From a virus, in IMG/VR virus record IMGVR_UViG_3300032291_003710, positions 1 to 34,342 of that record: 34,342 nt of DNA; one strand, 5' to 3'. Position numbers and translations under genes: made by a program. The notes below the pieces were generated by a model that saw only the letters and a program-made list of their open reading frames with translations, did no database searches and was not told where the DNA came from. Below are positions 1 through 34,342 of the stretch, in pieces (position 1 is the stretch's first letter; each line of letters starts with the position of its first letter).

Positions 1-485
1 GTTAATACAGCAAAATTATCGTATATATTTCTTTGATTAAATTTAGTACCTACTACTTGATAATTATGTACTACGTTTCCATCTAATTTATTACCTAGTG
101 TTCTATTCTTTTCAATACTAACGCGTTTTAACATAATTAGAGGAACCATCAACTTACCGTTTTTATCTCGGTAAAATCCATCGTTTTGAATTGATTTCCA
201 ACGCTCAGGTGAGCCATATATAATAGGTACCGCAAGTCGTTGTTCGTTTTGAATAACCGTTGGTTTAATGACATTATTAAAATAAAACAATACAGCATTA
301 TCTATATCTTGTAAACCTATACTTATATCCTTTACAGTATCATCTTTTAAAGAATAATCAGTTCCTCTATTTTCAGAAAATGAAGTTTCACTAATAGCTC
401 TACCTTGAGGTAAATAAGGTGTTGATAACTCTGCTTGAGTTACTTGTAATAGATTACGTGGAAGTGGTTTAATTTTTTTAGCCAT
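1..485 (-). CDS. Probable virion structural protein (3' end outside window)
   Basis: Open reading frame starting with ATG at 485 (M-A-K-K-I-K-P-L-P-R-N-L-L-Q) and staying open for 161 codons to the window edge, so the C-terminus is missing. It follows the gp14-like gene by 3 nt, so it belongs to the neck/structural operon. The N-terminus has a P-x-L-P-Q-G stretch and a Gly/Ser/Asn-rich segment, followed by a mixed alpha/beta region with no enzyme motif. I do not recognise a specific T4 counterpart; position and composition suggest a neck, tail-terminator or baseplate-associated virion protein. Function is inference from context only. Confidence 0.6.
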   Translation of the reverse strand, partial: MAKKIKPLPRNLLQVTQAELSTPYLPQGRAISETSFSENRGTDYSLKDDTVKDISIGLQDIDNAVLFYFNNVIKPTVIQNEQRLAVPIIYGSPERWKSIQNDGFYRDKNGKLMVPLIMLKRVSIEKNRTLGNKLDGNVVHNYQVVGTKFNQRNIYDNFAVL

Positions 486-488
486 TTA

Positions 489-1031
489 TTATAATCGTTC
501 TTGTGTGATACCTACTTTTTCTGGTCTAATATTATGAGTGGATAATATAATTGATAATGAACTACCAAAATTATCTGTATCATCTGAATATGAATATTCA
601 GGGTATTTACCAACAAAATATTGATTTTCTTCTACATTATCTACTTCATAATAATCATTATTCCATAATAATATATCCCCTATTTGAGGGACTATATTGT
701 ATGAAAATCCCTTACCATCATTATTTAATTCAGTACTTAAATCATATCCTGCTAAATCATCTCTTAAAAATCTAAATTGAACATCTCTATTAACATCGGG
801 GCCAAAATCATCAGTTGATGATACTTGAGGAGATCTAGCTATTAAACAATTAATTAATACAGGATCGTTATATGTTTTAGTACCATTAGCTTCTCCATAT
901 ATGTTAGAAGTAGTTTTATCTAAAACAATTTGATAATAACCAATTTTTTGTTCAACAATTTGATTTATTATTTCTCTGCTTACATGTCTAAATAAGGAAA
1001 TATCTCTAGATTCTCCAAAAAGTGCACACAT
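489..1031 (-). CDS. gp14: gp14-like neck / head-completion protein
   Basis: A 180-aa protein. The region around residues 20-70 (I-I-N-Q-I-V-E-Q-K, then N-I-Y-G-E-A-N-G-T-K) resembles the 'I/L-x-G-E' segment of T4-like gp14 neck proteins, and a later G-D-I-L-L-W-N-N-D-Y-Y-E-V-D-N-V-E segment is typical of this group in marine T4-like phages. In T4, gp13 and gp14 close the filled head and make the platform for tail attachment. The start ATG at 1031 has AAGGAG about 10 nt upstream, one of the few clear Shine-Dalgarno matches here, although it lies inside the end of the preceding gene. It is shorter than T4 gp14 (about 256 aa). The assignment rests on remembered motif similarity and gene order. 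Confidence 0.5.
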   Translation of the reverse strand: MCALFGESRDISLFRHVSREIINQIVEQKIGYYQIVLDKTTSNIYGEANGTKTYNDPVLINCLIARSPQVSSTDDFGPDVNRDVQFRFLRDDLAGYDLSTELNNDGKGFSYNIVPQIGDILLWNNDYYEVDNVEENQYFVGKYPEYSYSDDTDNFGSSLSIILSTHNIRPEKVGITQERL

Positions 1032-1032
1032 A

Positions 1033-1365
1033 TTAATAAGCTCCTTTCTTTTCTAAAGTATTTAAACGGGGAACAAAACTAACTAATCCAGGAATAGTTT
1101 TTACAGCAAGTGATTTAATAATATTTATATCATTTTCAGGAGTATCTTTTACAATATATTTCATTTTTAATAATGAATATTCATATTGTGATGTTGATTT
1201 TTTATCTAAAAAATCACTTTGAATTACAGTAACAACTACAATACCAGATACTGCTCTAACTTGATTATATATTTCTACTTTATTCTCTCCCGCAATTGTT
1301 TTAATTAATGCCTCAATCGAATATACATTAATTCCTTCTAATAATATGTTAGATAAATTCATCAT
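1033..1365 (-). CDS. Small neck-region protein with a capsid-tag-like N-terminus
   Basis: A 110-aa protein between the gp13-like and gp14-like genes. Its start overlaps the upstream stop (TAATG), indicating translational coupling. Two adjacent ATGs exist (1365 and 1362). The second gives M-N-L-S-N-I-L-L-E-G, which resembles the [L/I]-x-E-terminated tags seen on many proteins in this window. The remainder is a compact alpha/beta sequence (V-S-G-I-V-V-V-T-V-I, K-M-K-Y-I-V-K) with no catalytic motif. It could be a head-tail connector subunit of a fold unrelated to T4, or an internal protein that has kept a tag. Function unknown. Confidence 0.6.
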   Translation of the reverse strand: MMNLSNILLEGINVYSIEALIKTIAGENKVEIYNQVRAVSGIVVVTVIQSDFLDKKSTSQYEYSLLKMKYIVKDTPENDINIIKSLAVKTIPGLVSFVPRLNTLEKKGAY

Positions 1366-2534
1366 TATATTATATAAATTGGAAGTGGAGCATTATTTAA
1401 TATACTTTGCATATATCCTGTTTCTAATGATTGTTTTTCTAATTGATTTTTTCTAGATGTTTCCTCTAGCATTAATCTTAATTGTTCAAGCAATGCCATT
1501 TTTTCTGCTCTAGTATCTGTGAATAAATCTGCTTGATTTAATGTTACTTCATCTCCTGGAATTGGTATAGTACCATATTTTCCTCGAATATAAGCTAATA
1601 TTTCTTTAACTAAGGCTAATGTGTATTGTCTTACCCAATTTCTACCAACAGAATTTATCTGAGAATATACTGGATTATTGTAAGGTACATTAGAAGCATT
1701 AGTAATTAATGTTCCTGGATCATTAGATTTTAATACACTATCTCTTTCACTTACTTTAATATAATGAAAAAATAATTTGTGTCTATATAAATCACTAACA
1801 TCATTAGGAATAGGAAATAATCTAATATTATTATTTACTAAATCAAATGAAAATGCTGATTTTCTAATTTGGTCATTAAATTCAATTGCTTGAATCTTTA
1901 ATACATCAAAAAATATAGGCATTAATAAAAAGTTAATACCAGGAGACATTTGACCAAAACCAAATGTTTCAAGTAGTGATTGAATACCAGTACCTGTACC
2001 AGCATATGGATCAAAATATCTTACAATAGCAGGAGGAGCTTCAAAAAATACTTTTTTAATTTCTATTCTATCACCTGGAGATAAACTAGCACTAGCGGAT
2101 GCCCAAGTATTCATATTATAATCTTGTTTACCATTTTCTAAATCTATAGATCCAGAATAATAAGTGACAGTACCACCAGCTCCAGCTTCAGTCCCATATG
2201 TTTGAGATAATCTAATAATACTTCCTAAATTTGGAGTAATTACTTTATTATTAAAGGAAGAACCAGTACTATTACCTTCCATAGAAAGATAATTTTCTCT
2301 TATTTTATATTGATAGACCTCGTTACCATAAGTAGTAACGGCTTCTTCAAAAGCAGCATAAAATGAACCAGATTGTAATTCAATATTAACTAATGGATAT
2401 CCTAAGCGTTGAGCACACCATTTAGCTATTTTATCAGCTTCGGATGAAAATGCACTATCAGTATCATAAAATCCAAAGGGTGTTGATCCAGTAGTAAATG
2501 TTGATGAACCATTCCAAATAGCAATATTTGACAT
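1365..2534 (-). CDS. gp13: gp13-like neck protein
   Basis: A 389-aa protein. Residues about 30-85 carry A-K-W-C-A-Q-R-L-G-Y-P-L followed by F-Y-A-A-F-E-E-A-V-T-T-Y-G, which match the opening of T4-like gp13 head-completion proteins (an R-L-G-x-P segment followed by an acidic helix). It lies after the capsid and PhoH genes and before a gp14-like gene, in keeping with a neck module. It is longer than T4 gp13 (309 aa); the extra length includes Gly/Ser/Thr-rich stretches between about residues 90 and 190. A TATATTTATA box lies 21 nt before the ATG, overlapping the phoH stop. Role: seals packaged heads and binds gp14. The family call is moderately sure. Confidence 0.55.
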   Translation of the reverse strand: MSNIAIWNGSSTFTTGSTPFGFYDTDSAFSSEADKIAKWCAQRLGYPLVNIELQSGSFYAAFEEAVTTYGNEVYQYKIRENYLSMEGNSTGSSFNNKVITPNLGSIIRLSQTYGTEAGAGGTVTYYSGSIDLENGKQDYNMNTWASASASLSPGDRIEIKKVFFEAPPAIVRYFDPYAGTGTGIQSLLETFGFGQMSPGINFLLMPIFFDVLKIQAIEFNDQIRKSAFSFDLVNNNIRLFPIPNDVSDLYRHKLFFHYIKVSERDSVLKSNDPGTLITNASNVPYNNPVYSQINSVGRNWVRQYTLALVKEILAYIRGKYGTIPIPGDEVTLNQADLFTDTRAEKMALLEQLRLMLEETSRKNQLEKQSLETGYMQSILNNAPLPIYII

Positions 2535-2555
2535 ATTTAATTATTGTTTATTTAG

Positions 2556-2565
2556 TATAAATATA
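2556..2565 (-). promoter_or_regulatory. TATATTTATA box before gp13-like gene
   Basis: Minus-strand TATATTTATA, 21 nt upstream of the gp13-like ATG. It is one of the recurring AT boxes that elsewhere follow terminators. It lies next to the phoH stop codon and has no terminator of its own here, so promoter function is uncertain. Confidence 0.35.
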
Positions 2566-3258
2566 TTAAGAATTTAATTCTTTATATATAGCTAATATAG
2601 GTTCAACTATTTCGTGTCTATGATTTGTCTTTAAATGTATAGCGGCAGTACCAGGAACATGACCTGCTATTGCTTTATTTAAGAAATACAAACCTGACAT
2701 TTTTCTTTCTTTCAAATCGGTTTGTTGTACATCACCTACTATAATCATTTTAGAACCAATACATAAACGTGTAATAACTAATTCCATTTGTTTATCAGTA
2801 ACGTTTTGTGCTTCATCTATAATAACAAAAGCATTTGAAATATTTCTACCACGCATAAAAGCAAATGGGATAATTTCAATTAAACCATCTTCAACATATT
2901 TATCTATTTTTTCCTTAGAATATAATCGATGCATATTTTCATAGATAGGGGCCATAAAGGGATCCATTTTTTCTTTAATATCACCAGGCAAAAAACCTAA
3001 TTCCTCCCCAGAAGTAATAACTGGGCGAGCAATAATTATTTTTTCTATTTCTTTATTAAATAGTTGATCTAGAGCAATTTGACATGCTAATAATGTTTTT
3101 CCGGATCCTGCTCCACCAGTTAATACTGTAATAGTATTTTCTAATATTTTAGATTTAGCAGCTTTTTGTTCTTCATTTAGTGAAAGATGAAAATTAATAG
3201 GATTTTTTGGTTTTCTTTTTGGGGTGTATACCGAATCGGTATGTGGTTTAGAACTCAT
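2566..3258 (-). CDS. phoH: PhoH-like ATPase
   Basis: A 230-aa P-loop ATPase of the PhoH family. Walker A G-G-A-G-S-G-K-T lies at residues 48-55, Walker B V-I-I-D-E-A-Q-N has D148/E149, and the sensor-like segment I-I-V-G-D-V-Q-Q-T-D follows. The family-typical A-R-P-V and P-G-D-x-x-E-K-M-D-P-F motifs are around residues 77-101. PhoH proteins are common in marine and other T4-like phages; their biochemical role is unsettled (RNA-associated ATPase/helicase proposed). The gene forms its own unit: a terminator and an AT box lie directly upstream (3293-3338). Its position between the capsid and neck genes, not with replication genes, is notable. The length is typical for the single-domain family. 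Confidence 0.92.
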   Translation of the reverse strand: MSSKPHTDSVYTPKRKPKNPINFHLSLNEEQKAAKSKILENTITVLTGGAGSGKTLLACQIALDQLFNKEIEKIIIARPVITSGEELGFLPGDIKEKMDPFMAPIYENMHRLYSKEKIDKYVEDGLIEIIPFAFMRGRNISNAFVIIDEAQNVTDKQMELVITRLCIGSKMIIVGDVQQTDLKERKMSGLYFLNKAIAGHVPGTAAIHLKTNHRHEIVEPILAIYKELNS

Positions 3259-3292
3259 AAAAACATTTATATATATTTGGTTTATATTTTTA

Positions 3293-3302
3293 TATAAATA
3301 TA
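3293..3302 (-). promoter_or_regulatory. Candidate promoter box for phoH
   Basis: Minus-strand TATATTTATA immediately after the T-run of the capsid terminator and 35 nt before the phoH ATG. The arrangement terminator-box-gene recurs at three other places in the window, which supports a promoter role. It matches the Bacteroidota -7 consensus TAnnTTTG except for the last base. Confidence 0.55.
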
Positions 3303-3303
3303 C

Positions 3304-3338
3304 AAAAAAAAAAGACCGAGTTACTAAGCCCGGTCTTT
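3304..3338 (-). terminator. Rho-independent terminator after the major capsid gene
   Basis: Perfect 8-bp stem (AAAGACCG, 3311-3318, with CGGTCTTT, 3331-3338) and a 12-nt loop, followed on the minus strand by ten T residues (3304-3313). It lies 22 nt after the capsid stop and would end the scaffold-capsid transcript. Confidence 0.9.
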
Positions 3339-3360
3339 AATTAACTATATGTTAATTAGA

Positions 3361-4968
3361 TTAGATAGTCTCTAAACCATTTACATAAATTTTCCCAAAA
3401 TAATCAGGTCTAATCATTTTCTTCGCGTAACGAGTCATAAGACCTTTACGTGGAGTAAATGTTTCTGGATCGTACAATAGAGGAGTCATGATCAAAGGAA
3501 CATATGGAGCAAATACTGCACCTGCTTCTAAGAATTGAGCACCTTTGTAACCCAATAATATAACGTTTTCAGTCATATATGGATTCTTGTACACTTTGTA
3601 ACGGCTATTTAATGAACCAATTTTCTGAATTCCGAAATTGTATTCCATTTTTTCTCCATCACCATCAGCAGCAAATCCTGGAATTGATTCCAATACAGTT
3701 GATATAGTTGGAGATACTACCATAAAGTTAGCACCACCACGTAATGATAATTGGTGAATTTTATTAGATACTTTTTGTAATTTAGTACCTAAAGTTTGGA
3801 ACCAACCACCTTGAGTGTTGTAGAAACCACCAGTTGTAGCTGAAGATTGTGTAAATCCACTACCATTCCATACTTCGTTATTTCTTGCTGACCAAAAATC
3901 TACTGTGAAAGCATTTGTTATCAACATATCTAACAATTCAAGATCAATTTCCATTGAAATGTATTGAGATAAGATACCAGTTAATTCTGCCTCAGCATCA
4001 ACACTATGGTAAGCATTTAAATCCTGTGCAAATTCTGGAGTCCATTGTGCTTTTAACTTACGTGTTTTAGCAACAATAGCTTCTGATTTTAACTGAACAT
4101 TGATTTCAGGGATAGAAATTGGATTAGCTTGAGATAATGTACTACCATCTTCAAAATCACCACGTGACTCAGGAGCAGTAACTTTGTTGTAAGTTAATAA
4201 ACCAGTAGTACCAGCAAAACCAGTGCTACCTGATACGATTAACGTTAAAGCACCACCTGCAGTGAAACTAGTAAATTGTTGTAAAAGATTAGCAGGTGTT
4301 AAAATACCAGATCCTGAAGTTACAACGAAAGATCTAATTCCGTTTATATCAAATGAACTAGAAATAGAAGTTAATTGACCAGCAGCAACAGTAACTTTGG
4401 TTAAAGAACCAGTAGCTACATAAGTACCATCATAATTAACATCAGCAAAAGAAACTGAACCTGTTGAGAAAGTTACAGAAGCTGTTGGAGAGTTATATGA
4501 ATAAGAGAAACGTCCTGCCTCATATAAACCACCGTTAAGTTCAGTTACGTTAGTAGTTGCATTAGCACCATAAAGTGAAGCTCCAGAAGTATATGGTTGT
4601 TTTGTAGTACCATATTTAAAATCTAGATAGAAAACTAGACCTGAAGGTAAGTTCATTGGTTGAACTGAAAGGAATTCTTTCGCTGCAATTTGACCAAATA
4701 CTCTTCTTACTAATGGTAAAGCAACACCAGCCCAGTTTTCTGAGTTGTATCCACCACCAGACATACTAGCAGTTCCACCAGTTACGTTTCCTTCGGTGAT
4801 TAATTGTTTTGCTTGATTTTCAAGCAACATTGACATTGTGTTTTTATCAATTTTATTAGAAATACCTTCTAATAATCCTGAATTAACCCATTTATTAGAT
4901 AGACGTTTTGCATCGTCAGATACCTGCTTAAATTGGTTAGATGATTCTAATAATTGTTGTACGTTCAT
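3361..4968 (-). CDS. gp23: Major capsid protein, gp23-like
   Basis: A 535-aa T4-type major head protein. The N-terminal region (residues 1-59) ends in Q-L-I-T-E/G-N, equivalent to the T4 gp23 prohead-protease site (F-L-T-E/A-E). Further gp23 signatures are V-R-R-V-F at 88-92, S-V-Q-P-M-N-L-P-S-G at 101-110, and the block at about 292-345 with K-L-K-A-Q-W, A-Q-D-L-N-A-Y-H and D-A-E-A-E-L. Residues about 160-265 are Ser/Thr/Gly-rich and beta-like with no counterpart that I recognise in T4; they probably form a surface insertion domain. It follows the scaffold gene by 33 nt and is closed by a strong terminator. It forms the hexamers of the head shell. Confidence 0.96.
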   Translation of the reverse strand: MNVQQLLESSNQFKQVSDDAKRLSNKWVNSGLLEGISNKIDKNTMSMLLENQAKQLITEGNVTGGTASMSGGGYNSENWAGVALPLVRRVFGQIAAKEFLSVQPMNLPSGLVFYLDFKYGTTKQPYTSGASLYGANATTNVTELNGGLYEAGRFSYSYNSPTASVTFSTGSVSFADVNYDGTYVATGSLTKVTVAAGQLTSISSSFDINGIRSFVVTSGSGILTPANLLQQFTSFTAGGALTLIVSGSTGFAGTTGLLTYNKVTAPESRGDFEDGSTLSQANPISIPEINVQLKSEAIVAKTRKLKAQWTPEFAQDLNAYHSVDAEAELTGILSQYISMEIDLELLDMLITNAFTVDFWSARNNEVWNGSGFTQSSATTGGFYNTQGGWFQTLGTKLQKVSNKIHQLSLRGGANFMVVSPTISTVLESIPGFAADGDGEKMEYNFGIQKIGSLNSRYKVYKNPYMTENVILLGYKGAQFLEAGAVFAPYVPLIMTPLLYDPETFTPRKGLMTRYAKKMIRPDYFGKIYVNGLETI

Positions 4969-5001
4969 CGTAATTTAATTTGTGTTTTTGTTTATAATTT
5001 T

Positions 5002-5922
5002 TTATTTAATAATACCAGCTAATTGTTGCATTCTAGAAATACTTTCGTTTACTTCAACGATTTGTTTCTTTGGTGCTATACCAGCAGCTTTTGAAGCAAA
5101 ACCTAATGATTCTTTAATTTGTGATTTAACGTTTGATGTTACAGCAGTTAATGTACTTTCTAAAGATTCAAATACTAATTTAGCTTCGTTTGGAGTTGTT
5201 GCTTTATCAAATGAGGCAATAACTTTAACTTTTTGTGATTCGGTTAAGTTTTTAGCTTTGAAGATTTTGTTTACATAAAGTAATTTAGCATTTAATAAAT
5301 TAACTTCTTGCAATTCAGAGCGTAAAGTGTTGATAGTTTTAACAGCTTCATCTAAATCAGATGAATCATCATTTTTTTCATCTAATGATTCTAATTCAGC
5401 TAATAATTCTTCTAAATTAATTTCTTCAGATTCTTCCATCATTTCATCTTCCATTCCTAGATCAATTTCTTCATCTTCTACATTGTCCATTTCATCATCC
5501 ATCATTTCATCATCACCCATTTCTTGAGCAATAATGTCTTTAATAAGATCTTTTAAATCTTCAACAGACATATCAGAAACTTCTACTTCTTCATCACCTT
5601 CTTCACCTTCTTCTTCTTCACCTTCTTCTTCTTCACCTTCTTCTTTAGCTTCATCCATTCCTTTTTTATCTTCTTCAGCATCTAATTCAGCTAAAATTGC
5701 AGATAAATCGAAATCTTCTTCTAAATCATCTTCTACTTCCATAGCATCTTCTACTTCATCATCCATCATGTCATCTTCCATTTCTTGTAATTTGGTAGAT
5801 AACATTGATTGAAGTCTTGGAGTAAGTGCTTCTTCTAAAGCAACCTTTGCATTTGCTAATGCTGCCTCACGTACTTGTTTAGCGTCGGCAATAGCTTCTT
5901 TGAATAAATCTTTGTTTGTCAT
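5002..5922 (-). CDS. gp22: Prohead core scaffold protein, gp22-like
   Basis: A 306-aa, extremely acidic protein. Residues about 45-185 are dominated by Glu/Asp with repeated E-E-G-E-E-E runs, flanked by Ala/Lys-rich helices at the N-terminus and a coiled-coil region at about 195-270. Composition, size and position between the prohead protease and capsid genes match T4 gp22, which forms the internal scaffold and is degraded by the protease. The C-terminus reads V-N-E-S-I-S-R-M-Q-Q-L-A-G-I-I-K, and the M-Q-x-L-A-G-I motif is shared with two other proteins here. It has a separate promoter region: a terminator and an AT box lie upstream, with a leader of about 110 nt. AAGGA lies 10 nt before the ATG. 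Confidence 0.93.
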   Translation of the reverse strand: MTNKDLFKEAIADAKQVREAALANAKVALEEALTPRLQSMLSTKLQEMEDDMMDDEVEDAMEVEDDLEEDFDLSAILAELDAEEDKKGMDEAKEEGEEEEGEEEEGEEGDEEVEVSDMSVEDLKDLIKDIIAQEMGDDEMMDDEMDNVEDEEIDLGMEDEMMEESEEINLEELLAELESLDEKNDDSSDLDEAVKTINTLRSELQEVNLLNAKLLYVNKIFKAKNLTESQKVKVIASFDKATTPNEAKLVFESLESTLTAVTSNVKSQIKESLGFASKAAGIAPKKQIVEVNESISRMQQLAGIIK

Positions 5923-6031
5923 TGTTTTTTGTCCTTAAATTTTTTTGTAGGAAATAAGATTATTTGGAATCTTAATGGTAATTAATAATTTACCGTATTA
6001 CAAAGGGTTAGTAATACATTGTGGTCTTGAG

Positions 6032-6041
6032 CATAAATATA
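6032..6041 (-). promoter_or_regulatory. Candidate promoter box for the scaffold-capsid unit
   Basis: Minus-strand TATATTTATG, 20 nt after the T-run of the protease terminator (6061-6092) and 110 nt before the scaffold ATG. It lies within a short palindrome (GCATA/TATGC). The long leader could allow high or regulated expression of scaffold and capsid. Confidence 0.5.
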
Positions 6042-6060
6042 TGCAAATATAAAAAAACGA

Positions 6061-6092
6061 AAAAAAAAAGTACCTTCTTTTAGAGAAGGTAC
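6061..6092 (-). terminator. Rho-independent terminator after the prohead protease gene
   Basis: Perfect 9-bp stem (GTACCTTCT 6070-6078 with AGAAGGTAC 6084-6092), 5-nt loop, and nine T residues on the minus strand (6061-6069), with a second T-run just beyond. It lies 25 nt past the protease stop and separates the portal-protease transcript from the scaffold-capsid unit. Confidence 0.9.
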
Positions 6093-6117
6093 ATATATCA
6101 GAATAATATTTTATTAA

Positions 6118-6726
6118 TTAACAAAGAGGACAAACTCCCGTTTGGTTACAAATTATTTCTGTAATTAAACTATTTATTCTTTCATAATTTTTAATAGGAT
6201 TATATTGTTTATTCTCAGCTAAAGACATATATGCTTCAGGTGTAGAAGGAACAGATACAAGATCAAAACATAATAATTCAAAATCCTCTTGCACTTCAAC
6301 TGTTTCACCAATTTGCTTAACTGAACCCATACCACGAGAAGATATACCTAATGGAATATCTGCTGATATTAATTCTTGTGCAATTTTACCTGATGGAGTA
6401 TTTAGTAACATTAATTCTCCCATTACATTATTTCCATCCCACCATACTTTAGTAATATTGTGAGAAACATTATTTAAGTTAACGATTGAGGATTCAGGAT
6501 GATCTAATTCACCCATAGCTGTTTTTTGTGCTACAGGACCTTCTATATATTTTTCAATTTGTTTTAATAGAATATCTTTAGGATAAACACGACCATTACC
6601 ATTTTTTACTTCAGCTTCTTGTAATTTACCTCTGATGCGCATTCTACCATCAGACATGGTTTTACCTTCAGTTAATGTTAATTTAGCGATATGGAATGGT
6701 GTATGATCTATTAATAATGCTTTCAT
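6118..6726 (-). CDS. gp21: Prohead core protease, gp21-like
   Basis: A 202-aa serine protease of the T4 gp21 family. The family motifs are visible: N-G-N-G-R-V-Y-P at about 42-49, G-E-L-D-H-P with the catalytic His76, and G-I-S-S-R-G with the catalytic Ser at 129 or 130. In T4, gp21 cuts the capsid, scaffold and internal proteins after [L/I]-x-E during head maturation, then degrades itself. The [L/I]-x-E sites in the capsid and tagged proteins of this window are its likely substrates. The gene precedes the scaffold gene as in T4 and ends in a terminator. The short C-terminal C-N-Q-T-G-V-C-P-L-C tail with three cysteines is unusual. Confidence 0.95.
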   Translation of the reverse strand: MKALLIDHTPFHIAKLTLTEGKTMSDGRMRIRGKLQEAEVKNGNGRVYPKDILLKQIEKYIEGPVAQKTAMGELDHPESSIVNLNNVSHNITKVWWDGNNVMGELMLLNTPSGKIAQELISADIPLGISSRGMGSVKQIGETVEVQEDFELLCFDLVSVPSTPEAYMSLAENKQYNPIKNYERINSLITEIICNQTGVCPLC

Positions 6727-6727
6727 A

Positions 6728-7564
6728 TTATTCTATGTCAGTTAAATTATCACGTCCATCAAACATTTCTTTCATCATTTTACGAACCAATTCTTTTAAT
6801 TTTAATTTAGAATCTGGTTTCATTGCTTCATTCATTTTATCAGAAATATAATATTGCCATACTTCTGGTTCTCCAGCATCACTAAGTTTATCAGCATCTA
6901 CTTTAAATGAATTTCTTAATTTATCTAAATCTTTGTATGGTAGTTCTCTATAATCATCATATATAATGCTAACACCTCCATTACTATTACCAATTTGTGA
7001 ATTTTTTAATGTAGTGTCTGATAGTAAGGCTTTTATATCTTCAATTTTAACTTCTTTAACAATTTGCATTTTGTTTTTTTCATCAACAAAATTGTCTCCA
7101 TTTTTGTTAACTTCTTCCATTTCATCAAAAAATGGTTTACGTTTAGTGGATGTGAATTCAGTTGGTTGTAAACCTCTAATGCCTGTTAATTTGTAGTTAG
7201 TATAGTAAAATTGATCTGATTTAAGATTTTTAATTACTAATTTAACTGCTTCTTTTTGATCTATATTAGGATTATCTTGTTTTTCCATAACATATCCTGC
7301 CATTATTTCTTGAGCATTCATGTTATCTAATTCATTGAATTTAGAATATTGTTCTTTACCGTCTTGATTGTAGTATCCTGTTGCTGAAATGTCTTTGATT
7401 TCAGAGATAATACCCTTATTAATCAAGATTCTTTCAGCTTGTTTAAATAAAGTTACATTACTGATGTATTCAGGTAAAGTCATTCTAACATTGCGCATGA
7501 ATTGTGCTTCTGACATTTTACCTTCCTTAAGGTCAATATATTGATTTTTTATAGATTTGTTCAT
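6728..7564 (-). CDS. Conserved core-region protein of unknown function
   Basis: A 278-aa soluble, lysine- and acid-rich protein, mostly helical, between the portal-side genes and the protease (gap to the protease start 1 nt; start overlaps the upstream stop). The N-terminal Y-I-D-L-K-E-G-K-M-S-E-A-Q-F-M-R-N-V-R segment followed by L-P-E-Y-I-S-N looks like a conserved recognition segment, and I have seen similar segments in T4-like phages at this position. No enzyme motif is visible. T4 carries the small core proteins gp67 and gp68 here, so a role in prohead core assembly is plausible but not shown. Confidence 0.7.
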   Translation of the reverse strand: MNKSIKNQYIDLKEGKMSEAQFMRNVRMTLPEYISNVTLFKQAERILINKGIISEIKDISATGYYNQDGKEQYSKFNELDNMNAQEIMAGYVMEKQDNPNIDQKEAVKLVIKNLKSDQFYYTNYKLTGIRGLQPTEFTSTKRKPFFDEMEEVNKNGDNFVDEKNKMQIVKEVKIEDIKALLSDTTLKNSQIGNSNGGVSIIYDDYRELPYKDLDKLRNSFKVDADKLSDAGEPEVWQYYISDKMNEAMKPDSKLKLKELVRKMMKEMFDGRDNLTDIE

Positions 7565-8229
7565 TATTGTTGTAGATTTTGAATTTTTAAATTTAACTCA
7601 TTTACCATTTCAGCTATTCGGGATACATTATTTGTAGTTGCTTTCCAATAATTTAATCCTTCTTCACCTTCACTTAACTCTTGTTTCATCATAGAAGTAT
7701 ATTCAACGATACGATCAATTTCCATTAATTTGCGTTTTACTTCTTTAATAGCTTTATGTAGCATCTCATTCTTTGAACGTAATTTTACTTCGTTTTTAAA
7801 TTTAGAATATGTTCCTTCTTTTAATATTTCTTCTTTAATAATTTCCTCTATACCCTCTTTAATATTTGAATTTGATGATTTTTGTTTTGCCATTAAAGAT
7901 TGTATTTTCTTTACTGTTTCTTTATCTTTATCAGATATTTTAACTCGTTTAGTAAATTCTTTTGTTTTAGGATCTTGATTCATTTCATATTCATCCTCAA
8001 ACAATTGTTTATAATCAACTACTTTAGAATTTTTAGGTAAACTAGTAGATGCTTTTTTAAATCCTTGAGATATTGCTGCTTTAGTAGCAGCATTTTCTCC
8101 TTTTTTATTACCTCTAAAAGCATATGGAGTTGAATAAGCACCTGCATCTCCTGATACAGACATTTCCTCTAATTCATCCTCAGAAATTATTTCACGTACT
8201 ATATTTTTAATATATTCTTTAATATCCAT
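7564..8229 (-). CDS. Probable prohead core / internal protein with protease sites
   Basis: A 221-aa helical protein. The N-terminus M-D-I-K-E-Y-I-K-N-I-V-R-E-I-I-S-E (1-17) resembles a capsid-targeting peptide ending in I-S-E. Two further [L/I]-x-E sites, L-K-E138/G and L-S-E187/G, flank a conserved helical segment (139-187). The middle part has Y-S-T-P-Y-A-F, typical of T4-like proteins encoded between gp20 and gp21. If the protease uses these sites, the protein would be cut into three pieces during maturation. It overlaps both neighbours by 1 nt, so the three core-region genes are probably translationally coupled. The core-protein role is inference. Confidence 0.65.
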   Translation of the reverse strand: MDIKEYIKNIVREIISEDELEEMSVSGDAGAYSTPYAFRGNKKGENAATKAAISQGFKKASTSLPKNSKVVDYKQLFEDEYEMNQDPKTKEFTKRVKISDKDKETVKKIQSLMAKQKSSNSNIKEGIEEIIKEEILKEGTYSKFKNEVKLRSKNEMLHKAIKEVKRKLMEIDRIVEYTSMMKQELSEGEEGLNYWKATTNNVSRIAEMVNELNLKIQNLQQ

Positions 8230-9086
8230 TATTTTATAGATTTAATTTCATTTACTAATTGATGAAATTGTAATAAAGAAACAATATTATCATCCTTTAC
8301 ATTAGATTTCTTTTCAATTGGTTTTAATAAAGTAATTACTTCAATCAATTTAATTTGAATAGTTTTATCTTCAATAGTAGGAATTAATTTTGTTAATTCA
8401 AGTACTAATTTTTCTATATTATTATTAACAAATTCTCTTAACTTAGTAGTGTTAGAAATATTATTAATATATTCTTTTAATATTGATTTTTGGGATGTGG
8501 AAAGTTCAGAATATTTTTCATTAAATTTTTCAAGCAACATACGGTACGCTAATATACGAGTACCCTTATCCATACCTGAATATTCTTCTAATATTCTATT
8601 TTTAGCTTCATCTTTATTTATTAAATTACGAGATATATGTTCTAATAAAGTTACTTTATTATCTACAATACTTGAAGGATCAATAAATTCTTGTGAATTA
8701 TGTGCTTCAATTAAATTATATGAAGCAGCATACTGAGAATAATTATTTATTTTTGCTTTAAAAAATTCATCAATATCATATTTTTCACGAATTTCTTTAA
8801 TTAGATTATATTTTTCTTTACGTAATGTAGATTTATTTAATCTAGAAGATAATTCTATAGTAGCATTAATTAACGATTCTGCTTTACTTTCTGTTAATGT
8901 AGTTGAATTAACTAAGGTTTGATAGATTTTATATTCCTTGTTTAATTCAGTTTTAGAAAAATATCTTTTAATTAAATCTACAGCAGGAGAATCTTTACCA
9001 GATACTGTATCTGATGCTACTTGTCTAACTAATAGTTCAAATAGAATACCTGTATTTTTAAATTTTGAATGTTTAATCTTAGACAT
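8229..9086 (-). CDS. Conserved helical protein downstream of portal, unknown function
   Basis: A 285-aa, Lys/Leu/Ile-rich, all-helical protein. N-terminus S-K-F-K-N-T-G-I-L-F-E-L-L-V-R-Q-V. The segment around residues 180-215 (F-N-E-K-Y-S-E-L-S-x-x-Q-K-x-I-L-K-E-Y-I-N-N) resembles a protein found at the same place in marine T4-like phages. No catalytic motif, signal peptide or membrane segment is seen. It starts about 30 nt after an AT box that on this strand also reads TATAAATA, the T4 late-promoter sequence. Its place in the head-assembly operon suggests a core or assembly role. Confidence 0.65.
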   Translation of the reverse strand: MSKIKHSKFKNTGILFELLVRQVASDTVSGKDSPAVDLIKRYFSKTELNKEYKIYQTLVNSTTLTESKAESLINATIELSSRLNKSTLRKEKYNLIKEIREKYDIDEFFKAKINNYSQYAASYNLIEAHNSQEFIDPSSIVDNKVTLLEHISRNLINKDEAKNRILEEYSGMDKGTRILAYRMLLEKFNEKYSELSTSQKSILKEYINNISNTTKLREFVNNNIEKLVLELTKLIPTIEDKTIQIKLIEVITLLKPIEKKSNVKDDNIVSLLQFHQLVNEIKSIK

Positions 9087-9115
9087 TTAATTTTTATGTA
9101 TAGTCAGAAATGTAC

Positions 9116-9129
9116 TATTTATAAATATA
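9116..9129 (-). promoter_or_regulatory. AT promoter box between portal and core genes
   Basis: Minus-strand TATATTTATAAATA. It contains both the recurrent TATATTTATA box and, at 9116-9123, an exact T4 late-promoter octamer TATAAATA in the correct orientation, 30 nt before the ATG at 9086. This is the best candidate for a T4-style late promoter in the window. Confidence 0.5.
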
Positions 9130-9135
9130 TAATTT

Positions 9136-11013
9136 TTATATATCCTTAATATTTTTTTCATCTAACATATTAGTTTTTTCCGAAGTTTTTGGTTTATTAA
9201 ATACTATAGATTTTAATAAATCTTTATTTCTATATAGTTCTGCTAATGCTAATGGAGAACCACCTTTTGGAGTTCCACTTTCTTCAGGTTTATTAGCTAC
9301 ATATAAAGTTGAGTTTTCTTTACTTCCTAATCTATCTTTACCTAATGGATCTCTTTGTGTTCCAACAATAGATGCTTTTTCTTTAGGACGTCCAACTGGT
9401 TTTGTTTCATCATATCCTGGAGGAACAGAGCCATTACTTCCAACTCCATTTCTTCCTGTACCATATAATGTAGCTAAGTCGTGAGGTGTACCATATGATT
9501 TACCAGATTGTGCTGGATCATTTCCTTCATTCTCAATTTGAGATAAACGGAATTTACGTTTTTGATCTTCAATTATCAAATCACGATAATCATCATATTG
9601 ATCTTCTGAGAATTGGAATATATTATGATAAATCCAATCAGTAGGCATTAAATTACTATCTTGAATTTCTTGAGCTAATGCGATTTTTTCTTTCCATAAT
9701 GCTACTTTTTCTTGTTCATAAATAATTGAAGGAACAGTTAATGATAATTCAAAATTAGATAATGCTTCACCATCAAATCCCTGAGTATATAAATGAACTA
9801 AAGCCATTTTATATAATTCTGATAGTGCAATACGTTGAATACGTTCAACAGTACGAGCAAATCTAATATCTTCAGCAGCTAATGTAGCTTTACCTTGTAA
9901 ATCTTTTTCAAATCCAAAATATGCTTTAGGAACTTTAAGAGCAGCTAACATTTCATCTCTTAAGAATATAACATCCTCAATAGCATTATATTCTAATCCC
10001 TTAATAGTATCAATTTTGGTATTTGAATTACCACCACGTTGAGGAATATAAAAATCCTCCATTAGATTTTGTACGTTATATTTTAAATTATATTCCCCAG
10101 TTGCTTGATCAATATATGGAGTTTTTTTCATTTTTTGTTTTAACTTCTCCATATATCCATCAACCTCAGCATTTGGTAAATTACCAATATCAACATAAAA
10201 TACACGTTTTTCTGGGGCACGAGTAATACGATGTAATAACATCGCGTCCTTCATTAGAACGTATTGTTTATACGTTTTACGTGCGGGTTCAATATATGAT
10301 CTTCCATAAGGTAGGTAATTAGCATCCGTTAATAAACGAAAGTGAGCAATTTCGTAATTTTCAAATTTAATTTTACCATCTCTATCTTTAACTCTTGAAT
10401 TTAATCCACCAGCGGCAATAACCATTGGGTCAATTCTAAAACAAACATATGATGGATTTTGAGGATCTTGACCTTCTTCACGAACCATATCATATACTGA
10501 TAATGGTGTTACATTATATATACCAAATCCTTCTGCAATCTCCATATGTAAATAAAAATCACCATATTTACACATATTACGAATCCATAACCAAAGATTA
10601 AATTCAACATTTAATATATCGTAAAATAAATTATATAATATTTTTTGGATACGTTCATCTGGGGATTTAATTTGTAATATCTCACCCATTTCATTTTTTA
10701 ATGTTGATTCATCTGAAATGATATCAAGTGTAGAAGCAATAATAGATTCAGTATCCATAGCTTCATAATCAGTATACAACTGAATACGAAGTGTTTGGTA
10801 ATTTATAGTTGGGTTATACGGCATGTTAGCTCCGTATCTATGTAATTTAGTAAATCTATCTATTAAGGCATTTGTTTTTACGTTTCCGTAAGCTTGAATA
10901 CTGTCTGTATCAAAAACTTTAAGTTGTTTACCACCAACATTTCTAATAATAACGTCAGTACTAAATAATCGTTTTAAATTTCCAAATAATCCTCCTTGAT
11001 TGTTATCAGCCAT
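9136..11013 (-). CDS. gp20: Portal protein, gp20-like
   Basis: A 625-aa T4-type portal vertex protein. Characteristic segments are D-Y-E-A-M-D-T-E-S-I-I-A-S-T-L-D, N-M-C-K-Y-G-D-F-Y-L, R-I-T-R-A-P-E-K-R-V-F-Y-V-D-I-G-N-L-P and the following L-E-Y-N-A-I-E-D-V-x-F-L-R-D-E-M. In T4 the dodecamer nucleates prohead assembly and forms the DNA channel used by the terminase. The protein is about 100 residues longer than T4 gp20; the excess is largely a Gly/Pro/Lys-rich C-terminal tail after about residue 500 that looks disordered. It follows the terminase by 41 nt. Confidence 0.96.
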   Translation of the reverse strand: MADNNQGGLFGNLKRLFSTDVIIRNVGGKQLKVFDTDSIQAYGNVKTNALIDRFTKLHRYGANMPYNPTINYQTLRIQLYTDYEAMDTESIIASTLDIISDESTLKNEMGEILQIKSPDERIQKILYNLFYDILNVEFNLWLWIRNMCKYGDFYLHMEIAEGFGIYNVTPLSVYDMVREEGQDPQNPSYVCFRIDPMVIAAGGLNSRVKDRDGKIKFENYEIAHFRLLTDANYLPYGRSYIEPARKTYKQYVLMKDAMLLHRITRAPEKRVFYVDIGNLPNAEVDGYMEKLKQKMKKTPYIDQATGEYNLKYNVQNLMEDFYIPQRGGNSNTKIDTIKGLEYNAIEDVIFLRDEMLAALKVPKAYFGFEKDLQGKATLAAEDIRFARTVERIQRIALSELYKMALVHLYTQGFDGEALSNFELSLTVPSIIYEQEKVALWKEKIALAQEIQDSNLMPTDWIYHNIFQFSEDQYDDYRDLIIEDQKRKFRLSQIENEGNDPAQSGKSYGTPHDLATLYGTGRNGVGSNGSVPPGYDETKPVGRPKEKASIVGTQRDPLGKDRLGSKENSTLYVANKPEESGTPKGGSPLALAELYRNKDLLKSIVFNKPKTSEKTNMLDEKNIKDI

Positions 11014-11054
11014 GTTTTTTTGTTAGTATTGTATATTCAATAAATATTGTAAAA

Positions 11055-12638
11055 TTAAAATAACCACGTTATATCTTCTTTACCACCCATTCCGTTATCG
11101 ATTTCATATGGATTAATAAATCCACCTGGCATTGTTGGATAGATACTATTATAACCAGTTTTTGACATTCCTGCTAAAGATGCTCTAGTAATATCAAGTC
11201 CTGCTGATTGGTATTTTAGTGCTGTATCTCTTAAGAATAATCCAAAACCACAACTTAATACTAAATCATCAGTATACCCATTTTGAGCTTGTGGCTTACC
11301 ATTGTGCCAAATAAATACTCTTAATTCTTCTAATAAACGTTTTGAGTGAAATATAAAAGCACCTTCCCTAATATACGATTCCATTTTGGAGATGACAAGC
11401 GGTCTCGTCTTTGTTGAATTAGTAAATCCAGGAACTACTTGATCATTTTCTAATCTATCAAGATACTTATCCATACTCATATCTCCATATGAACGAGGTG
11501 AATAATATAAATTTTGATATCCTTTTTCAATAATTGTATTTACTACATCCCATCCAATGTTTGCATTCTCTACTATTAACAGAGCATTATTATATTCAGC
11601 AGCAACGGACGCTAACATATGTCCATATTCACGAGTACCGATGTGTGATTTAAATTCAGCTACTTGTTCACATGCTTCTACGTCTATAACATGGAATGCT
11701 GAATAATCATTTCCATCACCGCGAGCAACATCGGCTGTTACCATATATTGTTTACTATAATCTGGGTATTTCCATACCCAGAAATCTCCTCCTAAAAATC
11801 TATGTTCAATAGGATCAATAATATGATTTGCTTCATACCATTTTAATGTATCAGGTTCTACAACTGAATTACCAGAACCTAAGAAGTCACAATCATATTC
11901 TTGAGCAAATTCACGAGCAGACATATTTGATTTTTCAGTATCGTACCATATTTGATCTCTATCAGGATGTAAATTCCACTTTAATTCTACTGGATTAAAG
12001 TCATTATCACCCATTTGAGCCTCAGTATACATTCTATGGAACCAATTTCCAATACCATTTGGGGAGGATAATGCTATAATACGTCCACCAGTTGCAATTG
12101 TTGGTTTTATACTAGTGTATATTTTATCAATACCTTCAATAAAGGCAGCCTCATCAATTAATAATAAAGATACAGCATAAGATCTACCAGCATCAGAGGC
12201 AGCAGATGTTGCTATAATTTGAGAGTTGTTTGCTAATTTAAGAGATAATTTATTATCTGATATTGGTTTTTTATTTCCACGTAACCATCCTGGTAGATTG
12301 TTGTACATAAATTGTACTTTATCAACCATACCTTTAGCAGTTTCTTGTTTAGTAGCAATACATAACACTGTTTTATCTTTATTGAATAACATTGTATGTA
12401 AAGAAAAACCTGCAGCTAAGGTAGATATACCTAACTGACGTGATTTATTTATAATATTAAAACGTTGATTACGAAAATCATTTAATACATCTTCTTGAAA
12501 TGGATATAAATGAAACAATATTCTTCCTTTTATAGGATGTTGGATATAACAATATTTGCGAAAAAAATGAATTGGATCTTGGCTACATTTAATATACTCT
12601 TGTGTTATTATTTTTTTTATATTTTCTTGTTCAGACAT
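11055..12638 (-). CDS. gp17: Terminase large subunit, gp17-like
   Basis: A 527-aa DNA-packaging motor from the ATG at 12638; a TTG two codons upstream is less likely. The ATPase domain has the T4-type Walker A S-R-Q-L-G-I-S-T (66-73), Walker B L-L-I-D-E-A (D162/E163) and the coupling motif S-S-P-N-G. The RNase-H-like nuclease domain has T-A-D-V-A-R-G-D (D303), I-V-E-N-A-N (E357) and Y-T-D-D-L-V-L (D457/D458). It packages DNA into the prohead through the portal encoded next. A terminator and an AT box lie just upstream, so the terminase probably starts the head-assembly transcript. No small terminase subunit was recognised in the window. Confidence 0.97.
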   Translation of the reverse strand: MSEQENIKKIITQEYIKCSQDPIHFFRKYCYIQHPIKGRILFHLYPFQEDVLNDFRNQRFNIINKSRQLGISTLAAGFSLHTMLFNKDKTVLCIATKQETAKGMVDKVQFMYNNLPGWLRGNKKPISDNKLSLKLANNSQIIATSAASDAGRSYAVSLLLIDEAAFIEGIDKIYTSIKPTIATGGRIIALSSPNGIGNWFHRMYTEAQMGDNDFNPVELKWNLHPDRDQIWYDTEKSNMSAREFAQEYDCDFLGSGNSVVEPDTLKWYEANHIIDPIEHRFLGGDFWVWKYPDYSKQYMVTADVARGDGNDYSAFHVIDVEACEQVAEFKSHIGTREYGHMLASVAAEYNNALLIVENANIGWDVVNTIIEKGYQNLYYSPRSYGDMSMDKYLDRLENDQVVPGFTNSTKTRPLVISKMESYIREGAFIFHSKRLLEELRVFIWHNGKPQAQNGYTDDLVLSCGFGLFLRDTALKYQSAGLDITRASLAGMSKTGYNSIYPTMPGGFINPYEIDNGMGGKEDITWLF

Positions 12639-12658
12639 ATACAATTAATATTATTGTA

Positions 12659-12668
12659 TATAAATATA
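12659..12668 (-). promoter_or_regulatory. Candidate promoter box for the terminase operon
   Basis: Minus-strand TATATTTATA, 21 nt before the terminase ATG and 4 nt after the T-run of the preceding terminator. It has the same terminator-box arrangement as at phoH, the scaffold gene and the kinase gene. Confidence 0.55.
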
Positions 12669-12671
12669 TAA

Positions 12672-12700
12672 CAAAAAGAAAACCCGCAAAAATTGCGGGT
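12672..12700 (-). terminator. Rho-independent terminator before the terminase gene
   Basis: Perfect 8-bp GC-rich stem (ACCCGCAA 12682-12689 with TTGCGGGT 12693-12700), 3-nt loop, then TTTTCTTTTT on the minus strand. It ends the transcript carrying the accessory block about 40 nt after the stop at 12740. Confidence 0.92.
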
Positions 12701-12739
12701 CTTCAGATTGCACTGCATCCTCGGGAGAAGAGAATATTT

Positions 12740-13234
12740 TTATTTTTTATATACTTTAAAGGTTTTAATTAATTCATCTTTTGAATAAGTTCTGCTATCA
12801 CCATCAACAGCAAATACTACTTTATGTTTTCCAGTTGTAGGTAATACTCCTTTATAAATACCAACTAAACCTCCATAGTTTGTTTCTACATTATATTCTG
12901 GTTTAAGATTTGATAAATCATCTTTGATTGGTTCAAGTTTATTATTTACCGGTAATTCCCAATCCTTTTCCTCATCTTTAGATACATAATTTTTAGTGTA
13001 ATTTATAGCATCTTCTGGGGTATCAAATTTTCGAATTTGATCGTATTTACCTGTAGATAGATTTTTCATTCTATACCATCCCTTTCCATCAGGATGTAAA
13101 GTAAATAAATAATCACCAGGATTTTTAGATGATAATTTTTTAGGCCAGTCTTCGTTTTTATTTAATTGTGATTCGTTTAGAATACCAGCTAATTCTTGCA
13201 TTCTTTTAATTTCGTTTATAAATTGTTTTTTCAT
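12740..13234 (-). CDS. Tagged hypothetical protein with M-Q-x-L-A-G-I motif
   Basis: A 164-aa protein, last gene of the accessory transcript. The N-terminus M-K-K-Q-F-I-N-E-I-K-R-M-Q-E-L-A-G-I-L-N-E carries the M-Q-x-L-A-G-I motif that ends the scaffold protein and the 82-aa protein at 17889, followed by an L-N-E site. Residues about 45-90 (Y-R-M-K-N-L-S-T-G, then F-D-T-P-E-D-A-I-N-Y) look like a small beta-alpha domain, and a C-terminal beta domain ends at K-V-Y-K-K. No enzyme motif is seen. The tag suggests that it joins the prohead core and is processed by the protease; this is inference. Confidence 0.65.
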   Translation of the reverse strand: MKKQFINEIKRMQELAGILNESQLNKNEDWPKKLSSKNPGDYLFTLHPDGKGWYRMKNLSTGKYDQIRKFDTPEDAINYTKNYVSKDEEKDWELPVNNKLEPIKDDLSNLKPEYNVETNYGGLVGIYKGVLPTTGKHKVVFAVDGDSRTYSKDELIKTFKVYKK

Positions 13235-13241
13235 TTTAAAA

Positions 13242-13658
13242 TTATTTAATTATGTATAATAATGATATAGTGGCTAATCCTAATGTTAATCCAAATTTAT
13301 TGTAAAATCCTTTAACTTTAGATTTTCTTAAATCTTTCTGTAAGTCAGTAGTCATATTTTTATATGCTAATAACTGTAAATCATAATTATCAATTATTTG
13401 TTTCCACTGACCGTCTTTAATCTCATATTGTTTAATAATAAAAGATTGAACAGATACTTTACCTTCAGTATTTAATAATAATTCTTGAGTTGTTTTTAAC
13501 TCTAATTTAGTAGCATCATATGCAATTAAATCTTTAATTATTAATTTAGCAATTCTACTTGGAATTACAACTACACTATCTTTAGTATTTGTATCTGTCT
13601 GTGAAAAACTTGTTAAGCTCACTAATATTAAGCTTATCAACATTATTAATTTTTTCAT
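13242..13658 (-). CDS. Exported, C-terminally anchored protein; candidate outer partner of a spanin pair
   Basis: A 138-aa protein with a clear signal peptide (M-K-K-L-I-M-L-I-S-L-I-L-V-S-L-T-S-F-S-Q, cleavage probably near residue 20), a helical/coiled-coil middle (about 45-115), and a hydrophobic C-terminal segment (F-G-L-T-L-G-L-A-T-I-S-L-L-Y-I-I-K). Its start lies 77 nt inside the preceding gene in another frame, as in Rz/Rz1-type lysis genes. It has no lipobox cysteine, so it is not a classical o-spanin lipoprotein. It could be a periplasm-spanning lysis protein or an unrelated envelope protein. Confidence 0.6.
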   Translation of the reverse strand: MKKLIMLISLILVSLTSFSQTDTNTKDSVVVIPSRIAKLIIKDLIAYDATKLELKTTQELLLNTEGKVSVQSFIIKQYEIKDGQWKQIIDNYDLQLLAYKNMTTDLQKDLRKSKVKGFYNKFGLTLGLATISLLYIIK

Positions 13659-13926
13659 TAGCTTTTTGTTTGATTAAAATTATCTTTTCTTTAAGAACAA
13701 TATTTTCTTTATCAATTGTAATTATTTCCTTATGTAATGAATCTATAATAATATCTGATTTTGCAATCTCAACTTTTAATGAATCAATATTATTTTGGGA
13801 TGAATCAATTTGATATTGATATTTATCAATATATTTTGGTTCTGATATAGTCCATGAGTAATAACCAATAGCTGCTACCACTAGGATAACAGCTATAATT
13901 ATAATTGATTTTGGTGATAATTTCAT
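13582..13926 (-). CDS. Membrane-anchored coiled-coil protein; candidate i-spanin
   Basis: A 114-aa protein from the ATG at 13926, 1 nt after the upstream stop; a GTG 18 codons earlier would overlap that gene and is not preferred. One N-terminal membrane helix (I-I-I-I-A-V-I-L-V-V-A-A-I-G-Y-Y) is followed by a long coiled coil (about residues 40-105) and ends in F-F-T-D-R-Y-K-Y. An N-anchored coiled coil followed by an overlapping exported gene is the pattern of phage spanin genes, which disrupt the outer membrane at lysis. No endolysin or classical holin is recognised next to it, so the lysis role remains a hypothesis. Confidence 0.6.
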   Translation of the reverse strand: MKLSPKSIIIIAVILVVAAIGYYSWTISEPKYIDKYQYQIDSSQNNIDSLKVEIAKSDIIIDSLHKEIITIDKENIVLKEKIILIKQKANEKINNVDKLNISELNKFFTDRYKY

Positions 13927-13927
13927 A

Positions 13928-14821
13928 TTATCTATCTTTATTCTTATCTTCAGGTGCTTTACGACGTTGTAAATATTCACTACCTGCTACTAAATCTTCA
14001 ATACGTTTTTCTAAATCAGTTTTCATATTTGATAATTTTTCTGCTTCACCTCTATCTTTAGAAATCATATCATCACCACCTCTAGATATTTTTTTATTTT
14101 GTCTAAGAGCACTATCAATTTTTCTTAAGCGTTCTTTATAATCTAAAAATTTCATTAATTTATCATATTCTTCATTAGAGATTGTAGGTTTTACTTTTGG
14201 AGCATCTTTCTTTAAATTAGCAACAAATTCTTCTTCTCCACTATCACCGGCAGCTCTAGCTTTAGCAAATGATGCTGCTATTTCTTCATCACTTGGTTCA
14301 AAAGCAGGGCTATCAAACTTACCTTTACCAATAAAGAAATCTTCAGGTTCAAGAGTTTGTTTTGTTGTTGGAGGAGCTACTTTACCTGTTTTTTTATCAA
14401 CACGAGACGCAGCAATGCCTGTACCACCTACTGGTTCTAATATTCCTGATGCTACTAATGATTGTACTACTGGATTTATTGCTTGTTGAGGACGATCAAA
14501 TTTTTCTTTAGCAATTTGAGCAACAGATGCTTCTTTGTTTGCTTGTAAATAATCTATAATTCCTGTTACTCCTTTAGAATTTTTTACTTTATCACTTAAA
14601 TCATCTAATTTAGATAGATCTCCAATTTTATACTTAATTGAAATACGAGCCATTTCAGTTACACTATCTTTTTCAGATGATACTGCTGCTTTTTGAGCAT
14701 TTAATGCTTTCAATTTAGCATCTATTGATTTTAACTCAGCTGATTTTGCTGCATCCTCTAAAGGACCTTCAGCCATTACTTCTAAGATAGCTTCTTTAAT
14801 TATTTTTTCTAGTTTTTTCAT
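13928..14821 (-). CDS. Capsid-tagged protein with a winged-helix-like domain
   Basis: A 297-aa protein. Its N-terminus M-K-K-L-E-K-I-I-K-E-A-I-L-E-V-M-A-E/G (1-18) is a good capsid-targeting candidate with an M-A-E/G site. Residues about 20-55 are a coiled coil. Residues about 83-133 (I-I-D-Y-L-Q, then A-S-V-A-Q-I-A, P-V-V-Q-S-L-V-A-S-G-I-L-E-P) look like a winged helix DNA-binding domain. The rest is charged, partly disordered, with a C-terminal coiled coil. It overlaps the upstream stop by 4 nt. A packaged DNA-binding protein, possibly acting on host transcription after injection, is a reasonable but untested idea. Confidence 0.65.
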   Translation of the reverse strand: MKKLEKIIKEAILEVMAEGPLEDAAKSAELKSIDAKLKALNAQKAAVSSEKDSVTEMARISIKYKIGDLSKLDDLSDKVKNSKGVTGIIDYLQANKEASVAQIAKEKFDRPQQAINPVVQSLVASGILEPVGGTGIAASRVDKKTGKVAPPTTKQTLEPEDFFIGKGKFDSPAFEPSDEEIAASFAKARAAGDSGEEEFVANLKKDAPKVKPTISNEEYDKLMKFLDYKERLRKIDSALRQNKKISRGGDDMISKDRGEAEKLSNMKTDLEKRIEDLVAGSEYLQRRKAPEDKNKDR

Positions 14822-15342
14822 TTTTTAATTACGTTAAAACCATCTCTGATGGTGTATAAACTATAGTTGGTTAAGGTTTTTATTTGTTTATCTAAATATG
14901 CTTGGTATAAATATGACTTTTGTTCTTTTCCTGTTAGTAAATTTATATCTTTATTTGATGCCTCTACATACAAACCATCAGGATTATTTTCTTGAATAAA
15001 TTCTTTAATAATATATGACAATGTAGTCATTATTTTTAATATTGTTTTTATATCAGATTTTAATGCTTGTGATTCAATTCCATTAATGGTAAATTCTACA
15101 TTATAAAATTCTTTATTTTTATAATTAGGTACTTTAGAAAAATAATATTGTTTAGTAATATCATCCTCAATTAATGTAAATCTAATTTTAACTACATAAG
15201 AAATATCATTAAACTTAAATATAAACGAATAATAAGTATTACTTATTTTTTTATAATTAAGTGGTTCTACAGATGCTTCTCCAATTTCATTAATAATAAT
15301 TTTATCTAATATTTCTGTAGTAAGAGTACGCAATGAGGCCAT
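14818..15342 (-). CDS. Tagged alpha/beta protein of unknown function
   Basis: A 174-aa protein. The N-terminal helix L-R-T-L-T-T-E-I-L-D-K-I-I-I-N-E/I ends in I-N-E, a possible protease site. The rest has beta strands (Y-Y-S-F-I-F-K-F, Y-V-V-K-I-R-F-T) and a C-terminal Y-V-E-A-S-N-K-x-K-S-Y-L-Y-Q-A-Y segment that I have seen in other phage internal or structural proteins but cannot name. There are no catalytic residues in a recognisable arrangement. It sits 3 nt downstream of the P-loop gene and overlaps the next gene by 4 nt. Confidence 0.6.
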   Translation of the reverse strand: MASLRTLTTEILDKIIINEIGEASVEPLNYKKISNTYYSFIFKFNDISYVVKIRFTLIEDDITKQYYFSKVPNYKNKEFYNVEFTINGIESQALKSDIKTILKIMTTLSYIIKEFIQENNPDGLYVEASNKDINLLTGKEQKSYLYQAYLDKQIKTLTNYSLYTIRDGFNVIKK

Positions 15343-15345
15343 ATA

Positions 15346-15864
15346 TTATAAATATTTAAGAATTTCTGTAATGCGCTCTTCTGTAGCACCTTTTATTTCA
15401 ATTAATTTATTTGGAGAATATTCTTTTAATAATGCTTTGATACCAAAATCAATTTTATCTCTATATATAGCATCTGTTGTTCTTACACCATTTTCTTCAA
15501 TATCTACACCCTCTGGTGATATATAAAATACAATATCATAATAAGGCATTAATGTTGTTGCTGCTTCAACTAATAATCGTTTTCCTGTTTGTTTGATTGA
15601 TTTTGCACTCAATGTAAAAGCACACACATCCCAAATAGTACGATCAGTTAATAAATTTTCATGCATTAATTCTTGAGCACGTTCAGCCATAAATACAAAT
15701 TGACCTCTTACTGATGAATCAGTATTTAGGGGAATACCTAAATCACGTAAATATTTTGAACGTTCTGTTGTAACGTGATAATCTTTAAATTCTGGTAATT
15801 CAGCTAATGCTTTAACTAAAGTAGTTTTTCCAACACTAACTGTTCCTGTTAATCCTATTTTCAT
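15346..15864 (-). CDS. NadR-like / AAA_28-type P-loop nucleotide kinase
   Basis: A 172-aa P-loop protein. Walker A G-T-V-S-V-G-K-T-T is at residues 7-15, followed by E-R-S-K-Y-L-R-D-L-G and a lid-like segment L-T-D-R-T-I-W-D (D74, R75). These features match the AAA_28 group that includes the ribosylnicotinamide kinase domain of NadR. Substrate is not certain from sequence: nicotinamide riboside, a deoxynucleoside or another small molecule. An N-terminal nucleotidyltransferase domain of the NMN-adenylyltransferase type is encoded at 24585-26987, so NAD metabolism is possible, though the two genes are 9 kb apart. The protein has no capsid tag, so it probably acts in the cytoplasm. Confidence 0.75.
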   Translation of the reverse strand: MKIGLTGTVSVGKTTLVKALAELPEFKDYHVTTERSKYLRDLGIPLNTDSSVRGQFVFMAERAQELMHENLLTDRTIWDVCAFTLSAKSIKQTGKRLLVEAATTLMPYYDIVFYISPEGVDIEENGVRTTDAIYRDKIDFGIKALLKEYSPNKLIEIKGATEERITEILKYL

Positions 15865-16166
15865 ATTATTCCTAACGATTTAGCGCGGGCGTATCCCACA
15901 ATTTTACCATTATTTGGGTTAATATATTCTCTATATTTTAGAGGAAGTTTATTATTATTTTCATCCATTTTATCTTGAGCTGTTTTAAAATTCTTAGGAT
16001 AAATTAATTCAACCTCTATTGGACCCCTATCAGTTATATCTAAATCATATTTCCATAGTGCTATAACTCCATCTGAATCTGGTTTCATCTCACGAGTAAA
16101 TTTTCTAGATAATTCTGATGGATCTGTAGGTAATGATTTAGGTCTCCCTCTTCGTTCTGTGTTCAT
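15861..16166 (-). CDS. Small conserved hypothetical protein
   Basis: A 101-aa protein with a basic N-terminus (R-R-G-R-P-K-S-L-P-T-D-P), a beta-rich middle (G-V-I-A-L-W-K-Y-D-L-D, I-E-V-E-L-I-Y-P) and a K-L-P-L-K-Y-R-E-Y-I-N-P-x-N-G-K segment. The start ATG is preceded by an AT-rich gap of about 40 nt and the stop overlaps the P-loop gene start (ATGA-type, 4 nt), so the two are coupled. No known domain is recognised; function unknown. Confidence 0.6.
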   Translation of the reverse strand: MNTERRGRPKSLPTDPSELSRKFTREMKPDSDGVIALWKYDLDITDRGPIEVELIYPKNFKTAQDKMDENNNKLPLKYREYINPNNGKIVGYARAKSLGII

Positions 16167-16206
16167 ATTCTTTATTTAATATTGTAATATACAAAATGAA
16201 TTCTGA

Positions 16207-16455
16207 CTATACTCTTCCTCCACCACTTTTTGTAGATACTTGTTTGAACCAAGGTAAACCATTATTGTGTTTTTTAATTTCATCAAATTGTTCCCTAGTA
16301 TATGGAATGCCAAAAATATGATACTCTGCTTTTTTAAAATTACCTTCAGGAATTAATGCTGGTCCATCCCAATTATGTAATTTACTATCTTTAACATAAC
16401 GAATAGTACCATCTGGGGATTTATAACGTTGAGTTTGTGTGTTTGTTGTTTTCAT
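16207..16455 (-). CDS. Small conserved phage protein
   Basis: An 82-aa protein. The core D-G-T-I-R-Y-V, N-W-D-G-P-A-L-I-P-E-G-N and Y-H-I-F-G-I-P-Y-T-R-E-Q-F, then N-G-L-P-W-F-K, is a compact beta-rich pattern. I recognise it as recurrent in T4-like phages, with a loose likeness to MORN-type repeats, but it has no assigned role. It starts 4 nt after the FAD-dehydrogenase gene and is probably co-transcribed. The C-terminal S-G-G-G-R-V tail looks flexible. Confidence 0.6.
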   Translation of the reverse strand: MKTTNTQTQRYKSPDGTIRYVKDSKLHNWDGPALIPEGNFKKAEYHIFGIPYTREQFDEIKKHNNGLPWFKQVSTKSGGGRV

Positions 16456-16459
16456 AACT

Positions 16460-17767
16460 TTATTTATTTTTAATTAATGATTCTGCTACATAAATTCCAT
16501 GTGCTCCTGATACTGTAATACCACGTGCTGATAATGCATCACCTACAAAATGTACATTTGGAAAGTCATTTAATGATAAGTCTGTGTAATTTACTAGTGG
16601 TTCTGGTGATAAATATTTTACTTCCGGAATATATATTCCATAATCACCACCAAAGTTAAATATTGTATCCATGTTATTAATAAAAGTACCAATGTAGGTA
16701 GCATATTGTCCTAATACTTCATAAAACACTTCTAAACTACGTATTTGATGTGCTGTTACATCTGTACCTTCAGACGTTTTACTCATGGTTCTAGATGGAC
16801 TATAGTATAATCCTTTACCGTTTATTTGTAATTTTTGTACTACATCTCTACTCCATGTAAATGGATCTTCAATACCTTTAATTTCCATCAAGATACCAAA
16901 ATTAGTCATTTGATTTTCAAATTCCTTACCTTTTTTCGCATGACCATTATAGCTAATATCTCCATAAGTTTCTTCAACAGCAACAAAGGCAGCGTTATTA
17001 TTAGTGCAAAAGCTACGAAGAGATACGTTATCAAACTTCTGATATAATTTGAAATCATAAGATACATCAATTAATTTTTGGAAATATTTTTGTGGTGCTT
17101 CAAAGCGTACTCCAATTTGTACTGATTTTGCTTCAGTTGGTAATACATATTGTTCAGCTAATTCTTTACCAAAGTCAATACCTGATTTACCTACTGCAAA
17201 TATTAGAGTGTCATAAGTAAGACTTTTTACTTTACCTAATTTTACAGGAATAGTTGAATATCCTAAAATATTTTTATTAAAATTAATACTAATAACTTTA
17301 GTTTCCCATTCAAATTGAACACCTTTATCAACTAAATAATCGTACCAGCGTTTTCCTATTTCATGAAGATAATCGGTACCAATGTGGTAAACACCAAATA
17401 ATCTAAGACCAAAATATGGTTTAATAAATTCTGGTTCCTCTGTTGGGTTTGAATACATTATTTTAGATGGGTCGGGGTGGAATCTTTTAATCATTTCTAT
17501 AACTTGATCCATAAGATCATATGCTTTATCCTCCCCACAATATTTAGATAATTGACCTCCAATAGATGTATGATATGTTAACTTGCCATCACTCCAAAGT
17601 CCACACCCCATGAATCCTGACATTACTTCTTCAGGTAAGCGACTATGGGGATCATTACCCATATCAATAATTGTGATTAATTCTCCAGGATATCCATTAT
17701 CCACTAATTTGGTAGCAGCATTAATACCTGCTACACCAGCACCTACTATTACTATTTTTTTATTCAT
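16460..17767 (-). CDS. FAD-dependent dehydrogenase/oxidoreductase (COG2509-like)
   Basis: A 435-aa protein from the ATG at 17767; a TTG 12 codons upstream is less likely because the dinucleotide-binding strand K-K-I-V-I-V-G begins right after this Met. The Rossmann motif G-A-G-V-A-G is at residues 9-14. The C-terminal F-V-G-D-A-L-S-A-R-G-I-T-V-S-G-A-H-G-I is the second FAD-binding signature. The overall pattern fits the uncharacterised FAD-dependent dehydrogenases of COG2509. Substrate unknown. There is no capsid tag and no signal peptide. The gene follows a terminator-like hairpin. It is an unusual auxiliary metabolic gene for a T4-like phage. Confidence 0.85.
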   Translation of the reverse strand: MNKKIVIVGAGVAGINAATKLVDNGYPGELITIIDMGNDPHSRLPEEVMSGFMGCGLWSDGKLTYHTSIGGQLSKYCGEDKAYDLMDQVIEMIKRFHPDPSKIMYSNPTEEPEFIKPYFGLRLFGVYHIGTDYLHEIGKRWYDYLVDKGVQFEWETKVISINFNKNILGYSTIPVKLGKVKSLTYDTLIFAVGKSGIDFGKELAEQYVLPTEAKSVQIGVRFEAPQKYFQKLIDVSYDFKLYQKFDNVSLRSFCTNNNAAFVAVEETYGDISYNGHAKKGKEFENQMTNFGILMEIKGIEDPFTWSRDVVQKLQINGKGLYYSPSRTMSKTSEGTDVTAHQIRSLEVFYEVLGQYATYIGTFINNMDTIFNFGGDYGIYIPEVKYLSPEPLVNYTDLSLNDFPNVHFVGDALSARGITVSGAHGIYVAESLIKNK

Positions 17768-17796
17768 ATGATTTAATATATTAATTTTATTTTGAC

Positions 17797-17830
17797 AAAA
17801 CAAAAGTAGCCAACTCGTTAAGTAGGCTAC
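17797..17830 (-). terminator. Possible terminator before the FAD-dehydrogenase gene
   Basis: A 6-bp stem (GTAGCC 17806-17811 with GGCTAC 17825-17830) and 13-nt loop, then TTTTGTTTTG on the minus strand. It is weaker than the other terminators. A second small hairpin (GAATAG/CTATTC, 17860-17880) precedes it. Confidence 0.5.
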
Positions 17831-17888
17831 AGATCTAATTTTTATTCCTCTAGTAAGGCGAATAGGCTATAAATCTATTCTAAATGTT

Positions 17889-18137
17889 TTATTTTATAAT
17901 TCCCGCTAAATATTGCATTTTCTTCATTTCTTGAATTTCTTCTGCTGTACTATTTACAATAGCATTGTAGTTAGCCATTGTTAATGTAGCTCCATTTTCA
18001 CTTAATGAAATTGCTTTTTCAGCTATATTATGTAAATCTACATCAGTTTTAGCATCTTCACGAGCATATTCTAGTAGGCGAATAAATAACGGTACATCTA
18101 CTGTTATTTTATCTGTTGGATTAAAATTATTTTCCAT
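17889..18137 (-). CDS. Small protein with C-terminal M-Q-x-L-A-G-I-I-K tag
   Basis: An 82-aa helical protein with V-D-V-P-L-F-I-R-L-L-E-Y-A-R-E-D-A-K-T and D-L-H-N-I-A-E-K-A segments. The last residues, E-M-K-K-M-Q-Y-L-A-G-I-I-K, match the end of the scaffold protein (S-R-M-Q-Q-L-A-G-I-I-K). A shared terminal motif suggests a common binding partner in the prohead, perhaps the inner capsid face or core. An AT box lies 3 nt before the ATG. Function otherwise unknown. Confidence 0.65.
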   Translation of the reverse strand: MENNFNPTDKITVDVPLFIRLLEYAREDAKTDVDLHNIAEKAISLSENGATLTMANYNAIVNSTAEEIQEMKKMQYLAGIIK

Positions 18138-18140
18138 ATG

Positions 18141-18150
18141 TATAAATATA
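18141..18150 (-). promoter_or_regulatory. TATATTTATA box before the 82-aa gene
   Basis: Minus-strand TATATTTATA only 3 nt before the ATG at 18137. The spacing is too short for a leader with a ribosome site, so this copy may serve leaderless transcription, act differently, or be chance in AT-rich DNA. Confidence 0.3.
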
Positions 18151-18151
18151 A

Positions 18152-19621
18152 TTAAGAAACTTTGACAAATGCTGAACTTATTTTTGTTGATGAAGAAGCA
18201 TATCTAATTAAATCTGATATAAATTCATCTTGTTTTGAAGGATTTTTATTAATTATATCTCCTAAAGTAACAGATATATATTTAGATACTTTCCAATCCA
18301 TGTTTTTAGAATCAAATAAATTAGTAAATTCTTCTTCAGAAATAGGTTCTACAATTTCTTTATATTTTGAATAAAAATTATCAATAATATTTTGAGGATC
18401 ATTTGATTCAAATGATAATTTTACTTCTTTTGAAGAAGGGAGTTGAGGTAAATTATTTAATTTTAAAGCATCATTTATAGCTCCCATTCCTATCTTTCCA
18501 CCTTGAGCTGCTTTTCCTTGTATTTCCCCAGCATAATTAGTAGCAAAATTAAATGTTCTAAATAATATTGTTCCATCATTATATTTTATTTTAATATCTT
18601 TACTTTTATTACTTGATATTAATTCTTCAAATTCATATCCATTTATATCTTGTTTTGAAATATTAAATAGAGTAAGTTTAGGTGTACCACTTAATTTTTT
18701 TAATGATACTCCTACTAATTTACTATCAGAAAATAAATCCGTAATTAAAGCATTTAATTCATCTAATTCATTGGGAAATTGCATTCCTTTTATTGAAGGG
18801 TCAACTAACCAAATATCTGCAGGATTCCATTTATCTGCTTGCATTGATATTCCTTGCTTTTTAGAACCTTCTTTAAAAGCATCATATATTTTACCTACAA
18901 AATCTGATTCTCTATGAAATTCAAAATTAGGATTATAAAAATTTGATAACAAGGAGTTTGAGGTACTCGTAAAAGTATTAATCCATGAATTGTTTTTAAG
19001 AAATTCTTTCATTTCTTCAGGTGAAGAAGTTACATCAACATATTGTAAAGCCTTGTCTATATTTTCATCAGTAATATCTTCTTTAGAAATAGATTCTTTT
19101 TTAATTTTATAAGCAATAGCATTAGCTATACATTGGGATGATTCTTGTATTGCTGTATTTGCAGCACCTCCGCCACTTCCTTTACCACTACCAAATTCTT
19201 CTGTTTTCTTAAATTGAGATAAACTATATTCTTTACCATTAATATCTACTAATAATTTAGCACCTTTACCTAATGATTTATAGTCTTTATTTTGTAGTAG
19301 TTTTATTGCTTCTGAAGATGCATCCTGGTCTAATTTAATAATGCTTCCATCATTTAGTGTAAAATCTTCATTATTAATAATTTTATCAAGAAATCTTTCA
19401 CCTCTATCTTTATATTGTCCTGAAAGATCTGATTTAGAAGGAAATGGTTTTTCTAATTGAGTTGGGGATAGGCTTACTTCTGTTATTTCTTGAGTATCTT
19501 CTATTCCTAATTCACTTAAAATTTGCTCTAATATAGCTTTTTTTTGAGGATTATTTAAGTCAACAACACCGTCACTACAACGATATGACCATTCTAATAA
19601 TATGCTATCTATAGTAATCAT
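18152..19621 (-). CDS. Capsid-tagged PD-(D/E)XK-like nuclease candidate
   Basis: A 489-aa protein. The N-terminus [11 protein letters not shown] (1-10) is a tag with an L-L-E site, followed by S-Y-R-C-S-D-G-V-V-D-L-N-N-P. The centre has a helix with E160 (A-I-Q-E-S-S-Q), W-N-P-A-D-I-W with D269, and V-G-V-S-L-K-K with K308. This order resembles the E...D...(x)xK core of restriction-endonuclease-type nucleases, in which the (D/E)xK acid can be replaced. A Gly-rich loop lies at 144-153. The C-terminal third is helical. If right, this nuclease would be packaged and could attack host DNA after injection, but nuclease function is inferred from motifs only. Its start overlaps the upstream stop by 1 nt. 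Confidence 0.6.
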   Translation of the reverse strand: MITIDSILLEWSYRCSDGVVDLNNPQKKAILEQILSELGIEDTQEITEVSLSPTQLEKPFPSKSDLSGQYKDRGERFLDKIINNEDFTLNDGSIIKLDQDASSEAIKLLQNKDYKSLGKGAKLLVDINGKEYSLSQFKKTEEFGSGKGSGGGAANTAIQESSQCIANAIAYKIKKESISKEDITDENIDKALQYVDVTSSPEEMKEFLKNNSWINTFTSTSNSLLSNFYNPNFEFHRESDFVGKIYDAFKEGSKKQGISMQADKWNPADIWLVDPSIKGMQFPNELDELNALITDLFSDSKLVGVSLKKLSGTPKLTLFNISKQDINGYEFEELISSNKSKDIKIKYNDGTILFRTFNFATNYAGEIQGKAAQGGKIGMGAINDALKLNNLPQLPSSKEVKLSFESNDPQNIIDNFYSKYKEIVEPISEEEFTNLFDSKNMDWKVSKYISVTLGDIINKNPSKQDEFISDLIRYASSSTKISSAFVKVS

Positions 19622-20118
19622 TATACTTCAATTTCTTCCTCAGGTGCTTCTTCTTCAGCAGGTGGAGTTGTATTAGCGGCTGCTAATTCAGCTCCTAATT
19701 CAGCTCCTTTATCTGTAGGTGGGGCTGCTTCCTCTTTTACTTCAGTAGGAGCATAATTTAACTCCAATAATGAAGTTATACTATTTGATGCTCTTTCTAG
19801 TTCACCTAAATTTTCAGAATAATATTTTTTACCAGATACTTTAACCATAAATTCACCACCACCTAAATAATATATATAAAAGAATTGTGAATTAATTAAG
19901 CTAATTTTAAATGTGGTTGGTTTTGGAGCAATAACACTAACATCAGAAATATATCTTCCAAAAGCAGGAGACATTACATCTTCTAATATTTTTTTTAAAC
20001 CAGGAAATCGATATACTAAATACATCGATTTTACTGATTTCTTTTCTGCTACTTCTTGCTCTTTTAGGGCTTTTTGAACAGCAACTGAAATATATTTTTC
20101 TAATATTAATTTATTCAT
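19621..20118 (-). CDS. Probable internal/virion protein
   Basis: A 165-aa protein. The N-terminal helix [21 protein letters not shown] could be a capsid tag ending in L-K-E. A beta-rich domain follows ([28 protein letters not shown]) with [12 protein letters not shown] after it. The C-terminal 40 residues are Ala/Pro/Glu-rich and disordered. It overlaps both neighbours, so it belongs to a tightly coupled operon from 21405 down to 18152. No domain family is recognised. Confidence 0.6.
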
Positions 20119-20593
20119 TGTTTGTTTTTTGGCCTAATGTGGCTTCTTCTTCAATTAAGTATTGAGCAACACTATTCATATAATCAGATGCTAAAGTTAC
20201 ATATCCTGAAACCCAACCTGGTAATTGTTGATTTGGATTGATATTTTTGTAAATAGTTATACTATTTTTTATCATGCTTCTTAATTCACCCATAGCCATA
20301 GTAGCTTCATGATCTGGTGTTGGAGGCCAATTTAGATGAGTTTCATCTATATTTTTAGCTATTGTTTTACGTCGGTTAGATAGGTATTTATCTGTCTTAT
20401 TTACTTTACCATCGTTATTAATATCGTTATCTTCTTTACCTACTGGATCTAATGCTTCAGCTTTAGAAGCAGCAATAGCATACATAGCAGGATCATTCTT
20501 TTTGAATTTTCCTGTTTTCTTTAATGCTTTAACTATTTTTTCTTCTTTAGCAGATATATTGCGTTCAGAAATAAAATCGATTAATTTTATCAT
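20111..20593 (-). CDS. Capsid-tagged protein with dockerin/EF-hand-like Ca2+ loop
   Basis: A 160-aa protein. The N-terminus [11 protein letters not shown] (1-10) is the closest match in the window to the T4 internal-protein tag M-K-T-Y-Q-E-F-I-A-E. Residues about 16-47 ([10 protein letters not shown], then [12 protein letters not shown]) form a basic helical segment. D57-x-N59-x-D61-G-x-V64-x-x-x-D68 is a dockerin/EF-hand-type calcium-binding loop, followed by a basic helix. A second site, I-D-E84/T, could separate the C-terminal half. It may be an internal protein processed into a basic N-terminal and a helical C-terminal part. Confidence 0.65.
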
Positions 20594-21081
20594 TTTTTTG
20601 ATTGATTTTTCTCTATCTTCTTTTCAGCTTTTTTACCTTTTTCAAATTCATATTTTTCATCATCTCCCACATATTTTTCTTCTTGATCTTCGTCTTTTTT
20701 AGGAGCTTTTTTATCTCCTTTTTTAGGAGCTTTAGGAGCTTTTTCAATAAGACCCATCAATTCTTTAATTTTTTCAGTTTCAGATTTAATTTTACCTTCA
20801 ACTTCAGTAATTTGACCACCTAACATTTCAGATAATTTAGCAGATGCCATTTTTATTTTTTCTAATTCATTCACATATTTTTGCATGTGAGCATATTCAG
20901 CAACAAGAGGAGATGAATTAGCTTCATTCATTGTAAGTTGACTTACAGATTCTTGCATTTGTTTTAGACTAGCTAATTCTTTTTTAAGGTGTACTAACTT
21001 ACCACCACTCTTAGGTAATCCTGATTCTTTAGCTTCTGCTATTACTTGAGAGATTACTAATTTAATTTCACTTAATTTCAT
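20590..21081 (-). CDS. Capsid-tagged coiled-coil protein
   Basis: A 163-aa protein. The N-terminus [17 protein letters not shown] (1-16) ends in I-A-E, the same tripeptide as in T4 IPIII. Residues about 27-115 are a long coiled coil (heptads of L/M with K/E). The last 45 residues are Lys/Glu/Pro/Ala-rich ([13 protein letters not shown]) and resemble nucleic-acid-binding tails. It looks like a DNA-associated internal or core protein. Start overlaps the next gene's neighbour region by 4 nt at its 3' end. Confidence 0.65.
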
Positions 21082-21082
21082 A

Positions 21083-21268
21083 TTATTTGTTTTTTAAAAA
21101 ATCTTTTATTTTATTGATTACTTTGAGTTGTTTAATTATATCATCACCTGCTGCTTTCCAATCTTTTTCAATATTAGCTTTATTTCCTATTTCTAATTTA
21201 GGTAATAAATCTTTATATTGTTTTTTAGGATCAATATTTTCGTTTAGTAAATCTATTAATTTTATCAT
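21083..21268 (-). CDS. Small capsid-tagged protein
   Basis: A 61-aa protein that is little more than a tag plus a short basic helical body. M-I-K-L-I-D-L-L-N-E/N (1-10) with an L-N-E site is followed by K-K-Q-Y-K-D-L-L-P-K and I-K-Q-L-K-V-I-N-K-I-K-D-F-L-K-N-K. The size is similar to the small internal proteins of T4. Its ATG overlaps the stop of the 46-aa gene (ATGA). Release of a basic peptide of about 50 residues is a plausible product. Confidence 0.6.
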   Translation of the reverse strand: MIKLIDLLNENIDPKKQYKDLLPKLEIGNKANIEKDWKAAGDDIIKQLKVINKIKDFLKNK

Positions 21269-21405
21269 CCTTGTCCTCTACTTAATTTAATATAATTTTT
21301 TGATTGTTTCATAGATGATGATTTAGACTTTGCATGTACACCTTTTCTACGCGATTTACTACGCCTTTGAAACGTTTTAACAGTTTGCGTTTTTGCCTTT
21401 GCCAT
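21265..21405 (-). CDS. Very basic 46-aa protein
   Basis: A 46-aa protein starting M-A-K-A-K-T-Q-T-V-K-T-F-Q-R-R-S-K-S-R-R and ending L-S-R-G-Q-G. About a third of the residues are Lys or Arg and it has no acidic residue, so it probably binds nucleic acid or packs into the head. The stop overlaps the next ATG (TGA within ATGA), which supports it as a real gene. Similar K/R-rich micro-proteins ending in G-Q-G occur in other large phages. It has no capsid tag. Confidence 0.7.
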   Translation of the reverse strand: MAKAKTQTVKTFQRRSKSRRKGVHAKSKSSSMKQSKNYIKLSRGQG

Positions 21406-21472
21406 TTTTATCGGTAATAAATTTTTAGTTTAAATTAATTGTTATACATAAATATTAATAGATTTTATATTA

Positions 21473-22765
21473 TTACCATTTGCGGCAACTCCAATATCTT
21501 GCTTTTGTTCTAGGTCCTGGATTATCACAATTATGTCTAGCTCTAAATGCTTTACGTCGTACTGGATTATTTTTCTTTATACTCATTCTTTTGCCTTTAG
21601 CTGACGTTCCACCAAATCCAAAATTGACTTTAACAACTTTACCTGTTTTAGGGTTTTTAACATATACTTTAAATTTCTTACTATCACCTTGCATTGGTTT
21701 ACCCAATGGTACAGTACGACCCTGATATTTATCTTCAAGTAAACAGTTACAATCAACTTCAGATAATTGTTGTTGATATTCTCTCATAAACTCAATAAAT
21801 TCTTTTATATCTTGTTCATTTTCAACATCGTATTCATCTAAATCATTATTGTATTTGTAACTATTGTCAAAATTACATTTATGGCATATATATAAATCAG
21901 AAGGATCAGATTGACTTACTTTCCAACTCCATCCACATTTTTCACATTCGATGGTTGGATCTTGTATTTCATTAATTTTTACTTTTGCTTTTTTAGTATT
22001 AGGAACAAACTGTTTATCTGATGCTGCTTTTTTCTTTGATGTAGCAGCACGTTCTGCTTTAGTTAAACTATTTGCTTTAGCACGAGGTAAACAACGTGTT
22101 GTTTTATTACCTTTTTTCATTGTACCACAAGGACCAGTTATATTACCTTGTGTATCAATACGCACCCAATCTTCTTTTTTAAACCAATCACGTAGTGATT
22201 CATCTAAATTATCTTTAACATAAATTAAAGCATGTTTTTCATTATTATGAAATAATATTGTTTGATGAGGTTTTAATTTATTAACTCTTATAAATTCACT
22301 AGCTACTAATTGAGAAGCTGCATTTGTATTAGCATTAAAAAACTCAACCTTAATATTATCTAATGGTATATCTTTTAAAAATGATTTTTTAATATCAATA
22401 GAAACACCAACATCTAATTTATATCCTTCTTTTTTAAGTTTATTAATAGCTTTATCTAATAAATTACTATTATTTTGAGTTGTATTAGGAGATACTATTG
22501 TTTGAGTAGTATTAGGAGAGGATTTTGCTTGAGTATTACTAACTGAACTTAATCCTAATAATGCAGTTAAGGCTAATGTTTTAAAATTAATTTCATCTAA
22601 ATTATCTTCTTCCATTAATCCTTTACATACTTTAACAGCACGACCTGAAAGATAAGCGGATGGTTTTTCACCGGCAGCTTTACGGCGGTTATAGTAAGCT
22701 CTACCCTTAGGGCATAACTTTTTTTCAGCTAATATTTCGTTTAATATGTCTGTTAATTTAATCAT
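21473..22765 (-). CDS. Modular basic polyprotein with capsid tag and zinc ribbon
   Basis: A 430-aa protein. The tag M-I-K-L-T-D-I-L-N-E-I-L-A-E/K (1-14) is followed by a basic module (C-P-K-G-R-A-Y-Y-N-R-R-K at 18-29), a hydrophobic stretch after L-D-E58, an alpha/beta region, then a module with G-P-C-G-T-M-K-K-G and R-C-L-P-R-A-K (DUF5872-like). Next is a zinc ribbon (C274/C277/C294/C297), and last a basic C-terminal module ending R-Y-W-S-C-R-K-W. Protease-like sites lie between modules: L-D-E189, I-N-E266 and L-L-E344. I infer a precursor cut into several small DNA-binding proteins in the head. The start overlaps the upstream stop by 8 nt. Confidence 0.7.
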   Translation of the reverse strand: MIKLTDILNEILAEKKLCPKGRAYYNRRKAAGEKPSAYLSGRAVKVCKGLMEEDNLDEINFKTLALTALLGLSSVSNTQAKSSPNTTQTIVSPNTTQNNSNLLDKAINKLKKEGYKLDVGVSIDIKKSFLKDIPLDNIKVEFFNANTNAASQLVASEFIRVNKLKPHQTILFHNNEKHALIYVKDNLDESLRDWFKKEDWVRIDTQGNITGPCGTMKKGNKTTRCLPRAKANSLTKAERAATSKKKAASDKQFVPNTKKAKVKINEIQDPTIECEKCGWSWKVSQSDPSDLYICHKCNFDNSYKYNNDLDEYDVENEQDIKEFIEFMREYQQQLSEVDCNCLLEDKYQGRTVPLGKPMQGDSKKFKVYVKNPKTGKVVKVNFGFGGTSAKGKRMSIKKNNPVRRKAFRARHNCDNPGPRTKARYWSCRKW

Positions 22766-23381
22766 TTTTTATTTCTTTCATATCATAATAAAATGAATCT
22801 CCATCTTCAGTTATCCATCTATCTGATTGATTTTCAACTGATAGTAATTCATTATCTACTTTAAATTGTTTTAAATCTTTTGGAAGTAGTTTAGTTACCC
22901 AATTTGAATCTTTCCAAAATATTCTATTGTTTGGCATACATAATAAATATCCTTCATCTGATTCAAATATATGCCCACATTTATAGTCTGAAGGTTCATC
23001 ACTATATGGATTATTATACCAATCTACTGTAAATAAATATGTACCCCAAACTTTATTTCCATCTCTTAATACAACTTGTGCTCTATGGAATGCTAAAAAA
23101 TCATATTCTATAATGGATACGTTTTCGCTAAAACAATCCCACAATTGTTTAAAATTAAATGGTATATCATTTTTAGGAACTTTTGTATAAATTTCTGATA
23201 ATGGGACTCTAGAGCGAACCATTCCATTATCTACCATAACATGAAATGTTAATATAACTCCAGCGCAAGATTGAAGTCCAAAAACATATACATCATAAAA
23301 CTCATCTGAGTCTTTATGGTTTTTAGTAAAATATGATTTGCGAACTAATGCTTTAAAACTTGGAATATTTGCATTTAACAT
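22758..23381 (-). CDS. Conserved phage protein, unknown function
   Basis: A 207-aa alpha/beta protein. Conserved-looking segments are F-K-Q-L-W-D-C-F-S-E-N-V-S-I-I-E-Y-D-F-L, the Y-L-F-T-V-D-W-Y strand, and M-P-N-N-R-I-F-W-K-D-S, which I recall in proteins of marine T4-like phages. Four cysteines are scattered without a zinc-knuckle spacing. No tag is visible at the N-terminus (M-L-N-A-N-I-P-S-F-K). It lies between two tagged genes with overlaps on both sides. Function unknown. Confidence 0.65.
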   Translation of the reverse strand: MLNANIPSFKALVRKSYFTKNHKDSDEFYDVYVFGLQSCAGVILTFHVMVDNGMVRSRVPLSEIYTKVPKNDIPFNFKQLWDCFSENVSIIEYDFLAFHRAQVVLRDGNKVWGTYLFTVDWYNNPYSDEPSDYKCGHIFESDEGYLLCMPNNRIFWKDSNWVTKLLPKDLKQFKVDNELLSVENQSDRWITEDGDSFYYDMKEIKND

Positions 23382-23698
23382 TATTTATCTCTTATTAGTA
23401 ATTCACCTAATACTTCCATACGACCTACTTCACGTTGGAATTCAATTTGAGTCATATTTAATGATATGCTTTTTAATGTTTTTTCAAATTCTTTTTTAGC
23501 GGCTTCTTTATCAAATTTACCTTCAGTAGCTTTTTTATAGTATGGAGCCTTAACTTTAAAATGATGCCAAGTTAGTAAAGATAATCCACCTTTTTCTTCA
23601 GCAGTAGCAGCAATTTTAGCAGCACCTTTACCACGAATAGTAGCAAAATTTTCAAATGTTTCTTTTACTTCGTTTAATATATCTGATAATTTAATCAT
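23381..23698 (-). CDS. Capsid-tagged basic protein
   Basis: A 105-aa protein. M-I-K-L-S-D-I-L-N-E/V (1-10) is the canonical tag of this window with an L-N-E site. The body is Lys/Ala/Glu-rich and helical (I-R-G-K-G-A-A-K-I-A-A-T-A, H-H-F-K-V-K-A-P-Y-Y-K-K) and ends in a helix R-E-V-G-R-M-E-V-L-G-E-L-L-I. It has the composition of a DNA-bound internal head protein. It overlaps its neighbours by 1 nt on each side. Confidence 0.65.
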   Translation of the reverse strand: MIKLSDILNEVKETFENFATIRGKGAAKIAATAEEKGGLSLLTWHHFKVKAPYYKKATEGKFDKEAAKKEFEKTLKSISLNMTQIEFQREVGRMEVLGELLIRDK

Positions 23699-23964
23699 TA
23701 TTGTTTTGATAAAAATTCAACTTTAACACGTAATTCTGCTACTTCAGATGTCAATTTTAATACTAAATTTCTTAATTCATCTTTTTCTTTACCAGCTGCT
23801 TCTAAAAGAGTTTCTAATTTTGCAATTCTATCTTTACAATCATGTTTAATAAAATCATCATCTCGTTCTCTAAACATTGCTCTTTTTTCATAATAACGAA
23901 ATGCCTGAGAGCCACCTAAAACCGTTATTGCCGTTATTAAAACAGTCCAGATATTATTTTCCAT
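23698..23964 (-). CDS. Single-pass membrane protein with coiled coil
   Basis: An 88-aa protein. Residues 5-22 (I-W-T-V-L-I-T-A-I-T-V-L-G-G-S) form one membrane segment, then a charged R-Y-Y-E-K-R-A linker and a coiled coil from about 45 to the end. This architecture is seen in phage i-spanins and some small holin-like proteins, but also in other membrane proteins. It is separate from the overlapping pair at 13242-13926. Function unassigned. Confidence 0.6.
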   Translation of the reverse strand: MENNIWTVLITAITVLGGSQAFRYYEKRAMFRERDDDFIKHDCKDRIAKLETLLEAAGKEKDELRNLVLKLTSEVAELRVKVEFLSKQ

Positions 23965-23996
23965 ATTATTATTAAGTATAAATTTGAGTATAAATA

Positions 23997-24581
23997 TTAT
24001 AAATCAACATGTTTCTTAAGAGAATTGATATATTCTATTAAGTCATTCATTATTGTTTTCTTATCTATATTGCCACCAGACCATTTTTCAATATCTCCAG
24101 CCTCAGTAATAAATGATTCATTATTATCATTTAAAGCTAATTCTAATAAAAAATCTTCTAATTCTTTAATATAAACATCTAAACCTTTATCTATTATATT
24201 ACGTTCATATTCTTTATATGTTCCTAACATTTTTAGTTTAGTTTCAAATTCAATAACACAATTAAAACACATTTTATGAATTGAATACATTTTTTTATTC
24301 AACTCAAAATTCTTCATATGTTTAGTACATTTAGGACATGTTAATGGGAGTTGTAGTATTTTTTTAATATCATCTAATTTAGAAACAGTCATTTTAATAC
24401 CGTTTTTTATAGTCCATGTTTTATTGTTTTCTTCCCAAATATCTCCTTCATTTCGTTCTATATATTCTTTAGAATATCCTACTTGAGATTGTGTTTTTGC
24501 ACTATAATCTTTTGTAATTAGATTACGCATCCTTTGAACATCACGTTCGCGAAATTCACGCTGTAATTTTGATTCAGTCAT
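23997..24581 (-). CDS. Zinc-binding conserved hypothetical protein
   Basis: A 194-aa protein. The N-terminus is basic and helical (Q-R-E-F-R-E-R-D-V-Q-R-M-R-N-L-I). C-P-K-C at about 82-85 and C-F-N-C at about 105-108 form a probable zinc knuckle. The C-terminal half is acidic and helical (L-E-D-F-L-L-E-L-A-L-N-D). It starts 3 nt after the large fusion gene. I recall similar proteins in metagenomic T4-like phages, but no function is known. It could be a nucleic-acid-binding factor or a regulator. Confidence 0.65.
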   Translation of the reverse strand: MTESKLQREFRERDVQRMRNLITKDYSAKTQSQVGYSKEYIERNEGDIWEENNKTWTIKNGIKMTVSKLDDIKKILQLPLTCPKCTKHMKNFELNKKMYSIHKMCFNCVIEFETKLKMLGTYKEYERNIIDKGLDVYIKELEDFLLELALNDNNESFITEAGDIEKWSGGNIDKKTIMNDLIEYINSLKKHVDL

Positions 24582-24584
24582 AAC

Positions 24585-26987
24585 TTATAGTCCTAGTTTT
24601 TTTAACTGTGTTATTGTATCATTTGCTGATGTATGTAAAATACCTATACCTCCAGCATTTATCCATTGTTCAATATTATCTTCTCTATCGTCAATTAAAA
24701 TAGCATTAGGTTCTGCTAATTCTTGTTTTTCAGGTGCTGGTTTAAGTATTAATTTAGTTCCAGGTATATTATCTTCAACCCAAATTTTCTTTCCTGTTCT
24801 AGATGATTTCTCTCTTGATGGTGCTGATAGTATAGATGGGGAATAATTTTTAATATATTTCCATAATTGTTCTCCATCGGGCATCCAATCTAAATTTATC
24901 CAGAAATTAGCACCAGCATCTGTAATAGGTTGCCAAAAATCAGCATCACCTTTAACGTGGTTTCCTTTAATATTTTTACCAGTTAATCTTTTATAACCAT
25001 CTTCAAAATCAACAATCACCCCATCCATATCGCAGTATATTTTATATTGTTGTTTTTCGTTTATATTATACATTTCTTTCAAAACTTCTCTTCTTATTAT
25101 ATTTAATATTGATTTATTTCTTTCTATTTTTGATTTTGAATTTATATCACCATTTTGGAAATAATCTAAAGCTTGTTCATAAGATTCATCCATTGTTTCC
25201 ATTCTTTTTTTAATACTATCTTTAGCAACTTCTTCAATAGATCTTAAAACAACTTTATATTCATCACTATTATCAATTCTATATCTATTATTTAATAATG
25301 TTTGAAGCTTTGTTGCATAATTTTTATATAAAGATGTTTTTATATCATTATTACCAGAGATATGAAGTGATTTTGGATGATTAGTTTTTAACCAATCTTC
25401 TAAAACTTTAAAAGATGTTGCTGTTACTTGTTTCCAAGCTTCTGGGGATTTATTCTTGTTATCAGGAGTAAAAAACCAGTTTAAAGACCATATATTTTTT
25501 TCAGGAATTTCCAATCTAAAATCATATTTGGCTTCTATATCATCATCATTACTTACTATATAAAGATTTTTAGATACTTTATCAATAATAGGTAAATCTT
25601 TTTCAAATAATTCAGTTAAAGCATATTTCCTATATTGGTTTTTTTTTTCTATCATAACACTTTCATATATTCCTTTATTGTCTTTTCCAAATTTACGTAA
25701 TAAAACACCTGCTTGTGCATTTGCTTCATTTTCAATTTCAGATCCTGTTTCACCAGATCCTTGTTCTATTCTATTATCTTCACCTTGTTTATGATGAACC
25801 AATTCGTGTGCTAATGTTCTTAATATATCAGCGGTATTTCTATTTTTAATATAAATCCAAATATGATTTACGTTTGGATCAAAATATCCAAATGTACCTT
25901 TTTCTTGAGATTCATTAGTATCGTATGAAAATTTAACTGTAGGTAATTTTTGAATTCCTAATTCATTAACAGCAAACTTTACAAATTCAGCTATTTGAGA
26001 TTTTTTTTGAATTTTATTTTCGTTAATTTGTAAATTTAAAGTTGCTTGTAATACAGTAGGTATTATTTTTAAAGCTTTATATAGTGCTAATATAACTTCT
26101 CCACCTACTAAATAGTATTTATCTTGACTATAACATAATACTAATGGTAAAGGTAATTCTTCACCATTCTTTATAGCTTCAATGTATGGTTTTACTTTTA
26201 TTCTTTTATCGTGAGCATATCTAATAGCATGTTCTAAATTATCAATATTATAGGAATTTGTATTTTGTAATTTAGACCAAATATCATCACCCAATACAAC
26301 AGGTGTACCAGCATTAAAAGCATATTCCATATCAGGAATAGGAAGATTAAAATAAGCAGCTGCTTTTTCTATTTTATCTCTCTGAGTTAAAATATAATCT
26401 TGATAATCATCTTGTTCAAATTCAATTGGGGGGGATTCTTGTAATTTTTCAGGAGTAGCAATACTTAAAGCATTTTTAAATTCTTCAACATCAACACCAT
26501 TAGGAAGATATTTTTCAATTTCTTTTGAATTTTTCCAACGTAAAGCATTACGTAAATAAGTTGCACTAATTCCTTCCTCAGCTGAACCAGCATCATATAC
26601 AGAAGCATTATTATATTTTCCTGATGTCTTTATTTGATTAAATCTATCACTTTCACCTTTACCAAAAGCAACAATAAATTTTTGATCAGGATTATTTTTT
26701 ATAACATCATAAGTCTCAGTAATAGGACTAGTAGCAGCTATTTTAAATGAGACATTTGAATCTAAAAAAGGAGCATATAATTGCCATACAGCAAAACTTT
26801 CCTCAGCACTAACTCCATCTCTTGAGTTAGGAGATATTAAAACAATAACTTCATCAGCTAATGTAGAAAGTTGTTTAACTACACCATAATGCCCTTTATG
26901 GGGTGGTTTAAAGGCACCAGGAAATATTGCTATTGTTTTATTATCTTCTTCTAATAATAGATTTACTAAATATTCTCCTAACTTCAT
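24585..26987 (-). CDS. Capsid-tagged multi-enzyme fusion: nucleotidyltransferase, ParB-like, zinc metalloprotease, HAD phosphatase
   Basis: An 800-aa protein. The tag M-K-L-G-E-Y-L-V-N-L-L-L-E (1-13) is followed by a cytidylyltransferase-fold domain (about 17-175) with H-K-G-H at 30-33 and I-S-A-T-x-x-R at 140-146. Residues about 275-318 resemble a ParB/sulfiredoxin-like fold (P-L-P-L-V-L-C-Y, Y-L-V-G-G-E). I-N-E323 precedes a zinc metalloprotease with H394-E-L-V-H398 and a downstream Glu near 417-421. T-E-L-F-E462 precedes an unknown beta domain. I-N-E644 precedes a HAD domain with D653-M-D-G and I-D-D-R-E-D at 765-770 (5'-nucleotidase-like). The sites between domains suggest cleavage into separate enzymes. 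Start overlaps the kinase stop (4 nt). Confidence 0.8.
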   Translation of the reverse strand: MKLGEYLVNLLLEEDNKTIAIFPGAFKPPHKGHYGVVKQLSTLADEVIVLISPNSRDGVSAEESFAVWQLYAPFLDSNVSFKIAATSPITETYDVIKNNPDQKFIVAFGKGESDRFNQIKTSGKYNNASVYDAGSAEEGISATYLRNALRWKNSKEIEKYLPNGVDVEEFKNALSIATPEKLQESPPIEFEQDDYQDYILTQRDKIEKAAAYFNLPIPDMEYAFNAGTPVVLGDDIWSKLQNTNSYNIDNLEHAIRYAHDKRIKVKPYIEAIKNGEELPLPLVLCYSQDKYYLVGGEVILALYKALKIIPTVLQATLNLQINENKIQKKSQIAEFVKFAVNELGIQKLPTVKFSYDTNESQEKGTFGYFDPNVNHIWIYIKNRNTADILRTLAHELVHHKQGEDNRIEQGSGETGSEIENEANAQAGVLLRKFGKDNKGIYESVMIEKKNQYRKYALTELFEKDLPIIDKVSKNLYIVSNDDDIEAKYDFRLEIPEKNIWSLNWFFTPDNKNKSPEAWKQVTATSFKVLEDWLKTNHPKSLHISGNNDIKTSLYKNYATKLQTLLNNRYRIDNSDEYKVVLRSIEEVAKDSIKKRMETMDESYEQALDYFQNGDINSKSKIERNKSILNIIRREVLKEMYNINEKQQYKIYCDMDGVIVDFEDGYKRLTGKNIKGNHVKGDADFWQPITDAGANFWINLDWMPDGEQLWKYIKNYSPSILSAPSREKSSRTGKKIWVEDNIPGTKLILKPAPEKQELAEPNAILIDDREDNIEQWINAGGIGILHTSANDTITQLKKLGL

Positions 26988-27745
26988 TTTATAAAATTAT
27001 TTATTTTTAATTTTGCTTGATCTATTGAATCAAATTCAGGTATAGTTTGAACTAATTGTGTTATATCAGTGTTTAATTGTTCTCTATCTGCTTTTGCTTT
27101 AGCTGCTTCTTCAGGTGTTTTTTCTTTACCTTTAAATGTTGCTGTATCAAAAAAACGTTTTTTAATATCTTCAACGTTATATTCAGTTTCAGCTTCTTTA
27201 GGATTATTATTAATTAATACAAATTTATCTCCAAATATTTTTCTATATTCATCAATATTTTTATTTACATCTTTCCATGTACGTAATACAATTTGTGGTA
27301 ATAAAGAACGTTCACGAGCAGCGTTACGTTCTAATGAAGTAATAGGTGAAACCCATATCATAATCATAAATGTTTCATATCCTAATGCTTCTAATTCTTT
27401 TTTTTTCTTTAATACTGGGTTTATAGCAGCTCCAACACTATCAATTATAATATTTTGTCTTTGAGATGATAATTCTACATATTTTTCTTTAGTTGACTTT
27501 TTAGCTTGGGCCATTAATTTAGCAGCTTGTGATAATTCTTCAGGGCCAAAGTCTTTTTGAGACATACCTAAACCAGCTGTTTTCAACAATTCCTCATATG
27601 TGTCGTCGATGTTTATGATTTTAAATTGATCGGTTTGAATTAACTGTTTAATCGTGTAACTTTTGCCAGATCCAGCAGGACCAGCCAAAAATATTGCTTT
27701 TGGTTTTTCTGCTATTTCTTTTAAAATATCTACTAATTTAATCAT
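26984..27745 (-). CDS. Capsid-tagged zeta-toxin-like P-loop kinase
   Basis: A 253-aa protein from the ATG at 27745; a TTG 12 codons upstream would lie in the terminator and is rejected. The tag M-I-K-L-V-D-I-L-K-E-I-A-E/K (1-13) ends in I-A-E directly before the P-loop strand K-A-I-F-L-A-G-P-A-G-S-G-K-S (Walker A about 22-29). N-I-D-D-T-Y follows, with R-N-A-A-R-E-R further on, which fits zeta-toxin/AAA_33-type small-molecule kinases. The C-terminal part is Lys/Glu-rich. Zeta toxins phosphorylate UDP-sugars, but the substrate here is unknown. A packaged kinase could act on the host early in infection. Confidence 0.75.
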   Translation of the reverse strand: MIKLVDILKEIAEKPKAIFLAGPAGSGKSYTIKQLIQTDQFKIINIDDTYEELLKTAGLGMSQKDFGPEELSQAAKLMAQAKKSTKEKYVELSSQRQNIIIDSVGAAINPVLKKKKELEALGYETFMIMIWVSPITSLERNAARERSLLPQIVLRTWKDVNKNIDEYRKIFGDKFVLINNNPKEAETEYNVEDIKKRFFDTATFKGKEKTPEEAAKAKADREQLNTDITQLVQTIPEFDSIDQAKLKINNFIK

Positions 27746-27748
27746 TAC

Positions 27749-27758
27749 TATAAATATA
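27749..27758 (-). promoter_or_regulatory. TATATTTATA box after the lipoprotein terminator
   Basis: Minus-strand TATATTTATA directly after a terminator T-run, 3 nt before the kinase ATG at 27745. The terminator-box arrangement matches three other sites, but the short distance would imply a leaderless transcript or a distal role. Confidence 0.45.
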
Positions 27759-27787
27759 AAAAGGCGACTTGGATAATCCAAGCCACC
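27759..27787 (-). terminator. Rho-independent terminator after the lipoprotein gene
   Basis: An 11-bp stem on the minus-strand RNA, GGUGGCUUGGA/UCCAAGUCGCC (27763-27787), with two G-U pairs and a 3-nt loop, then TTTTTATATTT. The mismatches are wobbles only in the minus-strand RNA, which shows direction. A second AT-rich perfect 9-bp hairpin (27794-27815) lies upstream. Confidence 0.85.
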
Positions 27788-27840
27788 TATAAATATTATC
27801 TTTTTTAAGATAATAATTATTTAGTTTATTCAATAAAGAA

Positions 27841-28050
27841 TTAAGGAACTAGTAAATCCGAAGCTCTTACTGTTGAATCAAGGGTAACAGGAGTTTGAAC
27901 AATAACACTATCACCTTTATGAAGTGCAATAGTATCAACATTAGTTGAATCAATAACAGTTGAATCATAAGTTGATTCAGTTGATGTGTTCGAAGTACAA
28001 GCTGTAAAACAGATTGTGGTTAGTGCAATAAATAAAATTAATTTTTTCAT
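27841..28050 (-). CDS. Small putative lipoprotein
   Basis: A 69-aa protein with a lipoprotein signal peptide: M-K-K-L-I-L-F-I-A-L-T-T-I-C-F-T-A-C, lipobox cysteine at residue 18. The mature part is short, Thr/Ser/Asp-rich and probably extended (T-S-N-T-S-T-E-S-T-Y, then G-D-S-V-I-V-Q-T-P-V). It would sit in the host outer or inner membrane after infection. Possible roles are superinfection exclusion or lysis (o-spanin), but no partner gene is adjacent. It is a single-gene unit before a terminator, and a conserved element precedes it (28111-28125). Confidence 0.75.
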   Translation of the reverse strand: MKKLILFIALTTICFTACTSNTSTESTYDSTVIDSTNVDTIALHKGDSVIVQTPVTLDSTVRASDLLVP

Positions 28051-28110
28051 TTTTTTGTTTTTTTGTTTTTTTGTTTTTATTTGTTAATTAATAGTTAAAT
28101 GTAATAAATA

Positions 28111-28125
28111 AGTTGTGACACTCCT
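28111..28125 (-). repeat. Post-stop conserved element, copy 1
   Basis: AGTTGTGACACTCCT (plus strand), identical over 15 bases to the copy at 29980-29994. It begins 5 nt after the DUF932 stop codon. This copy lacks the outer arm that makes copy 2 a strong hairpin. Confidence 0.6.
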
Positions 28126-28130
28126 AATTT

Positions 28131-28913
28131 TTAAGCATAAGCTTCAACTAAATTATATAGTTTTTGATTTACAGCTATATCTTGTTTTACTGAAGTTGTT
28201 CCAGTTAATAACCTACCATTCTCATCAACCATCATATTAGACTTAGTTAAATTTTCTTGAATACGATTAAATACAGTCCATAAATCATCTCCTTTATCTT
28301 CTTCACGATGTACGTTTAATAGTTGTTGACTATTAATATTTTGAGCTTTATTAAAACGAAGTCTTAAAGCATCAGTAGCTAATTTTTCAATTTGTTTTGA
28401 TGTCAATACTTTATTTTTAAAACTATCAAAATATGATAATGCGGATTTAGCTATTTCGTTTACATTGTTTATAATAGTAGGATATTTGCCAATTCCTTTT
28501 TCAGTATGAGGAATACTACCTACATCTTCTCTAACTCCAGTAATAGCTCCATTAGAACAAACTAAACGAAATAATCCATAATCAACTTGGAGTGCTGTAT
28601 TACCATCTGTTGAATTAGTTAAGTAAACATTAGATAAACATTCAGTTTGACCTTTATTATTTTTCATTGTTAAATCAGGATGGTATAATTTAACATAATT
28701 ATCACTAATTTGTTTTGTTTTTTTATTTCTATTTTCACAAACGCCACCAATTCTCCATCCTTCTTTTTGTAAATCACTTACAACATCAGCTGTTTCGATA
28801 TAATTAGGTACAGATTTAATTGCTTGAGATTGACGATATGATTGACTTAATGATGGAGCAAATGCTAACATTTTATCAATGTTATTATTTACAGGTATAA
28901 ATGAATTTTTCAT
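28131..28913 (-). CDS. DUF932 family protein
   Basis: A 260-aa protein of the DUF932 phage/plasmid family. The segment L-F-R-L-V-C-S-N-G-A-I-T-G is the family signature, with Y-V-K-L-Y-H-P-D before it and A-L-R-L-R-F-N-K-A in the C-terminal part. DUF932 proteins are common on plasmids and phages and are found near recombination genes; their activity is unknown. Here it follows the RadA-like gene and the 41-aa gene, at the end of the replication/recombination block. No membrane segment or tag is seen. Confidence 0.85.
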   Translation of the reverse strand: MKNSFIPVNNNIDKMLAFAPSLSQSYRQSQAIKSVPNYIETADVVSDLQKEGWRIGGVCENRNKKTKQISDNYVKLYHPDLTMKNNKGQTECLSNVYLTNSTDGNTALQVDYGLFRLVCSNGAITGVREDVGSIPHTEKGIGKYPTIINNVNEIAKSALSYFDSFKNKVLTSKQIEKLATDALRLRFNKAQNINSQQLLNVHREEDKGDDLWTVFNRIQENLTKSNMMVDENGRLLTGTTSVKQDIAVNQKLYNLVEAYA

Positions 28914-28915
28914 AA

Positions 28916-29041
28916 TTATTTTTTTAAATATATTGGTTTAATGTTTCCTTTTTTATCTATTTCGTATCCTATTGGATTTTTAAGGTTATTAGCTTTATTG
29001 TAATTACCTTTTTTAGTTGATTTTCCTCCTGAACAACTCAT
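28916..29041 (-). CDS. Small 41-aa protein
   Basis: A 41-aa protein starting M-S-C-S-G-G-K-S-T-K-K-G-N-Y, 1 nt after the RadA-like stop and ending 2 nt before the DUF932 ATG. A G-G-A-G-G-A-type ribosome site lies in the preceding gene end (GAGGAGGAATAATATG). The protein is basic, Lys/Asn-rich, with I-G-Y-E-I-D-K-K-G-N in the second half. The perfect fit between two genes supports coding. Function unknown. Confidence 0.6.
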   Translation of the reverse strand: MSCSGGKSTKKGNYNKANNLKNPIGYEIDKKGNIKPIYLKK

Positions 29042-29042
29042 A

Positions 29043-29921
29043 TTATTCCTCCTCTTTAGTTTCATATGAATAATGTACTTTATTATTCATAATTGTAAAA
29101 TATACTTTATAATCTTTATCACTATCTCTATTTTTAGAAAAATACAATGAACGTTCTAAACCATCTTTAGATCTATCAACATGCATCATTGCATCCATCA
29201 TGTGTTTTAATCTATTTGAACCAACAAACTCGCCAGCTTTAGTTACTTGCTGAATATTAATAAATGAAGTATAGTATTTATATTTATTTTCTCCTTTTTT
29301 ATGTTTTTGTTGTAATTCTAATAACCATTTTTCAGCAGCACTTTCAGTAGTACGATAAACAATTTTAAATGATTCAATTACTTCTGCTATAGAGTCAATA
29401 CAAACAGCATCATAACCTTCATTTAAAACATAATCAAGTGTTTCTTTAAAATGATCAGCATAATTGTTTAAAAATAAAACAGGGACTTTAGCTATTTTAG
29501 GTAAACGTTTACAATATTTAAAGTATGAAATTTCATCCATTTCAGCACTTATAAATAAACATTTATAACCTTGTTCAACCATATCCGCTAACATATCAAG
29601 AGCTACGGTTGTTTTACCTGAACCAGGAGAACCAACTAATATCATATTAGTAGCAGGCATTAAACCACCTTCAGTTGATAATATAACATCTACTTCATTC
29701 CCAGTTTTAATTGGTTGAAAAATTCCATCTCCAAAAGTTAAATCACTTCCTCTAAATGTTTTAATTAATGAAGGATTAAATAGTGAGGTTGATTTTGTTG
29801 ATAATGGTTTTCTACCTCTTGTTTCCTTTTTATTAATGATTAGAGATTTTCTTGATTTTCTACTTTTTTTTTGTTTTGTTGGAATAATAATTTTTGGTTT
29901 TTTTAATAATAAATTTTCCAT
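29043..29921 (-). CDS. RadA/Sms-like recombination ATPase
   Basis: A 292-aa RecA-fold ATPase. A very basic, disordered N-terminal tail (about 8-40) is followed by the ATPase core with Walker A G-S-P-G-S-G-K-T-T (97-105), Walker B A-V-C-I-D-S (D176), and Q-Q-V-T-K-A-G-E-F-V-G-S-N-R-L-K-H-M-M-D (224-243). The last matches the RadA V-T-K-E-G...LEHMVD motif, and S-K-N-R at 262-265 matches the RadA K-N-R-F-G motif. It lacks the RadA zinc finger and the Lon-like C-terminal domain. In bacteria RadA drives branch migration at recombination forks. Here it is between the nuclease and DUF932 genes. A DnaB-type helicase role cannot be ruled out. Confidence 0.8.
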   Translation of the reverse strand: MENLLLKKPKIIIPTKQKKSRKSRKSLIINKKETRGRKPLSTKSTSLFNPSLIKTFRGSDLTFGDGIFQPIKTGNEVDVILSTEGGLMPATNMILVGSPGSGKTTVALDMLADMVEQGYKCLFISAEMDEISYFKYCKRLPKIAKVPVLFLNNYADHFKETLDYVLNEGYDAVCIDSIAEVIESFKIVYRTTESAAEKWLLELQQKHKKGENKYKYYTSFINIQQVTKAGEFVGSNRLKHMMDAMMHVDRSKDGLERSLYFSKNRDSDKDYKVYFTIMNNKVHYSYETKEEE

Positions 29922-29970
29922 ATAGTTTGTAATTTTATGTGTATGTGTGACTTAACTAACGACATGAATG

Positions 29971-29999
29971 TAATGAAGGAGTTGTGACACTCCTCCATT
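29971..29999 (-). repeat. Post-stop conserved element with hairpin, copy 2
   Basis: A hairpin of 11 bp (29972-29982 with 29989-29999; one G-U pair in minus-strand RNA) and a 6-nt loop GTCACA, beginning 4 nt after the nuclease stop codon. It contains AGTTGTGACACTCCT in common with copy 1 and matches copy 3 in 16 of 17 bases. No T-run follows, so it is not a standard terminator. Confidence 0.7.
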
Positions 30000-30003
30000 T
30001 ATT

Positions 30004-30798
30004 TTAAGATTCCAATTTTACTGATGTTGGGTATTTTTCACTATATGGCTTCATTTCAGGATTTTCTAATTTAAATATATCATATACTTTTAAAAATGAT
30101 AATAAATTATCTTGATATGGATTATGTGGTACTTTTAAAGCCCAACCATCACCTTGTAATTTTTTACCTGATGAATCTGGTTTTCTACTTGGGGATTTTA
30201 ACCAAATAATACCTGTATTTTCAATTGGAGTATCAAAATTTTCATTCCATGCTTGAGCATAAGCACCTAATTGTAAATCATATGATGTATGTAATGAATT
30301 TGATGTTTTAATATCTAATAACCAAATCTTTCCATCTATCTCTACCACTAAATCGATTGTACCAGCATATTGGTATTTATCTGAAAATATATGTTGTTCA
30401 GTAGCAATTAATCTAGGTTTAACAGTATTCCAAAAATTAGCGAAACGTAATATCATTTGCCAAACTATTAAACTATAGTTAGCTTTACCATATTCATTAA
30501 TCCATACTATTTCTTTTCCATTTAAAAAATCCTCAATAGCATTGTGGGTTTCAGTACCTTCGTCTGCTGCTTTTTTAGCAATAATATCAGAATTATGACC
30601 TACATCTTTCATCCAATTTTCAAAAAATTTACCTTTTGGAAAATATGATAAGACATATGTTACAGATGGATAAAATGTTTTAGCTTTTCTTTGATAGAAG
30701 CGTTGATCTCCTATTGTTATTTGTTTTGCGTCTTCATTGTATTCTAAAATACGTTTAATTCGTTTATCATGAATGACACTACTTGTTTTTTCAATCAT
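30004..30798 (-). CDS. RecB-like PD-(D/E)XK nuclease
   Basis: A 264-aa nuclease of the PD-(D/E)XK superfamily, RecB/Cas4-like group. Motifs in order: G-T-E-T-H-N-A-I-E-D with H85, E134, Y-A-G-T-I-D-L with D149, L-D-I-K-T-S with D162/K164, and D-L-Q-L-G-A-Y-A-Q-A-W with Q176/Y180. Such nucleases process DNA ends in phage replication and recombination. No iron-sulfur cysteine cluster is present, so it is not a Cas4 sensu stricto. It overlaps the primase stop by 4 nt (ATGA), which couples the two. Confidence 0.88.
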   Translation of the reverse strand: MIEKTSSVIHDKRIKRILEYNEDAKQITIGDQRFYQRKAKTFYPSVTYVLSYFPKGKFFENWMKDVGHNSDIIAKKAADEGTETHNAIEDFLNGKEIVWINEYGKANYSLIVWQMILRFANFWNTVKPRLIATEQHIFSDKYQYAGTIDLVVEIDGKIWLLDIKTSNSLHTSYDLQLGAYAQAWNENFDTPIENTGIIWLKSPSRKPDSSGKKLQGDGWALKVPHNPYQDNLLSFLKVYDIFKLENPEMKPYSEKYPTSVKLES

Positions 30799-31754
30799 AT
30801 TAATTCTAATTTTTTGGACATTAATCCATGAAATGTTAGGGGGTATGTATTTTCAATTGTATTAAGAAAGTTTTCGTAACCTATTTCATTAGCATCTTTA
30901 CCATTCATTTCTACTAAATATACTTTTTTACCGTAAGACATTAATCGTTCACAATGTTGTAAAGCATATTTAATAGCATCATTATCTAAAGCAATATAAA
31001 TTCTATCAACTTCAGACTTAACTAATTTAGTCATTAATTTTTCATGTAATACTTTACCAAATAATGGTATTACATTTCTTTTAATTGTTAAAGCATCAAA
31101 TATTCCCTCACATAAAATGATAGGAGCTTTCCAGTTTATATATAATTCCCAACCAATAATATTTTTAACTGAATTTGGTGGATTTTTATATTTTCGTGAT
31201 GATAGATCATTATAATCTCTTGCTATATAATAATTAATTTTACCTTCATCATCATAAGAAGGAATAATTACTCTACCTTCATATTTACCTTCTTTACAAA
31301 AACCAATATTATATTTTATAATATCTTCATTATTTATATTTCGGTGGTGGAGAAATTTAATAGCATGTTTAGCTTGTATTTTTGTTAATTTATCTAAATT
31401 ATCTATAATAGATAATGAAATAAATTCTTTAGGTAGTTCTATTATTTCTTCATTAGTGTATTCGTGAGTATATGTAGTGGTTTTTTTACCTAATATATCT
31501 TTAACTTCTTTAATAAGTTGTGGGTGAGCTTTTATTTTTTTAAGTAATGTAATTATACTTTTTGATTTAAAATGACAAACCCAACAAGCAAATGAACCAT
31601 AATTATTAGAAGATGAATCAAAATTAATTTCTAATTTTCTATTTTTATGATTACAACTTGGACAATAATATGAATAGTTACCTTTAGTTGTTGGTTTTCC
31701 AACATCACCTAAAACTTTATTTACTTTAGTTAATAAAAATTGATTAATCTCCAT
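30795..31754 (-). CDS. DNA primase (zinc finger and TOPRIM)
   Basis: A 319-aa bacterial-type phage primase. The zinc finger is C31-P-S-C34 and C57-W-V-C60. The TOPRIM domain has L-C-E216-G-I-F-D-A-L, Y-I-A-L-D257-N-D259 and K-D-A-N-E at 286-290. It makes RNA primers for lagging-strand synthesis. It is similar in size to T4 gp61 but with a DnaG-like TOPRIM arrangement; no fused helicase domain is present, so a separate helicase is needed (not seen in this window unless the RadA-like protein serves). It starts about 20 nt after a conserved post-stop element. Confidence 0.93.
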   Translation of the reverse strand: MEINQFLLTKVNKVLGDVGKPTTKGNYSYYCPSCNHKNRKLEINFDSSSNNYGSFACWVCHFKSKSIITLLKKIKAHPQLIKEVKDILGKKTTTYTHEYTNEEIIELPKEFISLSIIDNLDKLTKIQAKHAIKFLHHRNINNEDIIKYNIGFCKEGKYEGRVIIPSYDDEGKINYYIARDYNDLSSRKYKNPPNSVKNIIGWELYINWKAPIILCEGIFDALTIKRNVIPLFGKVLHEKLMTKLVKSEVDRIYIALDNDAIKYALQHCERLMSYGKKVYLVEMNGKDANEIGYENFLNTIENTYPLTFHGLMSKKLELI

Positions 31755-31766
31755 GCTGTGATATGA

Positions 31767-31785
31767 TAATGATGGAGTTGTGATA
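31767..31785 (-). repeat. Post-stop conserved element, copy 3
   Basis: TAATGATGGAGTTGTGA (plus strand, 31767-31783) matches copy 2 (29971-29987) in 16 of 17 bases. It begins about 8 nt after the homing endonuclease stop and ends about 12 nt before the primase ATG. The right arm of the hairpin is absent. Confidence 0.6.
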
Positions 31786-31793
31786 AGCCAAAC

Positions 31794-32687
31794 TTAGACA
31801 TAAGAAAATGTAAAACCCTTCCAAGTTATTTGGTTTTTTAAAGATTTATTTATTATATTTTTAGATATATTTAATTTTTCATAAGCTTCTTGAACTCCTC
31901 TTTGAAAAACATCTCCTGTTTCTTTTAATATGATAGGTTTAGCTTTTAATCCTAATGGTCTACTTTTTCTTAAATCTCTATCAGAAGTATCTATTTTTAA
32001 TTTTTTATTTAATATATATTTAATAGTACCATGATCTAATCCTAATTGTTCTCCTATTTTTTGATGAGATATATTATTATTAAACAAAGTTTTAATTTGT
32101 TCTAATATATCAGATGTCCATTTTTTTCCTTTTAATTTATTACTACCTCTTAATTCTTTAGGGATAATCATATTTAATGTTTCGGGACTTATTTTGTATT
32201 TAATACATATTTGTTTTAAATTTAAACCTTTATTATAATCATTTAAAATTTCATTATCATCTATTTCTTTAGGTTCTTTAATATGGTTATCTATTATTTT
32301 ATTATTTAAAATATTTTTAGCATAAACATGTCCTATATGTTTATTATAACATAAAGGATTTAATAAATTATGATTTTCATATATATAGTAATTTTCATAA
32401 TAAGTTTGTTCAGATTTAGTTTTACATAAAATTAATATAGTTTTTTTAAAATTACTTTTACCTAAATTTTCTATATCTTGTAATAATTCTTTAGAACTAC
32501 CCCAATAATCTTCCCATCCTGAGTTTTTAGTTTTTGTTAATTTATTTTTTCGTGATTTTAATTTAATTTTTCTTTTAAATTGGAATTGTTTTTTACCAAA
32601 ATAAAACATCCCATTAGTTAGATTTTCTATTTTATATACAAAACCAAAATATTCTTCTTCATTAAAAATTTCTTTATATTCCCACAT
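31794..32687 (-). CDS. GIY-YIG homing endonuclease with helix-turn-helix/NUMOD C-terminus
   Basis: A 297-aa free-standing homing endonuclease. The N-terminal GIY-YIG nuclease domain shows G-F-V-Y-K-I-E-N-L-T-N-G-M-F-Y-F-G-K-K, then W-E-D-Y-W-G-S-S, and the E-x-x-x-Y-E-N-H segment with C-Y-N-K-H (about 1-115). Two helix-turn-helix-like regions follow (about 140-175 and 190-225). The C-terminal G-V-Q-E-A-Y-E-K-L-N-I-S-K-N-I-I-N-K-S-L is a NUMOD/IENR1-type DNA-binding repeat. It is similar to the Seg enzymes of T4 and probably mobile. It lies between a virion gene and the primase gene. No intron is seen around it. Confidence 0.88.
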   Translation of the reverse strand: MWEYKEIFNEEEYFGFVYKIENLTNGMFYFGKKQFQFKRKIKLKSRKNKLTKTKNSGWEDYWGSSKELLQDIENLGKSNFKKTILILCKTKSEQTYYENYYIYENHNLLNPLCYNKHIGHVYAKNILNNKIIDNHIKEPKEIDDNEILNDYNKGLNLKQICIKYKISPETLNMIIPKELRGSNKLKGKKWTSDILEQIKTLFNNNISHQKIGEQLGLDHGTIKYILNKKLKIDTSDRDLRKSRPLGLKAKPIILKETGDVFQRGVQEAYEKLNISKNIINKSLKNQITWKGFTFSYV

Positions 32688-32701
32688 AGTTATTATTTTA
32701 A

Positions 32702-32711
32702 TATAAATATA
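32702..32711 (-). promoter_or_regulatory. TATATTTATA box before homing endonuclease
   Basis: Minus-strand TATATTTATA, about 15 nt before the ATG at 32687, within a perfect short palindrome TTAATATAAATATATTAA. It may start the homing endonuclease and primase transcript. Confidence 0.4.
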
Positions 32712-32741
32712 TTAAAAATAATTTTTCTTAATAAAATAGGA

Positions 32742-33047
32742 TTAAAGGTCAAAACTAACAACAAATGTCATATCAGTATCAGGTGATATAAGTAATGGTT
32801 TTCCAAATTTAGCAACCGCTAATAATTGATTTGAATCATTGTATAATCCTAATGTTGTAACATATGGGTTAAAAAATGAACCTGTAGCAAAATCATATAG
32901 TGAACCACTATTATCTGATTGAAGTGATGGGTTATAACTTAAATTAAATTCACTTTCTTTAACAATACATCGTACTTCATTTTCATAGATGATATGTTCA
33001 TTTTGAAATGATAAATTAAAGGAACCTGAATGGATTATTGATGGCAT
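32742..33047 (-). CDS. Small conserved virion-associated protein
   Basis: A 101-aa beta-rich protein. The E-N-E-V-R-C-I-V-K-E-S-E-F-N-L-S-Y-N-P segment, then P-Y-V-T-T-L-G-L-Y-N and L-L-A-V-A-K-F-G-K-P and S-P-D-T-D-M-T-F-V-V, form a pattern I recognise in T4-like phages as a conserved structural gene close to tail or neck genes. It follows two Pro/Thr repeat proteins. It is likely a virion protein; the exact role is unknown. An AT box lies 3 nt before the ATG. Confidence 0.65.
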   Translation of the reverse strand: MPSIIHSGSFNLSFQNEHIIYENEVRCIVKESEFNLSYNPSLQSDNSGSLYDFATGSFFNPYVTTLGLYNDSNQLLAVAKFGKPLLISPDTDMTFVVSFDL

Positions 33048-33050
33048 GTA

Positions 33051-33060
33051 TATAAATATA
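33051..33060 (-). promoter_or_regulatory. TATATTTATA box before the 101-aa gene
   Basis: Minus-strand TATATTTATA with only 3 nt to the ATG at 33047, the same short spacing as at 18141 and 27749. Function uncertain. Confidence 0.3.
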
Positions 33061-33081
33061 TTAATTATTTATTTTATATTA

Positions 33082-33858
33082 TTAACAAGCATTAACCCCA
33101 GTTATAGCACCAGTTGTTCTATTATAATATCCAAAATAATACACAGGTGGAACAATATTTAGTGAAAATAATATTACTTTACCATCTGGAGTTCCAGAAA
33201 GAACATATGGATTATTGGGTGGATTTGTATTATCATTATAAAATATTGTTACACCACTAGATACTGGAGATGTTGAGAATACAGCTAAGGCAGGTGGACC
33301 AAATTGGACATAAGTATCTGTTTGACTACAAGCTTCATCAGCACTATCAGCATATCCATATAGATTATATGAATAAATAGATACAGGTGTTGCTGTTGGT
33401 GTAGGTGTTAGTGTTGGTGTGGGTGTAGGTGTTGGTGTTGGTGTAGGTGTAGGTGTTGCTGTAGGTGTTGCTGTAGGTGTCGCAGTTGGTGATACAGGAG
33501 TTGCTGTTGGTGTAGGAGTTGGAGTTGGAGTTGCAGTTGGTGGTGCAGGAGTTGCTGTAGGTGTTGGTGTAGGTGTAGGTGTTGGGGTTGATGTTGGTGT
33601 AGGAGTTGGTGTTGGTGTAGGTGTAGGTGGTAAAACATCTATTTCTACTATATTTCCACAACCTATAGCAATATTTTCTAAAAATATACTTTTAACATCA
33701 TCAGAAACAGTTACATACACCCCTGATAATAAAGATGCTTTATCTGCACTACTTGGTGAGGCAGCAATAAGACTATCACTACTTGTAGTATTATAGTAAA
33801 TATTAAAAGGACCTGGGCTTGTTGTTGCGTCTAATGTTATAAGAAATATTTTAGCCAT
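33082..33858 (-). CDS. Pro-Thr repeat surface/structural protein
   Basis: A 258-aa protein. An N-terminal beta domain (about 1-75, [14 protein letters not shown]) is joined by a Pro-Thr/Ala-Thr-Pro linker of about 80 residues (P-T-P-T-P repeats) to a C-terminal beta domain (about 165-258) with several aromatic residues and a terminal Cys. Such rod-like linkers connect domains on virion surface or adhesion proteins. The linker is expected to be variable in length between relatives. It precedes the 101-aa virion gene. It is not tagged and has no signal peptide, so it is more likely a virion part than an exported host protein. Confidence 0.7.
33390..33632 (-). repeat. Degenerate Pro-Thr coding repeats
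   Basis: About 240 bases of imperfect 6- and 12-base units (plus strand GTTGGT and GTAGGT) that code for the Pro-Thr linker. The plus strand is rich in GG pairs and the minus strand in CC pairs, in contrast with the AT-rich surroundings. It is prone to slippage. Confidence 0.85.
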
Positions 33859-33880
33859 AATTATTTTTAGTTAAATATTA

Positions 33881-34342
33881 TTAACATCCAACTCCTGTAT
33901 TTGTTATAGTACTATATTCACACTCTACTGGATTTCCTGATACATAGTAAAATAAATATTGAGTACCTAGTATTAATGAGCATACAGTATCATCTCCTGC
34001 CATACTTAGTTGTTGAGCGTCTCCATTACAATCTTGGTAATTATAATATATAATACCTCCATCGGCTGCTGCTTTTTCTGCAGCATCTAATACTATAGCA
34101 TGTTCAGTACAAGTTGGTGCTGATGGTGTTTCGGTAGGTGTTGGCGTTGCTGTCGGCTCAGGTGTAGGTGTTGGCGTTGCTGTCGGCTCAGGTGTAGGTG
34201 TTGGCGTTGCTGTCGGCTCAGGTGTAGGTGTTGGAGTTGGACATGATGCTTGCGCACTTAATGTTGTTCCGGCAAAGTACCAAACAGTTCCAGCATATGC
34301 ATAATATCCCGATGCAGGAGTAGTAAAGTCCATATTTTGTAA
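33881..34342 (-). CDS. Pro-Thr repeat protein, N-terminus possibly outside window
   Basis: A reading frame of at least 150 aa from the ATG at 34333; the three codons before it, up to the window edge, are open, so the protein may begin upstream. A short aromatic segment (Y-Y-A-Y-A-G-T-V-W-Y-F-A-G-T) is followed by a Pro-Thr-Glu linker with three exact copies of a ten-residue unit T-P-T-P-E-P-T-A-T-P and a beta domain with four Cys (T-C-T-E, D-C-N, V-C-S-L, E-C-E). It resembles the next gene in layout, so the two may be paralogous virion surface proteins. Confidence 0.65.
   Translation of the reverse strand, partial: LQNMDFTTPASGYYAYAGTVWYFAGTTLSAQASCPTPTPTPEPTATPTPTPEPTATPTPTPEPTATPTPTETPSAPTCTEHAIVLDAAEKAAADGGIIYYNYQDCNGDAQQLSMAGDDTVCSLILGTQYLFYYVSGNPVECEYSTITNTGVGC
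34141..34230 (-). repeat. Three exact 30-bp tandem repeats
   Basis: Three consecutive identical 30-base units (34141-34170, 34171-34200, 34201-34230), each coding for ten residues of the Pro-Thr-Glu linker. A fourth unit starts and diverges after four bases. Exact identity suggests recent duplication by slippage. Confidence 0.95.

What the first reader, a model, noticed from the sequence alone, without database searches (positions are those of the whole stretch)
24585..26987. 800-aa packaged multi-enzyme fusion with protease-like sites between its domains
One protein joins a nucleotidyltransferase (HKGH, ISATxxR), a ParB-like region, a zinc metalloprotease (HELVH), an unknown domain and a HAD phosphatase (DMDG). 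[L/I]-x-E-type sites lie at the tag (LLE13) and close before the protease (INE323), unknown (LFE462) and HAD (INE644) modules. This suggests a polyprotein delivered in the head and cut into single enzymes by the prohead protease. I know of no described phage protein with this set of domains.
Basis: partly seen in the sequence, partly recalled or inferred. Interest (0 to 1): 0.8.

Follow-up and report, generated by a model that had tools for sequence, protein, structure and literature searches.

The report
Phage enzyme polyprotein with head-protease sites
This phage gene strings five separate protein modules, at least two of them clear enzymes, into one chain, and comparison with about 120 related proteins indicates that the chain is carried into the new virus head and cut between the modules by the phage's own head protease, a polyprotein strategy best known from animal RNA viruses and retroviruses.

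Summary
The 800-aa ORF and its sites are real. It lies in a T4-type virus fragment with a gp21-type prohead protease (Pfam S77, E 2e-33). Modules: tag - NMNAT/PPAT-like transferase - ParB-like fold - HExxH zincin - DUF6934-related domain - 5'(3')-deoxyribonucleotidase. Across relatives it is 14 times denser in linkers and tags than in modules (79 vs 25.8 expected; no control motif enriched). It is depleted inside modules (0.52 of expectation; non-virion controls 1.27). The deoxyribonucleotidase module loses the motif only when fused or tagged, not when free and untagged (p 0.004). The zincin module ends mostly IYQ* when last but I[Y/F]E when another module follows. Modules A, C, D and E also occur as separate genes, mostly starting with a head-targeting tag whose site is in the same register. 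AlphaFold puts the sites in low-confidence linkers. NMNAT-like homologues were found in T4-like cyanophage virions (literature). Best reading: a head-packaged polyprotein of exchangeable cassettes cut by gp21. Nearest known: T4 internal proteins and 'polyvalent proteins'; separation of modules by the prohead protease was not found described. Cleavage and packaging are not shown directly.

The parts
26949..26987 (-). N-terminal head-targeting tag, residues 1-13 (MKLGEYLVNLLLE), proposed cut after E13 or E14
   Evidence: AF2 helix 3-13; the same peptide occurs internally between modules P and A in L005, L006, L021, L023, L050
26454..26939 (-). Module A, NMNAT/PPAT-like nucleotidyltransferase, residues 17-178
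   Evidence: TIGR00125 above cut-off, PF01467 above cut-off, PPAT structures Z about 14
26436..26444 (-).
   Evidence: pLDDT<50 at 177-191; L182 and E184 invariant in the five aligned relatives although the linker before them varies
26031..26432 (-). Module B, ParB/sulfiredoxin-like domain, residues 186-319, signature motif degenerate here
   Evidence: motif comparison; family HMM; no Pfam match
26019..26027 (-). Proposed site INE323
   Evidence: pLDDT<50 at 321-327; B>C linkers with [LI]xE 9 of 9, expected 4.2
25677..26000 (-). Module C, zincin metallopeptidase HELVH...ENEANA, residues 330-437
   Evidence: weak M78 / phrog_87 matches; tagged separate gene in Synechococcus phage B23, L012 4962
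25662..25670 (-). Proposed site IYE442
   Evidence: mostly IYQ* when the module is C-terminal and I[YF]E when followed by more protein
25602..25619 (-). Proposed sites LTE459 / LFE462
   Evidence: just before module D, in the low-confidence lead of the model of D
25098..25595 (-). Module D, DUF6934-related domain, residues 465-630 plus C-terminal helices to about 639
   Evidence: family HMMs link it to tagged separate genes in this window and in L002, L044, L096; relative L044 meets the PF22028 cut-off; AF2 pTM 0.73
25056..25082 (-). Proposed sites LKE638 and INE644
   Evidence: pLDDT<50 at 636-646; E-internal linkers with a site 18 of 21, expected 8.7
24588..25049 (-). Module E, HAD-fold 5'(3')-deoxyribonucleotidase, residues 647-800
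   Evidence: PHROG 2643 E 1.6e-27; Z 15.7 to 3bwv, 15 to human deoxyribonucleotidases
26984..27745 (-). Upstream tagged P-loop kinase (MIKLVDILKE|IAEKPKAIFLAGPAGSGKS), overlapping the polyprotein start by 4 bases
   Evidence: Zeta_toxin / AAA_33; proteins of 411-443 aa in L096, L097, L099, L100, L108, L109 carry the HAD module behind what looks by eye like this kinase, with LAE or LNE before the HAD
14818..15342 (-). Separate tagged relative of module D in the same genome (IIINE|IGEAS)
   Evidence: HMM searches
6118..6726 (-). Prohead protease, gp21 type: the proposed processing enzyme
   Evidence: PF03420 Peptidase_S77 E 2.1e-33; phrog_207 head maturation protease E 3.5e-56
3361..4968 (-). 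Major capsid protein gp23; N-terminal region carries [LI]xE sites, the last ITE59
   Evidence: PF07068 E 3e-75; sites 8, 34, 50, 59

Best explanation
The gene makes a polyprotein of head-borne modules. An N-terminal amphipathic tag (MKLGEYLVNLLLE) recruits the uncut chain into the prohead core, as the T4 capsid-targeting sequence does for internal proteins. The gp21-type protease encoded in the same window then cuts after [L/I]-x-E, removing the tag and also cutting each inter-module linker. This leaves separate small proteins in the head: a nucleotidyltransferase of the NMNAT/PPAT superfamily, a ParB-like domain, a zincin, a DUF6934-related domain and a deoxyribonucleotidase, which would be ejected with the DNA to act early on host nucleotide/NAD pools, proteins or DNA. 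Each 'site + module' behaves as a cassette that can be a tagged gene of its own or be fused behind another. Shown here: the ORF, modules, sites, linker position, motif enrichment and depletion, cassette exchange, presence of gp21. Inferred: packaging, cleavage, ejection, enzyme activities.
For: Motif in linkers/tags 0.0735 per aa vs 0.0054 in modules; 79 vs 25.8 +- 4.3 shuffled; ExL, LxD, LxxE, LxQ, LE not enriched. Internal linkers alone 48 vs 16.7, 29 of 34 linkers. Depletion in modules 58 vs 112.6, z -5.8, against 185 vs 145.7 in non-virion proteins of the same loci. HAD core: fused 0.58 and tagged 0.63 vs untagged 1.46 of expectation, p 0.004 (smaller set). Zincin end: E in 21 of 25 when followed by more protein, 5 of 24 when C-terminal, p 1e-5. 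Same register of the site for tag and linker in modules A and E. Separate tagged genes for modules A, C, D, E. AF2 linkers. gp21 homologue. NMNAT-like proteins detected by MS in T4-like cyanophage virions (PMC10665884, PMC9602691); the S-SZBM1 gene starts MRFRQFIIEA.
Against: No virion proteomics or cleavage data exist for this virus or for Flavobacterium phage immuto in what I could search. In P-A-B-C relatives the first module has no tag and the tag is internal, so recruitment there is unexplained. In many relatives the HAD is an untagged free gene, so carrying it in the head is not universal. A few linkers lack [LI]xE (5 of 34). The related sequences are not independent, so the p-values are indicative. 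The authors of the cyanophage proteomes themselves note possible contamination of virions by abundant proteins.
Confidence: 0.76

Rival explanations
1. Self-processing: the embedded zincin (module C), not gp21, cuts the chain, as proposed for 'polyvalent proteins'.
For: A zincin with intact HExxH is in nearly all members; Iyer et al. 2017 propose that embedded metallopeptidases process polyvalent proteins.
Against: The linker motif is the one seen in the N-terminal tags of many other genes of the window that have no zincin and is of the type cut by T4 gp21; HAD fusions that lack module C keep the site (L096, L097, L099). The zincin may still act later, in the host.
Confidence: 0.12
2. Intact multi-domain protein: no internal cut, only the tag is removed; the linker motifs are remnants of tags left by gene fusion.
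For: The fused peptides do look like former tags (NLGRYLASLILE in L005 resembles the N-terminal tag of L017 and others); no direct cleavage data.
Against: Remnants would decay, but the motif stays while the linkers around it diverge (L182/E184 invariant; 29 of 34 linkers); remnants do not explain depletion inside modules nor the IYQ/IYE switch.
Confidence: 0.1
3. Not packaged: an ordinary cytosolic multi-enzyme protein; the tag-like N-terminus is coincidental.
For: Nucleotidyltransferase and nucleotidase fit nucleotide metabolism in the infected cell; an untagged free HAD exists in relatives.
Against: Tag helix with conserved register, position in a run of tagged genes, virion detection of NMNAT-like proteins, selection against the protease motif only in tagged or fused forms.
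Confidence: 0.02

Closest known systems
T4 internal head proteins (IPI-III, Alt) with capsid-targeting sequence, cut by gp21
   Same: short N-terminal tag ending at a gp21-type site, gp21-type protease in the genome, location among late head genes; module D also resembles parts of Alt-type ADP-ribosyltransferases in fold comparison (TM 0.43-0.48)
   Different: T4 cargo is one protein per tag and only a propeptide is removed; here several modules share one chain with a site before each
Polyvalent proteins of phages and conjugative elements (Iyer et al. 2017, PMC5512222)
   Same: many unrelated domains in one chain, zincin and ParB-like domains, proposed delivery at infection, likened by the authors to RNA-virus polyproteins
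   Different: there processing is proposed to be by embedded metallopeptidases (or rare assemblin-like domains in cis); here the linkers carry the motif of the separate prohead protease and the modules also exist as tagged genes
Proteolytic maturation of jumbo-phage heads (phiKZ, SPN3US; PMC5694885, PMC10052503)
   Same: prohead protease cuts many head cargo proteins after a glutamate, P3 specific
   Different: the reported SPN3US cuts remove N-terminal propeptides (one C-terminal, of the protease itself), motif AxE; no release of several mature proteins from one chain is reported there
P1 Dar proteins (DarA, DarB, DdrB)
   Same: head-packaged, targeting sequence, DarA cut by the prohead protease
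   Different: only an N-terminal piece of DarA is removed (PMC12810830); different domains
Flavobacterium phage immuto gp182/183 (MW353176)
   Same: 907-aa fusion with Pol-beta-type, NMNAT-like and zincin modules, next to a tagged deoxyribonucleotidase gene
   Different: annotated simply as NMN adenylyltransferase and 5' nucleotidase; HAD not fused

Membership tests
T4-type CTS-bearing internal head protein | short N-terminal targeting peptide ending in [LI]xE | tested here: met
   MKLGEYLVNLLLE, helix 3-13, register shared with relatives
T4-type CTS-bearing internal head protein | gp21-type prohead protease in the same genome | tested here: met
   PF03420 E 2.1e-33 at 6118-6726
T4-type CTS-bearing internal head protein | present in the mature virion, tag removed | not testable with these tools
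   no proteomics for this virus; NMNAT-like homologues detected in cyanophage virions
Polyvalent protein | several unrelated domains in one polypeptide of a mobile element | tested here: met
   five modules
Polyvalent protein | zincin-like metallopeptidase hub domain (in about a third of them) | tested here: met
   HELVH...ENEANA; HExxH kept in 57 family members
Polyvalent protein | DdrB-like ParB or other domain of the published list | tested here: inconclusive
   module B is ParB-like by motif in relatives but matched no library
Polyvalent protein | processing by its own peptidase domain | not testable with these tools
   linker motif points to the separate prohead protease instead
5'(3')-deoxyribonucleotidase (module E) | HAD motifs DxDG and IDD with matching fold | tested here: met
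   CDMDG, LIDD; Z 15-15.7
NMNAT/PPAT nucleotidyltransferase (module A) | HxGH and ISxTxxR motifs, Rossmann-like fold | tested here: met
   HKGH, ISATYLR; TIGR00125 above cut-off; PPAT structures Z about 14; substrate not determined
DUF6934 (module D) | Pfam PF22028 gathering score | tested here: inconclusive
   relatives L044 (27.1 vs cut-off 27) and L072 meet it; PF22028 not listed for the window module itself

The most novel reading that the evidence does not exclude
T4-superfamily phages commonly build head cargo as polyproteins: exchangeable 'protease site + module' cassettes strung together, loaded through one tag and separated inside the prohead by the maturation protease, a bacteriophage counterpart of retroviral Gag-Pol processing. 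Selection on the motif (kept in linkers, purged from modules only when packaged) gives a sequence signature from which head-borne proteins can be recognised in any such genome.
Probability: 0.62. Interest if true: 0.85.

Novelty: new variant of a known kind. Interest (0 to 1): 0.77.

Why it matters
Prohead proteases are known for trimming propeptides. If they also separate mature proteins from one chain, tailed phages use polyprotein processing to deliver equimolar sets of early-acting proteins. The motif signature found here (enriched in linkers, purged from packaged modules) turns the long-standing question 'which phage proteins ride in the head?' into a computable one, and predicts exact fragment ends that one mass-spectrometry run on an isolate could test.

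Tried and rejected
Counting sites in the 800-aa protein alone: not informative, since 15 [LI]xE occur in it. Pfam, PHROG and NCBIfam did not name module B; the pdb_via listing was filled by modules A and E and tests B and C barely, so nothing is concluded from their absence. Full-length AF2 left module D at pLDDT<50 because only the nearest relative contributes there; re-folding D with its wider family gave pTM 0.73. Fold searches of D: no PDB match below E 1e-3, weak GNAT-like similarities; viral library matches to phage proteins including Alt-type ADP-ribosyltransferases at moderate TM, not used as proof. PADLOC: no hit for the polyprotein. Search for virion proteomics of phage immuto: none found. 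Claim that module B is an active ParB-like nuclease: rejected for this branch, motif degenerate. One-off errors: wrong frame coordinates, search term too short, report schema error.

Full report
WHAT IS THERE. The window is a 34.3-kb virus record with no other contig held. On the minus strand it carries a T4-type head set: terminase 11055-12644, portal 9136-11013 and scaffold 5002-5922 (named from their sequence, position and what is known of T4; not scanned against a library), prohead protease 6118-6726 (PF03420, E 2.1e-33) and major capsid protein 3361-4968 (PF07068, E 3e-75). The ORF 24585-26987 is intact, 800 aa. Nineteen of 36 window genes have [LI]xE ending at residues 8-25, against 10.5 expected from shuffled N-termini; several start with near-identical tags ([40 protein letters not shown]).

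MODULES. A, residues 17-178: NMNAT/PPAT superfamily (TIGR00125 and PF01467 above cut-off; PPAT structures Z about 14). B, 186-319: ParB/sulfiredoxin-like by motif in relatives (LVAGNTRL), degenerate here (LVGGEVIL). C, 330-437: HELVH zincin. E, 647-800: HAD 5'(3')-deoxyribonucleotidase (PHROG 2643 E 1.6e-27; Z 15-15.7).

RELATIVES. Viral-contig scans gave 131 relatives with the A+B profile and at least 575 with the HAD profile, 80 kept each time. HMM mapping shows architectures A-B-C-D-E (this window, L002), A-B-C-E (L003, L025), A-C-E (L038-L053), A-C-D (L129), A-B-C plus a separate HAD gene (L024, L027 and others), P-A-B-C (L005, L020, L021, L023, L050; P = Pol-beta-type domain) and P-A-...-C chains up to 1535 aa. 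The HAD also sits behind another module, by eye the kinase encoded upstream in the window (L096, L097, L099, L100), and as a separate gene with a canonical tag (L110 MIKLIDLLNEIKAPQ|YQIYCDMDG; L112; L007; immuto_183). C is a tagged separate gene in Synechococcus phage B23 (MNYKQFLRE...). At the P|A junction the tag peptide itself is internal (LSETNLGRYLASLILEAEDQPT in L005 versus N-terminal MNLGQYLANILLEAEDQPT in L017).

SITES. At A|B the linker varies in length and is P/E-rich, yet L182 and E184 are invariant in the aligned set. D-type domains inside long chains begin LNE|VGEAN, while tagged separate copies begin ...ILNE|IGDAS or ...IINE|IGEAS. In modules A and E the site lies at the same distance from the domain start whether it is N-terminal or internal.

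STATISTICS. (i) 22 members below 70% identity: motif density 0.0735 in linkers and tags, 0.0054 in modules; 79 sites versus 25.8 +- 4.3 in shuffled linkers; reversed and shifted motifs not enriched. (ii) Purely internal linkers, 41 members below 60%: 48 versus 16.7 +- 3.6; 29 of 34 linkers carry it. (iii) Modules are depleted, 58 versus 112.6 (101 versus 186.2 in the larger set), while non-virion proteins of the same loci exceed expectation, 185 versus 145.7. [VF]xE is mildly depleted as well, so P3 may be somewhat broader than L/I. (iv) The HAD core is depleted when fused (0.58) or N-terminally extended/tagged (0.63), not when free and untagged (1.46), binomial p 0.004. (v) The zincin module, where the I/L-Y/F-x ending is present, has E at that position in 21 of 25 cases when protein follows and in 5 of 24 when it is last, usually IYQ-stop. 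All are computed on related sequences, so the numbers are indicative; (iii) and (iv) argue for cleavage rather than mere targeting, because targeting would not purge the motif from folded modules.

STRUCTURE. AF2 of the whole protein (40-row alignment, mean pLDDT 75, pTM 0.33, i.e. no fixed arrangement of modules) has pLDDT<50 at 177-191, 321-327 and 636-646, which hold LQE184, INE323 and LKE638/INE644, besides 443-588 around the shallowly aligned module D; the tag is a helix ending at residue 13.

MECHANISM. By T4 precedent a tag of about 10 aa recruits cargo to the core and gp21 cuts it during maturation (PMC9958956). Proposed here: tag removal plus cuts after 184, 323, 442 and/or 462, and 638/644 give five pieces of roughly 120-180 residues. 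NMNAT-like proteins have been detected in virions of T4-like cyanophages S-CBWM1, S-SZBM1 and S-SCSM1, and the same literature refers to cytidyltransferases in cyanophage virions (PMC10665884, PMC9602691); the S-SZBM1 gene starts MRFRQFIIEA. Those authors caution that carry-over of abundant proteins is possible. Packaging, cleavage and function in this virus are inferred.

AGAINST KNOWN KINDS. Polyvalent proteins (PMC5512222) are the nearest concept; there the release of domains is assigned to embedded peptidases. Jumbo-phage maturation (PMC5694885, PMC10052503) removes propeptides. I found no description of a prohead protease separating several modules of one chain, within the searched open-access library. 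Hence: new variant of a known kind.

Noticed in passing
window 21473-22765 (-): A second apparent polyprotein, 430 aa, tag MIKLTDILNEILAE; matches phrog_23735 (81-aa family) at 190-263 and phrog_7595 (96-aa family) at 346-430, with [LI]xE 8 vs 2.5 expected outside the first 25 residues. Related modules are rearranged in L003, L005-L007, HTVC008M and Melnitz.
   Followed up: partly
window 12740-13234 and 5002-5922 (-): Gene 12740 starts MKKQFINEIKRMQELAGILNES and the scaffold protein ends SISRMQQLAGIIK: a shared RMQ(E/Q)LAGI peptide, also at the N-terminus of an immuto gene (L009 15684-16148); possibly a second core-targeting signal.
   Followed up: no
L005 5137-7419, L006 5134-8583, L021, L023, L050: Relatives in which an untagged Pol-beta-type module precedes the internal tag; how such chains would be recruited to the head is unexplained.
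   Followed up: partly
L129 788-2731, L064, L066; L009 17197-17955; L010 11943-12392: A further module seen by eye (H-F-x-D-R-x-x-D ... IAKTIMRK) occurs inside long chains and as separate genes in immuto and Melnitz: another exchangeable cassette.
   Followed up: no
window 33082-33858 and 33881-34333 (-): Two proteins with long (TPTP)n low-complexity stretches at the end of the window.
   Followed up: no
model of module D (window 25068-25625): Viral-library fold matches of module D include Alt-type ADP-ribosyltransferases of T4-like phages and several uncharacterised long phage proteins; Alt is itself head-packaged, so D may be a domain common to head cargo.
   Followed up: partly
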